Of a stretch of 51,314 bases of DNA, positions 1-51,314 are shown piece by piece (the first letter of the stretch is position 1; each line of letters opens with the position of its first letter). The stretch comes from Haloarcula japonica DSM 6131 (GTDB lineage Archaea > Halobacteriota > Halobacteria > Halobacteriales > Haloarculaceae), in assembly GCF_000336635.1 (NCBI RefSeq), contig NZ_AOLY01000037.1, forward strand, positions 1 through 51,314, written 5' to 3'. A program made the position numbers and the translations under genes. A model generated the notes under the pieces. That model did not search any database. It had not been told where the DNA came from and worked only from the letters and a program-made list of their open reading frames with translations.

Positions 1-29
1 GCGCCATCAGAGATGTGTATAAGAGACAG
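1..29. other. Library adapter (454 primer A tail plus Tn5 mosaic end)
   Basis: Bases 11-29 are the 19-base Tn5/Nextera mosaic end AGATGTGTATAAGAGACAG, and bases 1-10 match the 3' end of the 454-style primer A used in early Nextera kits. This is untrimmed library sequence at a contig end. Reading frames must not be drawn through it. Confidence 0.95.
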
Positions 30-39
30 CCACTGTTCC

Positions 40-249
40 TCAGAAGCCATCTTTCCTCCCGGTGCTGCCGACAAAGCCGCCAGCAATCATCGATTCCAGC
101 AAGTTAGTAGCAATTGTTGTATACATCGACCACCCTACGTCCGACAACCGAAGCGAGCCAGTAGGAGGTCTATATTTCGGATAGTCATCAGTTAATTTCT
201 GTTCATACATCAATACACAACCCTGGTTATCAATTACATACCTGGACAC
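40..249 (-). CDS. Hypothetical small protein, doubtful
   Basis: A 69-codon frame on the minus strand starts at a GTG, preceded in frame by a TAA, and ends at a TGA only 11 bases from the adapter junction. It shows no motif that I recognise; the middle is Ser/Thr rich and a short Gly/Ala stretch precedes a basic C-terminus. Codon use is less GC-rich than in the housekeeping genes. It would be divergent from the peptide gene at 458. It could be a genuine small gene of the left-edge AT-rich island or a chance frame; the nearby adapter removes any downstream context. Confidence 0.25.
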   Translation of the reverse strand: MSRYVIDNQGCVLMYEQKLTDDYPKYRPPTGSLRLSDVGWSMYTTIATNLLESMIAGGFVGSTGRKDGF

Positions 250-391
250 TAAACGTTACTGATGGGGGGTATCGCTAGCGTCTTCTCATGCGCACATACG
301 ACTTGTGCGTGTGGTTTTCCCTCTAAACACGCGATTTATGCCTTGCATAAGTTACTTTCTGGATTTATCTGTTAATTCCATTCTTAATACA

Positions 392-430
392 ACATATAAT
401 ATGTAGGTACTTTTCAAATAAATTTAATTA
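392..430 (+). promoter_or_regulatory. Palindrome plus TATA-like box before the Gly-Pro peptide gene
   Basis: Positions 392-404 form a 13-base palindrome (ACATAT-A-ATATGT). A TATA-like stretch TTTAATTA lies at 423-430, 28-35 bases before the ATG at 458. The order palindrome, TATA box, start codon suits a regulated, nearly leaderless archaeal promoter. The inverted repeats TTATG/CATAA (336-350) and CGCACA/TGTGCG (291-309) lie further upstream in the same AT-rich spacer. Confidence 0.4.
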
Positions 431-457
431 TGTCCCCACCATCATCGAAGTTGTATC

Positions 458-589
458 ATGTCAGATACCACCATGCGCGAATACCTCGCAGAGCACCCAA
501 AAATGGCCGGCGCACTGTTCACCCTCCTGATGCTACTGTCACAGGCAGGGACTGCAGCAGCTAACAACAGCACTTATATCGGGCCGTAA
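458..589 (+). CDS. Small hydrophobic haloarchaeal peptide with Gly-Pro C-terminus (DUF7503-like)
   Basis: This 43-residue protein has a short charged N-terminus (MSDTTMREYLAEHPKM), one hydrophobic segment at about residues 17-29 (AGALFTLLMLLSQ), an Ala-rich turn (AGTAAANNS), and ends Tyr-Ile-Gly-Pro. The layout N-Asp/Glu, AEHPKMxGxLF, LLSQAG, A-A-A, ending in GP matches from memory a recurrent family of haloarchaeal micro-proteins (DUF7503). The single hydrophobic stretch could be a signal or membrane segment. It is convergent with the CHAT protease gene (70-base gap), so the pair may be protease and substrate or a secreted-peptide system. The gene is real on composition and family resemblance; its function is unknown. 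Confidence 0.75.
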   Translation: MSDTTMREYLAEHPKMAGALFTLLMLLSQAGTAAANNSTYIGP

Positions 590-658
590 AAGCAGGAGTC
601 GCTAAGAAAACACAACAGTTTCTGCGGTATTGTAACGAACCATGAGTCATTCGAACGT

Positions 659-2743
659 TCAGTGGATAGCGTCCAGATCTATTGAACTACTCCAATAGAG
701 GTCCCCGTCGGTTTTGATTGGTACCTGCTGCATATTTAGAAATTCTAGCAATTCGTCACTGGAGACAGTGACAGCATCAATCGGACCAGGGACTAAGTAG
801 TACTCAGTACAGTCATTGAAGTGTGGATGCATAATAGCCCCTAGTCCTTTATTATCTGTCGAGTATGTGTTCATTTCTACGCTGTAACCGTGTTCAACGG
901 TTTCTATTTCAAGCAGGTTTGGGATCCCACCATCTGCTTGCGCGACAGTGATACCACCGTCACCCACAACAATGTACTGCCCACCGAGGATGCTCTCACC
1001 GCGTGCAATGGTAAGCGCTGCACGGAGGGGGAAGCCACAGTTCAACAGCCGGGCGACTGCCTCTCCGATGCGAACCGCGCCGTCGTTCAGTACTTCGTTA
1101 AGCGTGACAATACCGGCGATTGCGCCCTTCTCGACGAGCGCCAAGCCCTGATTGTATGAGTTACAGGCATTCAACAGGAACGTGTCGATGCCGACCGAGT
1201 CGACCGTCGTCACGTCGAGCTTGCCGTCGGAGCAGACGAAGCCGTCGTGTTCCGTATGGCCGATATAGTGGAAGAACTCCGCGTCGGTCGTAAGGACCGT
1301 TCTGAGTTCCGCCGTCGTCAGGTTATCGTGGACCGTGACATCAAACGGCAGGTCGTCACGGGTGCCGTACACTTCGTCGACGAGCTGCCGTTCCTCGTCC
1401 ATCCGGGCGTCGTTCTGGACGACGCGAATCGTGATGTCCTCGGCGTTCGTATCGCGGTCGAGTCGGTGTTCGAACGCTGCTTTGGTCAGCTTGCTCGCAC
1501 CGATGGGGATGCTGTCCCCGATCCAGGCCTGTTCGAGTGAGTCCTCGGCCTGTGGCTCGACGTAGTCCGTCTCGGCTGTGGCAGTGCCAGTATCGGAACT
1601 CGCGGCGCGGGTAATAACATCGTCGCGGGTGAATTCAGCCTCGGCCTCCGCCGGCACGCTTGCCTGATTCAGCCGCTGTTGCTGATGCGTTCGGACGATA
1701 GCGAGGTCATCGACGACGTACGGGAGCTGTTCCGCGTTCGCCGGCACCGGGTCGATATGTGTCGTCAGCCGCCACTTCGGAATGTGGTCCTCGATCACGT
1801 CGTACGGGACCTGCAGATAGGTGGCGACTTGCTCTGCCAGTGGCCGCTGATACAGTGATTCGAAATCGAGGTCGACGTATGGCTCGATGGCCGCCCGTTC
1901 GTGTAAGTCGATCTGGTGGAATCCCTCAGTGCGTGTGACACAATCGAGAAAGAAGAGACGCTTGAGAGTTCGTCCGACCTCGGATTCGAAGCCGCGTGCG
2001 GTATCGAGCGAGTACGTAAATCCTGTGTCGGTCGTGAGCCGCGGCTCGGATGCGGGGGCGAGCGAGGCCCCGAGGTAATACGAAAGCGGCGCGGCGACGA
2101 AGATAGACGCGAGATCAGGCGGGAGTTCGAGCGTGACACCGGTATCCGGACTGTCGATATCCATCGGGATGTCCAGACTGTCACCCATTTCAATCGCCGG
2201 CGGGTGGCCGCGAAGCGTCGGATAAGAGCGCTCGGGGTCGTGGGCTTTGAGCGCCGACCCGAAGGTCTCGACCGCGGCCATCACGTCTGCCGGTTGCTCA
2301 GTCGTCGTGACCGTAGCCGCCGGGCGGTCGTGCTGTGAGCGAGCGCCGATGAGCAAGTCAGTCGGGCTGTCGAACTCGATACGGGTCCGCTCCGAGTCGA
2401 CGGTGACCTCTATCGCGGTATCCTCAACCCGCATGTACGTCTTGATCTGCGTCAGCGGGTCGAGTACGTAATCATCCGACGGTAGCGTTTCCGATTCGAA
2501 CTGGGCGACCTCGGCGGCTATCGCGCCGTCGTCGTCACGGACATAGACCATGACCACTGTTGGCAGTTCGATAGCGCGCGTCCGTATCTGGACAGCGTCT
2601 CCGACGGGATACTGAAACACGTCGGTCGCCCCTTCCCTGAGCGCAATGGGTGTCGGCGTATGTATCCGGTAGCGCTGGCGCTCGATCTGATCGATGACTT
2701 CGAGCCCGGGACGGTCCGCAAGCGGTTCGAACGTTAGAGTCAT
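659..2743 (-). CDS. CHAT-domain (caspase-like) cysteine protease
   Basis: The 694-residue protein has a long N-terminal region (about 1-420) of no recognised fold, a Ser/Thr/Ala-rich linker near 405-425, and a C-terminal CHAT domain. The catalytic dyad is visible: His496 in FHYIGHTEHDG and Cys527 in FLLNACNS, with the downstream Gly-Ala-Ile-Ala-Gly strand typical of clan CD peptidases. CHAT proteases cleave partner proteins in bacterial defence and cell-death systems; in archaea their targets are unknown. I chose the ATG at 2743 because it lies about 40 bases after a TATA-like box at 2780-2787; a TTG at 2779 would give 706 residues but overlaps the promoter. No signal peptide or membrane segment is seen, so it is probably cytoplasmic. 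Confidence 0.85.
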   Translation of the reverse strand: MTLTFEPLADRPGLEVIDQIERQRYRIHTPTPIALREGATDVFQYPVGDAVQIRTRAIELPTVVMVYVRDDDGAIAAEVAQFESETLPSDDYVLDPLTQIKTYMRVEDTAIEVTVDSERTRIEFDSPTDLLIGARSQHDRPAATVTTTEQPADVMAAVETFGSALKAHDPERSYPTLRGHPPAIEMGDSLDIPMDIDSPDTGVTLELPPDLASIFVAAPLSYYLGASLAPASEPRLTTDTGFTYSLDTARGFESEVGRTLKRLFFLDCVTRTEGFHQIDLHERAAIEPYVDLDFESLYQRPLAEQVATYLQVPYDVIEDHIPKWRLTTHIDPVPANAEQLPYVVDDLAIVRTHQQQRLNQASVPAEAEAEFTRDDVITRAASSDTGTATAETDYVEPQAEDSLEQAWIGDSIPIGASKLTKAAFEHRLDRDTNAEDITIRVVQNDARMDEERQLVDEVYGTRDDLPFDVTVHDNLTTAELRTVLTTDAEFFHYIGHTEHDGFVCSDGKLDVTTVDSVGIDTFLLNACNSYNQGLALVEKGAIAGIVTLNEVLNDGAVRIGEAVARLLNCGFPLRAALTIARGESILGGQYIVVGDGGITVAQADGGIPNLLEIETVEHGYSVEMNTYSTDNKGLGAIMHPHFNDCTEYYLVPGPIDAVTVSSDELLEFLNMQQVPIKTDGDLYWSSSIDLDAIH

Positions 2744-2778
2744 ATAATAAACGAGCGAGGCAGTATTACTCTCGTACA

Positions 2779-2787
2779 ATTAAAACG
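2779..2787 (-). promoter_or_regulatory. TATA-like box of the CHAT gene
   Basis: On the minus strand the sequence GTTTTAATT lies 37-44 bases before the ATG at 2743. Initiation about 26 bases downstream would leave a leader of roughly 10-15 bases. The box supports the 2743 start over the TTG at 2779. Confidence 0.4.
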
Positions 2788-2968
2788 ATAGAGATCATGA
2801 AAAAGATATCGCCGGCCTCACCTATCGCAGTCTGGCCTCCTACGGAGACTGGTCGAAACGGGGTGACTGAACGGAAACACGCCAGCGGAGTGAAACAGGC
2901 TGTTCCGTGTAACCCCTGTCGACCGGCGGGCGAAGCGGGTAAGGGCACCCCGGCCTAACGTTGTCGTA

Positions 2969-3421
2969 GTGAAAGAGTTCGAGCGCAAACAGTTGCTGGA
3001 GCGCATCGAACGCGACAGCGCGACCGTCGGCGCGGACATCCCCGACGAGATCACCGTTCAGGGCGAGGAGATCGAACTCCAGTCGTTCGTCTTCGAGATC
3101 AAGCGTCGGGAGACGATTCCGCGAGGCGAACGCGAGCGCGTCGAACAGGCAAAGAAGAACCTGCGGCGCGAACGCCTCCAGCGCAAGCAACGCATCGAGG
3201 ACAACGAAGTGAGCTACGAGCGCGGCGAGGAACTCGCCACGGCCATCATCGGTATCGACCGGGCCCTCAATGCGCTCGAACAGCTCGGTGCAGCGGACAT
3301 CGAACAGGAGGCCCAGGCACAGGAGGCGGCCGACAGGAAGCGCTGGATGAAGTTCCTCCAGAAAGCGCTGGGCCACGAGGACGCGGACTCCGGCACGGGT
3401 CGTGCCGGGCGGAGCTACTAA
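2969..3421 (+). CDS. DUF5788 family protein
   Basis: A 150-residue, highly charged protein with a GTG start. The Lys/Arg/Glu-rich middle (about 55-85) is likely a long helix or coiled coil, with a second helical stretch near 110-135. It resembles the haloarchaeal DUF5788 family, which has no assigned role. Its stop is one base before the polX start, so the two are almost certainly co-transcribed, and a link to DNA repair is a reasonable inference. No catalytic motif is visible. Confidence 0.7.
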   Translation: MKEFERKQLLERIERDSATVGADIPDEITVQGEEIELQSFVFEIKRRETIPRGERERVEQAKKNLRRERLQRKQRIEDNEVSYERGEELATAIIGIDRALNALEQLGAADIEQEAQAQEAADRKRWMKFLQKALGHEDADSGTGRAGRSY

Positions 3422-3422
3422 C

Positions 3423-5204
3423 ATGAGCCGGAACGACGAGATCGCGACACTGCTCGAAGAGTTCGCCGACCTGCTGGACGCGAAAGGCGTCGAGTACAAG
3501 CCCCGTGCCTACCGCCGGGCGGCCGAGAACATCAGGGACCACCCGGGAGCAATCGAGGGGCTTGCTGCAGAGGGCCAGGACAGCATCGGCGAGATCGACG
3601 GCGTCGGCGACGCCATCTCCTCGAAGGTGGTCGAATACTTCGAGACCGGCGAAATCGAGGAACTGACCGAGCTTCGAGAGGAACTCCCTGTCGAGATGGA
3701 CGCTCTCACGGCGGTCGAGGGTATCGGGCCGAAATCCGTCGGCTCACTGTACGAGGCGCTGGGTATCACCACCCTCGATGAGTTGGAGGCGGCCGCGGAG
3801 GCCGGCGAGATTCAAGCGGTGTCGGGCTTCGGCGCGAAGACGGAGCAGAACATCCTCGACAACATCGACTTCGCCCGCGAGGCCCATGAGCGCTCGCTGC
3901 TCGGCGAGGCCCGCCCGTACGGCGACCAGGTGCGGAAGTACATGGCCGCCGGCGACGCCGTAGCCGAGTGTGCGCTCGGCGGGTCGATCCGCCGTTGGCG
4001 ACCGACCATCGGCGACGTAGACGTACTCGTCGGGAGCGCCGATACCGAGGCCGTCGTCGACCGCTTTACCGCCTGGGACGAACTCGACCGCGTCATCGAG
4101 TCCGGCGAGACGAAGGCGAGCGCCTACGCCGACGACGTGCGGGTCGACCTGCGCGTCGTCGACCCCTCGGAGTTCGGTGCGGCGCTGCAGTATTTCACCG
4201 GGAGCAAGGACCACAACGTCGCGGTCCGCAACCGCGCCATCGAGCGGGACCTGAAGGTCAACGAGTACGGCGTGTTCAGAGAGGTGCGAAGCACCTCAAG
4301 CAGTCGGACGCAGTCCGACGACGACGTAGAGGGTGTCGAAGACGACGACCAGCGAGCCGGCGAACGGGTGGCCGGCAAGAGCGAGGAAGGAGTCTACGAC
4401 GCGCTCGGGATGGACTGGGTCCCGCCTGAACTCCGCGAGAACCGCGGAGAGGTTGCGGCCGCCGCCGACGGGTCGCTCCCGGACCTTCTCACCGAGGGCG
4501 AGGTCCGCGGCGACATCCATACGCACACGGACTGGTCCGACGGGGGCAACACCGTCGCGGAGATGGTAGAGGGCGCTGTCGACTTCGGCCACGACTACCT
4601 CGCCGTCACGGACCACGCGACCGGGCCGGGGATGGTCGGCGGCGTCGGCGTCTCCGACGAGCGACTCCGCGAGCAGATCTCGGAGGTCGAGTCGGTCGCG
4701 GCGGCGGCCGACATCGACGTGTTCACCGGCGTCGAGGCCAACATCGCCGCTGACGGGACTATCTCCGTCGCCGACGACCTACTGGCGGACCTGGATGTTG
4801 TGGTCGCCTCGCCCCACGCCGCATTGGACGGCGACGGCACCGACCGACTCGTCGCGGCCGCGGAACATCCGGACGTGAACGTCATCGGCCACCCGACCGG
4901 CCGGTATCTCAATCGCCGGGAGGGGCTGGACGTGGACATGGAACGGCTCGCCGACGCCGCCGCCGACAACGACACGGCGCTCGAAATCAACGCCAACCCC
5001 GCTCGACTGGACCTCGGCGGCGGTGCGGTCAAGCAGGCCGTCGAGGCCGGCGCGGAGGTCGTCATCAACACCGACGCCCACAGCCCGGACAACTTCGGAC
5101 TCCTGCGCTACGGCGTCCACACGGCGCGGCGGGGGTGGGCCGAGACGGCCGACGTGTTGAACACCCGCGATGCGGACGGCCTCCGCGAGTTCCTCGATGC
5201 CTGA
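3423..5204 (+). CDS. polX: PolX-family DNA polymerase/3'-5' exonuclease (PHP domain)
   Basis: The 593-residue protein begins with helix-hairpin-helix repeats (about 1-160: [28 protein letters not shown]). It continues with a family X nucleotidyltransferase core holding GGSIRR near 186 and the three metal-binding carboxylates Asp198, Asp200 and Asp242. It ends in a PHP phosphoesterase domain from Asp364 ([29 protein letters not shown]). PolX enzymes fill short gaps in base excision repair, and the PHP domain proofreads or removes 3' ends. A hydrophilic linker at about 287-330 is partly encoded by two perfect palindromes (see 4281-4319), which is unusual. The ATG at 3423 is one base after the upstream stop; the downstream gene overlaps by 8 bases. 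Confidence 0.93.
4281..4319 (+). repeat. Paired palindromic element inside polX
   Basis: Two perfect hairpins sit side by side within the coding frame: GAGGTGC-gaa-GCACCTC (4281-4297) and GTCGGAC-gca-GTCCGAC (4303-4319). They encode part of the low-complexity linker ([15 protein letters not shown]) between the polymerase and PHP domains. In-frame double hairpins of this kind look like a small dispersed haloarchaeal palindromic element tolerated in a flexible linker. Confidence 0.6.
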
Positions 5205-5661
5205 GGACGCCCCCAGCGACCGGCTCGTGCTCGATGCGATGTTGGGAAAGCTCGCCACATACCTGCGGATGTGCGGCTACGACACGGCCTACGCGCTGGA
5301 CCGGGACGCCGAGGCCGACGACGACCTCCTCGCCCTGGCCGCCGATGAGGACCGACTGCTGATTACCCAGGACACGGACCTTGCCGCTCGTGCGCCTGAG
5401 AGCGTCCTGCTTAGCGAGCGGGAGATCGACGGCCAGTTGCGGGAACTCGCCGACGCCGGCTTCCGACTCTCGCTCGCACCGGAGCCGGCTCACTGTGGCG
5501 TCTGCAACGGCCCGGTCGAGGAGGTCGACCCGGTGGAACCGACGCCGGAGTACGCACCGAGTGCGAGCGACGAACCGGTCTGGCGCTGTACGGACTGCGG
5601 GCAACACTTCTGGAAAGGGAGCCACTGGGCGTCAGTTAAGACGACGCTGGAAGACCTATAG
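5197..5661 (+). CDS. Mut7-C RNase domain protein with zinc ribbon
   Basis: The 154-residue protein has an N-terminal Mut7-C (PIN-like) domain: DAMLGKLATYLRMCGYDT near 12-30, then conserved acidic residues (LITQDTDLA near 56-64). A C-terminal four-cysteine zinc ribbon follows (CGVC near 100, CTDC near 134). Mut7-C proteins are predicted metal-dependent ribonucleases. The ATG overlaps the polX stop by 8 bases, so translation is probably coupled and the gene belongs to the DUF5788-polX operon. Confidence 0.88.
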   Translation: MPEDAPSDRLVLDAMLGKLATYLRMCGYDTAYALDRDAEADDDLLALAADEDRLLITQDTDLAARAPESVLLSEREIDGQLRELADAGFRLSLAPEPAHCGVCNGPVEEVDPVEPTPEYAPSASDEPVWRCTDCGQHFWKGSHWASVKTTLEDL

Positions 5662-5685
5662 AATACAGAAAACCACCGGGCGTCG

Positions 5686-6705
5686 CTACAGTTCTTCAGC
5701 GACGGCGACGGCCTCCTCGGTCGTCCCCTCGACGACCACGCCGGTCGTCACGCCGTCTTCGGTCCAGTAGACCACAGCCCTGTCGTCACGCTCGACGGCT
5801 GTCGCATTCCGGCCGTTCACCTGCACTGCCGTTCCGTTCTCCGCGTCGTCCAGATAGCTCGACGCGCCGGTGGCGGTCAGGAGCGTCACGTTCTCCCCGT
5901 CGGCGTCGTACTGCTGGACCACAGCCGTACTATCGGCCCGGCTGATGTACCGGGCCTCCTCGAAGGTCCCGTTATCGTACTCCGGCAGATCCAGATCCGT
6001 CGCGGACTGAGCTGCGTCGTAGGTTTCGTAGGTTTCGACCGTCGTGACGGCGACCCGGTCAGCCGGCGGGGCGAACTGGCTGTCGTCGATGCTGACGTTG
6101 AAATTGGTTTCCTCGACGGTGAGTTCCGTCCGGTTCTTCCCGTCGTCGGTGATCAGCTTGTGGACGCGGTAGTCCTCGGTGTCGACCCACAGCGTCGTGT
6201 TCGGCGCGTCGATGCTCTCGTTGGTCGGTTCGAGGTCGAGTATGTACGTCGACTTGCCGTTAACCTCCTCGGTCCCCCGGAGCGTCGCAGTGACGTTCTC
6301 CTCTGGAACCGGGTCGGTAGTGTCGTTCATCGCCGCGGATTTTTCCGGCAGTTCACGGCCGTAGGACTGGTTCTCGCCGACCGCCCAAGCGACGGTCCCG
6401 TTCGTCCCCATCTCGTAGGCCCGGTCCTCACCAGTGACGGCGGCCCACGCTTTGTTCGGCTCAGCGGCGGCGTACTCGACTGTGGCGGTCTGCGTCGCCG
6501 TGTCGTTGGCTACAGTCACCGTCGCTGTTCCGGTGATCGTCTCGGCTGTATCGTAGCGCTGTTCGGTCTTGTCGAGCACGTCGTCGCCGGACGGTTGTCC
6601 CATCTCGCCGAGGCTTGAGACGCCGGCAACGGCCCCGGCGGCCAGCAGTCCGACGGCGACGAACACAGCAACGATAGCCAGTCTCCGCCCGGTATCGGCT
6701 GTCAT
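5686..6705 (-). CDS. LolA-like surface-anchored protein
   Basis: The 339-residue protein has one N-terminal membrane segment at about 9-30. It is followed by an Asp/Thr/Asn-rich extracellular domain with many N-glycosylation sequons (NGT, NDT, NVT, NES). The fold suggested by the repeating beta pattern and the central TLWVDTEDYRVHK motif is that of LolA or DUF4367-type lipoprotein carriers. It is divergent from a MacB-type exporter gene pair, so it may handle a substrate delivered by that system. No lipobox cysteine is present, so a transmembrane anchor rather than a lipid anchor is expected. Confidence 0.75.
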   Translation of the reverse strand: MTADTGRRLAIVAVFVAVGLLAAGAVAGVSSLGEMGQPSGDDVLDKTEQRYDTAETITGTATVTVANDTATQTATVEYAAAEPNKAWAAVTGEDRAYEMGTNGTVAWAVGENQSYGRELPEKSAAMNDTTDPVPEENVTATLRGTEEVNGKSTYILDLEPTNESIDAPNTTLWVDTEDYRVHKLITDDGKNRTELTVEETNFNVSIDDSQFAPPADRVAVTTVETYETYDAAQSATDLDLPEYDNGTFEEARYISRADSTAVVQQYDADGENVTLLTATGASSYLDDAENGTAVQVNGRNATAVERDDRAVVYWTEDGVTTGVVVEGTTEEAVAVAEEL

Positions 6706-6821
6706 TGGCCGGGCTTAGGACTGGAGTGGTAAGTGGCTTCCTCCTGTCAGAATGCGGACTGTATCCTGACGGGGCCAGACCTGGCGAACCCCTCATTGCC
6801 GTCCAGTCCGTACGCGGGCCC

Positions 6822-7528
<707 letters not shown>

Positions 7529-7529
<1 letters not shown>

Positions 7530-8764
7530 TGGACACCGGCGAAAGCGTGCGCATCACGCTCCGATCTATCAGGGCCCACAAGCTCCGGTCGGCACTGACG
7601 GTCGTCGGGGTCGTCATCGGCATCGCGTCGGTCATCACCTTCGCCACCTTCGGGGCCAGCGTCGAGGCCGAGATCGTCGGCGACATCGAGACGTCGAACG
7701 CGGGCAATATCTACGTGTTCGGCACCCCGGCAGGCGACGACGACTTCGACCGGACGCTCCAGCCGGTGTTTACCGAGTACGACATTCAGCAGTTAGAGGA
7801 AATTGCAGGGGTACAGGCGGTGCTTCCGCGTGGTATCGTCCAGACACAGTCGGTTCGGCATGGGAACCAGACGCTGGCCAGACAGCAGGTCACGGCGGTG
7901 CGACCGGCCAGCTTCACGCAGGGTGTTCTCGTCGAGGGTCGGTCCTTCGGTGCTGACGAGGAGGCCGTCGTGGTCAACGAGCGCATGGCCGGGTCGTTCT
8001 CCGAGAACCTCACGACCGGCGAACGCCTCACCATGACGATGCCCGACGGCGGCGAGCGTAACGTCACCGTCGTCGGCGTCGTCAACGGGACGCGCGGAGA
8101 GGTGCCGGTCAGCGAATTCGCCCGCCAGCCGCGGGTGTACGTCCCAATCGACCCGTTCTACGAGTCGGTCGTCGAGAGTCCGTCAGTGGGCGTGCGTCAG
8201 CGCGCGTACCCACAAGTGACGCTCGTCATCGACCCGCGTGAGATTCCGGAAACGCAGTCGGCGATTCAGACGTACCTCTCCGGTGAGTCCGACGCGCGGT
8301 CGCTGTCGGCCGACGACACGGAACTGGTCGCCCGGTCCGGGAACGACTTCGTCGAGGAGATCAGCGACGTCATCGAGCGCATCACGCGCTTTGTCACCGG
8401 CATCGCCGTTATCGCGCTCGTCGTCGGCGCTATCGGTATCGCCAACGTGATGCTCGTTAGCGTCACCGAACGGACCCGCGAGATCGGCATCATGAAAGCC
8501 GTCGGGGCGCGCAACCGCGACGTGATGCAGGTGTTCCTCGTCGAGGCCGCACTGCTGGGGACAATCGGCTCGCTGCTCGGCGTCCCGCTGGGCCTCCTCG
8601 TCGGCTACGGGGCGACGAGGTACGCCGAAGTCACGTTCTCACTTGCGCCGCTGTGGATGGGGCTTGCGGTCGGCGTCGGTGTGCTGGTCGGCGTCGTCGC
8701 CGGCCTCTACCCGGCGTGGCGAGCGGCCCGGGTCGATCCTATCGACGCGCTCAGACACGAGTAA
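7529..8764 (+). CDS. MacB-type ABC transporter permease (FtsX domain)
   Basis: The 411-residue protein has one membrane helix near residues 18-40, a large extracytoplasmic MacB-PCD domain (about 45-275), and a C-terminal FtsX core with three membrane helices (about 285-310, 335-360, 370-395). The cytoplasmic motif TEREIGIMKAVGA-like segment (TERTREIGIMKAVGARNRD) is the coupling helix region. It pairs with the ATPase in front of it; start and stop overlap by one base. Confidence 0.92.
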
Positions 8765-8816
8765 CGCTTACCGGGATTCAGAACACCGAAATACGTGGTC
8801 GCCGAACCACCGGTCG

Positions 8817-9296
8817 ATGACCCTCTCGGAGGAGGCCCGCGAACGGCTCGCCGACATCGTCGAACTCCAGCCGACCAAAAACGGCGAGTTACAGGAGCGC
8901 TGGGACATGGACAGCGGCAGCGAGGTCCACCAGTACCTCGAATCCGAACTCAAGGAGTACTACTACCGCGACGACAACAGCCTCATCTGTGCGACGCCGG
9001 AGGCGACGACGCTCATCGACGGGGAGGACTCCGAGCGGATTCAGACGGTGACGGTCACCCCGCTCCAGCAGGCTATCGTCGACGTGATCGCCGGGCCGGA
9101 CGAGGAGAGCCAGAGCGTCGTCGCCGTGTTACACGCCCTCCGCGAGGTCGGCGAGGACCGCGACACCGACGACGTCCGCTCCGCGCTTCGGAGCCTCGCA
9201 GACAAGGGGATCGTGGAGACGGTCGAGAAGACCGTGCCCACGTTTAGGCTGGCCGTGCCGCGGGACGAACTGGACATCGAACTGTCCGAAGAGTGA
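8817..9296 (+). CDS. DUF5797 family protein (winged-helix-like)
   Basis: A 159-residue protein with an N-terminal helix-turn-helix-like segment (ERLADIVELQPTKNGELQ), a middle helical region rich in Tyr and acidic residues (YLESELKEYYYRDDN) and a C-terminal winged-helix-like repeat (ALRSLADKGIVETVEKT). It matches the haloarchaeal DUF5797 family by memory. A role in transcription control is suggested by the two wHTH-like modules but is not shown. It lies 52 bases after the MacB gene on the same strand. Confidence 0.7.
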   Translation: MTLSEEARERLADIVELQPTKNGELQERWDMDSGSEVHQYLESELKEYYYRDDNSLICATPEATTLIDGEDSERIQTVTVTPLQQAIVDVIAGPDEESQSVVAVLHALREVGEDRDTDDVRSALRSLADKGIVETVEKTVPTFRLAVPRDELDIELSEE

Positions 9297-9319
9297 GTCC
9301 GGACTGCGGTGTCGGTCTG

Positions 9320-10345
9320 TCACTCAGTCAGTCCCGGCCGCTGTCGCCGTCGCCGCCGTTCTAACACCCGTTGTATTGCCTTGCCTGGTCCGCCGTCGAG
9401 CGGCCACGCCTTCGACCGCCACGCCGGCGGCTCCGGCTCGTAGGACGGGCACTGCCCCCGACACTCCGCCGCTGTCGGCAGACAGTCTTTCGCCGCACAG
9501 TGGGGAAATACGCCAGTCTCGTCGGCGCTGAACTGGAAGTACCTGCAATCAGGGCGCATCGTGTTCGCGTACGCGCGCCAGCCGCGAGCGTACGCCCGCT
9601 CGGCGATAGCGAGCCGCCGCTCTCGCTTCCAGTCGGGGTCCGCGTACTCGAACTGCGCCGCGCTGGTGTCGTCATCCGGCCGGTCCAGAATGCGCGTTCC
9701 CGTCTCGTCGACTGACAGCGACCGCGGCTGCCAGACCGCCTCGGCCGTACCCTTTTCGGGATCGACAGTCAGTACGCCGGCGGCCGCGGGCAGATCGGCC
9801 AACAGAACCGGTTCCACGCGCTCGTCGGTCGCCGCCGTCGCCACCCACACCTCGTCGGCCAGCGACAGCGCGATGTCCCGCTGTAGTTGTGGGACGAGGT
9901 TCCTGGCGGCGCTGGCAGTGAGGTCGGGCTTGTTCTCGATGGCGATGATCCGCCGGAGCCAATTCGGATAGGGACGCACCCGACGGATTTCGATCCGGTT
10001 GCCGCGCTTGCGGGTCTCAATGGCATCACGGTCGGCCGCCTCGTGAATCGACTCCCGGACGTACCGCCACGGGTAGCCCGGGTCGGGGAGTACATCGCGG
10101 TAGTACGTCCAGTCGGCCGGCGCGTTCTGCAGGACGTGCAAGAGGTCTGAGTCGAATGATTCCGCTCCGAACTTCGCTCGCTCGCGGAGCCCGGCCGGGT
10201 CACACTCCAGCACAATCGTGTCCCAGCGGCGGTGTTTCGTTCCGAGCTGTCTGGCGACTAGGACCGCCGCGTCGTCGGCCGGCGACCACGCTCGCTCGAC
10301 CCACTGGCAGACTGCCAGCTCGAAAGCGAACTCGGAGCCGGTCAT
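9320..10345 (-). CDS. DUF5787 family protein
   Basis: The 341-residue protein opens with FAFELAVCQWVERAW and contains a possible nuclease-like core (IVLECD near 43-48; IIAIENKPDLT near 130-140, where Glu-x-Lys resembles a PD-(D/E)xK site). The C-terminal region holds several cysteines and histidines (PHCAAKDC, CRGQCPSY) that could bind metal. The family is haloarchaeal and uncharacterised. The E-N-K motif with upstream acids makes a restriction-fold nuclease plausible. A TATA-like box at 10366-10374 gives an essentially leaderless ATG. Confidence 0.7.
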   Translation of the reverse strand: MTGSEFAFELAVCQWVERAWSPADDAAVLVARQLGTKHRRWDTIVLECDPAGLRERAKFGAESFDSDLLHVLQNAPADWTYYRDVLPDPGYPWRYVRESIHEAADRDAIETRKRGNRIEIRRVRPYPNWLRRIIAIENKPDLTASAARNLVPQLQRDIALSLADEVWVATAATDERVEPVLLADLPAAAGVLTVDPEKGTAEAVWQPRSLSVDETGTRILDRPDDDTSAAQFEYADPDWKRERRLAIAERAYARGWRAYANTMRPDCRYFQFSADETGVFPHCAAKDCLPTAAECRGQCPSYEPEPPAWRSKAWPLDGGPGKAIQRVLERRRRRQRPGLTE

Positions 10346-10499
10346 AGCACTGGTTCGGCTTCGGTCTAAATAAATCCGCTTTCTCCGAGTAAATCAGTCA
10401 CTCCGGCTCATCCTTCGTCATTTGGTTCCGCTTTGGAAGCGATATTACTGAATTTGATATTGAGAGCTAAAGCGAATCGGCTGTGAAAGTGGCTTTCTT

Positions 10500-10514
10500 G
10501 TTAAATAAGTATAC
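10500..10514 (+). promoter_or_regulatory. TATA-like promoter of the DUF5684 gene
   Basis: The AT-rich stretch GTTAAATAAGTATAC lies 27-41 bases before the ATG at 10541, the expected spacing for a leaderless haloarchaeal transcript. The rest of the spacer (10346-10499) is AT-rich and holds the divergent promoter of the DUF5787 gene. Confidence 0.5.
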
Positions 10515-10540
10515 AAAGAATTTATTCCATATGGGTCGAG

Positions 10541-10993
10541 ATGAGTGAGTGCATGTCAGTACTCAGTAGTTCGATTGATAGTGTCGGAACAGCGTTACTC
10601 CAGTCTGGCGGTGGTGGTACTGCCGCCGGAATTTTTGGAGGTCTTTTCTTCATAGTTCTCGCTCTGCTCGCGTTCGGTGCCTTCATCGCATATATTGCAG
10701 GAATGTGGAAAGTCTTCGAGAAAGCCGGACAACCGGGCTGGGGATCATTCGTCCCGATATTAAATATCCTCTACATGTTGGATATCGCCGACAGGGAAAC
10801 TTGGTGGATCATTCTGTTTTTCATCCCATTCATCAACGCACTTGTGTTTATTGTAATCAATATTGATATTGCGAAGAACTTCGGAAAAGGACCCGGATAC
10901 GGACTCGCGATGTGGCTCCTCCCGTTCGTGTTTTGGCCACTGCTCGGGTTCGGTGACGAGTCATACGTTGGCGACACCTCTCCCGGCGTATAA
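10541..10993 (+). CDS. DUF5684 family membrane protein
   Basis: The 150-residue protein has about four hydrophobic segments (35-58, 68-85, 86-108, 115-132). The diagnostic stretches are MWKVFEKAGQPGWGSFVPI and DIAKNFGKGPGYGL, ending near LLGFGDESY. These match the DUF5684 family, small integral membrane proteins common in bacteria and archaea with no assigned role. An internal ATG at 10553 is an alternative start. Codon use is more AT-rich than its neighbours. Confidence 0.8.
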   Translation: MSECMSVLSSSIDSVGTALLQSGGGGTAAGIFGGLFFIVLALLAFGAFIAYIAGMWKVFEKAGQPGWGSFVPILNILYMLDIADRETWWIILFFIPFINALVFIVINIDIAKNFGKGPGYGLAMWLLPFVFWPLLGFGDESYVGDTSPGV

Positions 10994-11088
10994 CTCAGAA
11001 CAGAACTCACTTCATTCAGTATTGGCCCTGGGACACAGTCCTGCTGCTCATAATTTCACTGAGCAGCCGCTATCGACCGCGACTGGCT

Positions 11089-11520
11089 CTACTCCTCGTC
11101 CGCTTCTCGCTCGTCGAGGAACTCGTGTGCCTGTTCGAGTATCTCGCGGGGGCCATCCTGTGTGACTGTGTTGATGGCCTGCTCGTAGTCGCGCCACTGC
11201 AGGTCGCGGTGTTCTGTGGACAGTTCGGCTGACGCTTCGAACGACTTCGCGACGAACAGGTGGACCGTCTTGTGGATGGTGTTGCCGTTCGCCTCGAACA
11301 CGTAGTCGTAATCTTCGCGGAACCCGTCTAAAAGCCGGAAATCGCCGATACCGGCCTCCTCTTTCACTTCGCGTATGGCGGTCTGCTGGAGCTCTTCCTC
11401 GCCCTCGACGCCGCCCTTGGGGAACTCCCAATCGCCGGGTCGGCTCTTGAGCAGGAGGTACTCCCGCCGGCCACGCGTATCGCGAAAGAGGATGGCTCCC
11501 GCGCTCGTGGCCTCTATCAT
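11089..11520 (-). CDS. NUDIX hydrolase, diadenosine tetraphosphatase-like
   Basis: A 143-residue NUDIX protein with a complete Nudix box (GGVEGEEELQQTAIREVKEEAGI) at about 36-58 and a preceding WEFPKG motif. The Ap4A hydrolase-like group (bis(5'-nucleosyl)-tetraphosphatase) best fits the length and the WEFPKGG element. All catalytic glutamates are present. It is a single gene with a divergent neighbour. Confidence 0.88.
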   Translation of the reverse strand: MIEATSAGAILFRDTRGRREYLLLKSRPGDWEFPKGGVEGEEELQQTAIREVKEEAGIGDFRLLDGFREDYDYVFEANGNTIHKTVHLFVAKSFEASAELSTEHRDLQWRDYEQAINTVTQDGPREILEQAHEFLDEREADEE

Positions 11521-11615
11521 TATCGGATTTTATGACACCGCTACTTAAGAGAATATCGGAGACAAAACGGAAACAGATGGCCTTTTGTCACTCGCGGCTG
11601 AGTGTTCGTCTACAG

Positions 11616-11948
11616 ATGCCCTTTGTCACGACGCTTACCTTCACCAGTGGGGACCGACATCGGCTTGAGGACATTGTCACAGAAATCAAAGACGGCGCCG
11701 AGCAGAAGGGGGTCGAACTCAAGGGCCCGCATCCGAAGCAACCACAGGAACTGCGGATTCCACAGTCGAAAACGCTGGGACCCAGCGGTGGCCGCTTCGA
11801 GTCTTGGACCCACACCGTCTACACCCGGACGATAGAAATCGTCGGGTACGAGGAGTTCGCCCGGAACGTTACCCAGCGGACCTTCCCGAACGCCATCCAC
11901 GTCGAGGCCGGCGTCGAACAGCGGACACAGGTCGGCAGCGGGTCGTAG
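11616..11948 (+). CDS. Ribosomal protein uS10-like paralogue
   Basis: A 110-residue protein with the uS10 fold: N-terminal strand (FVTTLTFTSGDRHRLEDIV), the basic-proline loop (KGPHPKQPQELRIP) and a C-terminal strand (TIEIVGYEEFARNV). Canonical archaeal uS10 is about 102 residues and normally sits with EF-1-alpha; this copy stands alone, so it is more likely a paralogue than the main ribosomal gene. The ATG at 11616 is chosen because the S10-like region starts there. Confidence 0.75.
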   Translation: MPFVTTLTFTSGDRHRLEDIVTEIKDGAEQKGVELKGPHPKQPQELRIPQSKTLGPSGGRFESWTHTVYTRTIEIVGYEEFARNVTQRTFPNAIHVEAGVEQRTQVGSGS

Positions 11949-11972
11949 GGCCGTCGTCCGCTCCTGTGAGTT

Positions 11973-11980
11973 CTTATAAG
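11973..11980 (+). promoter_or_regulatory. TATA box of the M20 amidohydrolase gene
   Basis: CTTATAAG lies 24-31 bases before the ATG at 12004. The spacing predicts a leaderless mRNA and supports that ATG. Confidence 0.55.
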
Positions 11981-12003
11981 TAACTGTGACCCGTTTCGCC
12001 GGC

Positions 12004-13275
12004 ATGAACGAAGCCCAGCAGGAGCGGCTCAGGTCCGTCCGGCGTGACCTGCACAGCTATCCCGAGCCCGCCTGGCGGGAGTTCTACACCACCAGTCGTA
12101 TCGTTGACGAAATAGAGCGTATCGGCGTCGACCAGTTATACCTCGGCCGAGATGTCGTTGACGGCGACGCGCGGATGGCAGTCCCGGATGACGATGAACT
12201 CGAAGAGTGGCGGGCGAAGGCCGACGAAGCCGGTGCCCGCGAGGATGTTCTGGAGGCCGCCGCCGGTGGCTTCACCGGCGCAATGGCCGTTCTCGAACAG
12301 GGTGAGGGCCCGACAGTCGCCCTCCGGGTCGACATCGATGCACTGCCGATTACGGAGTCAAACAGCGTGGCGCACACCCCGGCGGCCGAGGAGTTCCGCT
12401 CAACGAATGAAGGGTACATGCACGCCTGCGGCCACGACGCCCACGCGACGATTGGCCTTGGCGTACTGGAGGCAGTGAAAGAGAGCGATTTCCGCGGAAC
12501 GTTCAAAGTCGTCTTCCAACCGGCCGAAGAGGTCATCGGCGGCGGGAAGGCCGTCGCCGAAAGCGGTCATCTGGACGACGTGGACCACCTGCTGGCGATA
12601 CACATCGGTCTCGACCATCCGACCGGAGAGATCGTCGCTGGCGTCGGCGGCTTCCTCGCCGTTCGACAGTTCCAGGCGACGTTCACCGGTGAGACAGCAC
12701 ACGCGGGCGGGCATCCGGCACAGGGACGGGACGCTGTGCAGGCCCTTGCGACCGCTGTACAGAACCTCCATGCGATTCGCCGGCACGGCGACGGCGCAAC
12801 ACGTGTCAACGCTGGGGTTGTTGAGGGCGGTACAGCGACGAATATCGTCCCCGGAGAGGCGACGCTAGAAGGAGAGGTCCGCGGCGAAACGACCCCGCTC
12901 AAGGAATACATGAGCGAGCGAGCGGACACCGTCATGTCATCCGCGGCCGAGATGCACGACTGCGAGGTCGCTATCGAGACGACGGCAGAAGCGCCGAGTG
13001 CGATGAGCGACGACGCGCTCGCGGATGTAGTGTACGACGCGGCAGACTCGGTTCCCGGTGTCACCAGCCGTCTCCGGACTGATGACCTCGGTGGCAGTGA
13101 GGACGCGACGTACCTGATGGACCGCGTCCAAGATCACGGCGGGACGGCGACGTTCGTTGGTATCGGGACCGATCACCCCGGCGGCCACCACACACCGGCC
13201 TTCGATGTCGATGCGGATTCGCTGGCCATCGGTGTCGATGTCGTCAGCGAAGCGATCCGCCGACTGAGCAAGTGA
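12004..13275 (+). CDS. M20-family amidohydrolase (AbgA/IAA-amino acid hydrolase type)
   Basis: The 423-residue enzyme has the M20 metal-binding set: VDIDALPI near 106, HACGHDAH near 139-146, FQPAEEVIGGG near 173 and the late GTDHPGGHHTPAFD. A lid dimerisation domain lies between about 215 and 330. M20D enzymes remove acyl or aminobenzoyl groups from amino acids. A hydrophilic insert (DDDELEEWRAKADEAGA) before the catalytic domain is typical of the AbgA-like group. Cytosolic, probably two metal ions. Confidence 0.88.
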   Translation: MNEAQQERLRSVRRDLHSYPEPAWREFYTTSRIVDEIERIGVDQLYLGRDVVDGDARMAVPDDDELEEWRAKADEAGAREDVLEAAAGGFTGAMAVLEQGEGPTVALRVDIDALPITESNSVAHTPAAEEFRSTNEGYMHACGHDAHATIGLGVLEAVKESDFRGTFKVVFQPAEEVIGGGKAVAESGHLDDVDHLLAIHIGLDHPTGEIVAGVGGFLAVRQFQATFTGETAHAGGHPAQGRDAVQALATAVQNLHAIRRHGDGATRVNAGVVEGGTATNIVPGEATLEGEVRGETTPLKEYMSERADTVMSSAAEMHDCEVAIETTAEAPSAMSDDALADVVYDAADSVPGVTSRLRTDDLGGSEDATYLMDRVQDHGGTATFVGIGTDHPGGHHTPAFDVDADSLAIGVDVVSEAIRRLSK

Positions 13276-13280
13276 GTACG

Positions 13281-13733
13281 CTACGGCGCTTCCCAGCTGG
13301 CAAGCTGAATTGATTTGCCGCTATCCGGCGACTTCCAGTTCAGCGTGACCGTGGCGTCAGAAAGGTCCGACGCCCCGGAAAACGTCACCTGCGACCCGGC
13401 CGTGATTTTTGAACTGTCCGCCAACGTACCGTCGATGCTCGTGAAATCGTGCTGTCCGTTGGCACCTGAAGCCCCGCTAACGGTAATGTACAGATGTCCG
13501 GCCTGAACCGAGTCACCGCTCCGGTGTTCGATTGTCAGGCTATCGGGACTCCCAGCATCGTAATCGAACGAGAACGCCGCCTGTGGTGCGTTCTGGCCGA
13601 GATTTCCGGAACCGAAATCGAGGAAGAACGTCGCTGCTGTCGCCGCCAACAGGACCGTTATTGCAACCATTAGTATGACACCCACAACTGGTGAGACTGC
13701 ACTATCGTCGGATTGGAATCTGCGTACTAGCAT
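13281..13733 (-). CDS. Type IV pilin (haloarchaeal PilA-like)
   Basis: The 150-residue protein begins with a short charged leader, then the class III signal motif DDSAVSPVVGVILMVAITVLL. Cleavage by a PibD-type peptidase before the hydrophobic helix is expected. The rest is a beta-rich, Ser/Gly/Asp-rich extracellular domain. Such pilins mediate adhesion and biofilm formation. It is a lone pilin gene with no assembly genes nearby. The spacer upstream (13734-13974) is AT-rich, with a perfect TGATATCA palindrome at 13819-13826. Confidence 0.9.
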   Translation of the reverse strand: MLVRRFQSDDSAVSPVVGVILMVAITVLLAATAATFFLDFGSGNLGQNAPQAAFSFDYDAGSPDSLTIEHRSGDSVQAGHLYITVSGASGANGQHDFTSIDGTLADSSKITAGSQVTFSGASDLSDATVTLNWKSPDSGKSIQLASWEAP

Positions 13734-13974
13734 GATTGACCCCCACTCGGGCGACGGTCGACACGCTGTCTCCGTCTCGGTGACCCCCCGGTCGACCGAC
13801 CCCTGAGCGACTTCATTTTGATATCATGTTATCGAATAATAAAACTTGTCGTTCAAAAGTATAGTTTATATTTTACTCAACTACTATCCAGATCGCATTC
13901 AAAACGCTATATTCCTTTTAGCAAGCCTATGCCAGAAGATCAGAATCAACGGAAAAACGAAAGGAGCCGCCGAG

Positions 13975-15393
13975 TCAGTACTTGGGCTCTGCGCCAGTGA
14001 CTTCGTAGATATCGTCCATAATCGAGTCGCGCTCGCGTTGCCAAGACTCGAAGCCAGAACGGTCGCTGGGGTAGGATTCGTAATGGTCCAGCAGCCGGTC
14101 GGCGGCCTTCTTTGTCTGGTAGAGATCTCGGATCGTCCCGAGGTGGCCGATGCTCTTGACGGCCATCTTGAGTTTGAGCCCGAGCCCGATGCTGGTCGAG
14201 CCGCCGTACAGCGCCTCGGCGAGCTTCTCGCCGGGCAGCGCGGCCAGCAGCGCCATCAGGTCGTCGACATCGTAGGCGGTAGTGAAGATGTTGTACACGT
14301 CAAGCGCAGCGTACCGGGCTCCGAAATGGTCCATCACGCGCTCGTTGTACTCCCAGAGCGCGGCTTCGTCGTCCGCTCGGCCGGACTCGATAGCCTCGAT
14401 AGCCTGTTCAGCGGCGTAGGTTCCGGCATAGGCCGCACCGGCGATACCCCCGCCGGTCGTCGGATTGACGTGTCCGGCAGCGTCACCGACGGCCATGAAC
14501 CCGGGCGCAACGGCGGAGTCGTACGGCCGACGCGTCGGCAGCGCAGCGCCGAGTTTGTCCTGTACCTCCGCACCCTCGAACTCGCTTCGGCCCTGAAGGT
14601 CGCGTTTGAGGTCGTCGACCAGTTCCATCGGCTCCTCGTTCATCTGGAAGCCGAGACCGGCGTTGATCTCCGTGTCCGTGCGCGGGAAGTACCAGAGGTA
14701 GCCCGCTGAGCGCTCGGTCGGCTTGAACACGAGCGCGTCGTCCCACTCGACCGGCTCGTCTACCTCGATAATCTCCCGGTACGCCGAGCAGAACTGCGAG
14801 TACTGGACGTTCGTATCGAAGGTCGCGTCTTCGAGGTCGGTCTTGTCCTGCAGGATCGAGAGCGCCCCGGCCCCGTCGATGACCATGTCACCTTCGTATG
14901 TGACAGGGTCGCCCTTCCGCATGGCTTTCACGCCGGTCACACACCCGCTGTCGTCCTGCAGCACGTCCTGAACCACCGTGTCGTAGTGGAACTCTACACC
15001 GCTATCGTTTGCACCGTCGATGAGACAGCGGCCGTACTCCCAGCGGTCGATGACGGCGAGTTCGCCCGGGACGGGGATTTCGAGGACGGTGTCCTCCTGC
15101 GGTATCTCGAAGCGCCCGTGGTCGACGCCCGTGTTCGTAAAGGCCGGTTCGAGCTGGGACTTCGGAATCGCCTCGGGGAAGTCGCTAGCCCCCTTCAGCG
15201 CGTCGCCGCAGGCGATGTGGCCGGCTTCGGTCTCGTCCTTTCGCTCTACGACGACGACGTCGTAGCCCGCGTCCGCAACGGTCGCGGCGGCGTAACAGCC
15301 GGATGTCCCGGCCCCGACGACGACAACGTCCACGGAAACGGTCCGTGCCGTCGCCGACGCTCGGCCGGCGTTGCCGTCCTGGTGTGTGGTCAT
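13975..15393 (-). CDS. Geranylgeranyl reductase family FAD enzyme
   Basis: The 472-residue flavoprotein has an N-terminal Rossmann GxGxxG (VVVGAGTSGCYAAA near 26-39) followed by VVVVERKDE and the second FAD motif FMAVGDAAGHVNPTTGGGI. It matches digeranylgeranylglycerophospholipid reductases, which saturate the isoprenoid chains of archaeal lipids. The C-terminus (DVYNIFTTAYDVDDLMALL) is helical and may bind the membrane. It is divergent from a 2Fe-2S ferredoxin gene, a likely electron donor. The ATG at 15393 lies 26-34 bases after a TATA-like box, supporting this start over an upstream one. Confidence 0.88.
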   Translation of the reverse strand: MTTHQDGNAGRASATARTVSVDVVVVGAGTSGCYAAATVADAGYDVVVVERKDETEAGHIACGDALKGASDFPEAIPKSQLEPAFTNTGVDHGRFEIPQEDTVLEIPVPGELAVIDRWEYGRCLIDGANDSGVEFHYDTVVQDVLQDDSGCVTGVKAMRKGDPVTYEGDMVIDGAGALSILQDKTDLEDATFDTNVQYSQFCSAYREIIEVDEPVEWDDALVFKPTERSAGYLWYFPRTDTEINAGLGFQMNEEPMELVDDLKRDLQGRSEFEGAEVQDKLGAALPTRRPYDSAVAPGFMAVGDAAGHVNPTTGGGIAGAAYAGTYAAEQAIEAIESGRADDEAALWEYNERVMDHFGARYAALDVYNIFTTAYDVDDLMALLAALPGEKLAEALYGGSTSIGLGLKLKMAVKSIGHLGTIRDLYQTKKAADRLLDHYESYPSDRSGFESWQRERDSIMDDIYEVTGAEPKY

Positions 15394-15418
15394 GCACTCC
15401 CGTCCTGCCCGGAGAGAG

Positions 15419-15427
15419 AAAATTATT
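15419..15427 (-). promoter_or_regulatory. TATA-like box of the geranylgeranyl reductase gene
   Basis: AATAATTTT on the minus strand lies 26-34 bases before the ATG at 15393, ideal spacing for a leaderless transcript. The remaining spacer to 15577 serves the divergent ferredoxin gene. Confidence 0.5.
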
Positions 15428-15576
15428 CCGCTACGGGTTTCAGACGGACTGCTGGAACTATTTCTGCGATGCACAGTCGACTACGGGTGCTTTATGTGGC
15501 ATTGATGTACAGCGGTCCGTCTCACACCGGACAGCGGTGATAAAGAGTTTTGCTGGGGGGTATCAAATGGCCGAGC

Positions 15577-15909
15577 ATGACCGAGCATACGGTGACCTTT
15601 GTGGGGACGGGCGAGGAGATTACGGTCTCCGAGAAGGAGACGATTCTCTCGCGGTGTATCGAGGAGGGCATCGCTCAGGAGTACTCCTGCCGCGTGGGGA
15701 TGTGTCTGGCCTGTTCGGCGGAAATCGTCGAGGGGTCGGTCACGCAGCCTGCCGCCCGTGGATTGACCGACCGGGAACGGGAGAATTACGCACTGACCTG
15801 CATGGCGCGCCCGCAGTCGGACCTGAAACTCGACCGCGGGAAGTACCCGCCCAGTATTGAAGCGGATGTCGACCTGGAGGACGGCGACCTCACACCTGCG
15901 GACGACTAG
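15577..15909 (+). CDS. 2Fe-2S ferredoxin, plant type
   Basis: The 110-residue protein has the cluster pattern C-x4-C-x2-C (SCRVGMCLAC near 36-45) and the final cysteine in LTCMARP near 76. The C-terminal tail is acidic, as in halophilic ferredoxins. It carries electrons; the divergent geranylgeranyl reductase is a plausible acceptor, because reduced ferredoxin supports that enzyme in some methanogens. The ATG at 15577 starts directly at the conserved beta-strand. Confidence 0.88.
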   Translation: MTEHTVTFVGTGEEITVSEKETILSRCIEEGIAQEYSCRVGMCLACSAEIVEGSVTQPAARGLTDRERENYALTCMARPQSDLKLDRGKYPPSIEADVDLEDGDLTPADD

Positions 15910-15970
15910 TAGGCACTGAATACCATTAGCATATGGCCTGCTAGAAGGTCTGTAAATACCTTTAACATAC

Positions 15971-16030
15971 GCCTGATATATTGCCTGATATAGAGCGGGG
16001 AAACTGCGAATGAAGGACAGGTCATATAAG
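15971..16030 (+). promoter_or_regulatory. Tandem GCCTGATATA repeats and TATA box before DUF7110 gene
   Basis: GCCTGATATA occurs twice, at 15971-15980 and 15983-15992, a 12-base period. A TATA box CATATAAG follows at 16023-16030. Initiation about 26 bases downstream falls on the in-frame GTG at 16051, while the conserved protein starts at the ATG at 16105. Confidence 0.4.
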
Positions 16031-16104
16031 CAAGTGGCCCCTAAGGAGTAGTGACTACAGCGTCAGCGGACGGCCTTCGACGACTGACACACGCTTCCCC
16101 AACC

Positions 16105-16707
16105 ATGACCAGCCGCGTATACAGACTTCACTCGACACTCGAACTGCCACTGGAAGACGCCTACGATTTCTTCGAGGATCCGGACCTTCCACCTGAAATC
16201 GCTGACATCGACATCACCCGTCGAAATAATACGCTCATTGTCAGTGCCGTCGCCAAGGACGACTCCATGAGCAAGTACACCCCGACGGCCCAGCTCAAGG
16301 CCAGCGTCACGGAGAACCGGGTGTACGAGGAAGACCCCGACGAGATGGGTCCGCCTGGGGCCGCGAGTACCGGAAGCTCCGGCGGTGGCCCCCAGTGGGG
16401 CGCACTCGAAGAGGAAGAAGAAGAGATCGAGTCTGAACTCGTCGAGTACGCCTGTTTCAAGGGCGACCGCGAGACCGTTCTCCAGAACACTGCGCTCCAG
16501 TACGCGATGTTCGAGGTCCTGTGTGACGTCGCGAAAGTCGCAGAGAAGGGAACGCTGACGGCAATTGCGGCGGTCGACGAGGAACTCAAAGCTGTCCGCA
16601 TCGTCGATGGGGAAGAGCGGCCCGCCGCGATCAACGTTGCAGAGGAACCCCGCGACGGCGAGGAAGAAGAGGGCGTCAACTGGCGCGACAACGAGTTCAT
16701 CTCGTAA
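16105..16707 (+). CDS. Conserved haloarchaeal protein (DUF7110-like)
   Basis: A 200-residue acidic protein with a conserved N-terminus (MTSRVYRLHSTLELPLEDAY), a Gly/Pro-rich loop and a Glu-run (EEEEEEIESELVEYACFKGDRE) in the middle, and helices near the C-terminus. It matches from memory a conserved halobacterial family (DUF7110) of unknown role. A GTG at 16051 would add 18 residues and coincides with the predicted transcription start, so the true start is uncertain. Confidence 0.7.
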   Translation: MTSRVYRLHSTLELPLEDAYDFFEDPDLPPEIADIDITRRNNTLIVSAVAKDDSMSKYTPTAQLKASVTENRVYEEDPDEMGPPGAASTGSSGGGPQWGALEEEEEEIESELVEYACFKGDRETVLQNTALQYAMFEVLCDVAKVAEKGTLTAIAAVDEELKAVRIVDGEERPAAINVAEEPRDGEEEEGVNWRDNEFIS

Positions 16708-16787
16708 CGCGGCCCGCGTAGCGTCCAGTCACGGATTCCGTTTTGTCGAGCCGTAGCTCCCCACTGTATAGCAGATGGCCTAAATCG

Positions 16788-17405
16788 CTACGCTGGCGTG
16801 ATACCTGAGAGATCGGCGTCGGTAAATCGTGACGCGATTTCGATGGTGAGGTTCGCTTCGATGTAGGCAGCAATCACGATGAGCACGGCGGCCGTCGCAA
16901 GTAGCCATCCGGCTTCCCGCATATCCTGCCCAGTGACCAGTTCCTTCGTACGGCCGCGGATATACTGTATCGTGCGCCATCCGAACCGCAGTCCAACGGC
17001 GGCGACGATGAGCAGTGCGGGGATCTCGATAAGCCCGTGTGGGACGATGAGCGCGGCGACGACGACAGGCGAGACCTGCTTGAGCGCGATACCGACGACA
17101 ACCCCGATGAGCAGTCCGTTCAAGACGAGCGACAGAACCGTCATTGAACCGAGCGAAATCGCACCGAGCGACATCACGAGCAACGCACCGAGGTTGTTAA
17201 CGGTCAGCGAGAGGGTCGTTAGCTCAGCCGGCATAAAGGGATTCTCGCCGGTCGTTCCGGGGTTCTGAAGCCACTCGGCGGGTATCTGGCTGCCGAGTCC
17301 GTAGCCGAGCAATCCACTGACGATCAGGATCAGCGCGGCTACAGGGACATAGCGCAACAGCCAGCGGTGAAAGAGGCGGGCCGGGAGGGTTGGGCGGTCG
17401 TCCAT
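16788..17405 (-). CDS. SpoIIM/DUF95-type membrane protein
   Basis: The 205-residue protein has five to six hydrophobic helices. The stretches LTLSVNNLGALL-like segment near 75-85 (LSLTVNNLGALLVM) and PHGLIEIPALLI are diagnostic of stage II sporulation protein M-like membrane proteins. In non-sporulating archaea the role is unknown; related proteins sit beside RDD or MoxR genes, which are not seen here. The ATG at 17405 avoids an Arg/Cys-rich upstream extension. Confidence 0.85.
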   Translation of the reverse strand: MDDRPTLPARLFHRWLLRYVPVAALILIVSGLLGYGLGSQIPAEWLQNPGTTGENPFMPAELTTLSLTVNNLGALLVMSLGAISLGSMTVLSLVLNGLLIGVVVGIALKQVSPVVVAALIVPHGLIEIPALLIVAAVGLRFGWRTIQYIRGRTKELVTGQDMREAGWLLATAAVLIVIAAYIEANLTIEIASRFTDADLSGITPA

Positions 17406-17541
17406 ACCACACCTTCCGCGGCGGCAACAAAAAACCCGAGTGCCCGGAACGGGGACGGCCGCCATTTTATTTGCCACCGCCTCACACACCTGTCGACCAT
17501 CCAAAAAGTACTTGGCACTCGTAATTATATCTCATTACACT

Positions 17542-18519
17542 ATGTCCGAATCAGCAGAGTTCCCGGACTATCTGGACGTTGATTACACTGACGGGGAAGG
17601 CGAAGACCCCGAAGAGTACCCGACTGTCAACCACAAGATCGAGAAGGCTATCGAGGTCACGAAGACCGGCCTCGAACAGTACGAGAACCCTGTCGTGATG
17701 TGGACCGGCGGTAAGGACTCGACGCTGACGCTGTACTTCGTCAAGGAGGTCGCCGACCGCTTCGACCTCGAAGTTCCGCCGGTCGTCTTCATCGACCACT
17801 ACCAGCACTTCGACGAGCTCATCGACTTCGTCGAGCATTGGGCTGACGAGTGGGACCTCGATGTCATCTGGGCCCGCAACGAGGACGTGGGCAACTACGT
17901 CGACGAGAACGGTCTCGAACCGGGTGACGACATCCCTGTCGACGAACTCTCCGAACACAATCAGCACCACATCCGGAACATCCTCGAATACGAGGAGGAC
18001 ACGTTCCCGTTCCTGCTCGACACCTACGTCGGTAACCACCTCCTGAAGACGGTGGCGCTCAACGACACTATCGAGGAGCACGATGTGGACGGTATCCTGT
18101 CGGGCATCCGCTGGGACGAGCAGGAGTCCCGCGCTGACGAGACGTTCTTCTCGCCACGTCACGACCCGGACATCTACCCGCCGCACGACCGCATCCAGTC
18201 GATTCTCCAGTTCGCGGAAGCTGACGTGTGGGAAGCCTTCTGGAACTTCGTCGTCCCGGACACAGTTGAGGGCTACCCGGAAGACGGCTACGTTCCGCAG
18301 GGTCAGGACGACCTCCCCGAAGGAATCGAGAAGGAAGACGTGCCGGTCTCACCGAAGTACTTCGCTGGATTCCGCTCGCTCGGGAGCGAAGTCAGCACCG
18401 ACAAGTCCGCCGAAGAACCCGCTTGGCTGCAGGACATGGCGAACACGACCGAGCGCGCCGGCCGCGCCCAGGACAAAGAAGACCTGATGGAGCGCCTGCG
18501 CGACCTCGGCTACATGTAA
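17542..18519 (+). CDS. PAPS reductase/sulfate adenylyltransferase-like PP-loop protein (CysD/CysH family)
   Basis: The 325-residue acidic protein carries a PP-loop (TGGKDST, 55-61) and the downstream elements VVFIDHYQHFDE, GIRWDEQESRADE and a C-terminal FRSLGSEVSTDKS that resembles the CysD LGC motif. PP-loop enzymes of this group activate or reduce sulfate by binding ATP or APS/PAPS. No cysN or sulfite reductase gene is nearby, so substrate and pathway are open. The ATG at 17542 follows AT-rich promoter sequence. Confidence 0.82.
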   Translation: MSESAEFPDYLDVDYTDGEGEDPEEYPTVNHKIEKAIEVTKTGLEQYENPVVMWTGGKDSTLTLYFVKEVADRFDLEVPPVVFIDHYQHFDELIDFVEHWADEWDLDVIWARNEDVGNYVDENGLEPGDDIPVDELSEHNQHHIRNILEYEEDTFPFLLDTYVGNHLLKTVALNDTIEEHDVDGILSGIRWDEQESRADETFFSPRHDPDIYPPHDRIQSILQFAEADVWEAFWNFVVPDTVEGYPEDGYVPQGQDDLPEGIEKEDVPVSPKYFAGFRSLGSEVSTDKSAEEPAWLQDMANTTERAGRAQDKEDLMERLRDLGYM

Positions 18520-18530
18520 ACGGGCACGAA

Positions 18531-18560
18531 CGATACCGGTTCCGTATCGCTGTTTCTCTT
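18531..18560 (+). terminator. Hairpin and pyrimidine-rich tail after the PP-loop gene
   Basis: CGATAC (18531-18536) pairs with GTATCG (18544-18549) around a 7-base loop, and a T-rich stretch TGTTTCTCTTG follows, 11 bases after the stop codon. The layout fits a transcript end; archaeal termination relies mainly on the T-rich part. Confidence 0.4.
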
Positions 18561-18934
18561 GCTGTCTCAGTACCGACGGTCGGCACAACTAACAGTAAAT
18601 ACACAGCCGAATCCGCCTGTCGACCGAAACGAGCAGTCTCCGGTAGCTGACCTCCGGAGCACAGAAGCCGCTATCGGCACTGAGTATTGTCACTCTAACA
18701 CTTCGACAGGAGTCGATGTAGACTGCGCCGGCAACAATCCCGGACCCGGTGTGGTCGAAGACACAGAGCGGACACGGCTGCCGTTATATGCGCGGCAACG
18801 GCTACAGGCGTCGGCCAATACCTGTTTTAGACCCTTGTTCATCTTTTCTGAACGATGTAATTATCCATCCCACAAGCCGGTAGTTGCAGTTTAAGCCTCG
18901 CTACGGCCCGTAAAACGGCCGAAAAAGCGTTATA

Positions 18935-18944
18935 GACAATTGTC
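18935..18944 (+). promoter_or_regulatory. Perfect palindrome before the zinc micro-protein
   Basis: GACAATTGTC is a perfect 10-base palindrome ending 41 bases before the ATG at 18986, just upstream of a TATA-like GTTTAGG stretch (18953-18959). It is well placed to be an operator. Confidence 0.35.
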
Positions 18945-18985
18945 GAGAAAAGGTTTAGGTACTGTCGAATAATACGAGTAGGTGA

Positions 18986-19099
18986 ATGAGTTCAGACCAG
19001 TACAACTGTCCGAACTGCGGGGCGGAATTGAGCTACCAGACGACGAAGCACAACGGCTGTTCGAACTGCGGTTTCGTTCCGCCACACAGCGCTGAGTAA
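18986..19099 (+). CDS. Zinc-finger micro-protein, 37 residues
   Basis: A 37-residue protein with two CxxC knuckles, CPNCG at 8-12 and CSNCG at 25-29, forming one four-cysteine zinc site. It belongs to the class of haloarchaeal zinc-finger micro-proteins with CPxCG motifs, several of which affect swarming or biofilm formation. It stands alone with its own promoter and palindrome. The length rules out any further domain. Confidence 0.8.
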   Translation: MSSDQYNCPNCGAELSYQTTKHNGCSNCGFVPPHSAE

Positions 19100-19219
19100 G
19101 GCGGATTGGACCGAGTTAGCGGACGCACTGTTCTGTAGTCGGTAGTTGTCGAGTTCTGCGAGGAGGAAGCGGTACTCGGGTCCGACATCTATTTTTCTCG
19201 GCTCGCTGTATCGTTGTCT

Positions 19220-20410
19220 GTGACGGACCGCACAGATCGGGGCGTTCTCGCGGGGGTTATTTTTGCCGTGTTACTGGCGCAGGTCTTGCTGTATCCGGGC
19301 GTCGACAGACTCGTCCGGTCGCTGGGTGCGACGACAGACCTGAACGCGAGCATGTGGTTCCTCGCCGCTGAGTTCGGGGCGTTTGTCGTTTTTGCTGGTG
19401 TGTGGGGCGTGCTCAGCGACGCCACCGGACAGCGTACACCGTACATTGCCGGCGGGGCGGGCGCAGGCGCAGTGCTGTACGCCCTCATCGCATGGCTCCC
19501 CGGAGCGGTCTCGCTCCCGTTTACTGGCGTGCTGGTCCTGCGGGTCCTCCAGGGCGGGGCCACTATCGCGGCATTCTCGCTGGCGATGACGATGCTGATG
19601 GACCTCGGCGGCGGCCATGGCAAGAACATGGGGGCGGCGGGTATCGCTATCGGCAGTGGCACGGCGCTTGGCGCGCCACTTGGCGGCCAGTTGTACGAGG
19701 TCCAGACCACGCTCCCGCTGTACGTGGCGAGCACGCTGTCGCTCGTTGTCGCTGTGGCCGCCCTGCTCGTGACTGACCGCGCACCGTCCGACGAGCGGTC
19801 TGGCCTGGCTGCGACCGTGTCCGGTCTCAAGCAGCGGCCAACGCTGGGCGTGCCCTACGCCTTCGGGTTTATCGACCGGCTCACCGCGGGCTTTTTCGCG
19901 CTCGTCGGGACCCTGTATTTCCGGGAGACGTTTGAACTGGGGCCCAGCGAGACCGGGATTATGCTAGCGCTGTTTTTCGCCCCGTTCGCCCTGCTCCAGT
20001 ATCCGTTCGGTGTGCTCTCTGACCGCATTGGCCGTACTGTTCCCATCGTCCTCGGGTCGGTGCTGTACGGACTCACGGTTATCGGCGTCGGGCAAGCGCC
20101 GACGGTGACCATTGCTGGTGCAGGGATGGTACTGACCGGCGTTATCGGCGCACTGATGGCCCCTGCGACGATGGCGCTCGTCTCGGACCTCGCCGGCGAG
20201 ACCGAGCGCGGCACTGCGATGGCTGGGTTCAACATCTTCGGTAGCGTCGGCTTCCTCGCCGGCATCCTTATCGGGGGGACTGTCGCCGGAGTCTTCGGCT
20301 ATCCCGTTGCGTTCCTCGTCGCCGGCGGGACGGAAGTCGTCCTCGCGGTGCTCGCACTGCCCGGACTGCTACGGCTGGAGAAGCCGGCCGAGGATGCCGT
20401 CGCGGGCTGA
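19220..20410 (+). CDS. Major facilitator superfamily transporter
   Basis: The protein of about 396 residues has twelve hydrophobic helices in two halves. The MFS signature GVLSDATGQR is near 65-75 and its second-half equivalent GVLSDRIGRT near 265-275. The N-terminal cytosolic tail is very short. The substrate cannot be told from sequence; drug efflux or metabolite export is usual for this group. A T-rich box at 19190-19197 places the transcription start at the GTG at 19220; a TTG at 19214 is also in frame. Its stop abuts the stop of the convergent synthetase gene with no gap. Confidence 0.85.
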   Translation: MTDRTDRGVLAGVIFAVLLAQVLLYPGVDRLVRSLGATTDLNASMWFLAAEFGAFVVFAGVWGVLSDATGQRTPYIAGGAGAGAVLYALIAWLPGAVSLPFTGVLVLRVLQGGATIAAFSLAMTMLMDLGGGHGKNMGAAGIAIGSGTALGAPLGGQLYEVQTTLPLYVASTLSLVVAVAALLVTDRAPSDERSGLAATVSGLKQRPTLGVPYAFGFIDRLTAGFFALVGTLYFRETFELGPSETGIMLALFFAPFALLQYPFGVLSDRIGRTVPIVLGSVLYGLTVIGVGQAPTVTIAGAGMVLTGVIGALMAPATMALVSDLAGETERGTAMAGFNIFGSVGFLAGILIGGTVAGVFGYPVAFLVAGGTEVVLAVLALPGLLRLEKPAEDAVAG

Positions 20411-22432
20411 CTACGACGCTTCGCGGATCTCGTCCAGCGCCGCGGGGTTCTCGATGCTGGACATGTCACCCAGGTCCTCGCCGCGGTAGACACCGGCGAT
20501 GGCCCGGCGGATGATTTTCCCGCTCTGCGTCTTGGGGAACTCGTCGACGAACAATACCTCACGGGGTCGGAACGGCTTGCCGAGTTCCTCGCCGACGGCG
20601 GCGCGGATGTCGTCCCGGAGGTCGTCCGATGGGTCGTAGCCGGGTTCCAGCACGGTGTAGAGGACGACGGCGGTACCGGTTGTATCGTCAGGCGCACCGA
20701 CAGCTGCGGCCTGGTTGACGGCGTCGTGTTCCATCGCCGCACCCTCGACCTCCGCCGGCCCGACCTTCCGCCCGGCGACGTTGAGCACGTCGTCGGCCCG
20801 GCCGTGGAGGAACCAGAGGCCGTCCTCGTCTTTCTGGGCCCAGTCGCCGTGGTCCCAGACGTCGTCCCAGGTCGACCAGTACTCTTCGAGGTAGCGGTCG
20901 TCGCCGCTCCACAGCGACCGGGTCATGGACGGACAGGAGTCCCGAGCGACCAGATAGCCACGTTCGTGGGTGTCAGTGATCGAGTTCCCGTCGGGGTCAA
21001 CGATGTCGATATCCATCCCCAGCCCTGGACCGCCCAGCGTGCAGGGCTTGAGCGACTGGATCGGCATCGGCATCAGGAAACACCCCATGATTTCGGTCCC
21101 GCCCGAGATGTTGATGATGGGGCAGTTTCCGCCACCGACCTTCTCGTAGAACCACTGCCAGCTCTCGGGGTCCCAGGGTTCACCGGTCGAGCCCAGCAGC
21201 CGCAGGCTGGAGAGGTCGTGACCCTCCAGCCACCCGTCCCCTTTCTTCCGGAGTGCCCGTACCGCGGTCGGCGAGACGCCGAAAGTAGTGATGTCGTGGC
21301 GGTCGATCATCTCCCAGAAGCGGTCCGGTTCGGGGTGGTCCGGCGCGCCCTCATACATGAAGACAGTCCCGCCGAAGGCGTGGTTTCCGAGCAGCGTCCA
21401 CGGCCCCATCATCCAGCCGATGTCGCTCACCCAGAAGAAGCGGTCGCTGGGCTTGTGGTCGAAGCCGAAGTAGATCTCCTTGGCCGCCTGCATGAGCGCG
21501 CCGGCGTGCGTGTGGACGATACCCTTCGGTTTCCCGGTCGTCCCGGAGGAGTACAGCAGCATCGACTCCTGATTGCTCGGGAGTTCCTTGGCCGCGTACT
21601 CGTCGTCAGCGGTCGCTATCGCTTCGTCCCACCACTCGTCGCGACGGGTCCAGCGAATCGTCTCGTCGGGGTCGTCCGCGACACCGAGGCGGTCGTAGAC
21701 CACAGTGTGTTCGACCGGCGTCGTTCCCGGTTCATCGCCGGCCTGCTCGATAGCCTCGTCGGCGCTCCCCTTGAGGTGGACCTCGGAGCCCCGGCGGTAG
21801 AATCCGTCACCGGTGAACAGGACGGAACACTCGGCGTCAGCAATGCGGGTCGCCGTCGCGTCGACGCCGAACCCGGAGAAGATGGGCACGGCGACGGCAC
21901 CGACCTTGAGACAGCCGTACAGTATCGACGCGACTTCGGGGACCATCGGCATATACAGGCCGACGGTGTCGCCGGTGCCGACGCCGACGGACTCCAGATA
22001 GTTCGCTACCTTGCTGGCCTGCCGATTCAGTTCATGGTATGTGATTTCTCGCACGTCGCCGGGTTCGCCCTCCCAGATGAGTGCCACCGAGTTCCGCGTC
22101 GGGCTGTCCCGCGCTGCGTGGCGGTCCAGGACGTTGTGGGCGGCGTTGATAGTCCCGCCGGTGTACCAGTCGGTGAACTGCGGCCCCTCACTGTTGTCCC
22201 GGACTTGGTCGTATTCTTCGAAGAACTCGATATCGAGGTACTCCGGGAGCAGGTCCCAGAACCACTCGACGCCGGAATCGGCTTCCTCGGGCAGGTCCGT
22301 GGTCGTTCGCTCGATGAGTTCATCGTAGTTGTCGATGTCGTATTCCTGCATGAACTCCCAGACGTTCGTCGATTCGACGAACGCGTGGCTCGGTTCGTGG
22401 ACGATGGAGTCTACGTGGTTTTGCTCGCTCAT
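20411..22432 (-). CDS. AMP-forming acyl/acetyl-CoA synthetase
   Basis: The 673-residue enzyme has an N-terminal acetyl-CoA synthetase domain, the P-loop-like YSSGTTGKPKG motif near 286-296, GGTEIMG near 450, the hinge motif FLHGRADDVLNVAGRKVG and the catalytic lysine Lys639 in KTQSGKI. It makes an acyl-adenylate and then acyl-CoA. It is close to Acs but has its own N-terminus, and it is grouped with an SDR dehydrogenase and a Liv importer, so propionate or another short acid is as likely as acetate. A TATA-like TTTATACC lies about 33-40 bases before the ATG at 22432. Confidence 0.87.
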   Translation of the reverse strand: MSEQNHVDSIVHEPSHAFVESTNVWEFMQEYDIDNYDELIERTTTDLPEEADSGVEWFWDLLPEYLDIEFFEEYDQVRDNSEGPQFTDWYTGGTINAAHNVLDRHAARDSPTRNSVALIWEGEPGDVREITYHELNRQASKVANYLESVGVGTGDTVGLYMPMVPEVASILYGCLKVGAVAVPIFSGFGVDATATRIADAECSVLFTGDGFYRRGSEVHLKGSADEAIEQAGDEPGTTPVEHTVVYDRLGVADDPDETIRWTRRDEWWDEAIATADDEYAAKELPSNQESMLLYSSGTTGKPKGIVHTHAGALMQAAKEIYFGFDHKPSDRFFWVSDIGWMMGPWTLLGNHAFGGTVFMYEGAPDHPEPDRFWEMIDRHDITTFGVSPTAVRALRKKGDGWLEGHDLSSLRLLGSTGEPWDPESWQWFYEKVGGGNCPIINISGGTEIMGCFLMPMPIQSLKPCTLGGPGLGMDIDIVDPDGNSITDTHERGYLVARDSCPSMTRSLWSGDDRYLEEYWSTWDDVWDHGDWAQKDEDGLWFLHGRADDVLNVAGRKVGPAEVEGAAMEHDAVNQAAAVGAPDDTTGTAVVLYTVLEPGYDPSDDLRDDIRAAVGEELGKPFRPREVLFVDEFPKTQSGKIIRRAIAGVYRGEDLGDMSSIENPAALDEIREAS

Positions 22433-22579
22433 TGCGTCAGTATTCCGTAGTGTTTGGTCGTCTGGTATAAACTGGTACCGCCGTCCGGCACGCGATTCGT
22501 CCGCGTGTCGGCCGCGGTGACCCGGTTCCAGTCCGCTCGTGGGTGGCAGAGGGTCGGGGCATATCCGCACACCACAGTC

Positions 22580-23449
22580 TCACTCGTAGGTCGTTGTCAT
22601 GCCGCCGTCGAACAGCAGGTCCCCGCCGTTGAGATGGTCGGCGTGGGTCGAGAAGCCGAACACGAAGAGGTTCGCCACGTCGACCGGGTCCATCATCTCC
22701 TTGACTCGGGCCTGTCCTAGCATCACGTCGTCGATGACCTCGTCGACGCTGATGCCCCGTTGCTCGGCGGTGTCGGGAATCTGGTCGACGACCAGCGGCG
22801 TCTTCACGTACCCGGTGCTGATAGAGAACCCGCGGAGCCCGTCGCCGCCCTCGGCGGCGATAGACTGTGTCAGTCCCCGCAGGCCGAACTTCGAGACGTT
22901 GTAAGCCACCTTGTCCGAGGTGACGTAGTGGCCGTGGACTGACGCCATGTTGCCGATGGCACCCACGCCGTCGTCGGTCCCGCGGATATGCGGGATGACG
23001 CGCTTGGAAAGTGCGAGCGGGGCGCGCAACATCACGTCGTGCATCTGGTCGTACTTCTTCATCGGGAAGTCCTCGATGGCGTCGATGTGCTGGAGGCCGG
23101 CGATGTTCGCGAGATACCGCACGGTGCCATGAGAGGCCGCGGTTTCGACGATGGTCTCGATGTCCGCGTCGTTCGCGAGATCACCGGTCACTGTCTCGAC
23201 GGTTCCATCGAGGCCGAGGTCCGCCGCCGTGTCCGCGACTTCGGCGAGGCCGTCGGCGTCGATATCCGTCGCGACGGCGGTCACCCCGTTGGCGGCCATC
23301 GCCAGCGCCGTCGCCCGACCGATGCCGGACCCGCCACCGGTCACCAGACAGACGGTGTCGCTCGTGTAGTGGTCGTCGTCGACGAACAGTATCGAGGACT
23401 CGTCGATGGGCTCGACTTCGAGCCGTTCGTGAGAGGTGCTGGATGCCAT
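22580..23449 (-). CDS. Short-chain dehydrogenase (3-hydroxybutyrate dehydrogenase-like)
   Basis: The 289-residue SDR has a 30-residue N-terminal extension, then VTGGGSGIGRA (cofactor binding), NIAGLQ, the catalytic Ser in NMASVHG and the YNVSK active-site motif. It matches the 3-hydroxybutyrate/3-ketoacyl-type SDR group. An oxidation of a hydroxy acid feeding acyl-CoA metabolism fits its position 147 bases upstream of the synthetase on the same strand. The extension is unusual and may help oligomerisation. Confidence 0.85.
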   Translation of the reverse strand: MASSTSHERLEVEPIDESSILFVDDDHYTSDTVCLVTGGGSGIGRATALAMAANGVTAVATDIDADGLAEVADTAADLGLDGTVETVTGDLANDADIETIVETAASHGTVRYLANIAGLQHIDAIEDFPMKKYDQMHDVMLRAPLALSKRVIPHIRGTDDGVGAIGNMASVHGHYVTSDKVAYNVSKFGLRGLTQSIAAEGGDGLRGFSISTGYVKTPLVVDQIPDTAEQRGISVDEVIDDVMLGQARVKEMMDPVDVANLFVFGFSTHADHLNGGDLLFDGGMTTTYE

Positions 23450-23571
23450 TCAGTCACACGTTCTCTAGACATCTCCGAATAGGGGTGGGTTGACATGTAT
23501 ACCCGATTGGCTGCTGTGATGCTGTCACAGTCCGTCGCGAGAACGCTGTTCCGCCGTCTCATCGACGACGT

Positions 23572-23587
23572 GGTTTACGTGTAAACC
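23572..23587. promoter_or_regulatory. 16-base near-palindrome in the SDR/livJ divergent spacer
   Basis: GGTTTAC-gt-GTAAACC is a 7+7 inverted repeat with a 2-base centre, between the divergent dehydrogenase and binding-protein genes. Such a symmetric, AT-centred site suits a dimeric repressor or activator. Confidence 0.45.
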
Positions 23588-23660
23588 TCCCGTTATTCGG
23601 GGGTTACGTCGGAAGAATCAGTCATCCCTGTGAGCGTGGCACACACCACGTGACCAGCCT

Positions 23661-23678
23661 CCCCGGACGAGTCCGGGG
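23661..23678. promoter_or_regulatory. 18-base GC-rich palindrome before the binding-protein gene
   Basis: CCCCGGAC-ga-GTCCGGGG is an 8+8 inverted repeat ending 17 bases before the ATG at 23696. It could be an operator, or an RNA hairpin in the leader of the importer transcript. Confidence 0.45.
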
Positions 23679-23695
23679 CGTATTGGGACACACCT

Positions 23696-25045
23696 ATGAA
23701 ACGAACGACAACGGACCATGACAGCGAAGGTATCGGCAGGCGACAACTGCTCTCCGCCGTCGGCGGTTCAGCCGTCGCCGCAGCGCTCGCTGGCTGCTCG
23801 ACGCTGCTGAGTGACGGCGAGGCGGCGGACCAGGGCGGGCAGTCCGGTGGCGAAATTTCCGACGAACCGATACAGGCCGGCCTGTTGACCTTCACGCGGG
23901 GCGCACCGGGCGTACTCGGAATCCAGGCCCAGCGCGGAGCCGAACTCGCCGTCCAGCGCATCAACGAGGCGGGCGGTATCGGCGGGCAACGAGAGATCGA
24001 ACTGGACGTGGTCAACGAAGGGTCGAACCCGCTCGACAGTTACAACCAGTTCATCGAGGAGGGGAAAGAGGTCACCTTCGGCCCGATTTCCAGTGGTACG
24101 CACAGCCAGATCGCCCCCGAAGTCGAGAAAAACGAGGTTATCAACGTCAGCACTGACGGGACGGTGACGACGCTTTACGAGGAGACCGTCCCCGATCCGA
24201 CCTACTCCTTCCGCTTCCAGAACTACGACATCATGGAAGTGGTGACGATGGCCCGGGAAGCCGTCGAACGCATCGGCGCTGACAACATCTCGACTGTCGC
24301 CGGAGTCAACCCCGGCTATTCCTTCGGCGAGGACGAGATGCGGGTGTTCACTCAGGCCATTCAGAAACTCACTGACGCCGAAGTCGTCTACGAGGGGTTC
24401 CCGGAACTCGGAGCTAGCGACATGGCGAATCACATCACCTCGATCAACAACGAAGAGCCGGATGTGACCTTCTCCAGCCTGTGGGGCGGCGACGTGACGA
24501 CGTTCGTCCGACAGGCCAACGCCAACGACATGTTCGAGAACACGACGGTGTTCGGCACGACGCTGTACAGCGCGGCCGGCGACGTGCCGGGCGATGCACT
24601 GGCTGGGACAGATATCTACTCCGGGTCGCGGAACTACTACTGGGGCCTGCCGGCGCTCGGCAACTGGCAGCCCGGCCGCGAACTGTTTGACGCTGCAACA
24701 CAGCAGGAGGGCGTGACGGTACCGACGGCACACTACATGAGCGGGTACGGGGCTGTCACCGCGTGGGCGACGGCCGTCGAGAAAGCTATCGACCTGCTTG
24801 GCACCTACCCCAGCCAGGAGCAGATCGCGCAAGTTCTGGAAGGACACGGCTTCTTCACACCGGCCGGCTACCACAACATCGCCGAGGACCACCAAGGCGC
24901 GTCGAACTCCTTTGCCGGGCAGATGGTGTACGATGACGACCTCGGGGCGGCCAGGCTTGACGACGTGAACACCTACGCCGCCACCGAGACGGCACCGCCG
25001 CCAGGTGTCACCGGCAGCGACTGGCTGGACAGCTGGAGCGCCTGA
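23696..25045 (+). CDS. livJ: Liv-type ABC importer substrate-binding lipoprotein
   Basis: The 449-residue protein has a twin-arginine signal (Arg15-Arg16 in GRRQLLS) and a lipobox ending at Cys34 (LAGC), so it is folded, exported by Tat and lipid-anchored. The mature part has the two-lobed periplasmic-binding type I fold (GLLTFTRGAPGVLGIQ, ERIGADNIS, WATAVEKAIDLLG). Members bind branched-chain amino acids, amides, urea or short carboxylates. It is first in the five-gene Liv operon; the permease starts 9 bases after it. Confidence 0.9.
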   Translation: MKRTTTDHDSEGIGRRQLLSAVGGSAVAAALAGCSTLLSDGEAADQGGQSGGEISDEPIQAGLLTFTRGAPGVLGIQAQRGAELAVQRINEAGGIGGQREIELDVVNEGSNPLDSYNQFIEEGKEVTFGPISSGTHSQIAPEVEKNEVINVSTDGTVTTLYEETVPDPTYSFRFQNYDIMEVVTMAREAVERIGADNISTVAGVNPGYSFGEDEMRVFTQAIQKLTDAEVVYEGFPELGASDMANHITSINNEEPDVTFSSLWGGDVTTFVRQANANDMFENTTVFGTTLYSAAGDVPGDALAGTDIYSGSRNYYWGLPALGNWQPGRELFDAATQQEGVTVPTAHYMSGYGAVTAWATAVEKAIDLLGTYPSQEQIAQVLEGHGFFTPAGYHNIAEDHQGASNSFAGQMVYDDDLGAARLDDVNTYAATETAPPPGVTGSDWLDSWSA

Positions 25046-25054
25046 TACCGAGCC

Positions 25055-25999
25055 ATGGCCGTAACACCCACAGCCGCGCTCGTCCAGACGCTCAACGGCA
25101 TCCAGTTCGGGTTCATCCTGTTCATGATCGCCTCGGGACTCACCGTTATCCTGGGGATTCTGGACGTTCTGAACCTCGCCCACGGGGAACTGTTCTCGCT
25201 CGGCGCATACACCGCCATCGGCGTGTTCGGGTTTATTATCGGCATCATCGGCCCGCCGGGTGGCGGCGTCGTCGGGACCGCCGTGTTCGTCCTCGCGGTC
25301 CTCGCGGCCGTGCTGGTGACAGCAGCCATCCTCCTCCCCGTCGGAACCCTCTTCGAAGCGGTGTTCCTGCGACAGATTTACGACCGCGACCAGGTGTATC
25401 AGCTGGTACTGACCTTCGCCCTCCTGCTCATACTCCTCGACGTGAAGAAGTTCATCTGGGGGGACAGCTCGATACGAACCGATGCCGTCTACAGCGCAAT
25501 CAACACGATTCCGACGAGCGAACTCGTCGGGCTGAACTACCCGACCTACAACGTGTTCGTCATCCTCGTCGGCATGGTCTCCGTCGCGGGGCTGTTCTGG
25601 TTCTTCGAACGGACGAAGACCGGGCGCATCATCAGGGCGACGGCTATCGACCGCGAGATGGCGACCGCCATCGGCGTCAGCACCGACCGCGTGTTCACGC
25701 TCGTGTTCGCGCTGGGCGCGTTCCTTGCTGGCTTTGCCGGCGCGATGGCCGTCCCGCCGACAGCGGCGACGCTTGAGATGGGCACCAATCCACTGGTGCT
25801 TTCCTTCGTCGTCATCGTTATCGGCGGCCTCGGCAGCCTCCGTGGGGCGTTCGTCGGGGCGCTCCTGGTCGGCGTCATCCGGAGCTGGATGATCACGCTG
25901 TACCCGCCGGGCGAGATCGCGGCCCCGTTCGCCATCATGGCGCTCATCCTGCTGGTCAAACCCGAAGGGCTGTTCGGAACGTGGGGTGAGACGGCGTGA
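25055..25999 (+). CDS. livH: Liv-type ABC permease, LivH
   Basis: The 314-residue protein has about eight membrane helices and the LivH hallmark LGILDVLNLAHGELFSLGAY near the start, plus VIGGLGSLRGAFVGALLVG near the end. It is one half of the membrane channel. Its TGA shares a base with the next gene's ATG. Confidence 0.92.
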   Translation: MAVTPTAALVQTLNGIQFGFILFMIASGLTVILGILDVLNLAHGELFSLGAYTAIGVFGFIIGIIGPPGGGVVGTAVFVLAVLAAVLVTAAILLPVGTLFEAVFLRQIYDRDQVYQLVLTFALLLILLDVKKFIWGDSSIRTDAVYSAINTIPTSELVGLNYPTYNVFVILVGMVSVAGLFWFFERTKTGRIIRATAIDREMATAIGVSTDRVFTLVFALGAFLAGFAGAMAVPPTAATLEMGTNPLVLSFVVIVIGGLGSLRGAFVGALLVGVIRSWMITLYPPGEIAAPFAIMALILLVKPEGLFGTWGETA

Positions 26000-27147
26000 T
26001 GCCGGAGCGCGTCGACCGCGATGGGACGCCGGCGTATCGCTTCCTCGGAGTCGAGGTGACCCGTCGGGAGACGGTCTTCCTCGTCCTCGGGGTCGTGTTC
26101 CTGTTCGTCATTCCCGATATCGCGGGCCTCTCCGACAGTCTCCAGCTCAGCGTCATCCACCAGGGCTTGCTATTCGGCTTCGCGGCAGTCGGGCTGAACC
26201 TCCTGCTACGGCACACGAAGCTCACCTCGTTCGGCCACGCGGCCTTCTTCGGCACCGGCGCGTACGCGACCGCAGTGCTGGCGCGGTATGCTGGCATCCA
26301 GAGTGTCGGCCTGCTGTTGCTCGGAGCCATCGCGGCCGCGACGGTGATGGCGGCCATCATCGGGGTGCTGTCGCTGCGACACACCGGGCTGTACTTCGCC
26401 CTTCTGACGCTGGCCTTCGGCCAACTCCTGTACGCTATCGCGCTCGGCCAGAGCGCCCTCGGCGGGAGCGACGGGCTCCCGATCCGGCCGGGGCCGGCGA
26501 ACCAGCCGCTCCTGTTCGGGACCGCGTTCAGCCCCGACGTGTACCAGGTGCTGACGTACTACCTGACGGTGGTCGTCATCCTCATCGGGCTGTTCGTGAT
26601 GTACCGCATCACGCAGTCGCCGTTCCGCAACGCCCTGGACGCCATCGGGCAGGAACGGACCCGAGCGCGGTTCATCGGTCTGCCGATCCGGCGGTACGTC
26701 TGGGCCGCGTTCGTCATCTCGGGCATCTACGGCGGCGTCGCGGGCGGGCTGTACGCCGTCGTCCGCCAGTACGTCCGCCCGGAGGGGACGCTGTTCTTCC
26801 TCCGGTCGGGCGACATCCTGTTCATGGCGATTTTGGGCGGGTTCCGGACGCTTGTCGGCCCACTCATCGGCGGTGTCGTCCTCATCTTCCTGCAGGACGT
26901 GGGCCAGGACATCACCCAGTACTACGAGTTCCTGACCGGCGTGGTATTGCTGATACTCGTGTACGGGTTCCCGCGAGGGATCGTCGGGTCGCTCCGGTCC
27001 GGCGGCATCGTCAACGCGCGGCTCAGTGATCTGCGCCGGGAACCGTCCGTCCTGTCGACGTGGGGCCGGAGCGCCGTGCAGTCGATAGAACGGAAGGTGA
27101 CAGAGGCGCTGACAAGCCTGCGGATAATCCTCTTCGGGGTCGATTGA
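25999..27147 (+). CDS. livM: Liv-type ABC permease, LivM
   Basis: The 382-residue protein has nine to ten membrane helices, the motif LTSFGHAAFFGTGAYATAVL near 74-93 and a C-terminal FRTLVGPLIGGVVL element, as in LivM. It partners LivH. A C-terminal cytosolic extension of about 45 residues is longer than usual. The ATG at 25999 overlaps the livH stop (TGATG). Confidence 0.92.
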   Translation: MPERVDRDGTPAYRFLGVEVTRRETVFLVLGVVFLFVIPDIAGLSDSLQLSVIHQGLLFGFAAVGLNLLLRHTKLTSFGHAAFFGTGAYATAVLARYAGIQSVGLLLLGAIAAATVMAAIIGVLSLRHTGLYFALLTLAFGQLLYAIALGQSALGGSDGLPIRPGPANQPLLFGTAFSPDVYQVLTYYLTVVVILIGLFVMYRITQSPFRNALDAIGQERTRARFIGLPIRRYVWAAFVISGIYGGVAGGLYAVVRQYVRPEGTLFFLRSGDILFMAILGGFRTLVGPLIGGVVLIFLQDVGQDITQYYEFLTGVVLLILVYGFPRGIVGSLRSGGIVNARLSDLRREPSVLSTWGRSAVQSIERKVTEALTSLRIILFGVD

Positions 27148-27148
27148 T

Positions 27149-27904
27149 ATGCTCGAAGCACGCAATCTGCGGAAGTCCTTCGGTGAACTGGTCGCAACTG
27201 ACGACATCACGCTCGAGTTCGGTAAGGAGGCGGGCGAACTCGTCTTCATCGTCGGCCCGAACGGGGCCGGGAAGACGACGTTCATCAACCTCCTCACTGG
27301 CTTTCTCTCGCCGGACGAGGGGTCCATCGTCCTCGACGGCGACGATATCACCGGCATGTCGGCAAACGGGCGTGTCGATGCCGGCATCGCCCGGAGCTTT
27401 CAGGTCGTCAAAGTGTTCGAGGAGATGACGGTGCGGGAGAACCTCCGGACGGTCGTGTTGACCGAACAGGGCAAGACTTGGAGCCTGTTCTCGATGGCCG
27501 ACGGTCACGAGGAGGTGGAGACGAAGGTCGAGGAACTGGTGGAGAAGTTCCGGCTCGAAGACACCGCGGATACCGTCGCCGAAGAACTCCCCCACGGCGA
27601 CCGCAAACTGCTCGACGTAGCGATGTCGTTCGGCCTCGACCCGGACTACCTCCTGCTCGACGAGCCGACCTCCGGCGTGTCGACCCGTGAGAAGGAGTAC
27701 GTCATCGAGACGATTGTCGAGGTCGGCCGAGCTGAGGGCGTTACGACGGTTACCATCGAGCACGACATGGACATTGTCACCGAGTACGCCGACCGCGTCG
27801 TCGCCCTGCATCAGGGCGCAGTCCACGGCGTCGGCCCGCCGACGATGCTCGAAACCGACGACGAACTCCGGCGGCTGCTCCTGGGGGTGGGCGACGATGA
27901 GTAG
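27149..27904 (+). CDS. livG: Liv-type ABC ATPase, LivG
   Basis: The 251-residue ATPase has Walker A GPNGAGKTT from 36, and Walker B LLLDEPTSGV. The usual LSGG signature is altered: LPHGDRK takes its place (LivG proteins commonly read LPYGQQR). The gene starts one base after livM and overlaps livF by 8 bases. Confidence 0.92.
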   Translation: MLEARNLRKSFGELVATDDITLEFGKEAGELVFIVGPNGAGKTTFINLLTGFLSPDEGSIVLDGDDITGMSANGRVDAGIARSFQVVKVFEEMTVRENLRTVVLTEQGKTWSLFSMADGHEEVETKVEELVEKFRLEDTADTVAEELPHGDRKLLDVAMSFGLDPDYLLLDEPTSGVSTREKEYVIETIVEVGRAEGVTTVTIEHDMDIVTEYADRVVALHQGAVHGVGPPTMLETDDELRRLLLGVGDDE

Positions 27905-28634
27905 CGAACCGCTACTGTCCGTTCGGGGTCTCAAAGCCGCCGTCGAGGGGTTCCTGGTGACCGAGGACATCGACCTCGACGTGAACGCCGGGGAGGCGGT
28001 CGGGCTGGTCGGCCGCAACGGGGCCGGCAAGACGACCACCTTCCGCGGCATTATGGGCCTGACACCCGTCTGGAGCGGCTCAGTCACGTTCCGCGGCGAG
28101 GAGCTGACCGACATCCGCTCGGAGCTGATTCCCAAGCGGGGCATCGGATACCAGCCCGAGGACCGGAAGCTGTTCACGGGGATGACCGTCGACGAGAACT
28201 TCCGGCTCCCGATCTGGACCAGCGGGAAGGCCCGCGGCATCGACGACGAGGACGCGGTCATCGAGAGCGTCTACGACGTGCTGACCGAACTTGACGACCG
28301 ACGGGACGCGAAGGTCCAGAACCTCAGCGGCGGCCAGGCGAAGATGGTCGCCATCGGCCGGGCGCTGGCGCTCCAGCCCGACCTGCTCATCCTCGACGAG
28401 CCGTTAGAGGGGTTGGCTCCGGTCGTCGTCGAGAGCCTCAAGCGCTATATCCGGGCGATCAACGACCGCGACATCGCCGTGCTCATCGCTGAATCGAACG
28501 TGACGCACGTCCCCGAGGTCGTGGACCGCCTGTACGTCATCGAGCGCGGGGATATCATCGCCAGCGGCGACCCGGAAGAGTTGGCGGCCGACGAAGAGAT
28601 ACAGAAGCTGATGCAGGGCAGCGGCACGGAGTAG
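27897..28634 (+). CDS. livF: Liv-type ABC ATPase, LivF
   Basis: The 245-residue ATPase has Walker A GRNGAGKTT from 39, signature NLSGGQAKMVAIGRAL and Walker B LLILDEPLEGLAP, the last phrase being characteristic of LivF. It overlaps livG by 8 bases and ends the operon. A regulator gene lies just downstream on the other strand. Confidence 0.92.
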   Translation: MSSEPLLSVRGLKAAVEGFLVTEDIDLDVNAGEAVGLVGRNGAGKTTTFRGIMGLTPVWSGSVTFRGEELTDIRSELIPKRGIGYQPEDRKLFTGMTVDENFRLPIWTSGKARGIDDEDAVIESVYDVLTELDDRRDAKVQNLSGGQAKMVAIGRALALQPDLLILDEPLEGLAPVVVESLKRYIRAINDRDIAVLIAESNVTHVPEVVDRLYVIERGDIIASGDPEELAADEEIQKLMQGSGTE

Positions 28635-28661
28635 CGACAAGGCAACGCTGAACTCAGGCCC

Positions 28662-29366
28662 TCACTCGGTCACGTCGTTCATCGCCGTCGTGACTCTGTC
28701 GAGTATCTTCCGCTGGCTCCGCCGGAGGTTCTTCGAGATCGCCATCTTGGACACGTCGAACTCCTCGGCGAGCGAGGAGAGGGTCGCGTCCCGTGGCGTG
28801 TCGAAGTAGCCGCCCTCGACGGCTTTCTCCAGCGTGTCCCGCTCCACGTCCGAGAGTTCCCGACAGCCGTCGACCAGCCGCTTCGCCGAATCGATGTTCT
28901 GTAGCAGGTCGTAGTAGTCCTCTAGGTCGACTGACTCCCGGGACCGGATCGTGTAGTCGTTGTCCCGTTCGAGTTCGGATAGGGTTCCCTCCGCGACCCG
29001 CTCGGTGTCGAAGCCGACGTGCCAGATCTCCGAGCCGTCCCGGATGCGGAACGGTCCGGTGATGTAGCCGCTGTGGTCACGGATGACGTTCATCGCGTTC
29101 GTCTCGTCGATGCGCGAGCGGATGAGCGCCAGGTCACCCTTTCGACGGAGGAGCTGATAGGACTCCATGTGGTCGTGTGCTTCGAGCGCGTCGAGTCCCC
29201 GGTCCAGCTCCTCGCGGTCCGCGCCGTTGACCATGATCCGCGTCTCTAACTCACGCTCGACGGGGTGGAAATCCCACTGCTTGGCCAGGAACGACACCTC
29301 GTAGTCCCGTGTCGTGTCGATGTACGGACAGTCGTACTGGACCATGTCCATCTCGAGCGAGATCAT
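28662..29366 (-). CDS. HTH-10 (Bat-type) transcription regulator
   Basis: The 234-residue protein has an N-terminal sensor-like domain (about 1-150) and a C-terminal HTH-10 DNA-binding domain: LVDGCRELSDVERDTLEKAVEGGYFD-type helix, then TLSSLAEEFDVSKMAISKNLRR. This is the bacterio-opsin-activator family, used widely in haloarchaea as specific regulators. It is convergent with livF, so it probably controls the Liv importer and the dehydrogenase/synthetase genes. An internal ATG (MDMVQ) is an alternative start 15 bases in. Confidence 0.85.
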   Translation of the reverse strand: MISLEMDMVQYDCPYIDTTRDYEVSFLAKQWDFHPVERELETRIMVNGADREELDRGLDALEAHDHMESYQLLRRKGDLALIRSRIDETNAMNVIRDHSGYITGPFRIRDGSEIWHVGFDTERVAEGTLSELERDNDYTIRSRESVDLEDYYDLLQNIDSAKRLVDGCRELSDVERDTLEKAVEGGYFDTPRDATLSSLAEEFDVSKMAISKNLRRSQRKILDRVTTAMNDVTE

Positions 29367-29474
29367 GGGTAATCAATCATGTTGTACTCTCTTAGTGATT
29401 GCCTATCCGCCACGTACCCCGACCGCGCCAGTCACGCCGCAAACCCTTTTGACTGCGGCAGTTAATTTTCGGGT

Positions 29475-30059
29475 ATGTACGTCCGGGATGCGAAAAACCG
29501 AGAGGAAGTCTGGTTGCTCGACCGTATCGAGGAGATGGGGCTGGACGAGACGGCTTTCAGATCCCGGGACTACGTCGTCGCTATCGACGAGGAGAGCCAC
29601 GAAAAGGCGGGCTTCGGCCGTATCCGTATTCACAAGCGCGACGAGGAGTCCGTCTGTGAACTGACCAGCATCGGCGTCCTGCCGGAATGGCGAAACCAGG
29701 GCGTCGGCGCACACGTCATCGAGCGCCTGGTCGAGTACGCCGGTGACGAGGGGTTCGACACCGTCTACTCGCTGACGAACGCCTCCGAGTACCTCGCGCA
29801 GTTCGGTTTCGAGCGCATCGATCCGGCCCGATTGCCCGACTCGCTCCGGGATCGGCTCGATACCAAACAGGAGAACATCCAGCCCGACGCGGTGCCGCTC
29901 CGGGTGGCCATCGACCGCTTCGAAGTGCCCGGCCACCTCCGTGGGCGGTTCAAGCAGGCCAGTGCTGGCGAGCCTGAGGAACCCGAACCGGAGGAGGGCC
30001 CCGAGGACTTCGGCATTGACCCCGACGAAGCCACCTACAAGTACGACACGGGCGACTGA
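29475..30059 (+). CDS. GNAT-family N-acetyltransferase
   Basis: The 194-residue protein has the GNAT core: beta-strand ESVCELTSIGVLPEWRNQGVG, whose Gln/Arg-x-x-Gly-x-Gly loop (RNQGVG near 75-80) binds acetyl-CoA, and the VYSLTNASEYLAQFGFERID element. A proline/glutamate-rich tail of about 25 residues follows. The substrate is unknown. Confidence 0.85.
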   Translation: MYVRDAKNREEVWLLDRIEEMGLDETAFRSRDYVVAIDEESHEKAGFGRIRIHKRDEESVCELTSIGVLPEWRNQGVGAHVIERLVEYAGDEGFDTVYSLTNASEYLAQFGFERIDPARLPDSLRDRLDTKQENIQPDAVPLRVAIDRFEVPGHLRGRFKQASAGEPEEPEPEEGPEDFGIDPDEATYKYDTGD

Positions 30060-30081
30060 GTCCCTGCCGACGACGGACTGA

Positions 30082-30555
30082 TTATCTGATGTCGACGACT
30101 TCGATATCGAAAACGAGCGTCTTACCGGACAGTTCGTGGTTGAAATCGACTTCAACGGCGTCATCCCGGACCGCAGTCACGTCCCCGTGCAGGCCGTTTT
30201 CGGCCTCGACGTGGATTCCGACTTCCGGCTCTTTTCCCACCATGCCTTCGAACGTTTCGGGGTCGTACTCACGGACGCGGTCGGACTGGAACTCGCCGTA
30301 GGCTTTCTCCGGGGGCACCGTAACGGTGGCCTCCTCGCCCGCAGCCATGCCGACGAGTGCCTCGTCGATCCCTTCGATGATCTCCCCCGCACCGACGGTG
30401 AAGCAAAGCGGTGCGTACTCGCTCGCCTCGACACCCTGTGCCTCCATGAGTCCGTGCTCCCTGGCGACTTCGGGACGTGACGTATCGAAGACGCTCCCGT
30501 CCTCGAAGCGACCGACGTACTCGATGGTGACGCCGTCTCCCGGTTCGATTGGCAT
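30082..30555 (-). CDS. FKBP-type peptidyl-prolyl isomerase, SlyD-like
   Basis: The 157-residue protein starts with the FKBP strand [21 protein letters not shown], followed by the insert-in-flap domain ([12 protein letters not shown], then VREYDPETF) and ends in [11 protein letters not shown], as in SlyD-type FKBPs. It speeds proline isomerisation and acts as a holdase chaperone. Very acidic, cytosolic. Divergent from the mutase gene. Confidence 0.92.
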
Positions 30556-30643
30556 ACGTCCTCGATAGATACTGACGGTATAAACCCACCTCGGAACAGC
30601 GCGCCGCGAATCGCCGCGGGCATCGCATTACAAATCGTGAAGG

Positions 30644-30650
30644 ATTTAAG
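30644..30650 (+). promoter_or_regulatory. TATA-like box of the mutase gene
   Basis: ATTTAAG lies 35-41 bases before the ATG at 30685, predicting a leader of about 8-12 bases. The flanking CTTAAG copies (TTTAAG at 30645-30650 and CTTAAG at 30655-30660) form a short repeat that could bind a regulator. Confidence 0.4.
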
Positions 30651-30684
30651 AACCCTTAAGCCTTCGCCGTCCGACAATCCGTCC

Positions 30685-32367
30685 ATGTTTGACCCCGACG
30701 AGCTGGAGGAGATACGGGAGTCGAAGGCTCAGTGGGAGGAAGACGACGTCCAGCCCACCGTCGACCGCTTTGGCGAACGTAAGGAGACGTTCACCACGGA
30801 CACTGAAGGGCACGAGGTAGACCGTCTGTACACCCCCGAAGACATCTCCGATCTCAACTACGAGGCGGATCTGGGCTTCCCCGGTCAGGAGCCCTACACC
30901 CGCGGGGTGTATCCGACCGGTTATCGGGGCCGACTCTGGACGATGCGTCAATACGCCGGGATGGGGACCGCGACGGAAACCAACGAGCGGTTCAATTACC
31001 TACTTGACCAGGGCCAGACCGGGCTGTCGATGGCGTTTGACCTCCCGACGCAGATGGGCTACGATTCTGACCATGCGATGGCAGCCGGCGAAGTCGGCAA
31101 AACCGGCGTCGCCATCGACTCGCTTGACGACATGGAGACCGTGTTCGACGGCATCCCGCTGGATGAGGTCTCGACGAGCATGACTATCAACGCCCCTGCG
31201 TCGGTACTGCTGGCGATGTACATCGCCGTCGGTGACAAGCAGGGCGTCGACCGCGAGGAACTCCGCGGGACCATCCAGAACGACGTGCTCAAGGAGTACA
31301 TCGCGCGGAACACGTTCATCTACCCGCCGGAGCCGTCGATGCGGCTCATCACCGACATATTCGAGTTCTGTGCCGCCGAGACGCCGAAGTTCAACACCAT
31401 CTCCATCTCGGGATATCACATCCGCGAGGCCGGCTCGACGGCCGCCCAGGAGATCGCGTTCACACTGGGCGACGGCATCGAATACGTCGAGGCTGCTATC
31501 GAGGCCGGGCTGGACGTGGACGAGTTCGCCCCCCAGCTATCCTTCTTCTTTGCCTCCTACAACAACATCTTCGAGGAAGTGGCGAAGTTCCGGGCGGCGC
31601 GTCGCCTCTGGGCGAAAATCATGGACGAGCGCTTCGACACCCAGAACCCCAAGTCCAAGCAACTGAAGTTCCACACCCAGACCGCTGGCTCGACGCTGAC
31701 CGCCCAACAGATCGAGAACAACGTCGTCCGTGTGTCCTACCAAGCGCTGGCGGCCGTTCTGGGCGGGACCCAGAGTCTCCACACCAACGGTAAAGACGAG
31801 GCTATCGGCCTGCCGACCGAACAGTCTGTCAGAACTGCACTGCGGACCCAGCAGATTCTCGCCCACGAGTCCGGCGCGGCGGACACCATCGACCCGCTGG
31901 CCGGGAGCTACTACGTCGAATCACTGACCGACGAACTCGAAGCGGAGGCCCGCGACCTCATCGAGGAAGTCGACGAGCGCGGCGGGATGCGCCGCTCCAT
32001 CGAGGAGCAGTGGGTCCAGCGCCAGATTCAGGACGTGGCCTTCGAACGCCAGCGTGAGCAGGAAGCCGGCGAGCGCATTATCGTCGGCGTCAACGAGTAT
32101 CAGGTCGAGGAAGAGGGCGAGCAGGACATCGAAGAGGTCGACGAAGCGGTCGAGCAGGCCCAGCAGGACAACGTCGCCACGGTTCGGGAGGAGCGCGACG
32201 ACGAAGCCGTCGAGGCGAAACTCGGCGCACTTCGACAGGCCGCCAAGGGCGACGAGAACATCATGCCCTACATCATCGACGCCGTGAAGGTGTATGCCAC
32301 GACCGGCGAGGTGTGTGACGTGCTCCGGGACGTGTTCGGTGAGTATCAGCCCGGTTCATCGATGTAA
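30685..32367 (+). CDS. mcmA: Methylmalonyl-CoA mutase large subunit (catalytic domain)
   Basis: The 560-residue protein is the N-terminal catalytic half: the substrate-binding TIM barrel ([23 protein letters not shown]-type start, [31 protein letters not shown]). The B12-binding domain is absent, as expected for archaeal two-subunit mutases, and no small-subunit gene is in the window. It interconverts succinyl-CoA and methylmalonyl-CoA, the end of propionyl-CoA catabolism. The epimerase gene follows 83 bases later. Confidence 0.92.
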
Positions 32368-32450
32368 GGTCAGCCGAGCCGCGAATTACGTCCTGTTTTC
32401 CACCTGTCCACGCTCCCAGAATTATAAGCTACCCCGGTGTACGGCCGTCC

Positions 32451-32840
32451 ATGCGATTCGACCACGCCGGCATCGCCACCGACGACGCCGACCCGCTTGC
32501 GGAACTGTTCGCCAACGCTTTCGAGACACCAGTCGTCCACGAGGAGACGTTTGATGGGCTACAGGTGACGTTTCTAGAGATGGGTAACGGCTATTTCGAA
32601 CTGCTAGAACCGCTGCCCGATGCCGACGGCACGATTCCCAGATATCTCGACAGCAATGGGCCGGGCATTCATCACGTGGCTCTGGAAACAGACGATATCG
32701 CCGCCGCGTTAGAGACGGTCAGTGACTGTGGGATCGACCTCATCGATGATGAGCCACGGCCGGGAGCGTGGGGCCACGACGTGGCGTTCCTCCATCCGAA
32801 AACAACTGGCGGCGTACTCGTGGAGTTAGTCGAACACTAA
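32451..32840 (+). CDS. mce: Methylmalonyl-CoA epimerase
   Basis: The 129-residue protein has two glyoxalase/bleomycin-type repeats with metal ligands: His4 in RFDHAGIAT, His near 68-69 in GIHHVALET, and Glu near 126 in LVELVEH. It converts the (S) to the (R) form of methylmalonyl-CoA for the mutase just upstream. A TATA-like AATTATAAG about 25-33 bases before the ATG suggests its own promoter as well. Confidence 0.93.
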   Translation: MRFDHAGIATDDADPLAELFANAFETPVVHEETFDGLQVTFLEMGNGYFELLEPLPDADGTIPRYLDSNGPGIHHVALETDDIAAALETVSDCGIDLIDDEPRPGAWGHDVAFLHPKTTGGVLVELVEH

Positions 32841-32865
32841 TCCAGAGTCCGGCCCGGCTCGGGGT

Positions 32866-33513
32866 TCACTCATCACCAAGGAAGGCCGCGAACTGTTCCT
32901 CAGCCCCAGGAGTCAGGCGCTCCGGCGGCTCCGCGAACCACGCCGCACCGACGAGCTCAGACTCGTCCACGTCGAGGCTTCCCTTCTTGTACGCCGCTTC
33001 GAGGAAGATGTCTAGCGTGTGCACCGACCCCTGTGCGTCGGTGTCCGGATAGTACTTCGAGTGAACGACCTCTGCAACGCCGGTGACCGTACAGCGGATG
33101 CCGGTCTGTTCGTTGACGCGACGGACGGCGGTACCCTGCACCGACTCGTACTCGTCGCCCTTGCCACCGCCCGGCAGCGCCCACATGTCAGCGCCGCGGC
33201 CCAGCACCAGCAAGACCCGGTCGCGGGTATCGCCGGCCGCCTGGTCGGGTATCTGGTCGCTCAGCTCCGGGAAATCGGAGCCGTCTCGGGTGACGAACAC
33301 GACGCTGTTCCCGGAGTAGCCGGTCCCGCGTGTCGCAGCGAACACGTCAGCGTATTCGTCGGGCGACAGCTCGAAGGTCTCTTCGGTGACCGGAACCTCG
33401 TCGTAGGCCGCTTCCAGGCTCGAAATACGCTCGTCGACGTTCGTCTGGTTGATCTTCTCCGTGAGGTTCGCATCTCCCGCCCCAGTCTCAGGACCGTCGG
33501 CGTCGTCAGTCAT
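32866..33513 (-). CDS. NUDIX-fold protein with altered catalytic box
   Basis: The 215-residue protein has a NUDIX domain at about 85-200 preceded by a haloarchaeal N-terminal region. The box keeps the spacing (GGGKGDEYE, then seven residues) but reads RRVNEQ where REVxEE is expected, so two metal-binding glutamates are replaced by Arg and Gln. It may bind rather than cleave nucleotides, or use other ligands. It is convergent with the epimerase gene and divergent from the nucleotidyltransferase. Confidence 0.78.
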   Translation of the reverse strand: MTDDADGPETGAGDANLTEKINQTNVDERISSLEAAYDEVPVTEETFELSPDEYADVFAATRGTGYSGNSVVFVTRDGSDFPELSDQIPDQAAGDTRDRVLLVLGRGADMWALPGGGKGDEYESVQGTAVRRVNEQTGIRCTVTGVAEVVHSKYYPDTDAQGSVHTLDIFLEAAYKKGSLDVDESELVGAAWFAEPPERLTPGAEEQFAAFLGDE

Positions 33514-33597
33514 ACGGGGTTGTACTCCGGGGCACCGATAAGTGCCGTGGTCCAGTCGATGAAAAAGAACTTGTATTCTGGTTGTCTGGTTCCAGAC

Positions 33598-34566
33598 ATG
33601 AAAGCGATTGTCCTCGCAGGAGGGTACGCCACCCGGCTCTGGCCTGTGACCAAGAACCGGCCCAAGATGCTGCTTCCCGTCGGTGAGACGACCGTCATCG
33701 ACCGAATTCTCGGCGAGTTAGAGGAGGACGATCGCATCACTGACGTGTTCGTCAGTACGAACCAGCGCTTTGCCACCGACTTCCGGGACCACATCGCCGC
33801 GAGCAGTTTCGAGAAGCCGTCCCTGACCGTCGAGGAAACCGCCGAAGAGGACGAGAAGTTCGGCGTCGTCGGCGCGCTCGCCCAACTGGTCGACCGGGAA
33901 GGGCTCGGCGATGAGGACCTGCTCGTCATCGCCGGCGACAATCTCATCAGCTTCGACATCGCGGCGTTCATCGACTACTTCGAGCAGTACGACGACCCCA
34001 CGCTCGCCGCCTACGACGTCGGCTCCCGTGAGAAGGCCAGCTCCTACGGCCTCATCGAACTCGACGGCGAGGAAGTCACGGACTTCCAAGAAAAGCCCGA
34101 CGACCCCAACAGCACGCTCGTCTCGATTGCCTGCTACGCGTTCCCGGCCGACGCGATCCGCTTCGACGAGTATCTCAACGACGGGAACAACCCCGACGAA
34201 CCCGGCTGGTTCATCCAGTGGCTCGTCGACGACGGGCCAGTCCGTGCGTTCACGTTCGACGACGCCTGGTACGACATCGGGACCCCCGAGAGCTATCTGG
34301 AAGCCGTCGCGTGGGAACTCGACGGCGACAACGTCGTCGCGGAGGACGCCACCATCGAGAACACCACACTCGGCGAGAACGTCCACGTCCTTTCGGGGGC
34401 CGAAATCGTCAACTCCAGCCTCGACGGTACCATCGTGTTCCCGGACACGACTATTCTCGACTCGGATATCCGACAGTCGATTATCGACCGGGATACGCAG
34501 GTCGAGAGCCTTGACCTCGCCGGCGCGCTCATCGGTGCGCATACGCAGTTGACGAACGGCGATTGA
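33598..34566 (+). CDS. Sugar-phosphate nucleotidyltransferase (RmlA-like)
   Basis: The 322-residue protein starts with the nucleotide-binding signature KAIVLAGGYATRLWPVTKNRPK, has the catalytic-site VIAGDNLISFD and ends in left-handed beta-helix hexapeptide repeats (AEDATIENTTLGENVHVL). It makes an activated sugar (dTDP-, UDP- or GDP-linked) for glycan or S-layer glycosylation. The ATG at 33598 is chosen because the signature begins right there. Confidence 0.88.
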   Translation: MKAIVLAGGYATRLWPVTKNRPKMLLPVGETTVIDRILGELEEDDRITDVFVSTNQRFATDFRDHIAASSFEKPSLTVEETAEEDEKFGVVGALAQLVDREGLGDEDLLVIAGDNLISFDIAAFIDYFEQYDDPTLAAYDVGSREKASSYGLIELDGEEVTDFQEKPDDPNSTLVSIACYAFPADAIRFDEYLNDGNNPDEPGWFIQWLVDDGPVRAFTFDDAWYDIGTPESYLEAVAWELDGDNVVAEDATIENTTLGENVHVLSGAEIVNSSLDGTIVFPDTTILDSDIRQSIIDRDTQVESLDLAGALIGAHTQLTNGD

Positions 34567-34594
34567 CCCCACCTAGCCGCTTCGATTCTCTCGA

Positions 34595-35314
34595 TTACGC
34601 CAGCCACGCGTCTTCTATCTGTACCGTTCCACGACTGCCGTCCCACTCCGTCTCGTACTCAAGTTCGATCCGGCGGTCCATGTGCGGGCCGTCGGTCACG
34701 AGCGTCTCGAACTCGCCGCCCTCTCCGAGGATGTGGACGCCGTACTCCTCGTTGAGCGCCTCCAGTTCGTCGAGCGCGTCGGCATCGAGCGTGCGGCCGA
34801 GCCAGGACTCATCGAGGCCGTAGGCGGCGACGCGGATAATCCGAATCTCGAAGCCGGCGTCGAGCATGGCGTCGGCGAGGTCGCGGGGGTTCTCCTGCCA
34901 CAGCGGCGCGAACACGTTGGCTTCCAGGCGGTCGGCCATCGACTCGATGCGGGTCGTCTGGTACTCGCTCTCGACCGCACCGGCTGTGACGCCGGTGATG
35001 CCGCCGTCCAGTTCGGCGTCGAGTTCGCGCAGCGCGGCCTCAAGCGGTTCGAGTTCGGCATCGCCCTGTGCGCCGGAATCCGCCACGTCGTCGGCGTCGA
35101 AGTCGTCGGGCTCGACCTCGACCAGCGAGATACCGATGCTCTCGGCGGCGAGGCCGGCCAGCCGGGTCGCCGGCACGTGGTACATGTACGAATCCCCCTC
35201 GGGATGCACCGTCACTAGTCGCTCGACGGGGTGGCCCCGTTCGAGTGCCCGGTACAGCGCCCACGAGGAGTCTTTGCCGCCGGAGAACAGCGAAACCCAC
35301 GCACCGTCTGTCAT
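34595..35314 (-). CDS. dph6: Diphthine-ammonia ligase
   Basis: The 239-residue PP-loop ATPase begins AWVSLFSGGKDSSWALYRA and contains the Dph6 stretches VTAGAVESEYQ and GEGGEFETLVTDGP. It performs the last amidation step of diphthamide on elongation factor 2. ATG at 35314 chosen; a GTG two codons upstream is possible. Confidence 0.93.
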   Translation of the reverse strand: MTDGAWVSLFSGGKDSSWALYRALERGHPVERLVTVHPEGDSYMYHVPATRLAGLAAESIGISLVEVEPDDFDADDVADSGAQGDAELEPLEAALRELDAELDGGITGVTAGAVESEYQTTRIESMADRLEANVFAPLWQENPRDLADAMLDAGFEIRIIRVAAYGLDESWLGRTLDADALDELEALNEEYGVHILGEGGEFETLVTDGPHMDRRIELEYETEWDGSRGTVQIEDAWLA

Positions 35315-35349
35315 GACCACAGGTAGCCGACGCCGGCCTAAATCGCTGT

Positions 35350-36471
35350 CTATTCTACGAGTTCGTCCTCGATGTCGGTGTGGCTGACGTAGGTCGCCAC
35401 CCGGACGCCGACGAGGCTGATGAGGATGCCCGCGAGGATGAACAGGGCGAGACGGGTCCCGGCATCCAGCGTGAAGCCCTGAACCTGGACGACGCCGAGG
35501 TCAGTCGGTCGGACGTTGAACGGCTCGAACACGCCACCGACTTCGAGGAAGTACGCAGAAAAACCGCGAACGACGAGGCCGACCGCGACCGCACCGAACG
35601 GGAGGTTCACGTACGCGCTCCGGACCCCCTCTTGCTGGATGAGTTCGTCCAGCAGGCGGCCCAGCGAGGCGGCCAGCGCCGCGCCGGTCAGCCACGGAAC
35701 GGACGCGAAGGCGAAGCGGTTCGCAAGCAGGAAGGGGCTGATGTCGTCGACCGCCGAGACGCCCAACACGCCGGCGAAGATACCGACGAGCGAGAGGCCG
35801 GTGGCGACGACGTAGGTCACGAGCGACACCTGGCCCGAGTAGAGGGCTTCCCGGGTCTGACCGGGGAGCCGCGAGAGGTAGGTGTCGATACCGAGACCCT
35901 TGTAGATGAGGAACACGCCGATGGCGGCCGCGATAGCCCCGACAGCGATTGTCAGGCTGGTGACGACGAGCAACAGCGGGAACGCGAGCATGATGATCCC
36001 GACGGGGACCAGCACCGTCTTGCGCAGTTCCTCGTCGGCCAGGAACTGCTTGAGCAGGTAGTACGTCGACTCGATGTCCCGGGCCTGACGGACGACGACC
36101 CGGTCGACGGCGTCGACCCTGACGCGGCTCTCGATGATGGGAACTAGCCGCTCGTCGTCGGCGCTGTCGACGACGACGACCGCCGAGTCCGGGTCGTGCT
36201 CGGCGACCAGGTCGTCGATCTGGCTGGCGATTTCACGGTCCGAGCCGACGCTGTCGCTCCCGCCGCCGACGACGGCCAGGACCGGCGAGGACCCCTCAGC
36301 TTCGAGTTCGTCCGCGACCGCGAGCCCTTCGAGGAGGCAGTTGACCCGGCTGTCTTCCGGGTCCACGACCCCCGTCTGCGTGATGAGTGACTCGACGGCG
36401 TCGCGGCCGACGACGGGACACGCCGCTGCGGCCGGACTGCCCCTGTCGATACACACCACCAGCGTAGTCAC
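35350..36471 (-). CDS. DUF373 family membrane protein
   Basis: The 373-residue protein has a soluble N-terminal domain with a Rossmann-like start (TTLVVCIDRG) and an Asp-rich middle, then six to seven membrane helices from about 155 to the end. It matches DUF373, an archaeal membrane family without assigned function. The GTG at 36471 is used because the conserved strand starts there. Confidence 0.85.
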   Translation of the reverse strand: MTTLVVCIDRGSPAAAACPVVGRDAVESLITQTGVVDPEDSRVNCLLEGLAVADELEAEGSSPVLAVVGGGSDSVGSDREIASQIDDLVAEHDPDSAVVVVDSADDERLVPIIESRVRVDAVDRVVVRQARDIESTYYLLKQFLADEELRKTVLVPVGIIMLAFPLLLVVTSLTIAVGAIAAAIGVFLIYKGLGIDTYLSRLPGQTREALYSGQVSLVTYVVATGLSLVGIFAGVLGVSAVDDISPFLLANRFAFASVPWLTGAALAASLGRLLDELIQQEGVRSAYVNLPFGAVAVGLVVRGFSAYFLEVGGVFEPFNVRPTDLGVVQVQGFTLDAGTRLALFILAGILISLVGVRVATYVSHTDIEDELVE

Positions 36472-36511
36472 ACTACGGCGAAGGCGGTCCCAGAATAAAA
36501 AACCTCCCGAG

Positions 36512-37507
36512 CTACCGCCGGAAGGAAAGCCCCTCGATGTCGCCGTCGGCGACACCGGCGATGCCCGCGCCCAGGGCGAAGGCGACCCGCTGTGCGCCAC
36601 CTCGGAGCTTGCTCGTCAGCCCGCGCTCGGGTTCGTACTCCTTGACGGTCACGTCCTCACCAAGGCGCTGTTCGAGACTCGCCTCGACGTCGTCTCGCGT
36701 TCCGAGCCGGTCGACGAGCCCGCGTTCCTCCGCCGCGTCGCCGAGGAAGATGCGCGCCTCGGTGTCTCTGAGCGTTTCGGCGTCCATCTCGCGGCCTTCG
36801 GCCACGGTGTCGATGAACTGGTCATAGTAGTCGTCGACGATACCCTGGAGGTACTCGCGCTCGTCTTCGGTCATTTCCTTCAACGGCACGCCGGCGTCCT
36901 TGTACTCACCGGCGGTGAACTGCTCGTAGGAGAGGCCCAGGCGGTCGGCCAGTTCCTTGGCGTTGACTCGCGAGCCGACGACGCCGATAGAGCCGACGAT
37001 TGAGCCCTCGCGCGCCCACAGCTCGTCGCAGCCGGCGGCGATGTCGTAGCCGCCGCTGGCACAGACGTCAGTGGCGTAGGCGATGGTCGGCCCGTCGAAC
37101 TGCTCGGCGGCGATGCGGATGTCCTCGCTAGGGACGATTTCGCCGCCCGGCGTGTTCAGTTTCAGGAGCAGCGCCTCCGAGCCGCGGTCCTCGTCGGCGC
37201 GTTCGATCTGGTCAACGATGTCGTCGGCCGACGCGCCGACCGGCGGGCTCGTGATGCCGCCACCGCCGTCGCGGGTGATCGGCCCCTCGACCCCGACCGC
37301 CGCGACGTTGTGGGACGGCAGGAGCGAGCCGGCGATGTTGCTGCCGATACGCACGGCCCCGATGACGGCGGCGAGCAGTAACAGGACGCCGAGCAGTTCC
37401 GCCAGGTCGTCCGGGACCGAAACGAACAGGTACCATCCCGCGACCGCGGCGACGATGCCGACGACCACAACCAGTAACCCACGAACGATATCGTCTGTGC
37501 CCGCCAT
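36512..37507 (-). CDS. sppA: Signal peptide peptidase SppA (S49 family)
   Basis: The 331-residue protein has two N-terminal hydrophobic segments (about 7-50) and an S49 domain: LNTPGGEIVPSEDI, the nucleophile Ser in CASGGYDIAAG and the partner Lys in GVVGSRVNAKEL. It cleaves leftover signal peptides in the membrane. Its ATG overlaps the stop of the PAC2 gene by one base, so the two are co-translated. Confidence 0.92.
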   Translation of the reverse strand: MAGTDDIVRGLLVVVVGIVAAVAGWYLFVSVPDDLAELLGVLLLLAAVIGAVRIGSNIAGSLLPSHNVAAVGVEGPITRDGGGGITSPPVGASADDIVDQIERADEDRGSEALLLKLNTPGGEIVPSEDIRIAAEQFDGPTIAYATDVCASGGYDIAAGCDELWAREGSIVGSIGVVGSRVNAKELADRLGLSYEQFTAGEYKDAGVPLKEMTEDEREYLQGIVDDYYDQFIDTVAEGREMDAETLRDTEARIFLGDAAEERGLVDRLGTRDDVEASLEQRLGEDVTVKEYEPERGLTSKLRGGAQRVAFALGAGIAGVADGDIEGLSFRR

Positions 37508-38244
37508 TACTGATACATCCCGAGCGGTCGCGCGCTCGTGCTCTCCTCTTGGTTTTCCTGGAGCTGCTCCGCCAGTTTCGCCTTGGCCTGGCCGATCTCC
37601 TCGGCCTGCTCGACCAGCGCCTCGGTGTCGACCTCGAAGTCGGCAAGCGGGCTGATAGCGGTCTGCAAGAGCGCTCGCGCCGCCTCCGGGTCGGGGAACT
37701 GCTGGTCGGCTTCGACGATGAGCCCGATGCTCGTCAGGCCAACCCGCTGTGATTCATGTACCAGCGCGCCGGTCGGACCGGTGATCGCCCCGTTTTCCGA
37801 GGGCGGGTCCACGTTCGCCTCATCGAGCATCGCCGCCCCGTCCCCGGTCGAGACACCGTACACGTCCGGGACGCCGTCTTTCTCGGCGGGGCGGCCGCTG
37901 AGATAGATCGGCGTCACGTCGTTCTCCTCGAACCAGCCGACGATACAGCCGGCGAAATCCGTCGTGCCGGACGGCGAGACGGGCGCGTCGCTCTGGAGGA
38001 CGAGCAGGTTTCGATCCGCGTCCGCGTACAGCCGGACCGGCGGACGGACCTCCGGGTCGTCGTCCGCGTACACGGCGATTTCCGGCAGCCCGTCGCAGTG
38101 GACCGCAGCGTAGTACTCCATGTCGTAGGCGTCGACGAGGTGGTCGGCGGCGATCTTGCCGACGAGTCCGACACCCGGGAGCCCCTCGACCAGTGTCGGA
38201 GAGTCAAGGGAGATATCGTCGCGGTGGACCTGTATGTGTGCCAT
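37507..38244 (-). CDS. PAC2-family proteasome assembly chaperone-like protein
   Basis: The 245-residue protein has the PAC2 pattern: LVEGLPGVGLVGKIAADHL near 18-36, GCIVGWFEEN, GITGPTGALVHES-like loop (GAITGPTGALVHES), a GLIVEAD strand and a C-terminal coiled coil (VEQAEEIGQAKAKLAEQL). Archaeal PAC2 proteins are thought to help 20S proteasome assembly or act in quality control. It is first in a two-gene operon with sppA. Confidence 0.88.
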   Translation of the reverse strand: MAHIQVHRDDISLDSPTLVEGLPGVGLVGKIAADHLVDAYDMEYYAAVHCDGLPEIAVYADDDPEVRPPVRLYADADRNLLVLQSDAPVSPSGTTDFAGCIVGWFEENDVTPIYLSGRPAEKDGVPDVYGVSTGDGAAMLDEANVDPPSENGAITGPTGALVHESQRVGLTSIGLIVEADQQFPDPEAARALLQTAISPLADFEVDTEALVEQAEEIGQAKAKLAEQLQENQEESTSARPLGMYQ

Positions 38245-38331
38245 ACCTGTGGTATCGGCCGCCGGCGGCTTGAAAGCCATGGGCCGGTGCCGTTCGAAAC
38301 CCACAAACCGACCGCCAGCGAACGCCGGACA

Positions 38332-39243
38332 ATGGAACCACTCGACCGCTACCGACCCATCATCGATGACTTCGAGGCGTTCATCGACGCGTGTGAACGC
38401 CCGCTGCCGTCGGCTGTCCGGGTCAACACCATCAAAGCCACCGTCGAGCGGGTCCGGACGGCGCTCGCGGAAGCGGACATCGCCCACGACCCCGTCGACT
38501 GGCACGACGGCCTGTTCGTCCTGCCGGAGGACTCCCCCGGCGCGAACTGGCCGTACTTCCAGGGCTGGATTCACGGCCAGGAGGAAGTGTCCGTGATTCC
38601 CGCCGAAGTCCTCGACCCACAGCCCGGCGAGCGGGTCTGGGACGCCTGTGCCGCACCGGGCAGCAAGACGACCCAGCTCGCCGCGCTGATGGACGACACC
38701 GGCGAGCTCGTCGCGACCGACAACAACCTCGGGCGGATCTCAGCGCTGCGGACCAACACCGAGCGGCTGGGCGCGACGACGGTGGCCGTCACCCACGAGG
38801 ACGGGCGCAACCACTCGCTCAAGCCCTTCGGCGGCGAGGGGTACGACCGGGCGCTCGTCGACGTGCCCTGCTCCTGTGAGGGGACCATCCGCAAGAACCC
38901 CGACACGCTGGAGGACTGGACGCTTTCGCACGTCGAAGGCATCTCCGGCGTCCAGAAGGGCATCCTCAAGCGGGCCGTCGAGGTGACCGAACCCGGTGGC
39001 ACCGTCGTCTACTCTACCTGTACGTTCGCCCCGGAAGAGAACGAGGCCGTGCTGGACTACGTGCTGGACGAGACGGCCTGTGAGATCGTGGACTACGACC
39101 TCCCGCTCGATCACGCACCGGGGGTCACCGAGTGGCAGGACGAGACCTACGACTCCAGCGTGACCAACGCCAAGCGCATCTACCCGCACCACAACGACAC
39201 GGGCGGGTTCTTCTGTGCGAAACTGGAGGTGCCCGCCGAATGA
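38332..39243 (+). CDS. NSUN-type RNA cytosine-C5 methyltransferase
   Basis: The 303-residue protein has the SAM-binding WDACAAPGSKTTQLAA near 105-120 and the two catalytic cysteines of this family in VPCSCEG (near 181-187) and YSTCTFAPEEN (near 226-236). It methylates cytosine in tRNA or rRNA. The N-terminal part is short and lacks a PUA domain, which the overlapping next gene probably supplies. Starts 87 bases from the divergent PAC2 gene. Confidence 0.92.
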   Translation: MEPLDRYRPIIDDFEAFIDACERPLPSAVRVNTIKATVERVRTALAEADIAHDPVDWHDGLFVLPEDSPGANWPYFQGWIHGQEEVSVIPAEVLDPQPGERVWDACAAPGSKTTQLAALMDDTGELVATDNNLGRISALRTNTERLGATTVAVTHEDGRNHSLKPFGGEGYDRALVDVPCSCEGTIRKNPDTLEDWTLSHVEGISGVQKGILKRAVEVTEPGGTVVYSTCTFAPEENEAVLDYVLDETACEIVDYDLPLDHAPGVTEWQDETYDSSVTNAKRIYPHHNDTGGFFCAKLEVPAE

Positions 39244-39740
39244 GCGACCAGAGCACGGTGTTCACGCGGCTCCCCGAAACGGACGACGAGCGCGAGGACC
39301 CTCAGCGGGCGACCCGCGAGGAAGTGCTCGACTTCTGGCAGGAGCGGTTCGGCGTCCCGCCGGAGACTTTCGAGGGGTACACCTTCTGGGAACGCGGCGC
39401 TGGCAAACTGTGGCTGTATCAGGGCAGCCCGCCGTCGCCGGTCGACATCGAGGGGCTGGGAATGACGTTCCTGCGGACGCGCCAGGAACACTGGAAGCCC
39501 ACGCTGGAGGCCGTCCAGCGGTTCGGCGACTACGCCTCGAAAAACGTCATCCACCTCGATGACAACGCCGCCCGAGCGTTCGTGGCCGGCGAGGACCGGG
39601 AACTCGACTGGGACGGCGACTGGGGGTATCTCGTCGTCACCCACGACCTCGCGGGCGAGGTCGAACCGGTCGGCGTCGGCCTGTACGTCTACGGCGAACT
39701 CCGGTCACAGGTGCCGAAGGGTCGCCAGCGCGAGGTCTGA
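39240..39740 (+). CDS. PUA-like RNA-binding partner of the NSUN methylase (DUF7122-like)
   Basis: The 166-residue protein has the NIP7/PUA-like pattern: WQERFGVPPETFEGYTFWERG, GLGMTFLRTRQEHWKPTLEA, and a C-terminal PUA strand set (GYLVVTHD, GVGLYVYGELRSQVPKGRQ). The same domain is fused to RsmF-type methylases elsewhere. Here it is a separate gene whose ATG overlaps the methylase stop (ATGA), so it probably acts with it on RNA. Confidence 0.82.
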   Translation: MSDQSTVFTRLPETDDEREDPQRATREEVLDFWQERFGVPPETFEGYTFWERGAGKLWLYQGSPPSPVDIEGLGMTFLRTRQEHWKPTLEAVQRFGDYASKNVIHLDDNAARAFVAGEDRELDWDGDWGYLVVTHDLAGEVEPVGVGLYVYGELRSQVPKGRQREV

Positions 39741-39789
39741 GCGGCGGGTACGGTTCGGTGCGTTTCTGGTCACAGGTCCACTATGTCTC

Positions 39790-41355
39790 TCAGTCACGCG
39801 ATTCGATAGTTCCGCTTCCAAGCCCCGCCCAAGCGACCCGGTAGCCCAGGCGTGCGAGGGCGGCGCTGTCGTCCTCGATACCGTAGTCGGCCAGCCGGTC
39901 GGTCGCCGTCTCGTAGGCCATCCCGGGCTGGATTGCCTCGGCCAGTTCCTCAAGCACGGCGGGGTCGACGAGTGTGCGGCCGACGCGCTCGTGGGCGGGA
40001 AAGGAAACGTCTGCCAGCGCACCCTCGCTGACGCCGTGCTCCGCGGCGAGGTCGGCGAGCGAGATGACTGGGGCTTCCGGGCGGAGTTCGTCGGGGATGG
40101 CCGCGGCGCTCTCGCGCACCAGTCGCTCCTCGTATGGCCGCAGCGCGTCCCGCACGTCTTTCACGCTGACCGTGCCGGCGTACGGAATCGCACGGTTGTC
40201 CGTCGCTTCAATCTCCTCGCCGACGCCGAGTGACTCGTCGACGGCAACCAGCATCTCCACGTCCTCCAGCGCGTCGAGACGCGCGAGTTTCTTCGCGACG
40301 TACTCCGGCGTCCAGAAGCCCATAATCTCGAAGAAGACGCGAAACGGCGCGTCGTGACTGGGTTCGTCCGAATCCGCCACCCTGCGCTCGGTATCCCGAA
40401 CTCCGGTATCGGCACTGGGCCGCCACTCGAAGGCGAAGTCTGGGATGACGACGTGTTCGCCGGCCGCCAGGGGTTCGGGCTCGCGGATCAGATCCCAGCC
40501 GAGGTCGAGCGTACCGAACCGGCCGGCGAAGTCGGCCTCGACGCCGCTGTCGTAGCTGACCTCTGCCACGGGCTCGACGCCGGGAACGGAGAGGTCACTG
40601 TCCGAGAGAGTGAGTTCCCGCTCGGTGCCCCGGTCGTCGATTGTCGCCGTCAGTTCCCACTCGCTCGCAGTTGCGACTGTACGCAGAAGTCGAGCGAAGC
40701 GGGTGCCGTACCGGCGCGTGTTCGAGAACAGCGCGTCAGGGCCCGTAACGACCACTTCGCGGCCGCCCTCTGTCCGGCGAATCTCGTACATCAGCCGGAG
40801 TCGCTTGACGGCAGAGATGAGCCCCTTCGGGTCCGACGAGCGGACCCGTACTTCCGTCGCGTCGAACAGCGCCGTCTGGGCCAGCGAGAGATTGTACTGG
40901 GTCCGAAGTTCAGCTGGCCCCCAGCGGGAGTCGACATCGGTGAGAATCTGGCGCGACTCGCGGTCGGCGTAGAGCGCGGCAGCCAACTCCTCGGCGTCCG
41001 TACCGAAGTGGGCGGCCGCCTCGGAGAGGGCCCGCCCGCGCTCGGCCTCGCTCACGACGCCGATGTCCGCGGCGGCTTCGAACACTCGACGACGGGCGCG
41101 GACGGGGTCGATCGGGGCCTGCGTCTCGAAGGTTGCTTCCCGCTCAACGAGCTTCGCCAGCCCGCGGACGAGTTTGAAATCGTCGGCCTCCCGCTCAAGG
41201 TCCGCGAGTGCCGTCTCCAGCGTCTCGCGGGACTGGCCGACGTGGCCCTGATAGATGCCCAGCACGCGGGCCGCCAGCCGCTCCGCGTCGGCGTCGGCGA
41301 ACTGCAGGTGGTAGCCGCCGACCCGGGACACCCGCAGGAGGTCTTTCGTCAGCAC
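39790..41355 (-). CDS. bax1: Bax1-type nuclease (DUF790)
   Basis: The 521-residue protein begins LTKDLLRVSRVGGYHLQFAD, as in archaeal DUF790/Bax1, and carries the nuclease-like IPDFAFEWRPS and FEIMGFWTPEYVAKKLARLD motifs. Bax1 is a structure-specific endonuclease that partners XPB helicase in archaeal excision repair; the xpb gene lies upstream on the same strand, with a DUF389 gene between them. The GTG at 41355 fits the conserved N-terminus. Confidence 0.88.
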   Translation of the reverse strand: MLTKDLLRVSRVGGYHLQFADADAERLAARVLGIYQGHVGQSRETLETALADLEREADDFKLVRGLAKLVEREATFETQAPIDPVRARRRVFEAAADIGVVSEAERGRALSEAAAHFGTDAEELAAALYADRESRQILTDVDSRWGPAELRTQYNLSLAQTALFDATEVRVRSSDPKGLISAVKRLRLMYEIRRTEGGREVVVTGPDALFSNTRRYGTRFARLLRTVATASEWELTATIDDRGTERELTLSDSDLSVPGVEPVAEVSYDSGVEADFAGRFGTLDLGWDLIREPEPLAAGEHVVIPDFAFEWRPSADTGVRDTERRVADSDEPSHDAPFRVFFEIMGFWTPEYVAKKLARLDALEDVEMLVAVDESLGVGEEIEATDNRAIPYAGTVSVKDVRDALRPYEERLVRESAAAIPDELRPEAPVISLADLAAEHGVSEGALADVSFPAHERVGRTLVDPAVLEELAEAIQPGMAYETATDRLADYGIEDDSAALARLGYRVAWAGLGSGTIESRD

Positions 41356-41431
41356 ACGCGTGTGTCCGCGGTGGAGCGACAAAAACACGGGGAGTCGCGG
41401 GGACGGCTTGACCGCCACTGGTCGGGCGGCG

Positions 41432-42703
41432 TCACCCCGCCGGATGTCTGTCCTCGAACGTGACTTCGACGGTGACATCGCCCGCTATGGACTGGCTGAT
41501 GGCTCGTTCCAGGTCAGCGACGAGATCCGGATACGCCCGGTCGGCGGGCCGGCTGACCGTGACGGTGACTTCCCGGTCCAGCCGGTAGACTGAGACGCCG
41601 CCGAACCGGGTCTGGACCGACTGGAGCCGGAGCCGCTCGTAGGATTCGTCGGACAGCACTTCGGTGACAGCGTCGTTCACCGACGTTTCGACTTGCATCT
41701 GCTGTGCGGTGACCGTCCCGGCACCGGCGAACGCGACCAGCAGTGCCAGGACGGCGACGACGGTCGGCGCGTAGGTCCGGACCGTCTCGACCGGGGTGCG
41801 GTCGGCCGCCCAGTCCACCGGCCGGAACCCGAGCCCCCAGAGGACGAGAAACCCGGTGAGGTTGATCGACGCGACGTTGACCAGCAGGAGGATGCCCGCG
41901 CCGAGCGCGACGGCCGGCAGCCCCCAGGCGATACCGACCCCGACGGCCGCGGCGGCGGGGATGAGCGCGGCGGCGATCATCACGCCAACGAGCGAGACCG
42001 GCAACGCCGTCGCAAGCCCGAACGCCCCGGCGGCCCCCGCACAGAGGCCGACAGCGAGCGAGAGGAAGCCCGGCGAGATACGCTGTGCGATCTGCTGGAC
42101 CGTTGTGACGCGGAGCTGTCCGGGGACGAACCCGCTGTACCGGATGCACAGCCCGAATAGGGCCGCACCTCCGATAGCGACGGCGAGCCCGAGCAGCTGG
42201 TCCCGGACCCCCTCGACGATGAGCCGGCGGTCGCTGAGCGTCGTCCCGACGCTGGCGATGAGTGCGGACCCGACCTGTGGCGCGATGACCATCGAGCCGA
42301 CGACGATTGCCGGCGAATCCAGCAACAGGCCCGCCGTCGCGACGATTGCGCTCAGGACAGTCATCCCGTAGTAGGTCCCTTGGCCAGGGTTCATGCCGAC
42401 CGCGCGACCTCGAAGTTCGTCGTGCGAGATGCGGTCCTCGTGGCGGCGGGCGGAGTCCGACTGGTCCGGTCGGGCGGTCTCGGCGTTCCCGACGACGGTG
42501 TACCGATCCGCGTCGAGCCCGGTCGCTTCGAGGTCTTCGAGCACCTCGTCGACGGCCTCCGGCGGGAGCGGAAACTGCAACAGCCAGGCCGTCCCGTCCT
42601 CGCTCGCCTCCTCGGTCCGGACGTAGCTGATGTCCCGGTCGTCCAGTACGTCGCGGACGCTGTCGAGGCTGTCGTCCGGGACCCGGATGTGTATCAGCCG
42701 CAC
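41432..42703 (-). CDS. DUF389 family membrane protein
   Basis: The 423-residue protein has an N-terminal soluble domain (about 1-95), then seven to eight membrane helices with the diagnostic YYGMTVLSAIVATAGLLLDS and ASVGTTLSDRR, and a C-terminal soluble tail. DUF389 proteins are widespread membrane proteins of unknown role. It sits between XPB and Bax1, an odd place for a membrane protein. The start is a GTG at 42703. Confidence 0.88.
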   Translation of the reverse strand: MRLIHIRVPDDSLDSVRDVLDDRDISYVRTEEASEDGTAWLLQFPLPPEAVDEVLEDLEATGLDADRYTVVGNAETARPDQSDSARRHEDRISHDELRGRAVGMNPGQGTYYGMTVLSAIVATAGLLLDSPAIVVGSMVIAPQVGSALIASVGTTLSDRRLIVEGVRDQLLGLAVAIGGAALFGLCIRYSGFVPGQLRVTTVQQIAQRISPGFLSLAVGLCAGAAGAFGLATALPVSLVGVMIAAALIPAAAAVGVGIAWGLPAVALGAGILLLVNVASINLTGFLVLWGLGFRPVDWAADRTPVETVRTYAPTVVAVLALLVAFAGAGTVTAQQMQVETSVNDAVTEVLSDESYERLRLQSVQTRFGGVSVYRLDREVTVTVSRPADRAYPDLVADLERAISQSIAGDVTVEVTFEDRHPAG

Positions 42704-42832
42704 TCGGGATCACTCCGTGGTCCGCGACACCGGCGGGTGGCAGCGCACATCTGTCTGTGTCTTGCCGGAGAGGACTATAGTTATCAGGGAGGTAAGACGG
42801 AGGGAGACGCGCAGGCTCCCGCCGACAGAGTT

Positions 42833-44167
42833 CTATCTGCGTCGCCTGGCGACCCGCTCTTCCGCGGTCTCCTCGGTCACGAGTTCGTACAGCAGCGCCC
42901 GCCCGCCGTCGGCTTTCGGTCGGAGAATCCGGCCGAGCCGCTGGGTGAACTCCCGCTCGGAGCCACTGCCTGAAAGTACCACAGCGACGTTCGCGTCGGG
43001 CACGTCCACGCCCTCGTCGAGGACGTTCGCCGTCACGACCCGGGAGTAGGTCCCGTCGCGGAACCGCTCTAAGATCTCCCGGCGCTCGCTCGCGCCGGTC
43101 TCGTGAGTTATCGCCGGGATGAGGAACCGTTCGGAGAGACGATACACGAGGTCGGTGTGGGCGGTGAAGACGATGATCCGGTCTCCGCGGTGGCGGTCCA
43201 GAATCGTCGCCAGCCGGTCGACCTTTCGCTGGGCGTTCATCATCACTTCGCGGGCACGCTGTTTCGCCAGCAGCGCCTCGCGGGCCGCTGGGTCGTTACC
43301 CGACCGCTTCACGAGCTCCTGGTAGTCGCTGCCCGACCGGAGTTGGATGTTGGACTGCTTGAGGTAGTCAGTGAAGGTCCCCTGGTACTCCTCGTAGCGG
43401 GCCCGTTCGCCCGGCGTGAGCGCAACCTCGATTCGCTTGATGTCGTAGTCCGCGAGGTGCTCGCCCGCCAGGTCGTCGACGCTGACCCGTCGGACGAGCG
43501 GCCCGACGAGGGACTCGATTGCCTCGTGGGCTCCGTCAGGTCGCTCGAACGTCGCCGTCAGTCCGAGCCGTGCCGGCGCAGCGAGGAGGCGAGTGATGTC
43601 CTGGTACCCCTCCCCGCCGAGGTGGTGGACCTCGTCGAAAATCACGAGGCCGAACCGGTCGCCGAGCTCGTCGGCCCGTAGGTACGCCGAGTCGTACGTC
43701 GACACCGTGATGTCCTCGACGCGCTGTTCGCCCCCGCCCATCCGGCCGACCGGGCGGTCGAACTCCCGCCGCAGCTCGCGTTGCCACTGCTCCAGCAAAT
43801 CGATGGTCGGAACCACGACCAGCGTCGGCGTCCCCAGCGCGACCATCGCCGCGATGCCGATGACGGTCTTGCCGCTCCCCGTCGGTAGCTCCAGGCAGCC
43901 CCTGTCGCCGGCCTCGCGCCAGGCGTCCAGTGCCGATTGCTGGTACCCTCGGAGGTCGTACGCTGTCGAGAGCGACAGCGACGGGAGCGAACTGACGCGG
44001 TCCTCGTACGCCAGCCCGCGCTCGTCGAGCGCGTCTGCGAGTTCGGCGTACCGATAGGCCGGCGCTCGTCCCGTCTGCGTGCGCTCGTCGTACTCGACGC
44101 CGGGCAGGTCCGACGGCGGGTCCCCCGTCACGCGGATGGTCCCCGACTCGTACGTCAACTCCAGCAC
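42833..44167 (-). CDS. xpb: XPB/Rad25-family DNA repair helicase
   Basis: The 444-residue SF2 helicase has a damage-recognition-like N-terminus (about 1-65), the Q-motif YDLRGYQQ, Walker A LPTGSGKT near 96-103, the DEVH box IFDEVHHLGG, the RED-like thumb region and motif VI (QRLGRILRPK). It opens DNA around lesions for excision repair with Bax1. Transcription order is xpb, DUF389, bax1. Confidence 0.93.
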   Translation of the reverse strand: MLELTYESGTIRVTGDPPSDLPGVEYDERTQTGRAPAYRYAELADALDERGLAYEDRVSSLPSLSLSTAYDLRGYQQSALDAWREAGDRGCLELPTGSGKTVIGIAAMVALGTPTLVVVPTIDLLEQWQRELRREFDRPVGRMGGGEQRVEDITVSTYDSAYLRADELGDRFGLVIFDEVHHLGGEGYQDITRLLAAPARLGLTATFERPDGAHEAIESLVGPLVRRVSVDDLAGEHLADYDIKRIEVALTPGERARYEEYQGTFTDYLKQSNIQLRSGSDYQELVKRSGNDPAAREALLAKQRAREVMMNAQRKVDRLATILDRHRGDRIIVFTAHTDLVYRLSERFLIPAITHETGASERREILERFRDGTYSRVVTANVLDEGVDVPDANVAVVLSGSGSEREFTQRLGRILRPKADGGRALLYELVTEETAEERVARRRR

Positions 44168-44276
44168 ACTCCGGGGTTCGCCGGTCCGGCCGATAACGCT
44201 TTCGCGGCCGCCGCTGCTGGCGTCGTGGAGTGACCCACCACTACAGTTTACGTCCGTTCGTACCTACGATACACCT

Positions 44277-45362
44277 ATGGACGACGCGCGCACGACACTG
44301 CTTGCCCTCCTTCTGTCGGTTGTGCTGACGGTTGCGGTGCTACCGACGAGCGTTGCGGGGGCACAGACGGGACAGGAGACGCTGACCGTGAATAAAGACG
44401 GGAGCGCTGATTACCGATCGATACAGGCCGCCGTGAACGCCGCCAACAGCGGTGATACTGTCGAAGTCCAACCGGGCACCTACTACGAAGCGGTCAGAGT
44501 CAACGAGAGCATCACCCTCGTCGCACCCGATCGGGCGATACTGGACGGCTCGCGGTTTGTCAATGGAACCGGCATCACGGTTGTCGGCACAGCCAACCCG
44601 AACGTCACCGGATTCACCGTACGAAACTACCGCTTTGGCGTCGCCGCCAACGGAACCAACGGGGACTGGACGCTGACCGAGACCACCGTCATAGCTGCCG
44701 ATGTCGGCGTCTACGCGCCGAACGCGAGCGGGAACTGGACCATCGAAGACGCTGCCATCGCCCGCACGACCTACAGCGGCGTGTTCGCCCGCGGGACCGG
44801 CGGCGACTGGACGATCCGCGACACCCGTTTCGTTGATGTCGGTGGCGACGGCGCAGACGTCCGGAAGTCCTCTGGCGACTGGACGGTCTCGGCGGTCGTC
44901 GTCGACCGGTCCGGCGCGGACGGGATCGACGCGTCCGGAACTTCGGGGGACTGGCGGGTTCAAGACACGGAAGTCCGACAGAGCGACACCGGCGTCAAGG
45001 CCATCGATAGCGGCGGCGACTGGACAGTGACCGATCTGACGGTCCGGCGGAGCGATACCGGCCTCGTCACCGCCTTCTCCAGCGGTGCGTGGACGGTTTC
45101 GAACGCCACGCTCGACACCCGTGATATCGGTGTGTTCGCCGCTCGAACGACCGGCGCGTGGTCGGTCAGGAACGCCACTATCGAGAGCAGCCAGCAGGGA
45201 ATCCACGCGGTCAAAACGAACGCATCGTGGATCCTCAGCGATTCGACGATCACCGTGACCGCGGAACGGAATGCCATCGGCGTTGATGCTCGGTCCGCGA
45301 GCGAAGGCTGGTCGCTTACAGATGTCACCATCGAAAGCTCCGGTATCAAGGTCGCCGAGTGA
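44277..45362 (+). CDS. Secreted beta-helix repeat protein (NosD-like)
   Basis: The 361-residue protein has a Sec-type signal peptide (hydrophobic 7-24, then PTSVAGAQT), a NosD-like right-handed beta-helix start (IQAAVNAANSGDTVEVQPGTY), and from about residue 125 some ten tandem repeats of 23-24 residues, each starting GDWT or a variant and ending in a Gly-rich turn. It is probably a surface or secreted solenoid. It ends 95 bases before tRNA-Pro. Confidence 0.85.
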   Translation: MDDARTTLLALLLSVVLTVAVLPTSVAGAQTGQETLTVNKDGSADYRSIQAAVNAANSGDTVEVQPGTYYEAVRVNESITLVAPDRAILDGSRFVNGTGITVVGTANPNVTGFTVRNYRFGVAANGTNGDWTLTETTVIAADVGVYAPNASGNWTIEDAAIARTTYSGVFARGTGGDWTIRDTRFVDVGGDGADVRKSSGDWTVSAVVVDRSGADGIDASGTSGDWRVQDTEVRQSDTGVKAIDSGGDWTVTDLTVRRSDTGLVTAFSSGAWTVSNATLDTRDIGVFAARTTGAWSVRNATIESSQQGIHAVKTNASWILSDSTITVTAERNAIGVDARSASEGWSLTDVTIESSGIKVAE

Positions 45363-45426
45363 GGGCGACGCGCCCACAGTGCTCACCCCGTCACGGGCTG
45401 GCACTCACGTCACCAAAGCGAAGCCC

Positions 45427-45436
45427 TTAATTAAAA
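45427..45436 (+). promoter_or_regulatory. TATA box of tRNA-Pro
   Basis: TTAATTAAAA lies 22-31 bases before the 5' end of the tRNA, the usual archaeal spacing. Confidence 0.6.
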
Positions 45437-45457
45437 CACCCCCCTCTCCCAGAGTAC

Positions 45458-45528
45458 GGGACCGTGGGGTAGCGGTATCCTCGGCGGATGGGGTCCGTCG
45501 GACCTGAGTTCGAATCTCGGCGGTCCCA
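45458..45528 (+). tRNA. tRNA-Pro(GGG)
   Basis: A 71-base cloverleaf folds by eye: acceptor GGGACCG/CGGTCCC (7 perfect pairs), anticodon stem GGCGG/CCGTC with anticodon GGG at 45490-45492 behind T33, T-stem CTGAG/CTCGG around TTCGAAT, discriminator A45528. There is no encoded CCA and no intron. Its 3' part (45516-45528) is also part of the element's attachment core, so integration has rebuilt rather than destroyed the gene. Confidence 0.95.
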
Positions 45529-45534
45529 CTTCAA
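45516..45534 (+). repeat. Attachment site attL
   Basis: CTCGGCGGTCCCACTTCAA covers the 3' half of the T-stem, the acceptor 3' strand, the discriminator and six bases beyond. It is identical to 51124-51142. Confidence 0.92.
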
Positions 45535-45550
45535 CTTCTACCAGATGCCG

Positions 45551-45570
45551 ACACCTGTACGCTTAGGTGT
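45551..45570. repeat. Inverted repeat beside attL
   Basis: ACACCT (45551-45556) and AGGTGT (45565-45570) are separated by 8 bases, 17 bases inside the element. It could be an integrase arm-binding site or an RNA hairpin. Confidence 0.3.
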
Positions 45571-45652
45571 GCGAACGGTCAACTTCCTTCGCGTATTCGG
45601 CTGAAATTTAGTCGTTCTTTAAATACCGCTGAGAACCATAAGAAGTCTGTCA

Positions 45653-45668
45653 AGAAGCTACGGCTTCT
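45653..45668 (+). promoter_or_regulatory. Hairpin with UACG tetraloop
   Basis: AGAAGC-TACG-GCTTCT forms a 6-pair stem with a C(UACG)G loop, one of the most stable RNA tetraloops. It lies about 30-45 bases after a TATA-like TTTAAATA at 45618-45625, so it could sit at the 5' end of a transcript covering the zinc-ribbon gene. Confidence 0.4.
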
Positions 45669-45814
45669 GATCGAAATTCGGCGTCGTCAGCAGTGGCCGT
45701 ATCCACCCTGTGCGTTCGTTCCTGCAAGCCGACTCGTCGAGAACGGTGCGACTGATGCAGAGGTGCGCCGTGCAGTCCAAGCAGTCGACGACGAACTCGT
45801 TCGAGGTGGTTCCG

Positions 45815-46132
45815 ATGAGTGATGCAGAGAACCACGTAGAGCCGCCTGAGGACGGCGACGAGAGCGAGATACCGAACTCCGGCCCAAGCCCGGCAAGACG
45901 TGGTGCAACCCCTGACAACCTGCCAGAGGAACACAGGCCAAACCTCCCACACGTCGCGGATGGCGAGAGTACCGACTGGTCGCAGTACACGGCCTATCGG
46001 TGCTGCATCTGCCAAGACAACTGCATCAACAAGATCGACTCGGACTACGCTCGGGCGAGAGAGTGCCGCCACTGCTACGCAGTTCCGGCACTCGACCGAC
46101 ACAGTACCCACGACCCGGCGCTTGATCGGTAA
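45815..46132 (+). CDS. Small zinc-ribbon protein of the element
   Basis: The 105-residue protein has an acidic, proline-rich first half (DAENHVEPPEDGDESE) and a zinc-ribbon-like second half with CCICQDNC near 69-76 and CRHC near 91-94. It resembles small plasmid-borne zinc proteins that often accompany replication genes. The frame could begin at an upstream GTG (45710), but the ATG at 45815 overlaps the stop of the split gene and the composition changes there. A perfect hairpin begins at its stop codon. Confidence 0.7.
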   Translation: MSDAENHVEPPEDGDESEIPNSGPSPARRGATPDNLPEEHRPNLPHVADGESTDWSQYTAYRCCICQDNCINKIDSDYARARECRHCYAVPALDRHSTHDPALDR

Positions 46133-46410
46133 CTCCTCTGTCCGACCATGTGCCGAGGAGAGGACAGAGGAGTACCCGCCGTAGGTAGCCGACCCACCGA
46201 CCGACCAACCCAGTGTGTCGGCGGCTCGACCCCACGAGTTCGCGCTCCGGGAGAGGAAACCCCCCTTGCGGGGGTTGACTCGACCTCGCAGCTGCGCGTG
46301 TCTGCCAGCCCCCACAGCCCACCGAAAGCGAGGGCGCGGGAGAGCTGGTACGCCCGGCAGCGCAGCGGAGCGAGCAGCCCGGACCGGGCCGCGAGCGCCA
46401 ATCGCGGCCC
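46132..46410. other. Hairpin-rich candidate replication origin
   Basis: The 422-base gap between the zinc-ribbon gene and rep has no convincing gene but three perfect inverted repeats: ACTCCTCTGTCC/GGACAGAGGAGT (46132-46143 and 46162-46173, 12 pairs, 18-base loop), AACCCCC/GGGGGTT (46258-46264 and 46270-46276, 7 pairs) and GGGCCGCGA/TCGCGGCCC (46386-46394 and 46402-46410, 9 pairs, 7-base loop). Position just upstream of a HUH Rep suggests the double-strand or single-strand origin; the first hairpin could also end the upstream transcript. Confidence 0.5.
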
Positions 46411-46554
46411 GCACCTGCTCGACCAGCCGGAAGCGGCCCCTTGCGGGTCGACCCGGAAGCCCGAGCGTTTCCCCCGAACCCGGCGGGTGAGGGGAATCGT
46501 TATCGCGTTCACCTGTCCGACCAATGCTGTTTCTGCCTCTGCGGGGTCCCACGA

Positions 46555-48396
46555 ATGACGTGCCGTGTGGACCCGCCCGGACACCTGGGCGGCCTCGACC
46601 TCGCCGATAGATGTAACACTCCCGTCTTAGCAGACCTTCTGGAAGAGCGCGATCTCCTCGGCCACGGCCAGTTGCTCGACGGAACACTGACCGAACGCGA
46701 TGAAGACCGCGTACGCATTGCGAAGTTCATTGCGGCGCATCCAGAGGGTACGCCGCTGTCGCACGTCGTTTCGTATGCTGTGAAGGGAGTGTCGCCAGAG
46801 ACGTGTGAGCGCGTCGACGGCTCGGACCCGGATTACCAGTTTGCATACCGTTTCATCGACGACCTTGTAGCCCCCGACGACCCGTACGTGCGGAAATCCC
46901 GGTCGTCAGGCGTTCTTTTCGTGACCCCGACACTGCGGCTTCTTGACTTGATTACAGAAGGCATTACTCAAACAACCCAGACAGAGGGCCTAACGTACGA
47001 CCGCGAGTTTCTGCGTAATTACCTCTCACGCGTGGATTTTGTGGATGATGACCTGCGCGAGTTGCTGAAGGACGGTTTTACATCCTACCTGAACCGCATC
47101 AAAGATTACAAACTGCTGTTCGATGTCCACTTCGTCGACCGGCGCGGAGGCGGATCAACACAGCGGATGACGAAGGACTACAAGACCCGGTTCAACGACC
47201 AGGGCCGCGTTTCCAAGCAGTTCGCACGGTTTAATGATGCACTCGAATACGGCTACGAAAACGCTGAGAACGCTGTGCTGGTGACGCTGACGACCGACCC
47301 GAAGCGCCAAGACTCGCTGCTTGACGGAATAGATTCGATAAACGAGAACTTCAACCGGCTGTTGTCGTATTTCGATTCGGACCCGTCGACGAAAGCCGAT
47401 ACCCGCGACCCGGATGTACCCGGTTGGCGTCCTGACCTCGACGACGACGTGACTGGGCGACCGCGTGACCGACCGGACTACATCAAGGCGCTGGAGTTCA
47501 CTGAGAAGGGATACCCGCACCTGCATGTGCTGTTTTTCGACGTGCCGACCCGTGAGAAAGACGGACTGCCGTGGCTGTGCGACAAGCCGGAAGTAGCCGC
47601 GAAATGGGCCGACTACGGCCAAGGCGAGATCGTCGACGTGTACCCGCTGACGTACCGCGATGACCTCGACGAGCTGGAACCAGAGTTCCAGAGCGACGAG
47701 GGCTTCGTCGACTGGTACAGGTTCGGCGACCACGATCACGGCGAAGAGTGGGTCCGAGAACGGACCCGCTCGCATGAGTTGATAGAGTTCGGCGACGACG
47801 GCCACGAAATGGAGTCAACGGCTGGCGCGTATCTCGGAAAGTACCTGAGCGCGACGTTCGGCTCGCTGCTCGACGCGACGGAGTCCTTCGAGCAGGGCGA
47901 CGACGACCGAGAGACGTACGCGGACAAAGCGGCGACGTGGAAGCTTGCGCTGTACTGGGCGACGAACCGACGGTTCTGGTCTTGCTCGGAGTCGATTACG
48001 GAAGGAATCGACCCGAACGACCACTTGCAAGACCCGGATGTGCGCGAAGCCGTGCGCTGGTGTTCGCTTGACTCAGTGCAAGCTGCAAGCGAGAGCGAGA
48101 TACGCGACGATCTCGCACGTCGGCAGTGGGACGACCTCGACGATCTCGACGCCGCCGTAGAGCGGGCGATTTCTGATGTAGAACAGCCACAGGTGCGTTC
48201 AACACTGCCGGAAGAGGCCTCATTCAGGTGTATTGTGGACTACATCGGTGCTTATGCGTACTGGGACCTCCCGAGTAGCGAGTTAGCCGATGGTTCGTAT
48301 GTCATCGAAACCACCGAGAACTATGTTGCTGATGACGACAGCTTGCCGATTGTCGACCGTGAGAACGACCCGCCAATAGTCGACGTGTGGTATTGA
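46555..48396 (+). CDS. Rolling-circle replication initiator (HUH Rep)
   Basis: The 613-residue protein has all three rolling-circle motifs: motif I VLVTLTTDPKR near 241-251, motif II HLH at 322-324 (GYPHLHVLFFD) for the metal ion, and motif III with Tyr426 and Tyr430 (AGAYLGKYLS), one being the nicking tyrosine. About 200 N-terminal residues precede motif I and about 180 follow motif III, making it larger than the small pGRB-type Reps. The ATG at 46555 is used; the frame is open from a TTG at 46441, but that extension is cysteine-rich and unlike the rest. Confidence 0.9.
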   Translation: MTCRVDPPGHLGGLDLADRCNTPVLADLLEERDLLGHGQLLDGTLTERDEDRVRIAKFIAAHPEGTPLSHVVSYAVKGVSPETCERVDGSDPDYQFAYRFIDDLVAPDDPYVRKSRSSGVLFVTPTLRLLDLITEGITQTTQTEGLTYDREFLRNYLSRVDFVDDDLRELLKDGFTSYLNRIKDYKLLFDVHFVDRRGGGSTQRMTKDYKTRFNDQGRVSKQFARFNDALEYGYENAENAVLVTLTTDPKRQDSLLDGIDSINENFNRLLSYFDSDPSTKADTRDPDVPGWRPDLDDDVTGRPRDRPDYIKALEFTEKGYPHLHVLFFDVPTREKDGLPWLCDKPEVAAKWADYGQGEIVDVYPLTYRDDLDELEPEFQSDEGFVDWYRFGDHDHGEEWVRERTRSHELIEFGDDGHEMESTAGAYLGKYLSATFGSLLDATESFEQGDDDRETYADKAATWKLALYWATNRRFWSCSESITEGIDPNDHLQDPDVREAVRWCSLDSVQAASESEIRDDLARRQWDDLDDLDAAVERAISDVEQPQVRSTLPEEASFRCIVDYIGAYAYWDLPSSELADGSYVIETTENYVADDDSLPIVDRENDPPIVDVWY

Positions 48397-48400
48397 GCTG

Positions 48401-48408
48401 TTTTTTAA
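48401..48408 (+). terminator. T-tract after rep
   Basis: TTTTTTAA lies 5 bases after the rep stop. An oligo-T run directly after a stop is the usual archaeal terminator. The gene on the other strand converges here. Confidence 0.45.
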
Positions 48409-48416
48409 TTGAATAT

Positions 48417-49133
48417 CTAAAGAGGCAACTGAAGATAAAAATCCATAGAATAAGACAGTATACTGAAAATGCCAGTTTGGTACAACAAAGAAGCGAGTGC
48501 AACTAAAGCACCCAATATAGCAAAACGTTGCGGCCACGGTTCGTATTCCTCAACCACTGATTTCACGTGTATTTCTACTGTTGAAGACTCTTGGAAGGAG
48601 TCTAGTGTCCCACTATAAAGAAAAATAAATTGGAAATCATAATTTCCAGATTCAGCCTCTTCAGAAATATCTAATTCAATTTCCAGTGGTGCGTGGTCTC
48701 CCCAATCACCTTCTGAAATGATCGTTGGGTAAACTCGATCTTCAGCGTTTTCTCCGGGAGGAGATTCAAATGCTGGACTGTCAAAGAATATGAATTCAGA
48801 TGGATACATCGTACTTACATTAGCTTCTATATTATGCACAAAATGATTATTTTCTTCAAGAGCAGGTGCACCATATGAGATATTATCATCTTCATCTACA
48901 TGTAGTGGTACTGATATTGTTCCCCCGCTATCGGAGAGCAGAGAATCATAATCCACGAACGCTGTCATTTTAAATCGTTCAATTTCGCCATATCCAGTAA
49001 AGTAAACGCTAAACTTTGCTGTGCCACCTTTAGAAACGGAGACTCTTTTTGTTGAAGTGACAATTTGATAGTTCGGTTTAGTTGTAGGGACCCTTCGTTG
49101 TGGCCTTGCTTGAAATATGGTATTGTCGCTCAC
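48417..49133 (-). CDS. AT-rich element cargo protein with C-terminal membrane anchor
   Basis: The 238-residue protein has no recognised family. Residues about 25-185 are beta-rich (SVSKGGTAKFSVYFTG, LEIELDISEEAESGNYDF), like an Ig-type domain. Residues about 200-230 hold two hydrophobic stretches (FAILGALVALASLLY, IFSILSYSM) that anchor the C-terminus, with no N-terminal signal, so the main domain may stay in the cytosol. Base use is far richer in A and T than the rest of the window, a sign of recent transfer. The TATA-like ATTAATATATA at about 49155-49168 fits a leaderless GTG at 49133. Confidence 0.65.
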   Translation of the reverse strand: MSDNTIFQARPQRRVPTTKPNYQIVTSTKRVSVSKGGTAKFSVYFTGYGEIERFKMTAFVDYDSLLSDSGGTISVPLHVDEDDNISYGAPALEENNHFVHNIEANVSTMYPSEFIFFDSPAFESPPGENAEDRVYPTIISEGDWGDHAPLEIELDISEEAESGNYDFQFIFLYSGTLDSFQESSTVEIHVKSVVEEYEPWPQRFAILGALVALASLLYQTGIFSILSYSMDFYLQLPL

Positions 49134-49222
49134 GGAATAGATTACCCGGTGGTGATATATATTAATAATGTTGATAGTGTAATCCCGGTGCTTCGGGTTG
49201 TATCGGTAAGTGTTCGGTGAGT

Positions 49223-49259
49223 GAGTCCCCGATACGAAACCGACGACCGAGTCCCCGAT
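49223..49259. repeat. 11-bp direct repeats between cargo and wHTH genes
   Basis: GAGTCCCCGAT occurs at 49223-49233 and 49249-49259, start to start 26 bases. It sits just 3' of the wHTH gene and upstream of the cargo promoter, so it may be a regulator site. Confidence 0.4.
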
Positions 49260-49270
49260 GGGAGAACGTA

Positions 49271-49483
49271 CTATCCGTCGTCAGTCCACCAGACCCAACT
49301 ACGACCGGCCTGCTTACCGTTGATACGGCCTTCGGAGCGGAGTTCCTTTAGTCGTACTTGTGTTGCATTAGATTTGATCGGGAGCTGATCGACGACTTCG
49401 TTTGTAGACAAAACGGGATCGGAAGCCTGTTCTAAAACAGCGATGATTTCTTCATCAGTCACGTCTGGTTTTCGACCCGCCAT
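49271..49483 (-). CDS. Small winged-helix DNA-binding protein
   Basis: The 70-residue protein is a single wHTH: VTDEEIIAVLEQASDPVLS, NEVVDQLPIKSNATQVRLKELRSEG as helices 2-3, then a GRINGKQAGRSWVWW wing. Such phage and plasmid proteins act as repressors. It is divergent from the integrase gene and upstream of the cargo gene on the same strand. A TATA-like TTTATTTG about 27-34 bases before the ATG makes it leaderless. Confidence 0.75.
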   Translation of the reverse strand: MAGRKPDVTDEEIIAVLEQASDPVLSTNEVVDQLPIKSNATQVRLKELRSEGRINGKQAGRSWVWWTDDG

Positions 49484-49970
49484 TGTACCGTCTATCGGTT
49501 GTATGCGTCAAATAAACTCTGGTCTGCGGTATTATTATGATTAGGCCCATTACAGGTTTAGAAACCATTATTGTGTTACAGACTGATTTGTAGTTACGGA
49601 GGTCACACGGACTGCTGCAACAGTTCGGAAAACGCGGACCCGGTGCTGCAACACCGGCCCGCTGTGGCTCCCGTGAACCAGCCACGGAAGCATGTTAGCG
49701 AAAACAACCGCGAGGATTAAACCCCTCGCTCGACCCCGCCGGAGGTTGTCCGGTAGTCGTGTTAGTTTCTCAAGAGTGGATTCAGAAAGCCGGATAAACG
49801 CAGTAATCAGTGGGCCTAGCCCCACGGTTCCACTTTCACCCCACCGAGACGGTCCGGTTTATACGTCCAATCAGCAGTCACGAGTGGATGACTGCCCCGT
49901 CAAATCTGAAATCGGATTCGCTCGTCCGCCGTCGAATCAGTACCGGATGCCCCGTCCGAGGGGGACACCG
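49484..49970. other. Regulatory spacer before the integrase, 487 bases
   Basis: No gene is supported; open frames here (for example 49692 in frame with the integrase) lack protein-like composition. It contains the inverted repeats GGTTT/AAACC (49556-49567), two hairpins sharing the loop CTGCAA (49612-49657), and a nested pair ACAACC/GGTTGT (49704-49709 and 49744-49749) around GCGAGG/CCTCGC (49710-49715 and 49724-49729). Confidence 0.55.
49612..49657. repeat. Two hairpins with identical CTGCAA loops
   Basis: ACTG-CTGCAA-CAGT (49612-49625) and CCGGTG-CTGCAA-CACCGG (49640-49657) share the 10-base sequence TGCTGCAACA, 30 bases apart from start to start (about three helical turns). They lie between the wHTH and integrase genes and are candidate sites for the wHTH protein or the integrase. 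Confidence 0.5.
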
Positions 49971-51047
49971 ATGAGTGACGATCTCCAACCGCTTGCCCCG
50001 CGGCAAGCACTGGAGATGTGGATAGACCGGCAGAAAGCCGAGAAAGCCGACGAGACGGTTCAGAGTTACTACTACCGCGTTCGGCAGTTCGTCGACTGGC
50101 TCGACGAAGAGGGCATCGACAACCTGAACGACCTCACCGGGCGCGACGTGTTCCGGTACGACTCCGACCGCCGTGCTGACGGGCTGACGAAGAACGCCCT
50201 GAACACGCAACTCGGGACGATCAAACTGTTTCTGGACTTCTGCGTCGACGTAGAAGCTGTTCCGCCGGTACTGCCCGCGAAAGTCGACGTGCCGACCCTC
50301 TCGAAGGCAGAACGAGCGAACGAAGAGAAACTGACGGCGAACCGTGCTGAAACGATTCTGCACAAGCTGGAACAGTTCGACTACGCCAGCCGCGACCACA
50401 TGCTGTTCGCGCTGGCGTGGCATACTGGTGCTCGACTCGGTGCGCTTCGTGCGCTTGACCTGGACGACTGCTACCTGACCGACGACGATCTCGACCGACT
50501 GGCCCACCGGGACGGACTCACCGATGAGGAAATCAACCAGTTCGACGTTCCATTCGTCTACTTCCGCCACCGGCCTGAGACGGACACACCGCTGAAGAAT
50601 CAGGAGGATGGTGAGCGTCCGGTCGGCCTGTCCGAAGAGATCGGGCAGCTGCTCGAAGACTACATCGAAGTGACCCGTGTCGAGGTCGAGGACGAACACG
50701 AGCGCAAGCCGCTGTTCTCCAGCAAGCGCGGAACCGGTCGAATGTCGAAGGGCGCGATTCGTTCGCGGTTCAACATCGTCACCCAGCCGTGCCGTTTCGG
50801 GACGTGTCCCCACGACCGCGATACGGACACCTGCGAGGCGCTGGACCACGGTTATGAATCGCGTTGCCCGTCGGCCCGTTCTCCGCACCGGATACGGACT
50901 GGTTCGATTACGCATCACCGTGATGAAGGCTGGCCGCCGGAGGTGCTGGCCGAGCGTGTGAACGCGACTCCAGAGGTCATTCGCACGCATTACGACCAGC
51001 CGGACCTGCTGAAGCGGATGGAATCGCGCCGTAGCTACATCGACTAA
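49971..51047 (+). CDS. int: Tyrosine recombinase/integrase of the element
   Basis: The 358-residue protein has a SAM-like N-terminal domain (about 15-110, YYYRVRQFVDWLDEEGIDNL) and a catalytic domain with Arg155 (HTGARLGALRALD), His306-x-x-Arg309 (SPHRIR), His315 or His316 and nucleophile Tyr341 (IRTHYDQP). A four-cysteine cluster (Cys274, 279, 288, 299) just before His306 is not in typical XerC/D proteins. It resembles from memory the SNJ2-type haloarchaeal integrases. The gene runs toward attR and ends 76 bases before it. ATG at 49971 is preferred; 49947 is possible. Confidence 0.9.
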   Translation: MSDDLQPLAPRQALEMWIDRQKAEKADETVQSYYYRVRQFVDWLDEEGIDNLNDLTGRDVFRYDSDRRADGLTKNALNTQLGTIKLFLDFCVDVEAVPPVLPAKVDVPTLSKAERANEEKLTANRAETILHKLEQFDYASRDHMLFALAWHTGARLGALRALDLDDCYLTDDDLDRLAHRDGLTDEEINQFDVPFVYFRHRPETDTPLKNQEDGERPVGLSEEIGQLLEDYIEVTRVEVEDEHERKPLFSSKRGTGRMSKGAIRSRFNIVTQPCRFGTCPHDRDTDTCEALDHGYESRCPSARSPHRIRTGSITHHRDEGWPPEVLAERVNATPEVIRTHYDQPDLLKRMESRRSYID

Positions 51048-51067
51048 CCGCAGTTCACAGAGTACCC

Positions 51068-51217
51068 ATGAGTCACAACCACGACAACCCACGGATGAAC
51101 GAATCTAGAGACGAACCGCGGCACTCGGCGGTCCCACTTCAAAATTTTACGCAGGGAATACGACTGAACAGCAGTGGTCTCATGTCGACAGCGGGGGCTG
51201 GCTGCCACAGTGATTGA
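51068..51217 (+). pseudogene. 5' part of the gene split by integration
   Basis: An ATG 20 bases after the integrase stop opens a hydrophilic frame (MSHNHDNPRMNESRDEPRHS) that reads through the att core in the frame continued at 45535. In the integrated state it runs instead into host DNA and stops at 51215-51217 after 49 codons, 24 of them host-derived. Confidence 0.5.
51124..51142 (+). repeat. Attachment site attR
   Basis: Identical to 45516-45534 over 19 bases; the next base differs on each side. The host sequence continues from 51143 to the adapter. Confidence 0.92.
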
Positions 51218-51277
51218 CTGAAGCATCAATCAGACAGCGAAGGCGGAAGCAGGCAAGGTCTGACAGGAATTGTGAGG

Positions 51278-51314
51278 CTGTCTCTTATACACATCTCTGA
51301 GCGGGCTGGCAAGG
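51278..51314. other. Library adapter (Tn5 mosaic end plus 454 primer B tail)
   Basis: Bases 51278-51296 are CTGTCTCTTATACACATCT, the complement of the mosaic end, and 51297-51314 are the complement of the 454 primer B 3' part. With 1-29, both window ends are artificial. Confidence 0.95.

Follow-up and report, generated by a model that had tools for sequence, protein, structure and literature searches.

A gene split at the attachment site of a small integrated Haloarcula plasmid and its probable dependence on the topology of the element

A coding sequence that is embedded in attP, lies between the integrase gene (int) and a gene for a CxxC-motif protein, and is complete only when the element is circular was described in 2021 for pleolipovirus-like proviruses (Halfvol1, Halfgib1, Humcor, Harhisp1, SNJ2, and HRPV-9), and a regulatory role was proposed for it (PMC7911831, section 3.7). 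Wang and coworkers reported in 2026 that excision of SNJ2 creates orf26 across attP; those researchers showed by Western blotting of an ORF26-GFP fusion that orf26 is translated, and found that nonsense mutations in orf19 to orf26 stop the replication of SNJ2 and not its excision (PMC13107129). A coding sequence is also cut at the att site, as it is at the locus described here, when the suicidal archaeal integrases of SSV1, pTN3, and pT26-2 mediate integration (PMC8371274).

The window that we analyzed, a stretch of 51,314 nucleotides of Haloarcula japonica DSM 6131 (contig NZ_AOLY01000037.1), is best explained as containing an integrated 5.6-kb pleolipovirus-related plasmid. The target of integration is a tRNA-Pro(GGG) gene predicted by ARAGORN at positions 45458 to 45529 on the forward strand, and the element lies between two identical copies of a 19-bp core, CTCGGCGGTCCCACTTCAA, the attL core at 45516 to 45534 and the attR core at 51124 to 51142 on the same strand, with identity stopping at both core edges. 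A comparison with 32 Haloarcula genomes provided an empty site in genome G131, where the sequence directly after tRNA-Pro aligns to the host DNA to the right of attR (51143 to 51277, forward strand); thus, the boundaries of the element are real. Empty sites were also found for two related elements, in G020 for L041 and in G083 for L040. The excision junction, 51142 joined to 45535, which the preliminary description had put forward as a check, was sought in the assembly of the strain itself without success, as was the empty-site junction; a minority circle is still compatible with this result. The last letters of the contig (51278 to 51314, CTGTCTCTTATACACATCTCTGAGCGGGCTGGCAAGG) match the Nextera mosaic end plus adapter, and we take them to be uncleaned sequencing adapter and not genomic DNA.

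Within these boundaries, int (49971 to 51047, forward strand) is intact and encodes a 358-residue SNJ2-type tyrosine integrase, with SAM-like and Phage_integrase domains, the motifs ARLGALR, HRIR, HH, and Y, and 40% identity to IntSNJ2 with 100% of the query covered; the integrase of HHPV4 is also approximately 40% identical over its length. A 28-codon ORF at 49888 to 49974, kept only in the closest relatives, overlaps the start of int as ATGA, and a putative TATA box (TTTATA, 49858 to 49863, forward strand), kept in the four closest relatives, precedes this ORF by about 30 nucleotides. The replication protein (46555 to 48396, forward strand) is of the HUH rolling-circle type and is related to the Rep of alphapleolipoviruses (phrog_12863, E = 5.5e-286), with 41% identity to HRPV-2/HRPV-6 and 54% identity to Halfgib1. 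The remaining predicted genes comprise an ORF for a protein with two CxxC motifs, CCIC and CRHC (45815 to 46132, forward strand; PHROG 34929, E = 1.6e-11), a winged-HTH regulator (49271 to 49483, reverse strand; PHROG 18890, E = 1.1e-5), and an accessory ORF from the ORF list with no family match in Pfam or PHROGs (48417 to 49133, reverse strand). Searches of Pfam and PHROGs gave no structural family for any ORF of the element, spike and internal membrane proteins included, and we do not assign the element to the Pleolipoviridae. Elements in tRNA-Ala(GGC) genes (L087, L092 to L098, and L101) carry Reps that are 78 to 90% identical; no integrase of the SNJ2 type was found near them.

When the ends of the element are joined in silico, as excision would join them, a single frame of 120 codons runs from the ATG at 51068 through the core to the TGA at 45820 to 45822. 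The 5' part, at 51068 to 51142, holds codons 1 to 25, the last seven of which (19 to 25) contain the core, and the 3' part, at 45535 to 45822, holds codons 26 to 120 and the stop, both on the forward strand. The ATG lies 20 nucleotides past the end of int, the stop overlaps the start of the CxxC ORF (ATG at 45815) as ATGAGTGA, and on one strand of the circle int is followed by the attP-bridging gene, the CxxC gene, and rep. The joining reproduced the 19-bp cores, the 5608-bp circle, and the uninterrupted frame of the preliminary description, whose coordinates for the start after int and for the overlap with the next gene were also borne out; its proposal that integration parts the start beside int from the 3' end, splitting a neighboring gene and not the integrase, agrees with the intact int, with the layout kept in relatives, and with that published for pleolipoviruses. 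In the integrated state, the nearest upstream stop of the left frame is at 45505, within the tRNA gene. The claim that this left part has no start codon at all holds upstream of the conserved 3' domain, where there is no ATG, GTG, or TTG, but not for its full length, since a GTG at 45763, near the 3' end, is its sole standard start. The joined protein matched nothing in Pfam and only a 15-residue stretch in PHROGs (E = 0.06), and the search for the 120-residue product in free plasmids that had been suggested gave no whole-protein homologue in plasmid records; viral contigs scanned with the joined protein and with the integrase contained no relatives. The predicted structure was too poor (mean pLDDT of 47, low confidence) for a fold search.

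Seven further elements from Haloarcula and related genera have the same joined frame in the same phase through the core, which is translated as S/T-A-V-P in all of them, with the ATG about 7 to 20 nucleotides after int and joined lengths of 120 (L040, L041, L042, and L043), 116 (L046 and L148), and 100 (L047) residues. Over the eight elements, stops number 0 of 593 codons in the coding frame and 33 and 35 of 577 in the other two, counts to be read in the knowledge that the frame was picked as open and that the elements are related. When the parts outside the core and the conserved 3' module were shuffled, 3.7% of the outcomes for our element still had an open frame, as did 3 to 8% per frame across elements. 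When neutral substitution was simulated as far as L046, L047, and L148 have diverged (39 to 46%), the combined probability that all three would be open, as they are, was about 5.5e-4, a rough value obtained with substitutions only, a star phylogeny, and the three elements treated as independent. The joined frame thus appears to be open beyond neutral expectation, roughly at the 5e-4 level. The 3' module is lost in L086 and L102, where a longer open frame continues instead, and in L089, where the frame is shifted. In a second integrase clade of four elements (those in G322, G348, and G393 and the second element of G125), a bridging frame is likewise open and ends at the next gene; the distance from int to the tRNA gene is at least 27 kb in G322 and G125.

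The conserved 3' module, which we call ASRL (WPYPPCAFVPASRLVENGATDAEVRRAVQAVDDE; 45694 to 45819, forward strand), differs from the remainder of the joined gene in the selection acting on it. Among the five closest elements, codons 80 to 120 have a pN/pS of 0.20, with differences at the three codon positions of 12/12/54, and this end is therefore a real protein segment. The corresponding pN/pS values are 1.07 for the 5' part, 1.34 for codons 26 to 39 (19/8/4, with third positions least variable), and 2.26, from few changes, for codons 58 to 79. With ratios of about 1 or more and third positions so little variable in codons 26 to 39, the part that spans attP is without visible protein constraint; on these substitution patterns, the stretch looks like a tolerated linker, open but free in sequence, and codons 26 to 39, into which the inverted repeat CACCTGTACGCTTAGGTG (a hairpin) falls, look constrained as DNA. 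The earlier impression that the 3' end of the left part is coding is sustained for ASRL; protein-level constraint is demonstrable in this segment alone and not in the N-terminal part across attP.

The pattern in codons 26 to 39 is what would be expected if the attP frame were incidental and its flanks were conserved as DNA, as integrase arm sites, hairpin, and promoter, and a block after the core does persist in G230 and G360 where no rep or int adjoins it. We nevertheless regard this explanation as very improbable, as it is opposed by the phase kept at 39 to 46% nucleotide divergence, by the selection on ASRL, and by the experiments in which the counterpart from SNJ2 was translated (PMC13107129). 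The blocks in G230 and G360, like one in the flank to the right of L043, seem to be remnants; native host DNA as the origin of the conserved block was rejected, as the sequence at this place is unrelated in most Haloarcula genomes.

Another possible reading is a translational relay. The frame would be kept open mainly for ribosomes that reinitiate after int and are handed on to the CxxC gene and rep, the attP peptide would be functionless, and the split would uncouple the downstream genes from int. The short distance between int and the ATG, the overlap of the stop with the next start, and an open frame whose attP-spanning amino acids drift all fit such a relay, and the block in replication that follows a nonsense mutation in any gene of the SNJ2 operon (PMC13107129) could be explained by polarity too. 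We consider the relay unlikely, however: purifying selection on the ASRL end is clear, and our element offers that end no other standard start, so that at least this part is a protein; moreover, the CxxC gene and rep are separated by about 420 bp, which weakens any coupling to rep.

In the tRNA-Pro clade, ASRL can be reached from a standard start solely through the attP-bridging frame. Between the core and ASRL, six of the eight elements have no ATG, GTG, or TTG, and the single candidates in the other two, a GTG in L148 and a TTG in L046, are far upstream of ASRL and upstream of a TATA-box-like sequence, TTTAAATA (45618 to 45625, forward strand), that lies inside the 3' part and is conserved in most relatives; from this site to the ASRL motif, none of the eight has a standard start. 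The TATA-like sequence might serve the CxxC gene and rep as a promoter. Alternatively, a transcript begun at this sequence, or a non-standard start at CTG 45601 or CTG 45667, could allow ASRL to be translated in the integrated state too, as a shortened product that is not switched off; seven of the eight elements indeed have CTG as codon 48, and L047 has it as codon 49. Given the lack of standard starts, we hold this to be quite improbable for the tRNA-Pro elements, even though ASRL occurs elsewhere as a gene of its own: it is a stand-alone small ORF with in-frame GTG codons ahead of it in the related rep-bearing tRNA-Ala elements, and the motif is found in SNJ2 gp24 (E = 7e-5; matches are weaker in HHPV4 and HRPV-9), a separate small ORF with its own ATG. 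The preliminary description had named homologues of the left part that start inside the element as evidence against a split gene; for the ASRL domain, these separate ORFs, which can start inside the element, partly supply such evidence. We infer that the tRNA-Pro gene may be an orf26-like bridging ORF fused to an orf24-like module.

Intact bridging ORFs were encountered in circles of other families and at a hybrid junction and not in a circle of our own element. In G125, a second SNJ2-type int stands directly before the left end of a relative (L040), and an ATG about 30 nucleotides after it opens a frame that runs through the core to the ASRL end, giving a 123-residue hybrid that is intact in the chromosome. 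The proposal that the gene is produced only when the element is circular must therefore be amended, since tandem insertion can restore it within the chromosome. The locus (G125:C3, about 8459 to 9947, with a left end near 129222) apparently holds two different SNJ2-type elements in tandem in one tRNA-Pro gene. The free plasmid of Haloarcula marina (NZ_CP100406; 18,001 bp) has an intact 48-residue ORF across the tRNA-Pro core, of a different family and with the core read in another frame; the region after its int is partly duplicated (8403 to 8706), with two core copies 157 nucleotides apart. The same 48-residue ORF is present in G247 at one core of paired identical int ends. These int-plus-core copies (G247:C1, 677 to 1775 and 18523 to 19621) are 17,846 bp apart, a spacing near enough to the size of the plasmid to suggest a chromosomal form of the H. 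marina type. Plasmid pHK2 has an 80-residue ORF that starts 2 nucleotides after int, and bridging ORFs are also open in SNJ2, HHPV4, HRPV-9, Halfgib1, and Humcor2.

Taken together, these observations lead us to favor, with moderate confidence, a topology-gated gene in an int-to-rep operon. In the circle, transcription and translation from int would pass through the bridging gene into the replication genes, and the 3' ASRL module would be the functional part; integration would take the start codon and the upstream transcription away from this module and silence it. As int stays whole in the integrant, self-encoded excision would still be possible, and with ASRL silenced and int retained, the bridging gene could serve as a sensor of topology, active in circles and at tandem junctions and inactive in single integrants. 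That the gene is expressed, that it belongs to an operon, and that it serves replication or maintenance is suggested here by analogy with SNJ2 orf26 and orf24. The preliminary description had suggested an excision or copy-control factor; in SNJ2, replication requires the positional counterpart, and excision does not (PMC13107129). A stronger version, possible but doubtful, is that the bridging ORF captured the ASRL module of the replication operon, so that a replication or copy-control protein is itself split and is reassembled by excision or tandem insertion, hybrids included; were it true, the plasmid would sense both whether it is circular or integrated and whether a second element has arrived. 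The topology-gated reading would carry a recently described switch, a gene readable only in the circle, over from pleolipoviruses to an integrative plasmid of 5.6 kb whose Rep is a different one. With a joined gene, orthologues in split form, and a hybrid junction between tandem elements, one can ask in a simple system whether the protein or only the open frame matters.

Comparison with described systems places the locus among them. Like the bridging sequences of pleolipovirus-like proviruses (PMC7911831), the gene starts just past int, contains attP, and ends beside or overlapping the CxxC gene, all on one strand; the ASRL module at its 3' end makes it longer, and the element differs from those proviruses in its size of 5.6 kb and in its lack of recognized virion genes. 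With SNJ2, it shares the integrase type, an ORF formed across attP after int that links int to the replication genes, and the ASRL motif, whereas SNJ2 has Rep-Arvir where our element has an HUH-type Rep, and its orf26 and its ASRL gene (gp24) are two ORFs where ours is one. Unlike the case of the SSV-type suicidal integrases, the gene that is cut is not int, which ends at 51047, ahead of the core at 51124. The free circles of pHK2 and H. marina also have an SNJ2-type int followed by an intact ORF, but their bridging proteins are unrelated in sequence to ours and lack ASRL. Given the published provirus layout and SNJ2 orf26, the arrangement is already known in salt-lake viruses, and ours is a well-supported further example and not a new type of switch, distinguished by its fused ASRL module and by its setting in a small plasmid with an HUH Rep.
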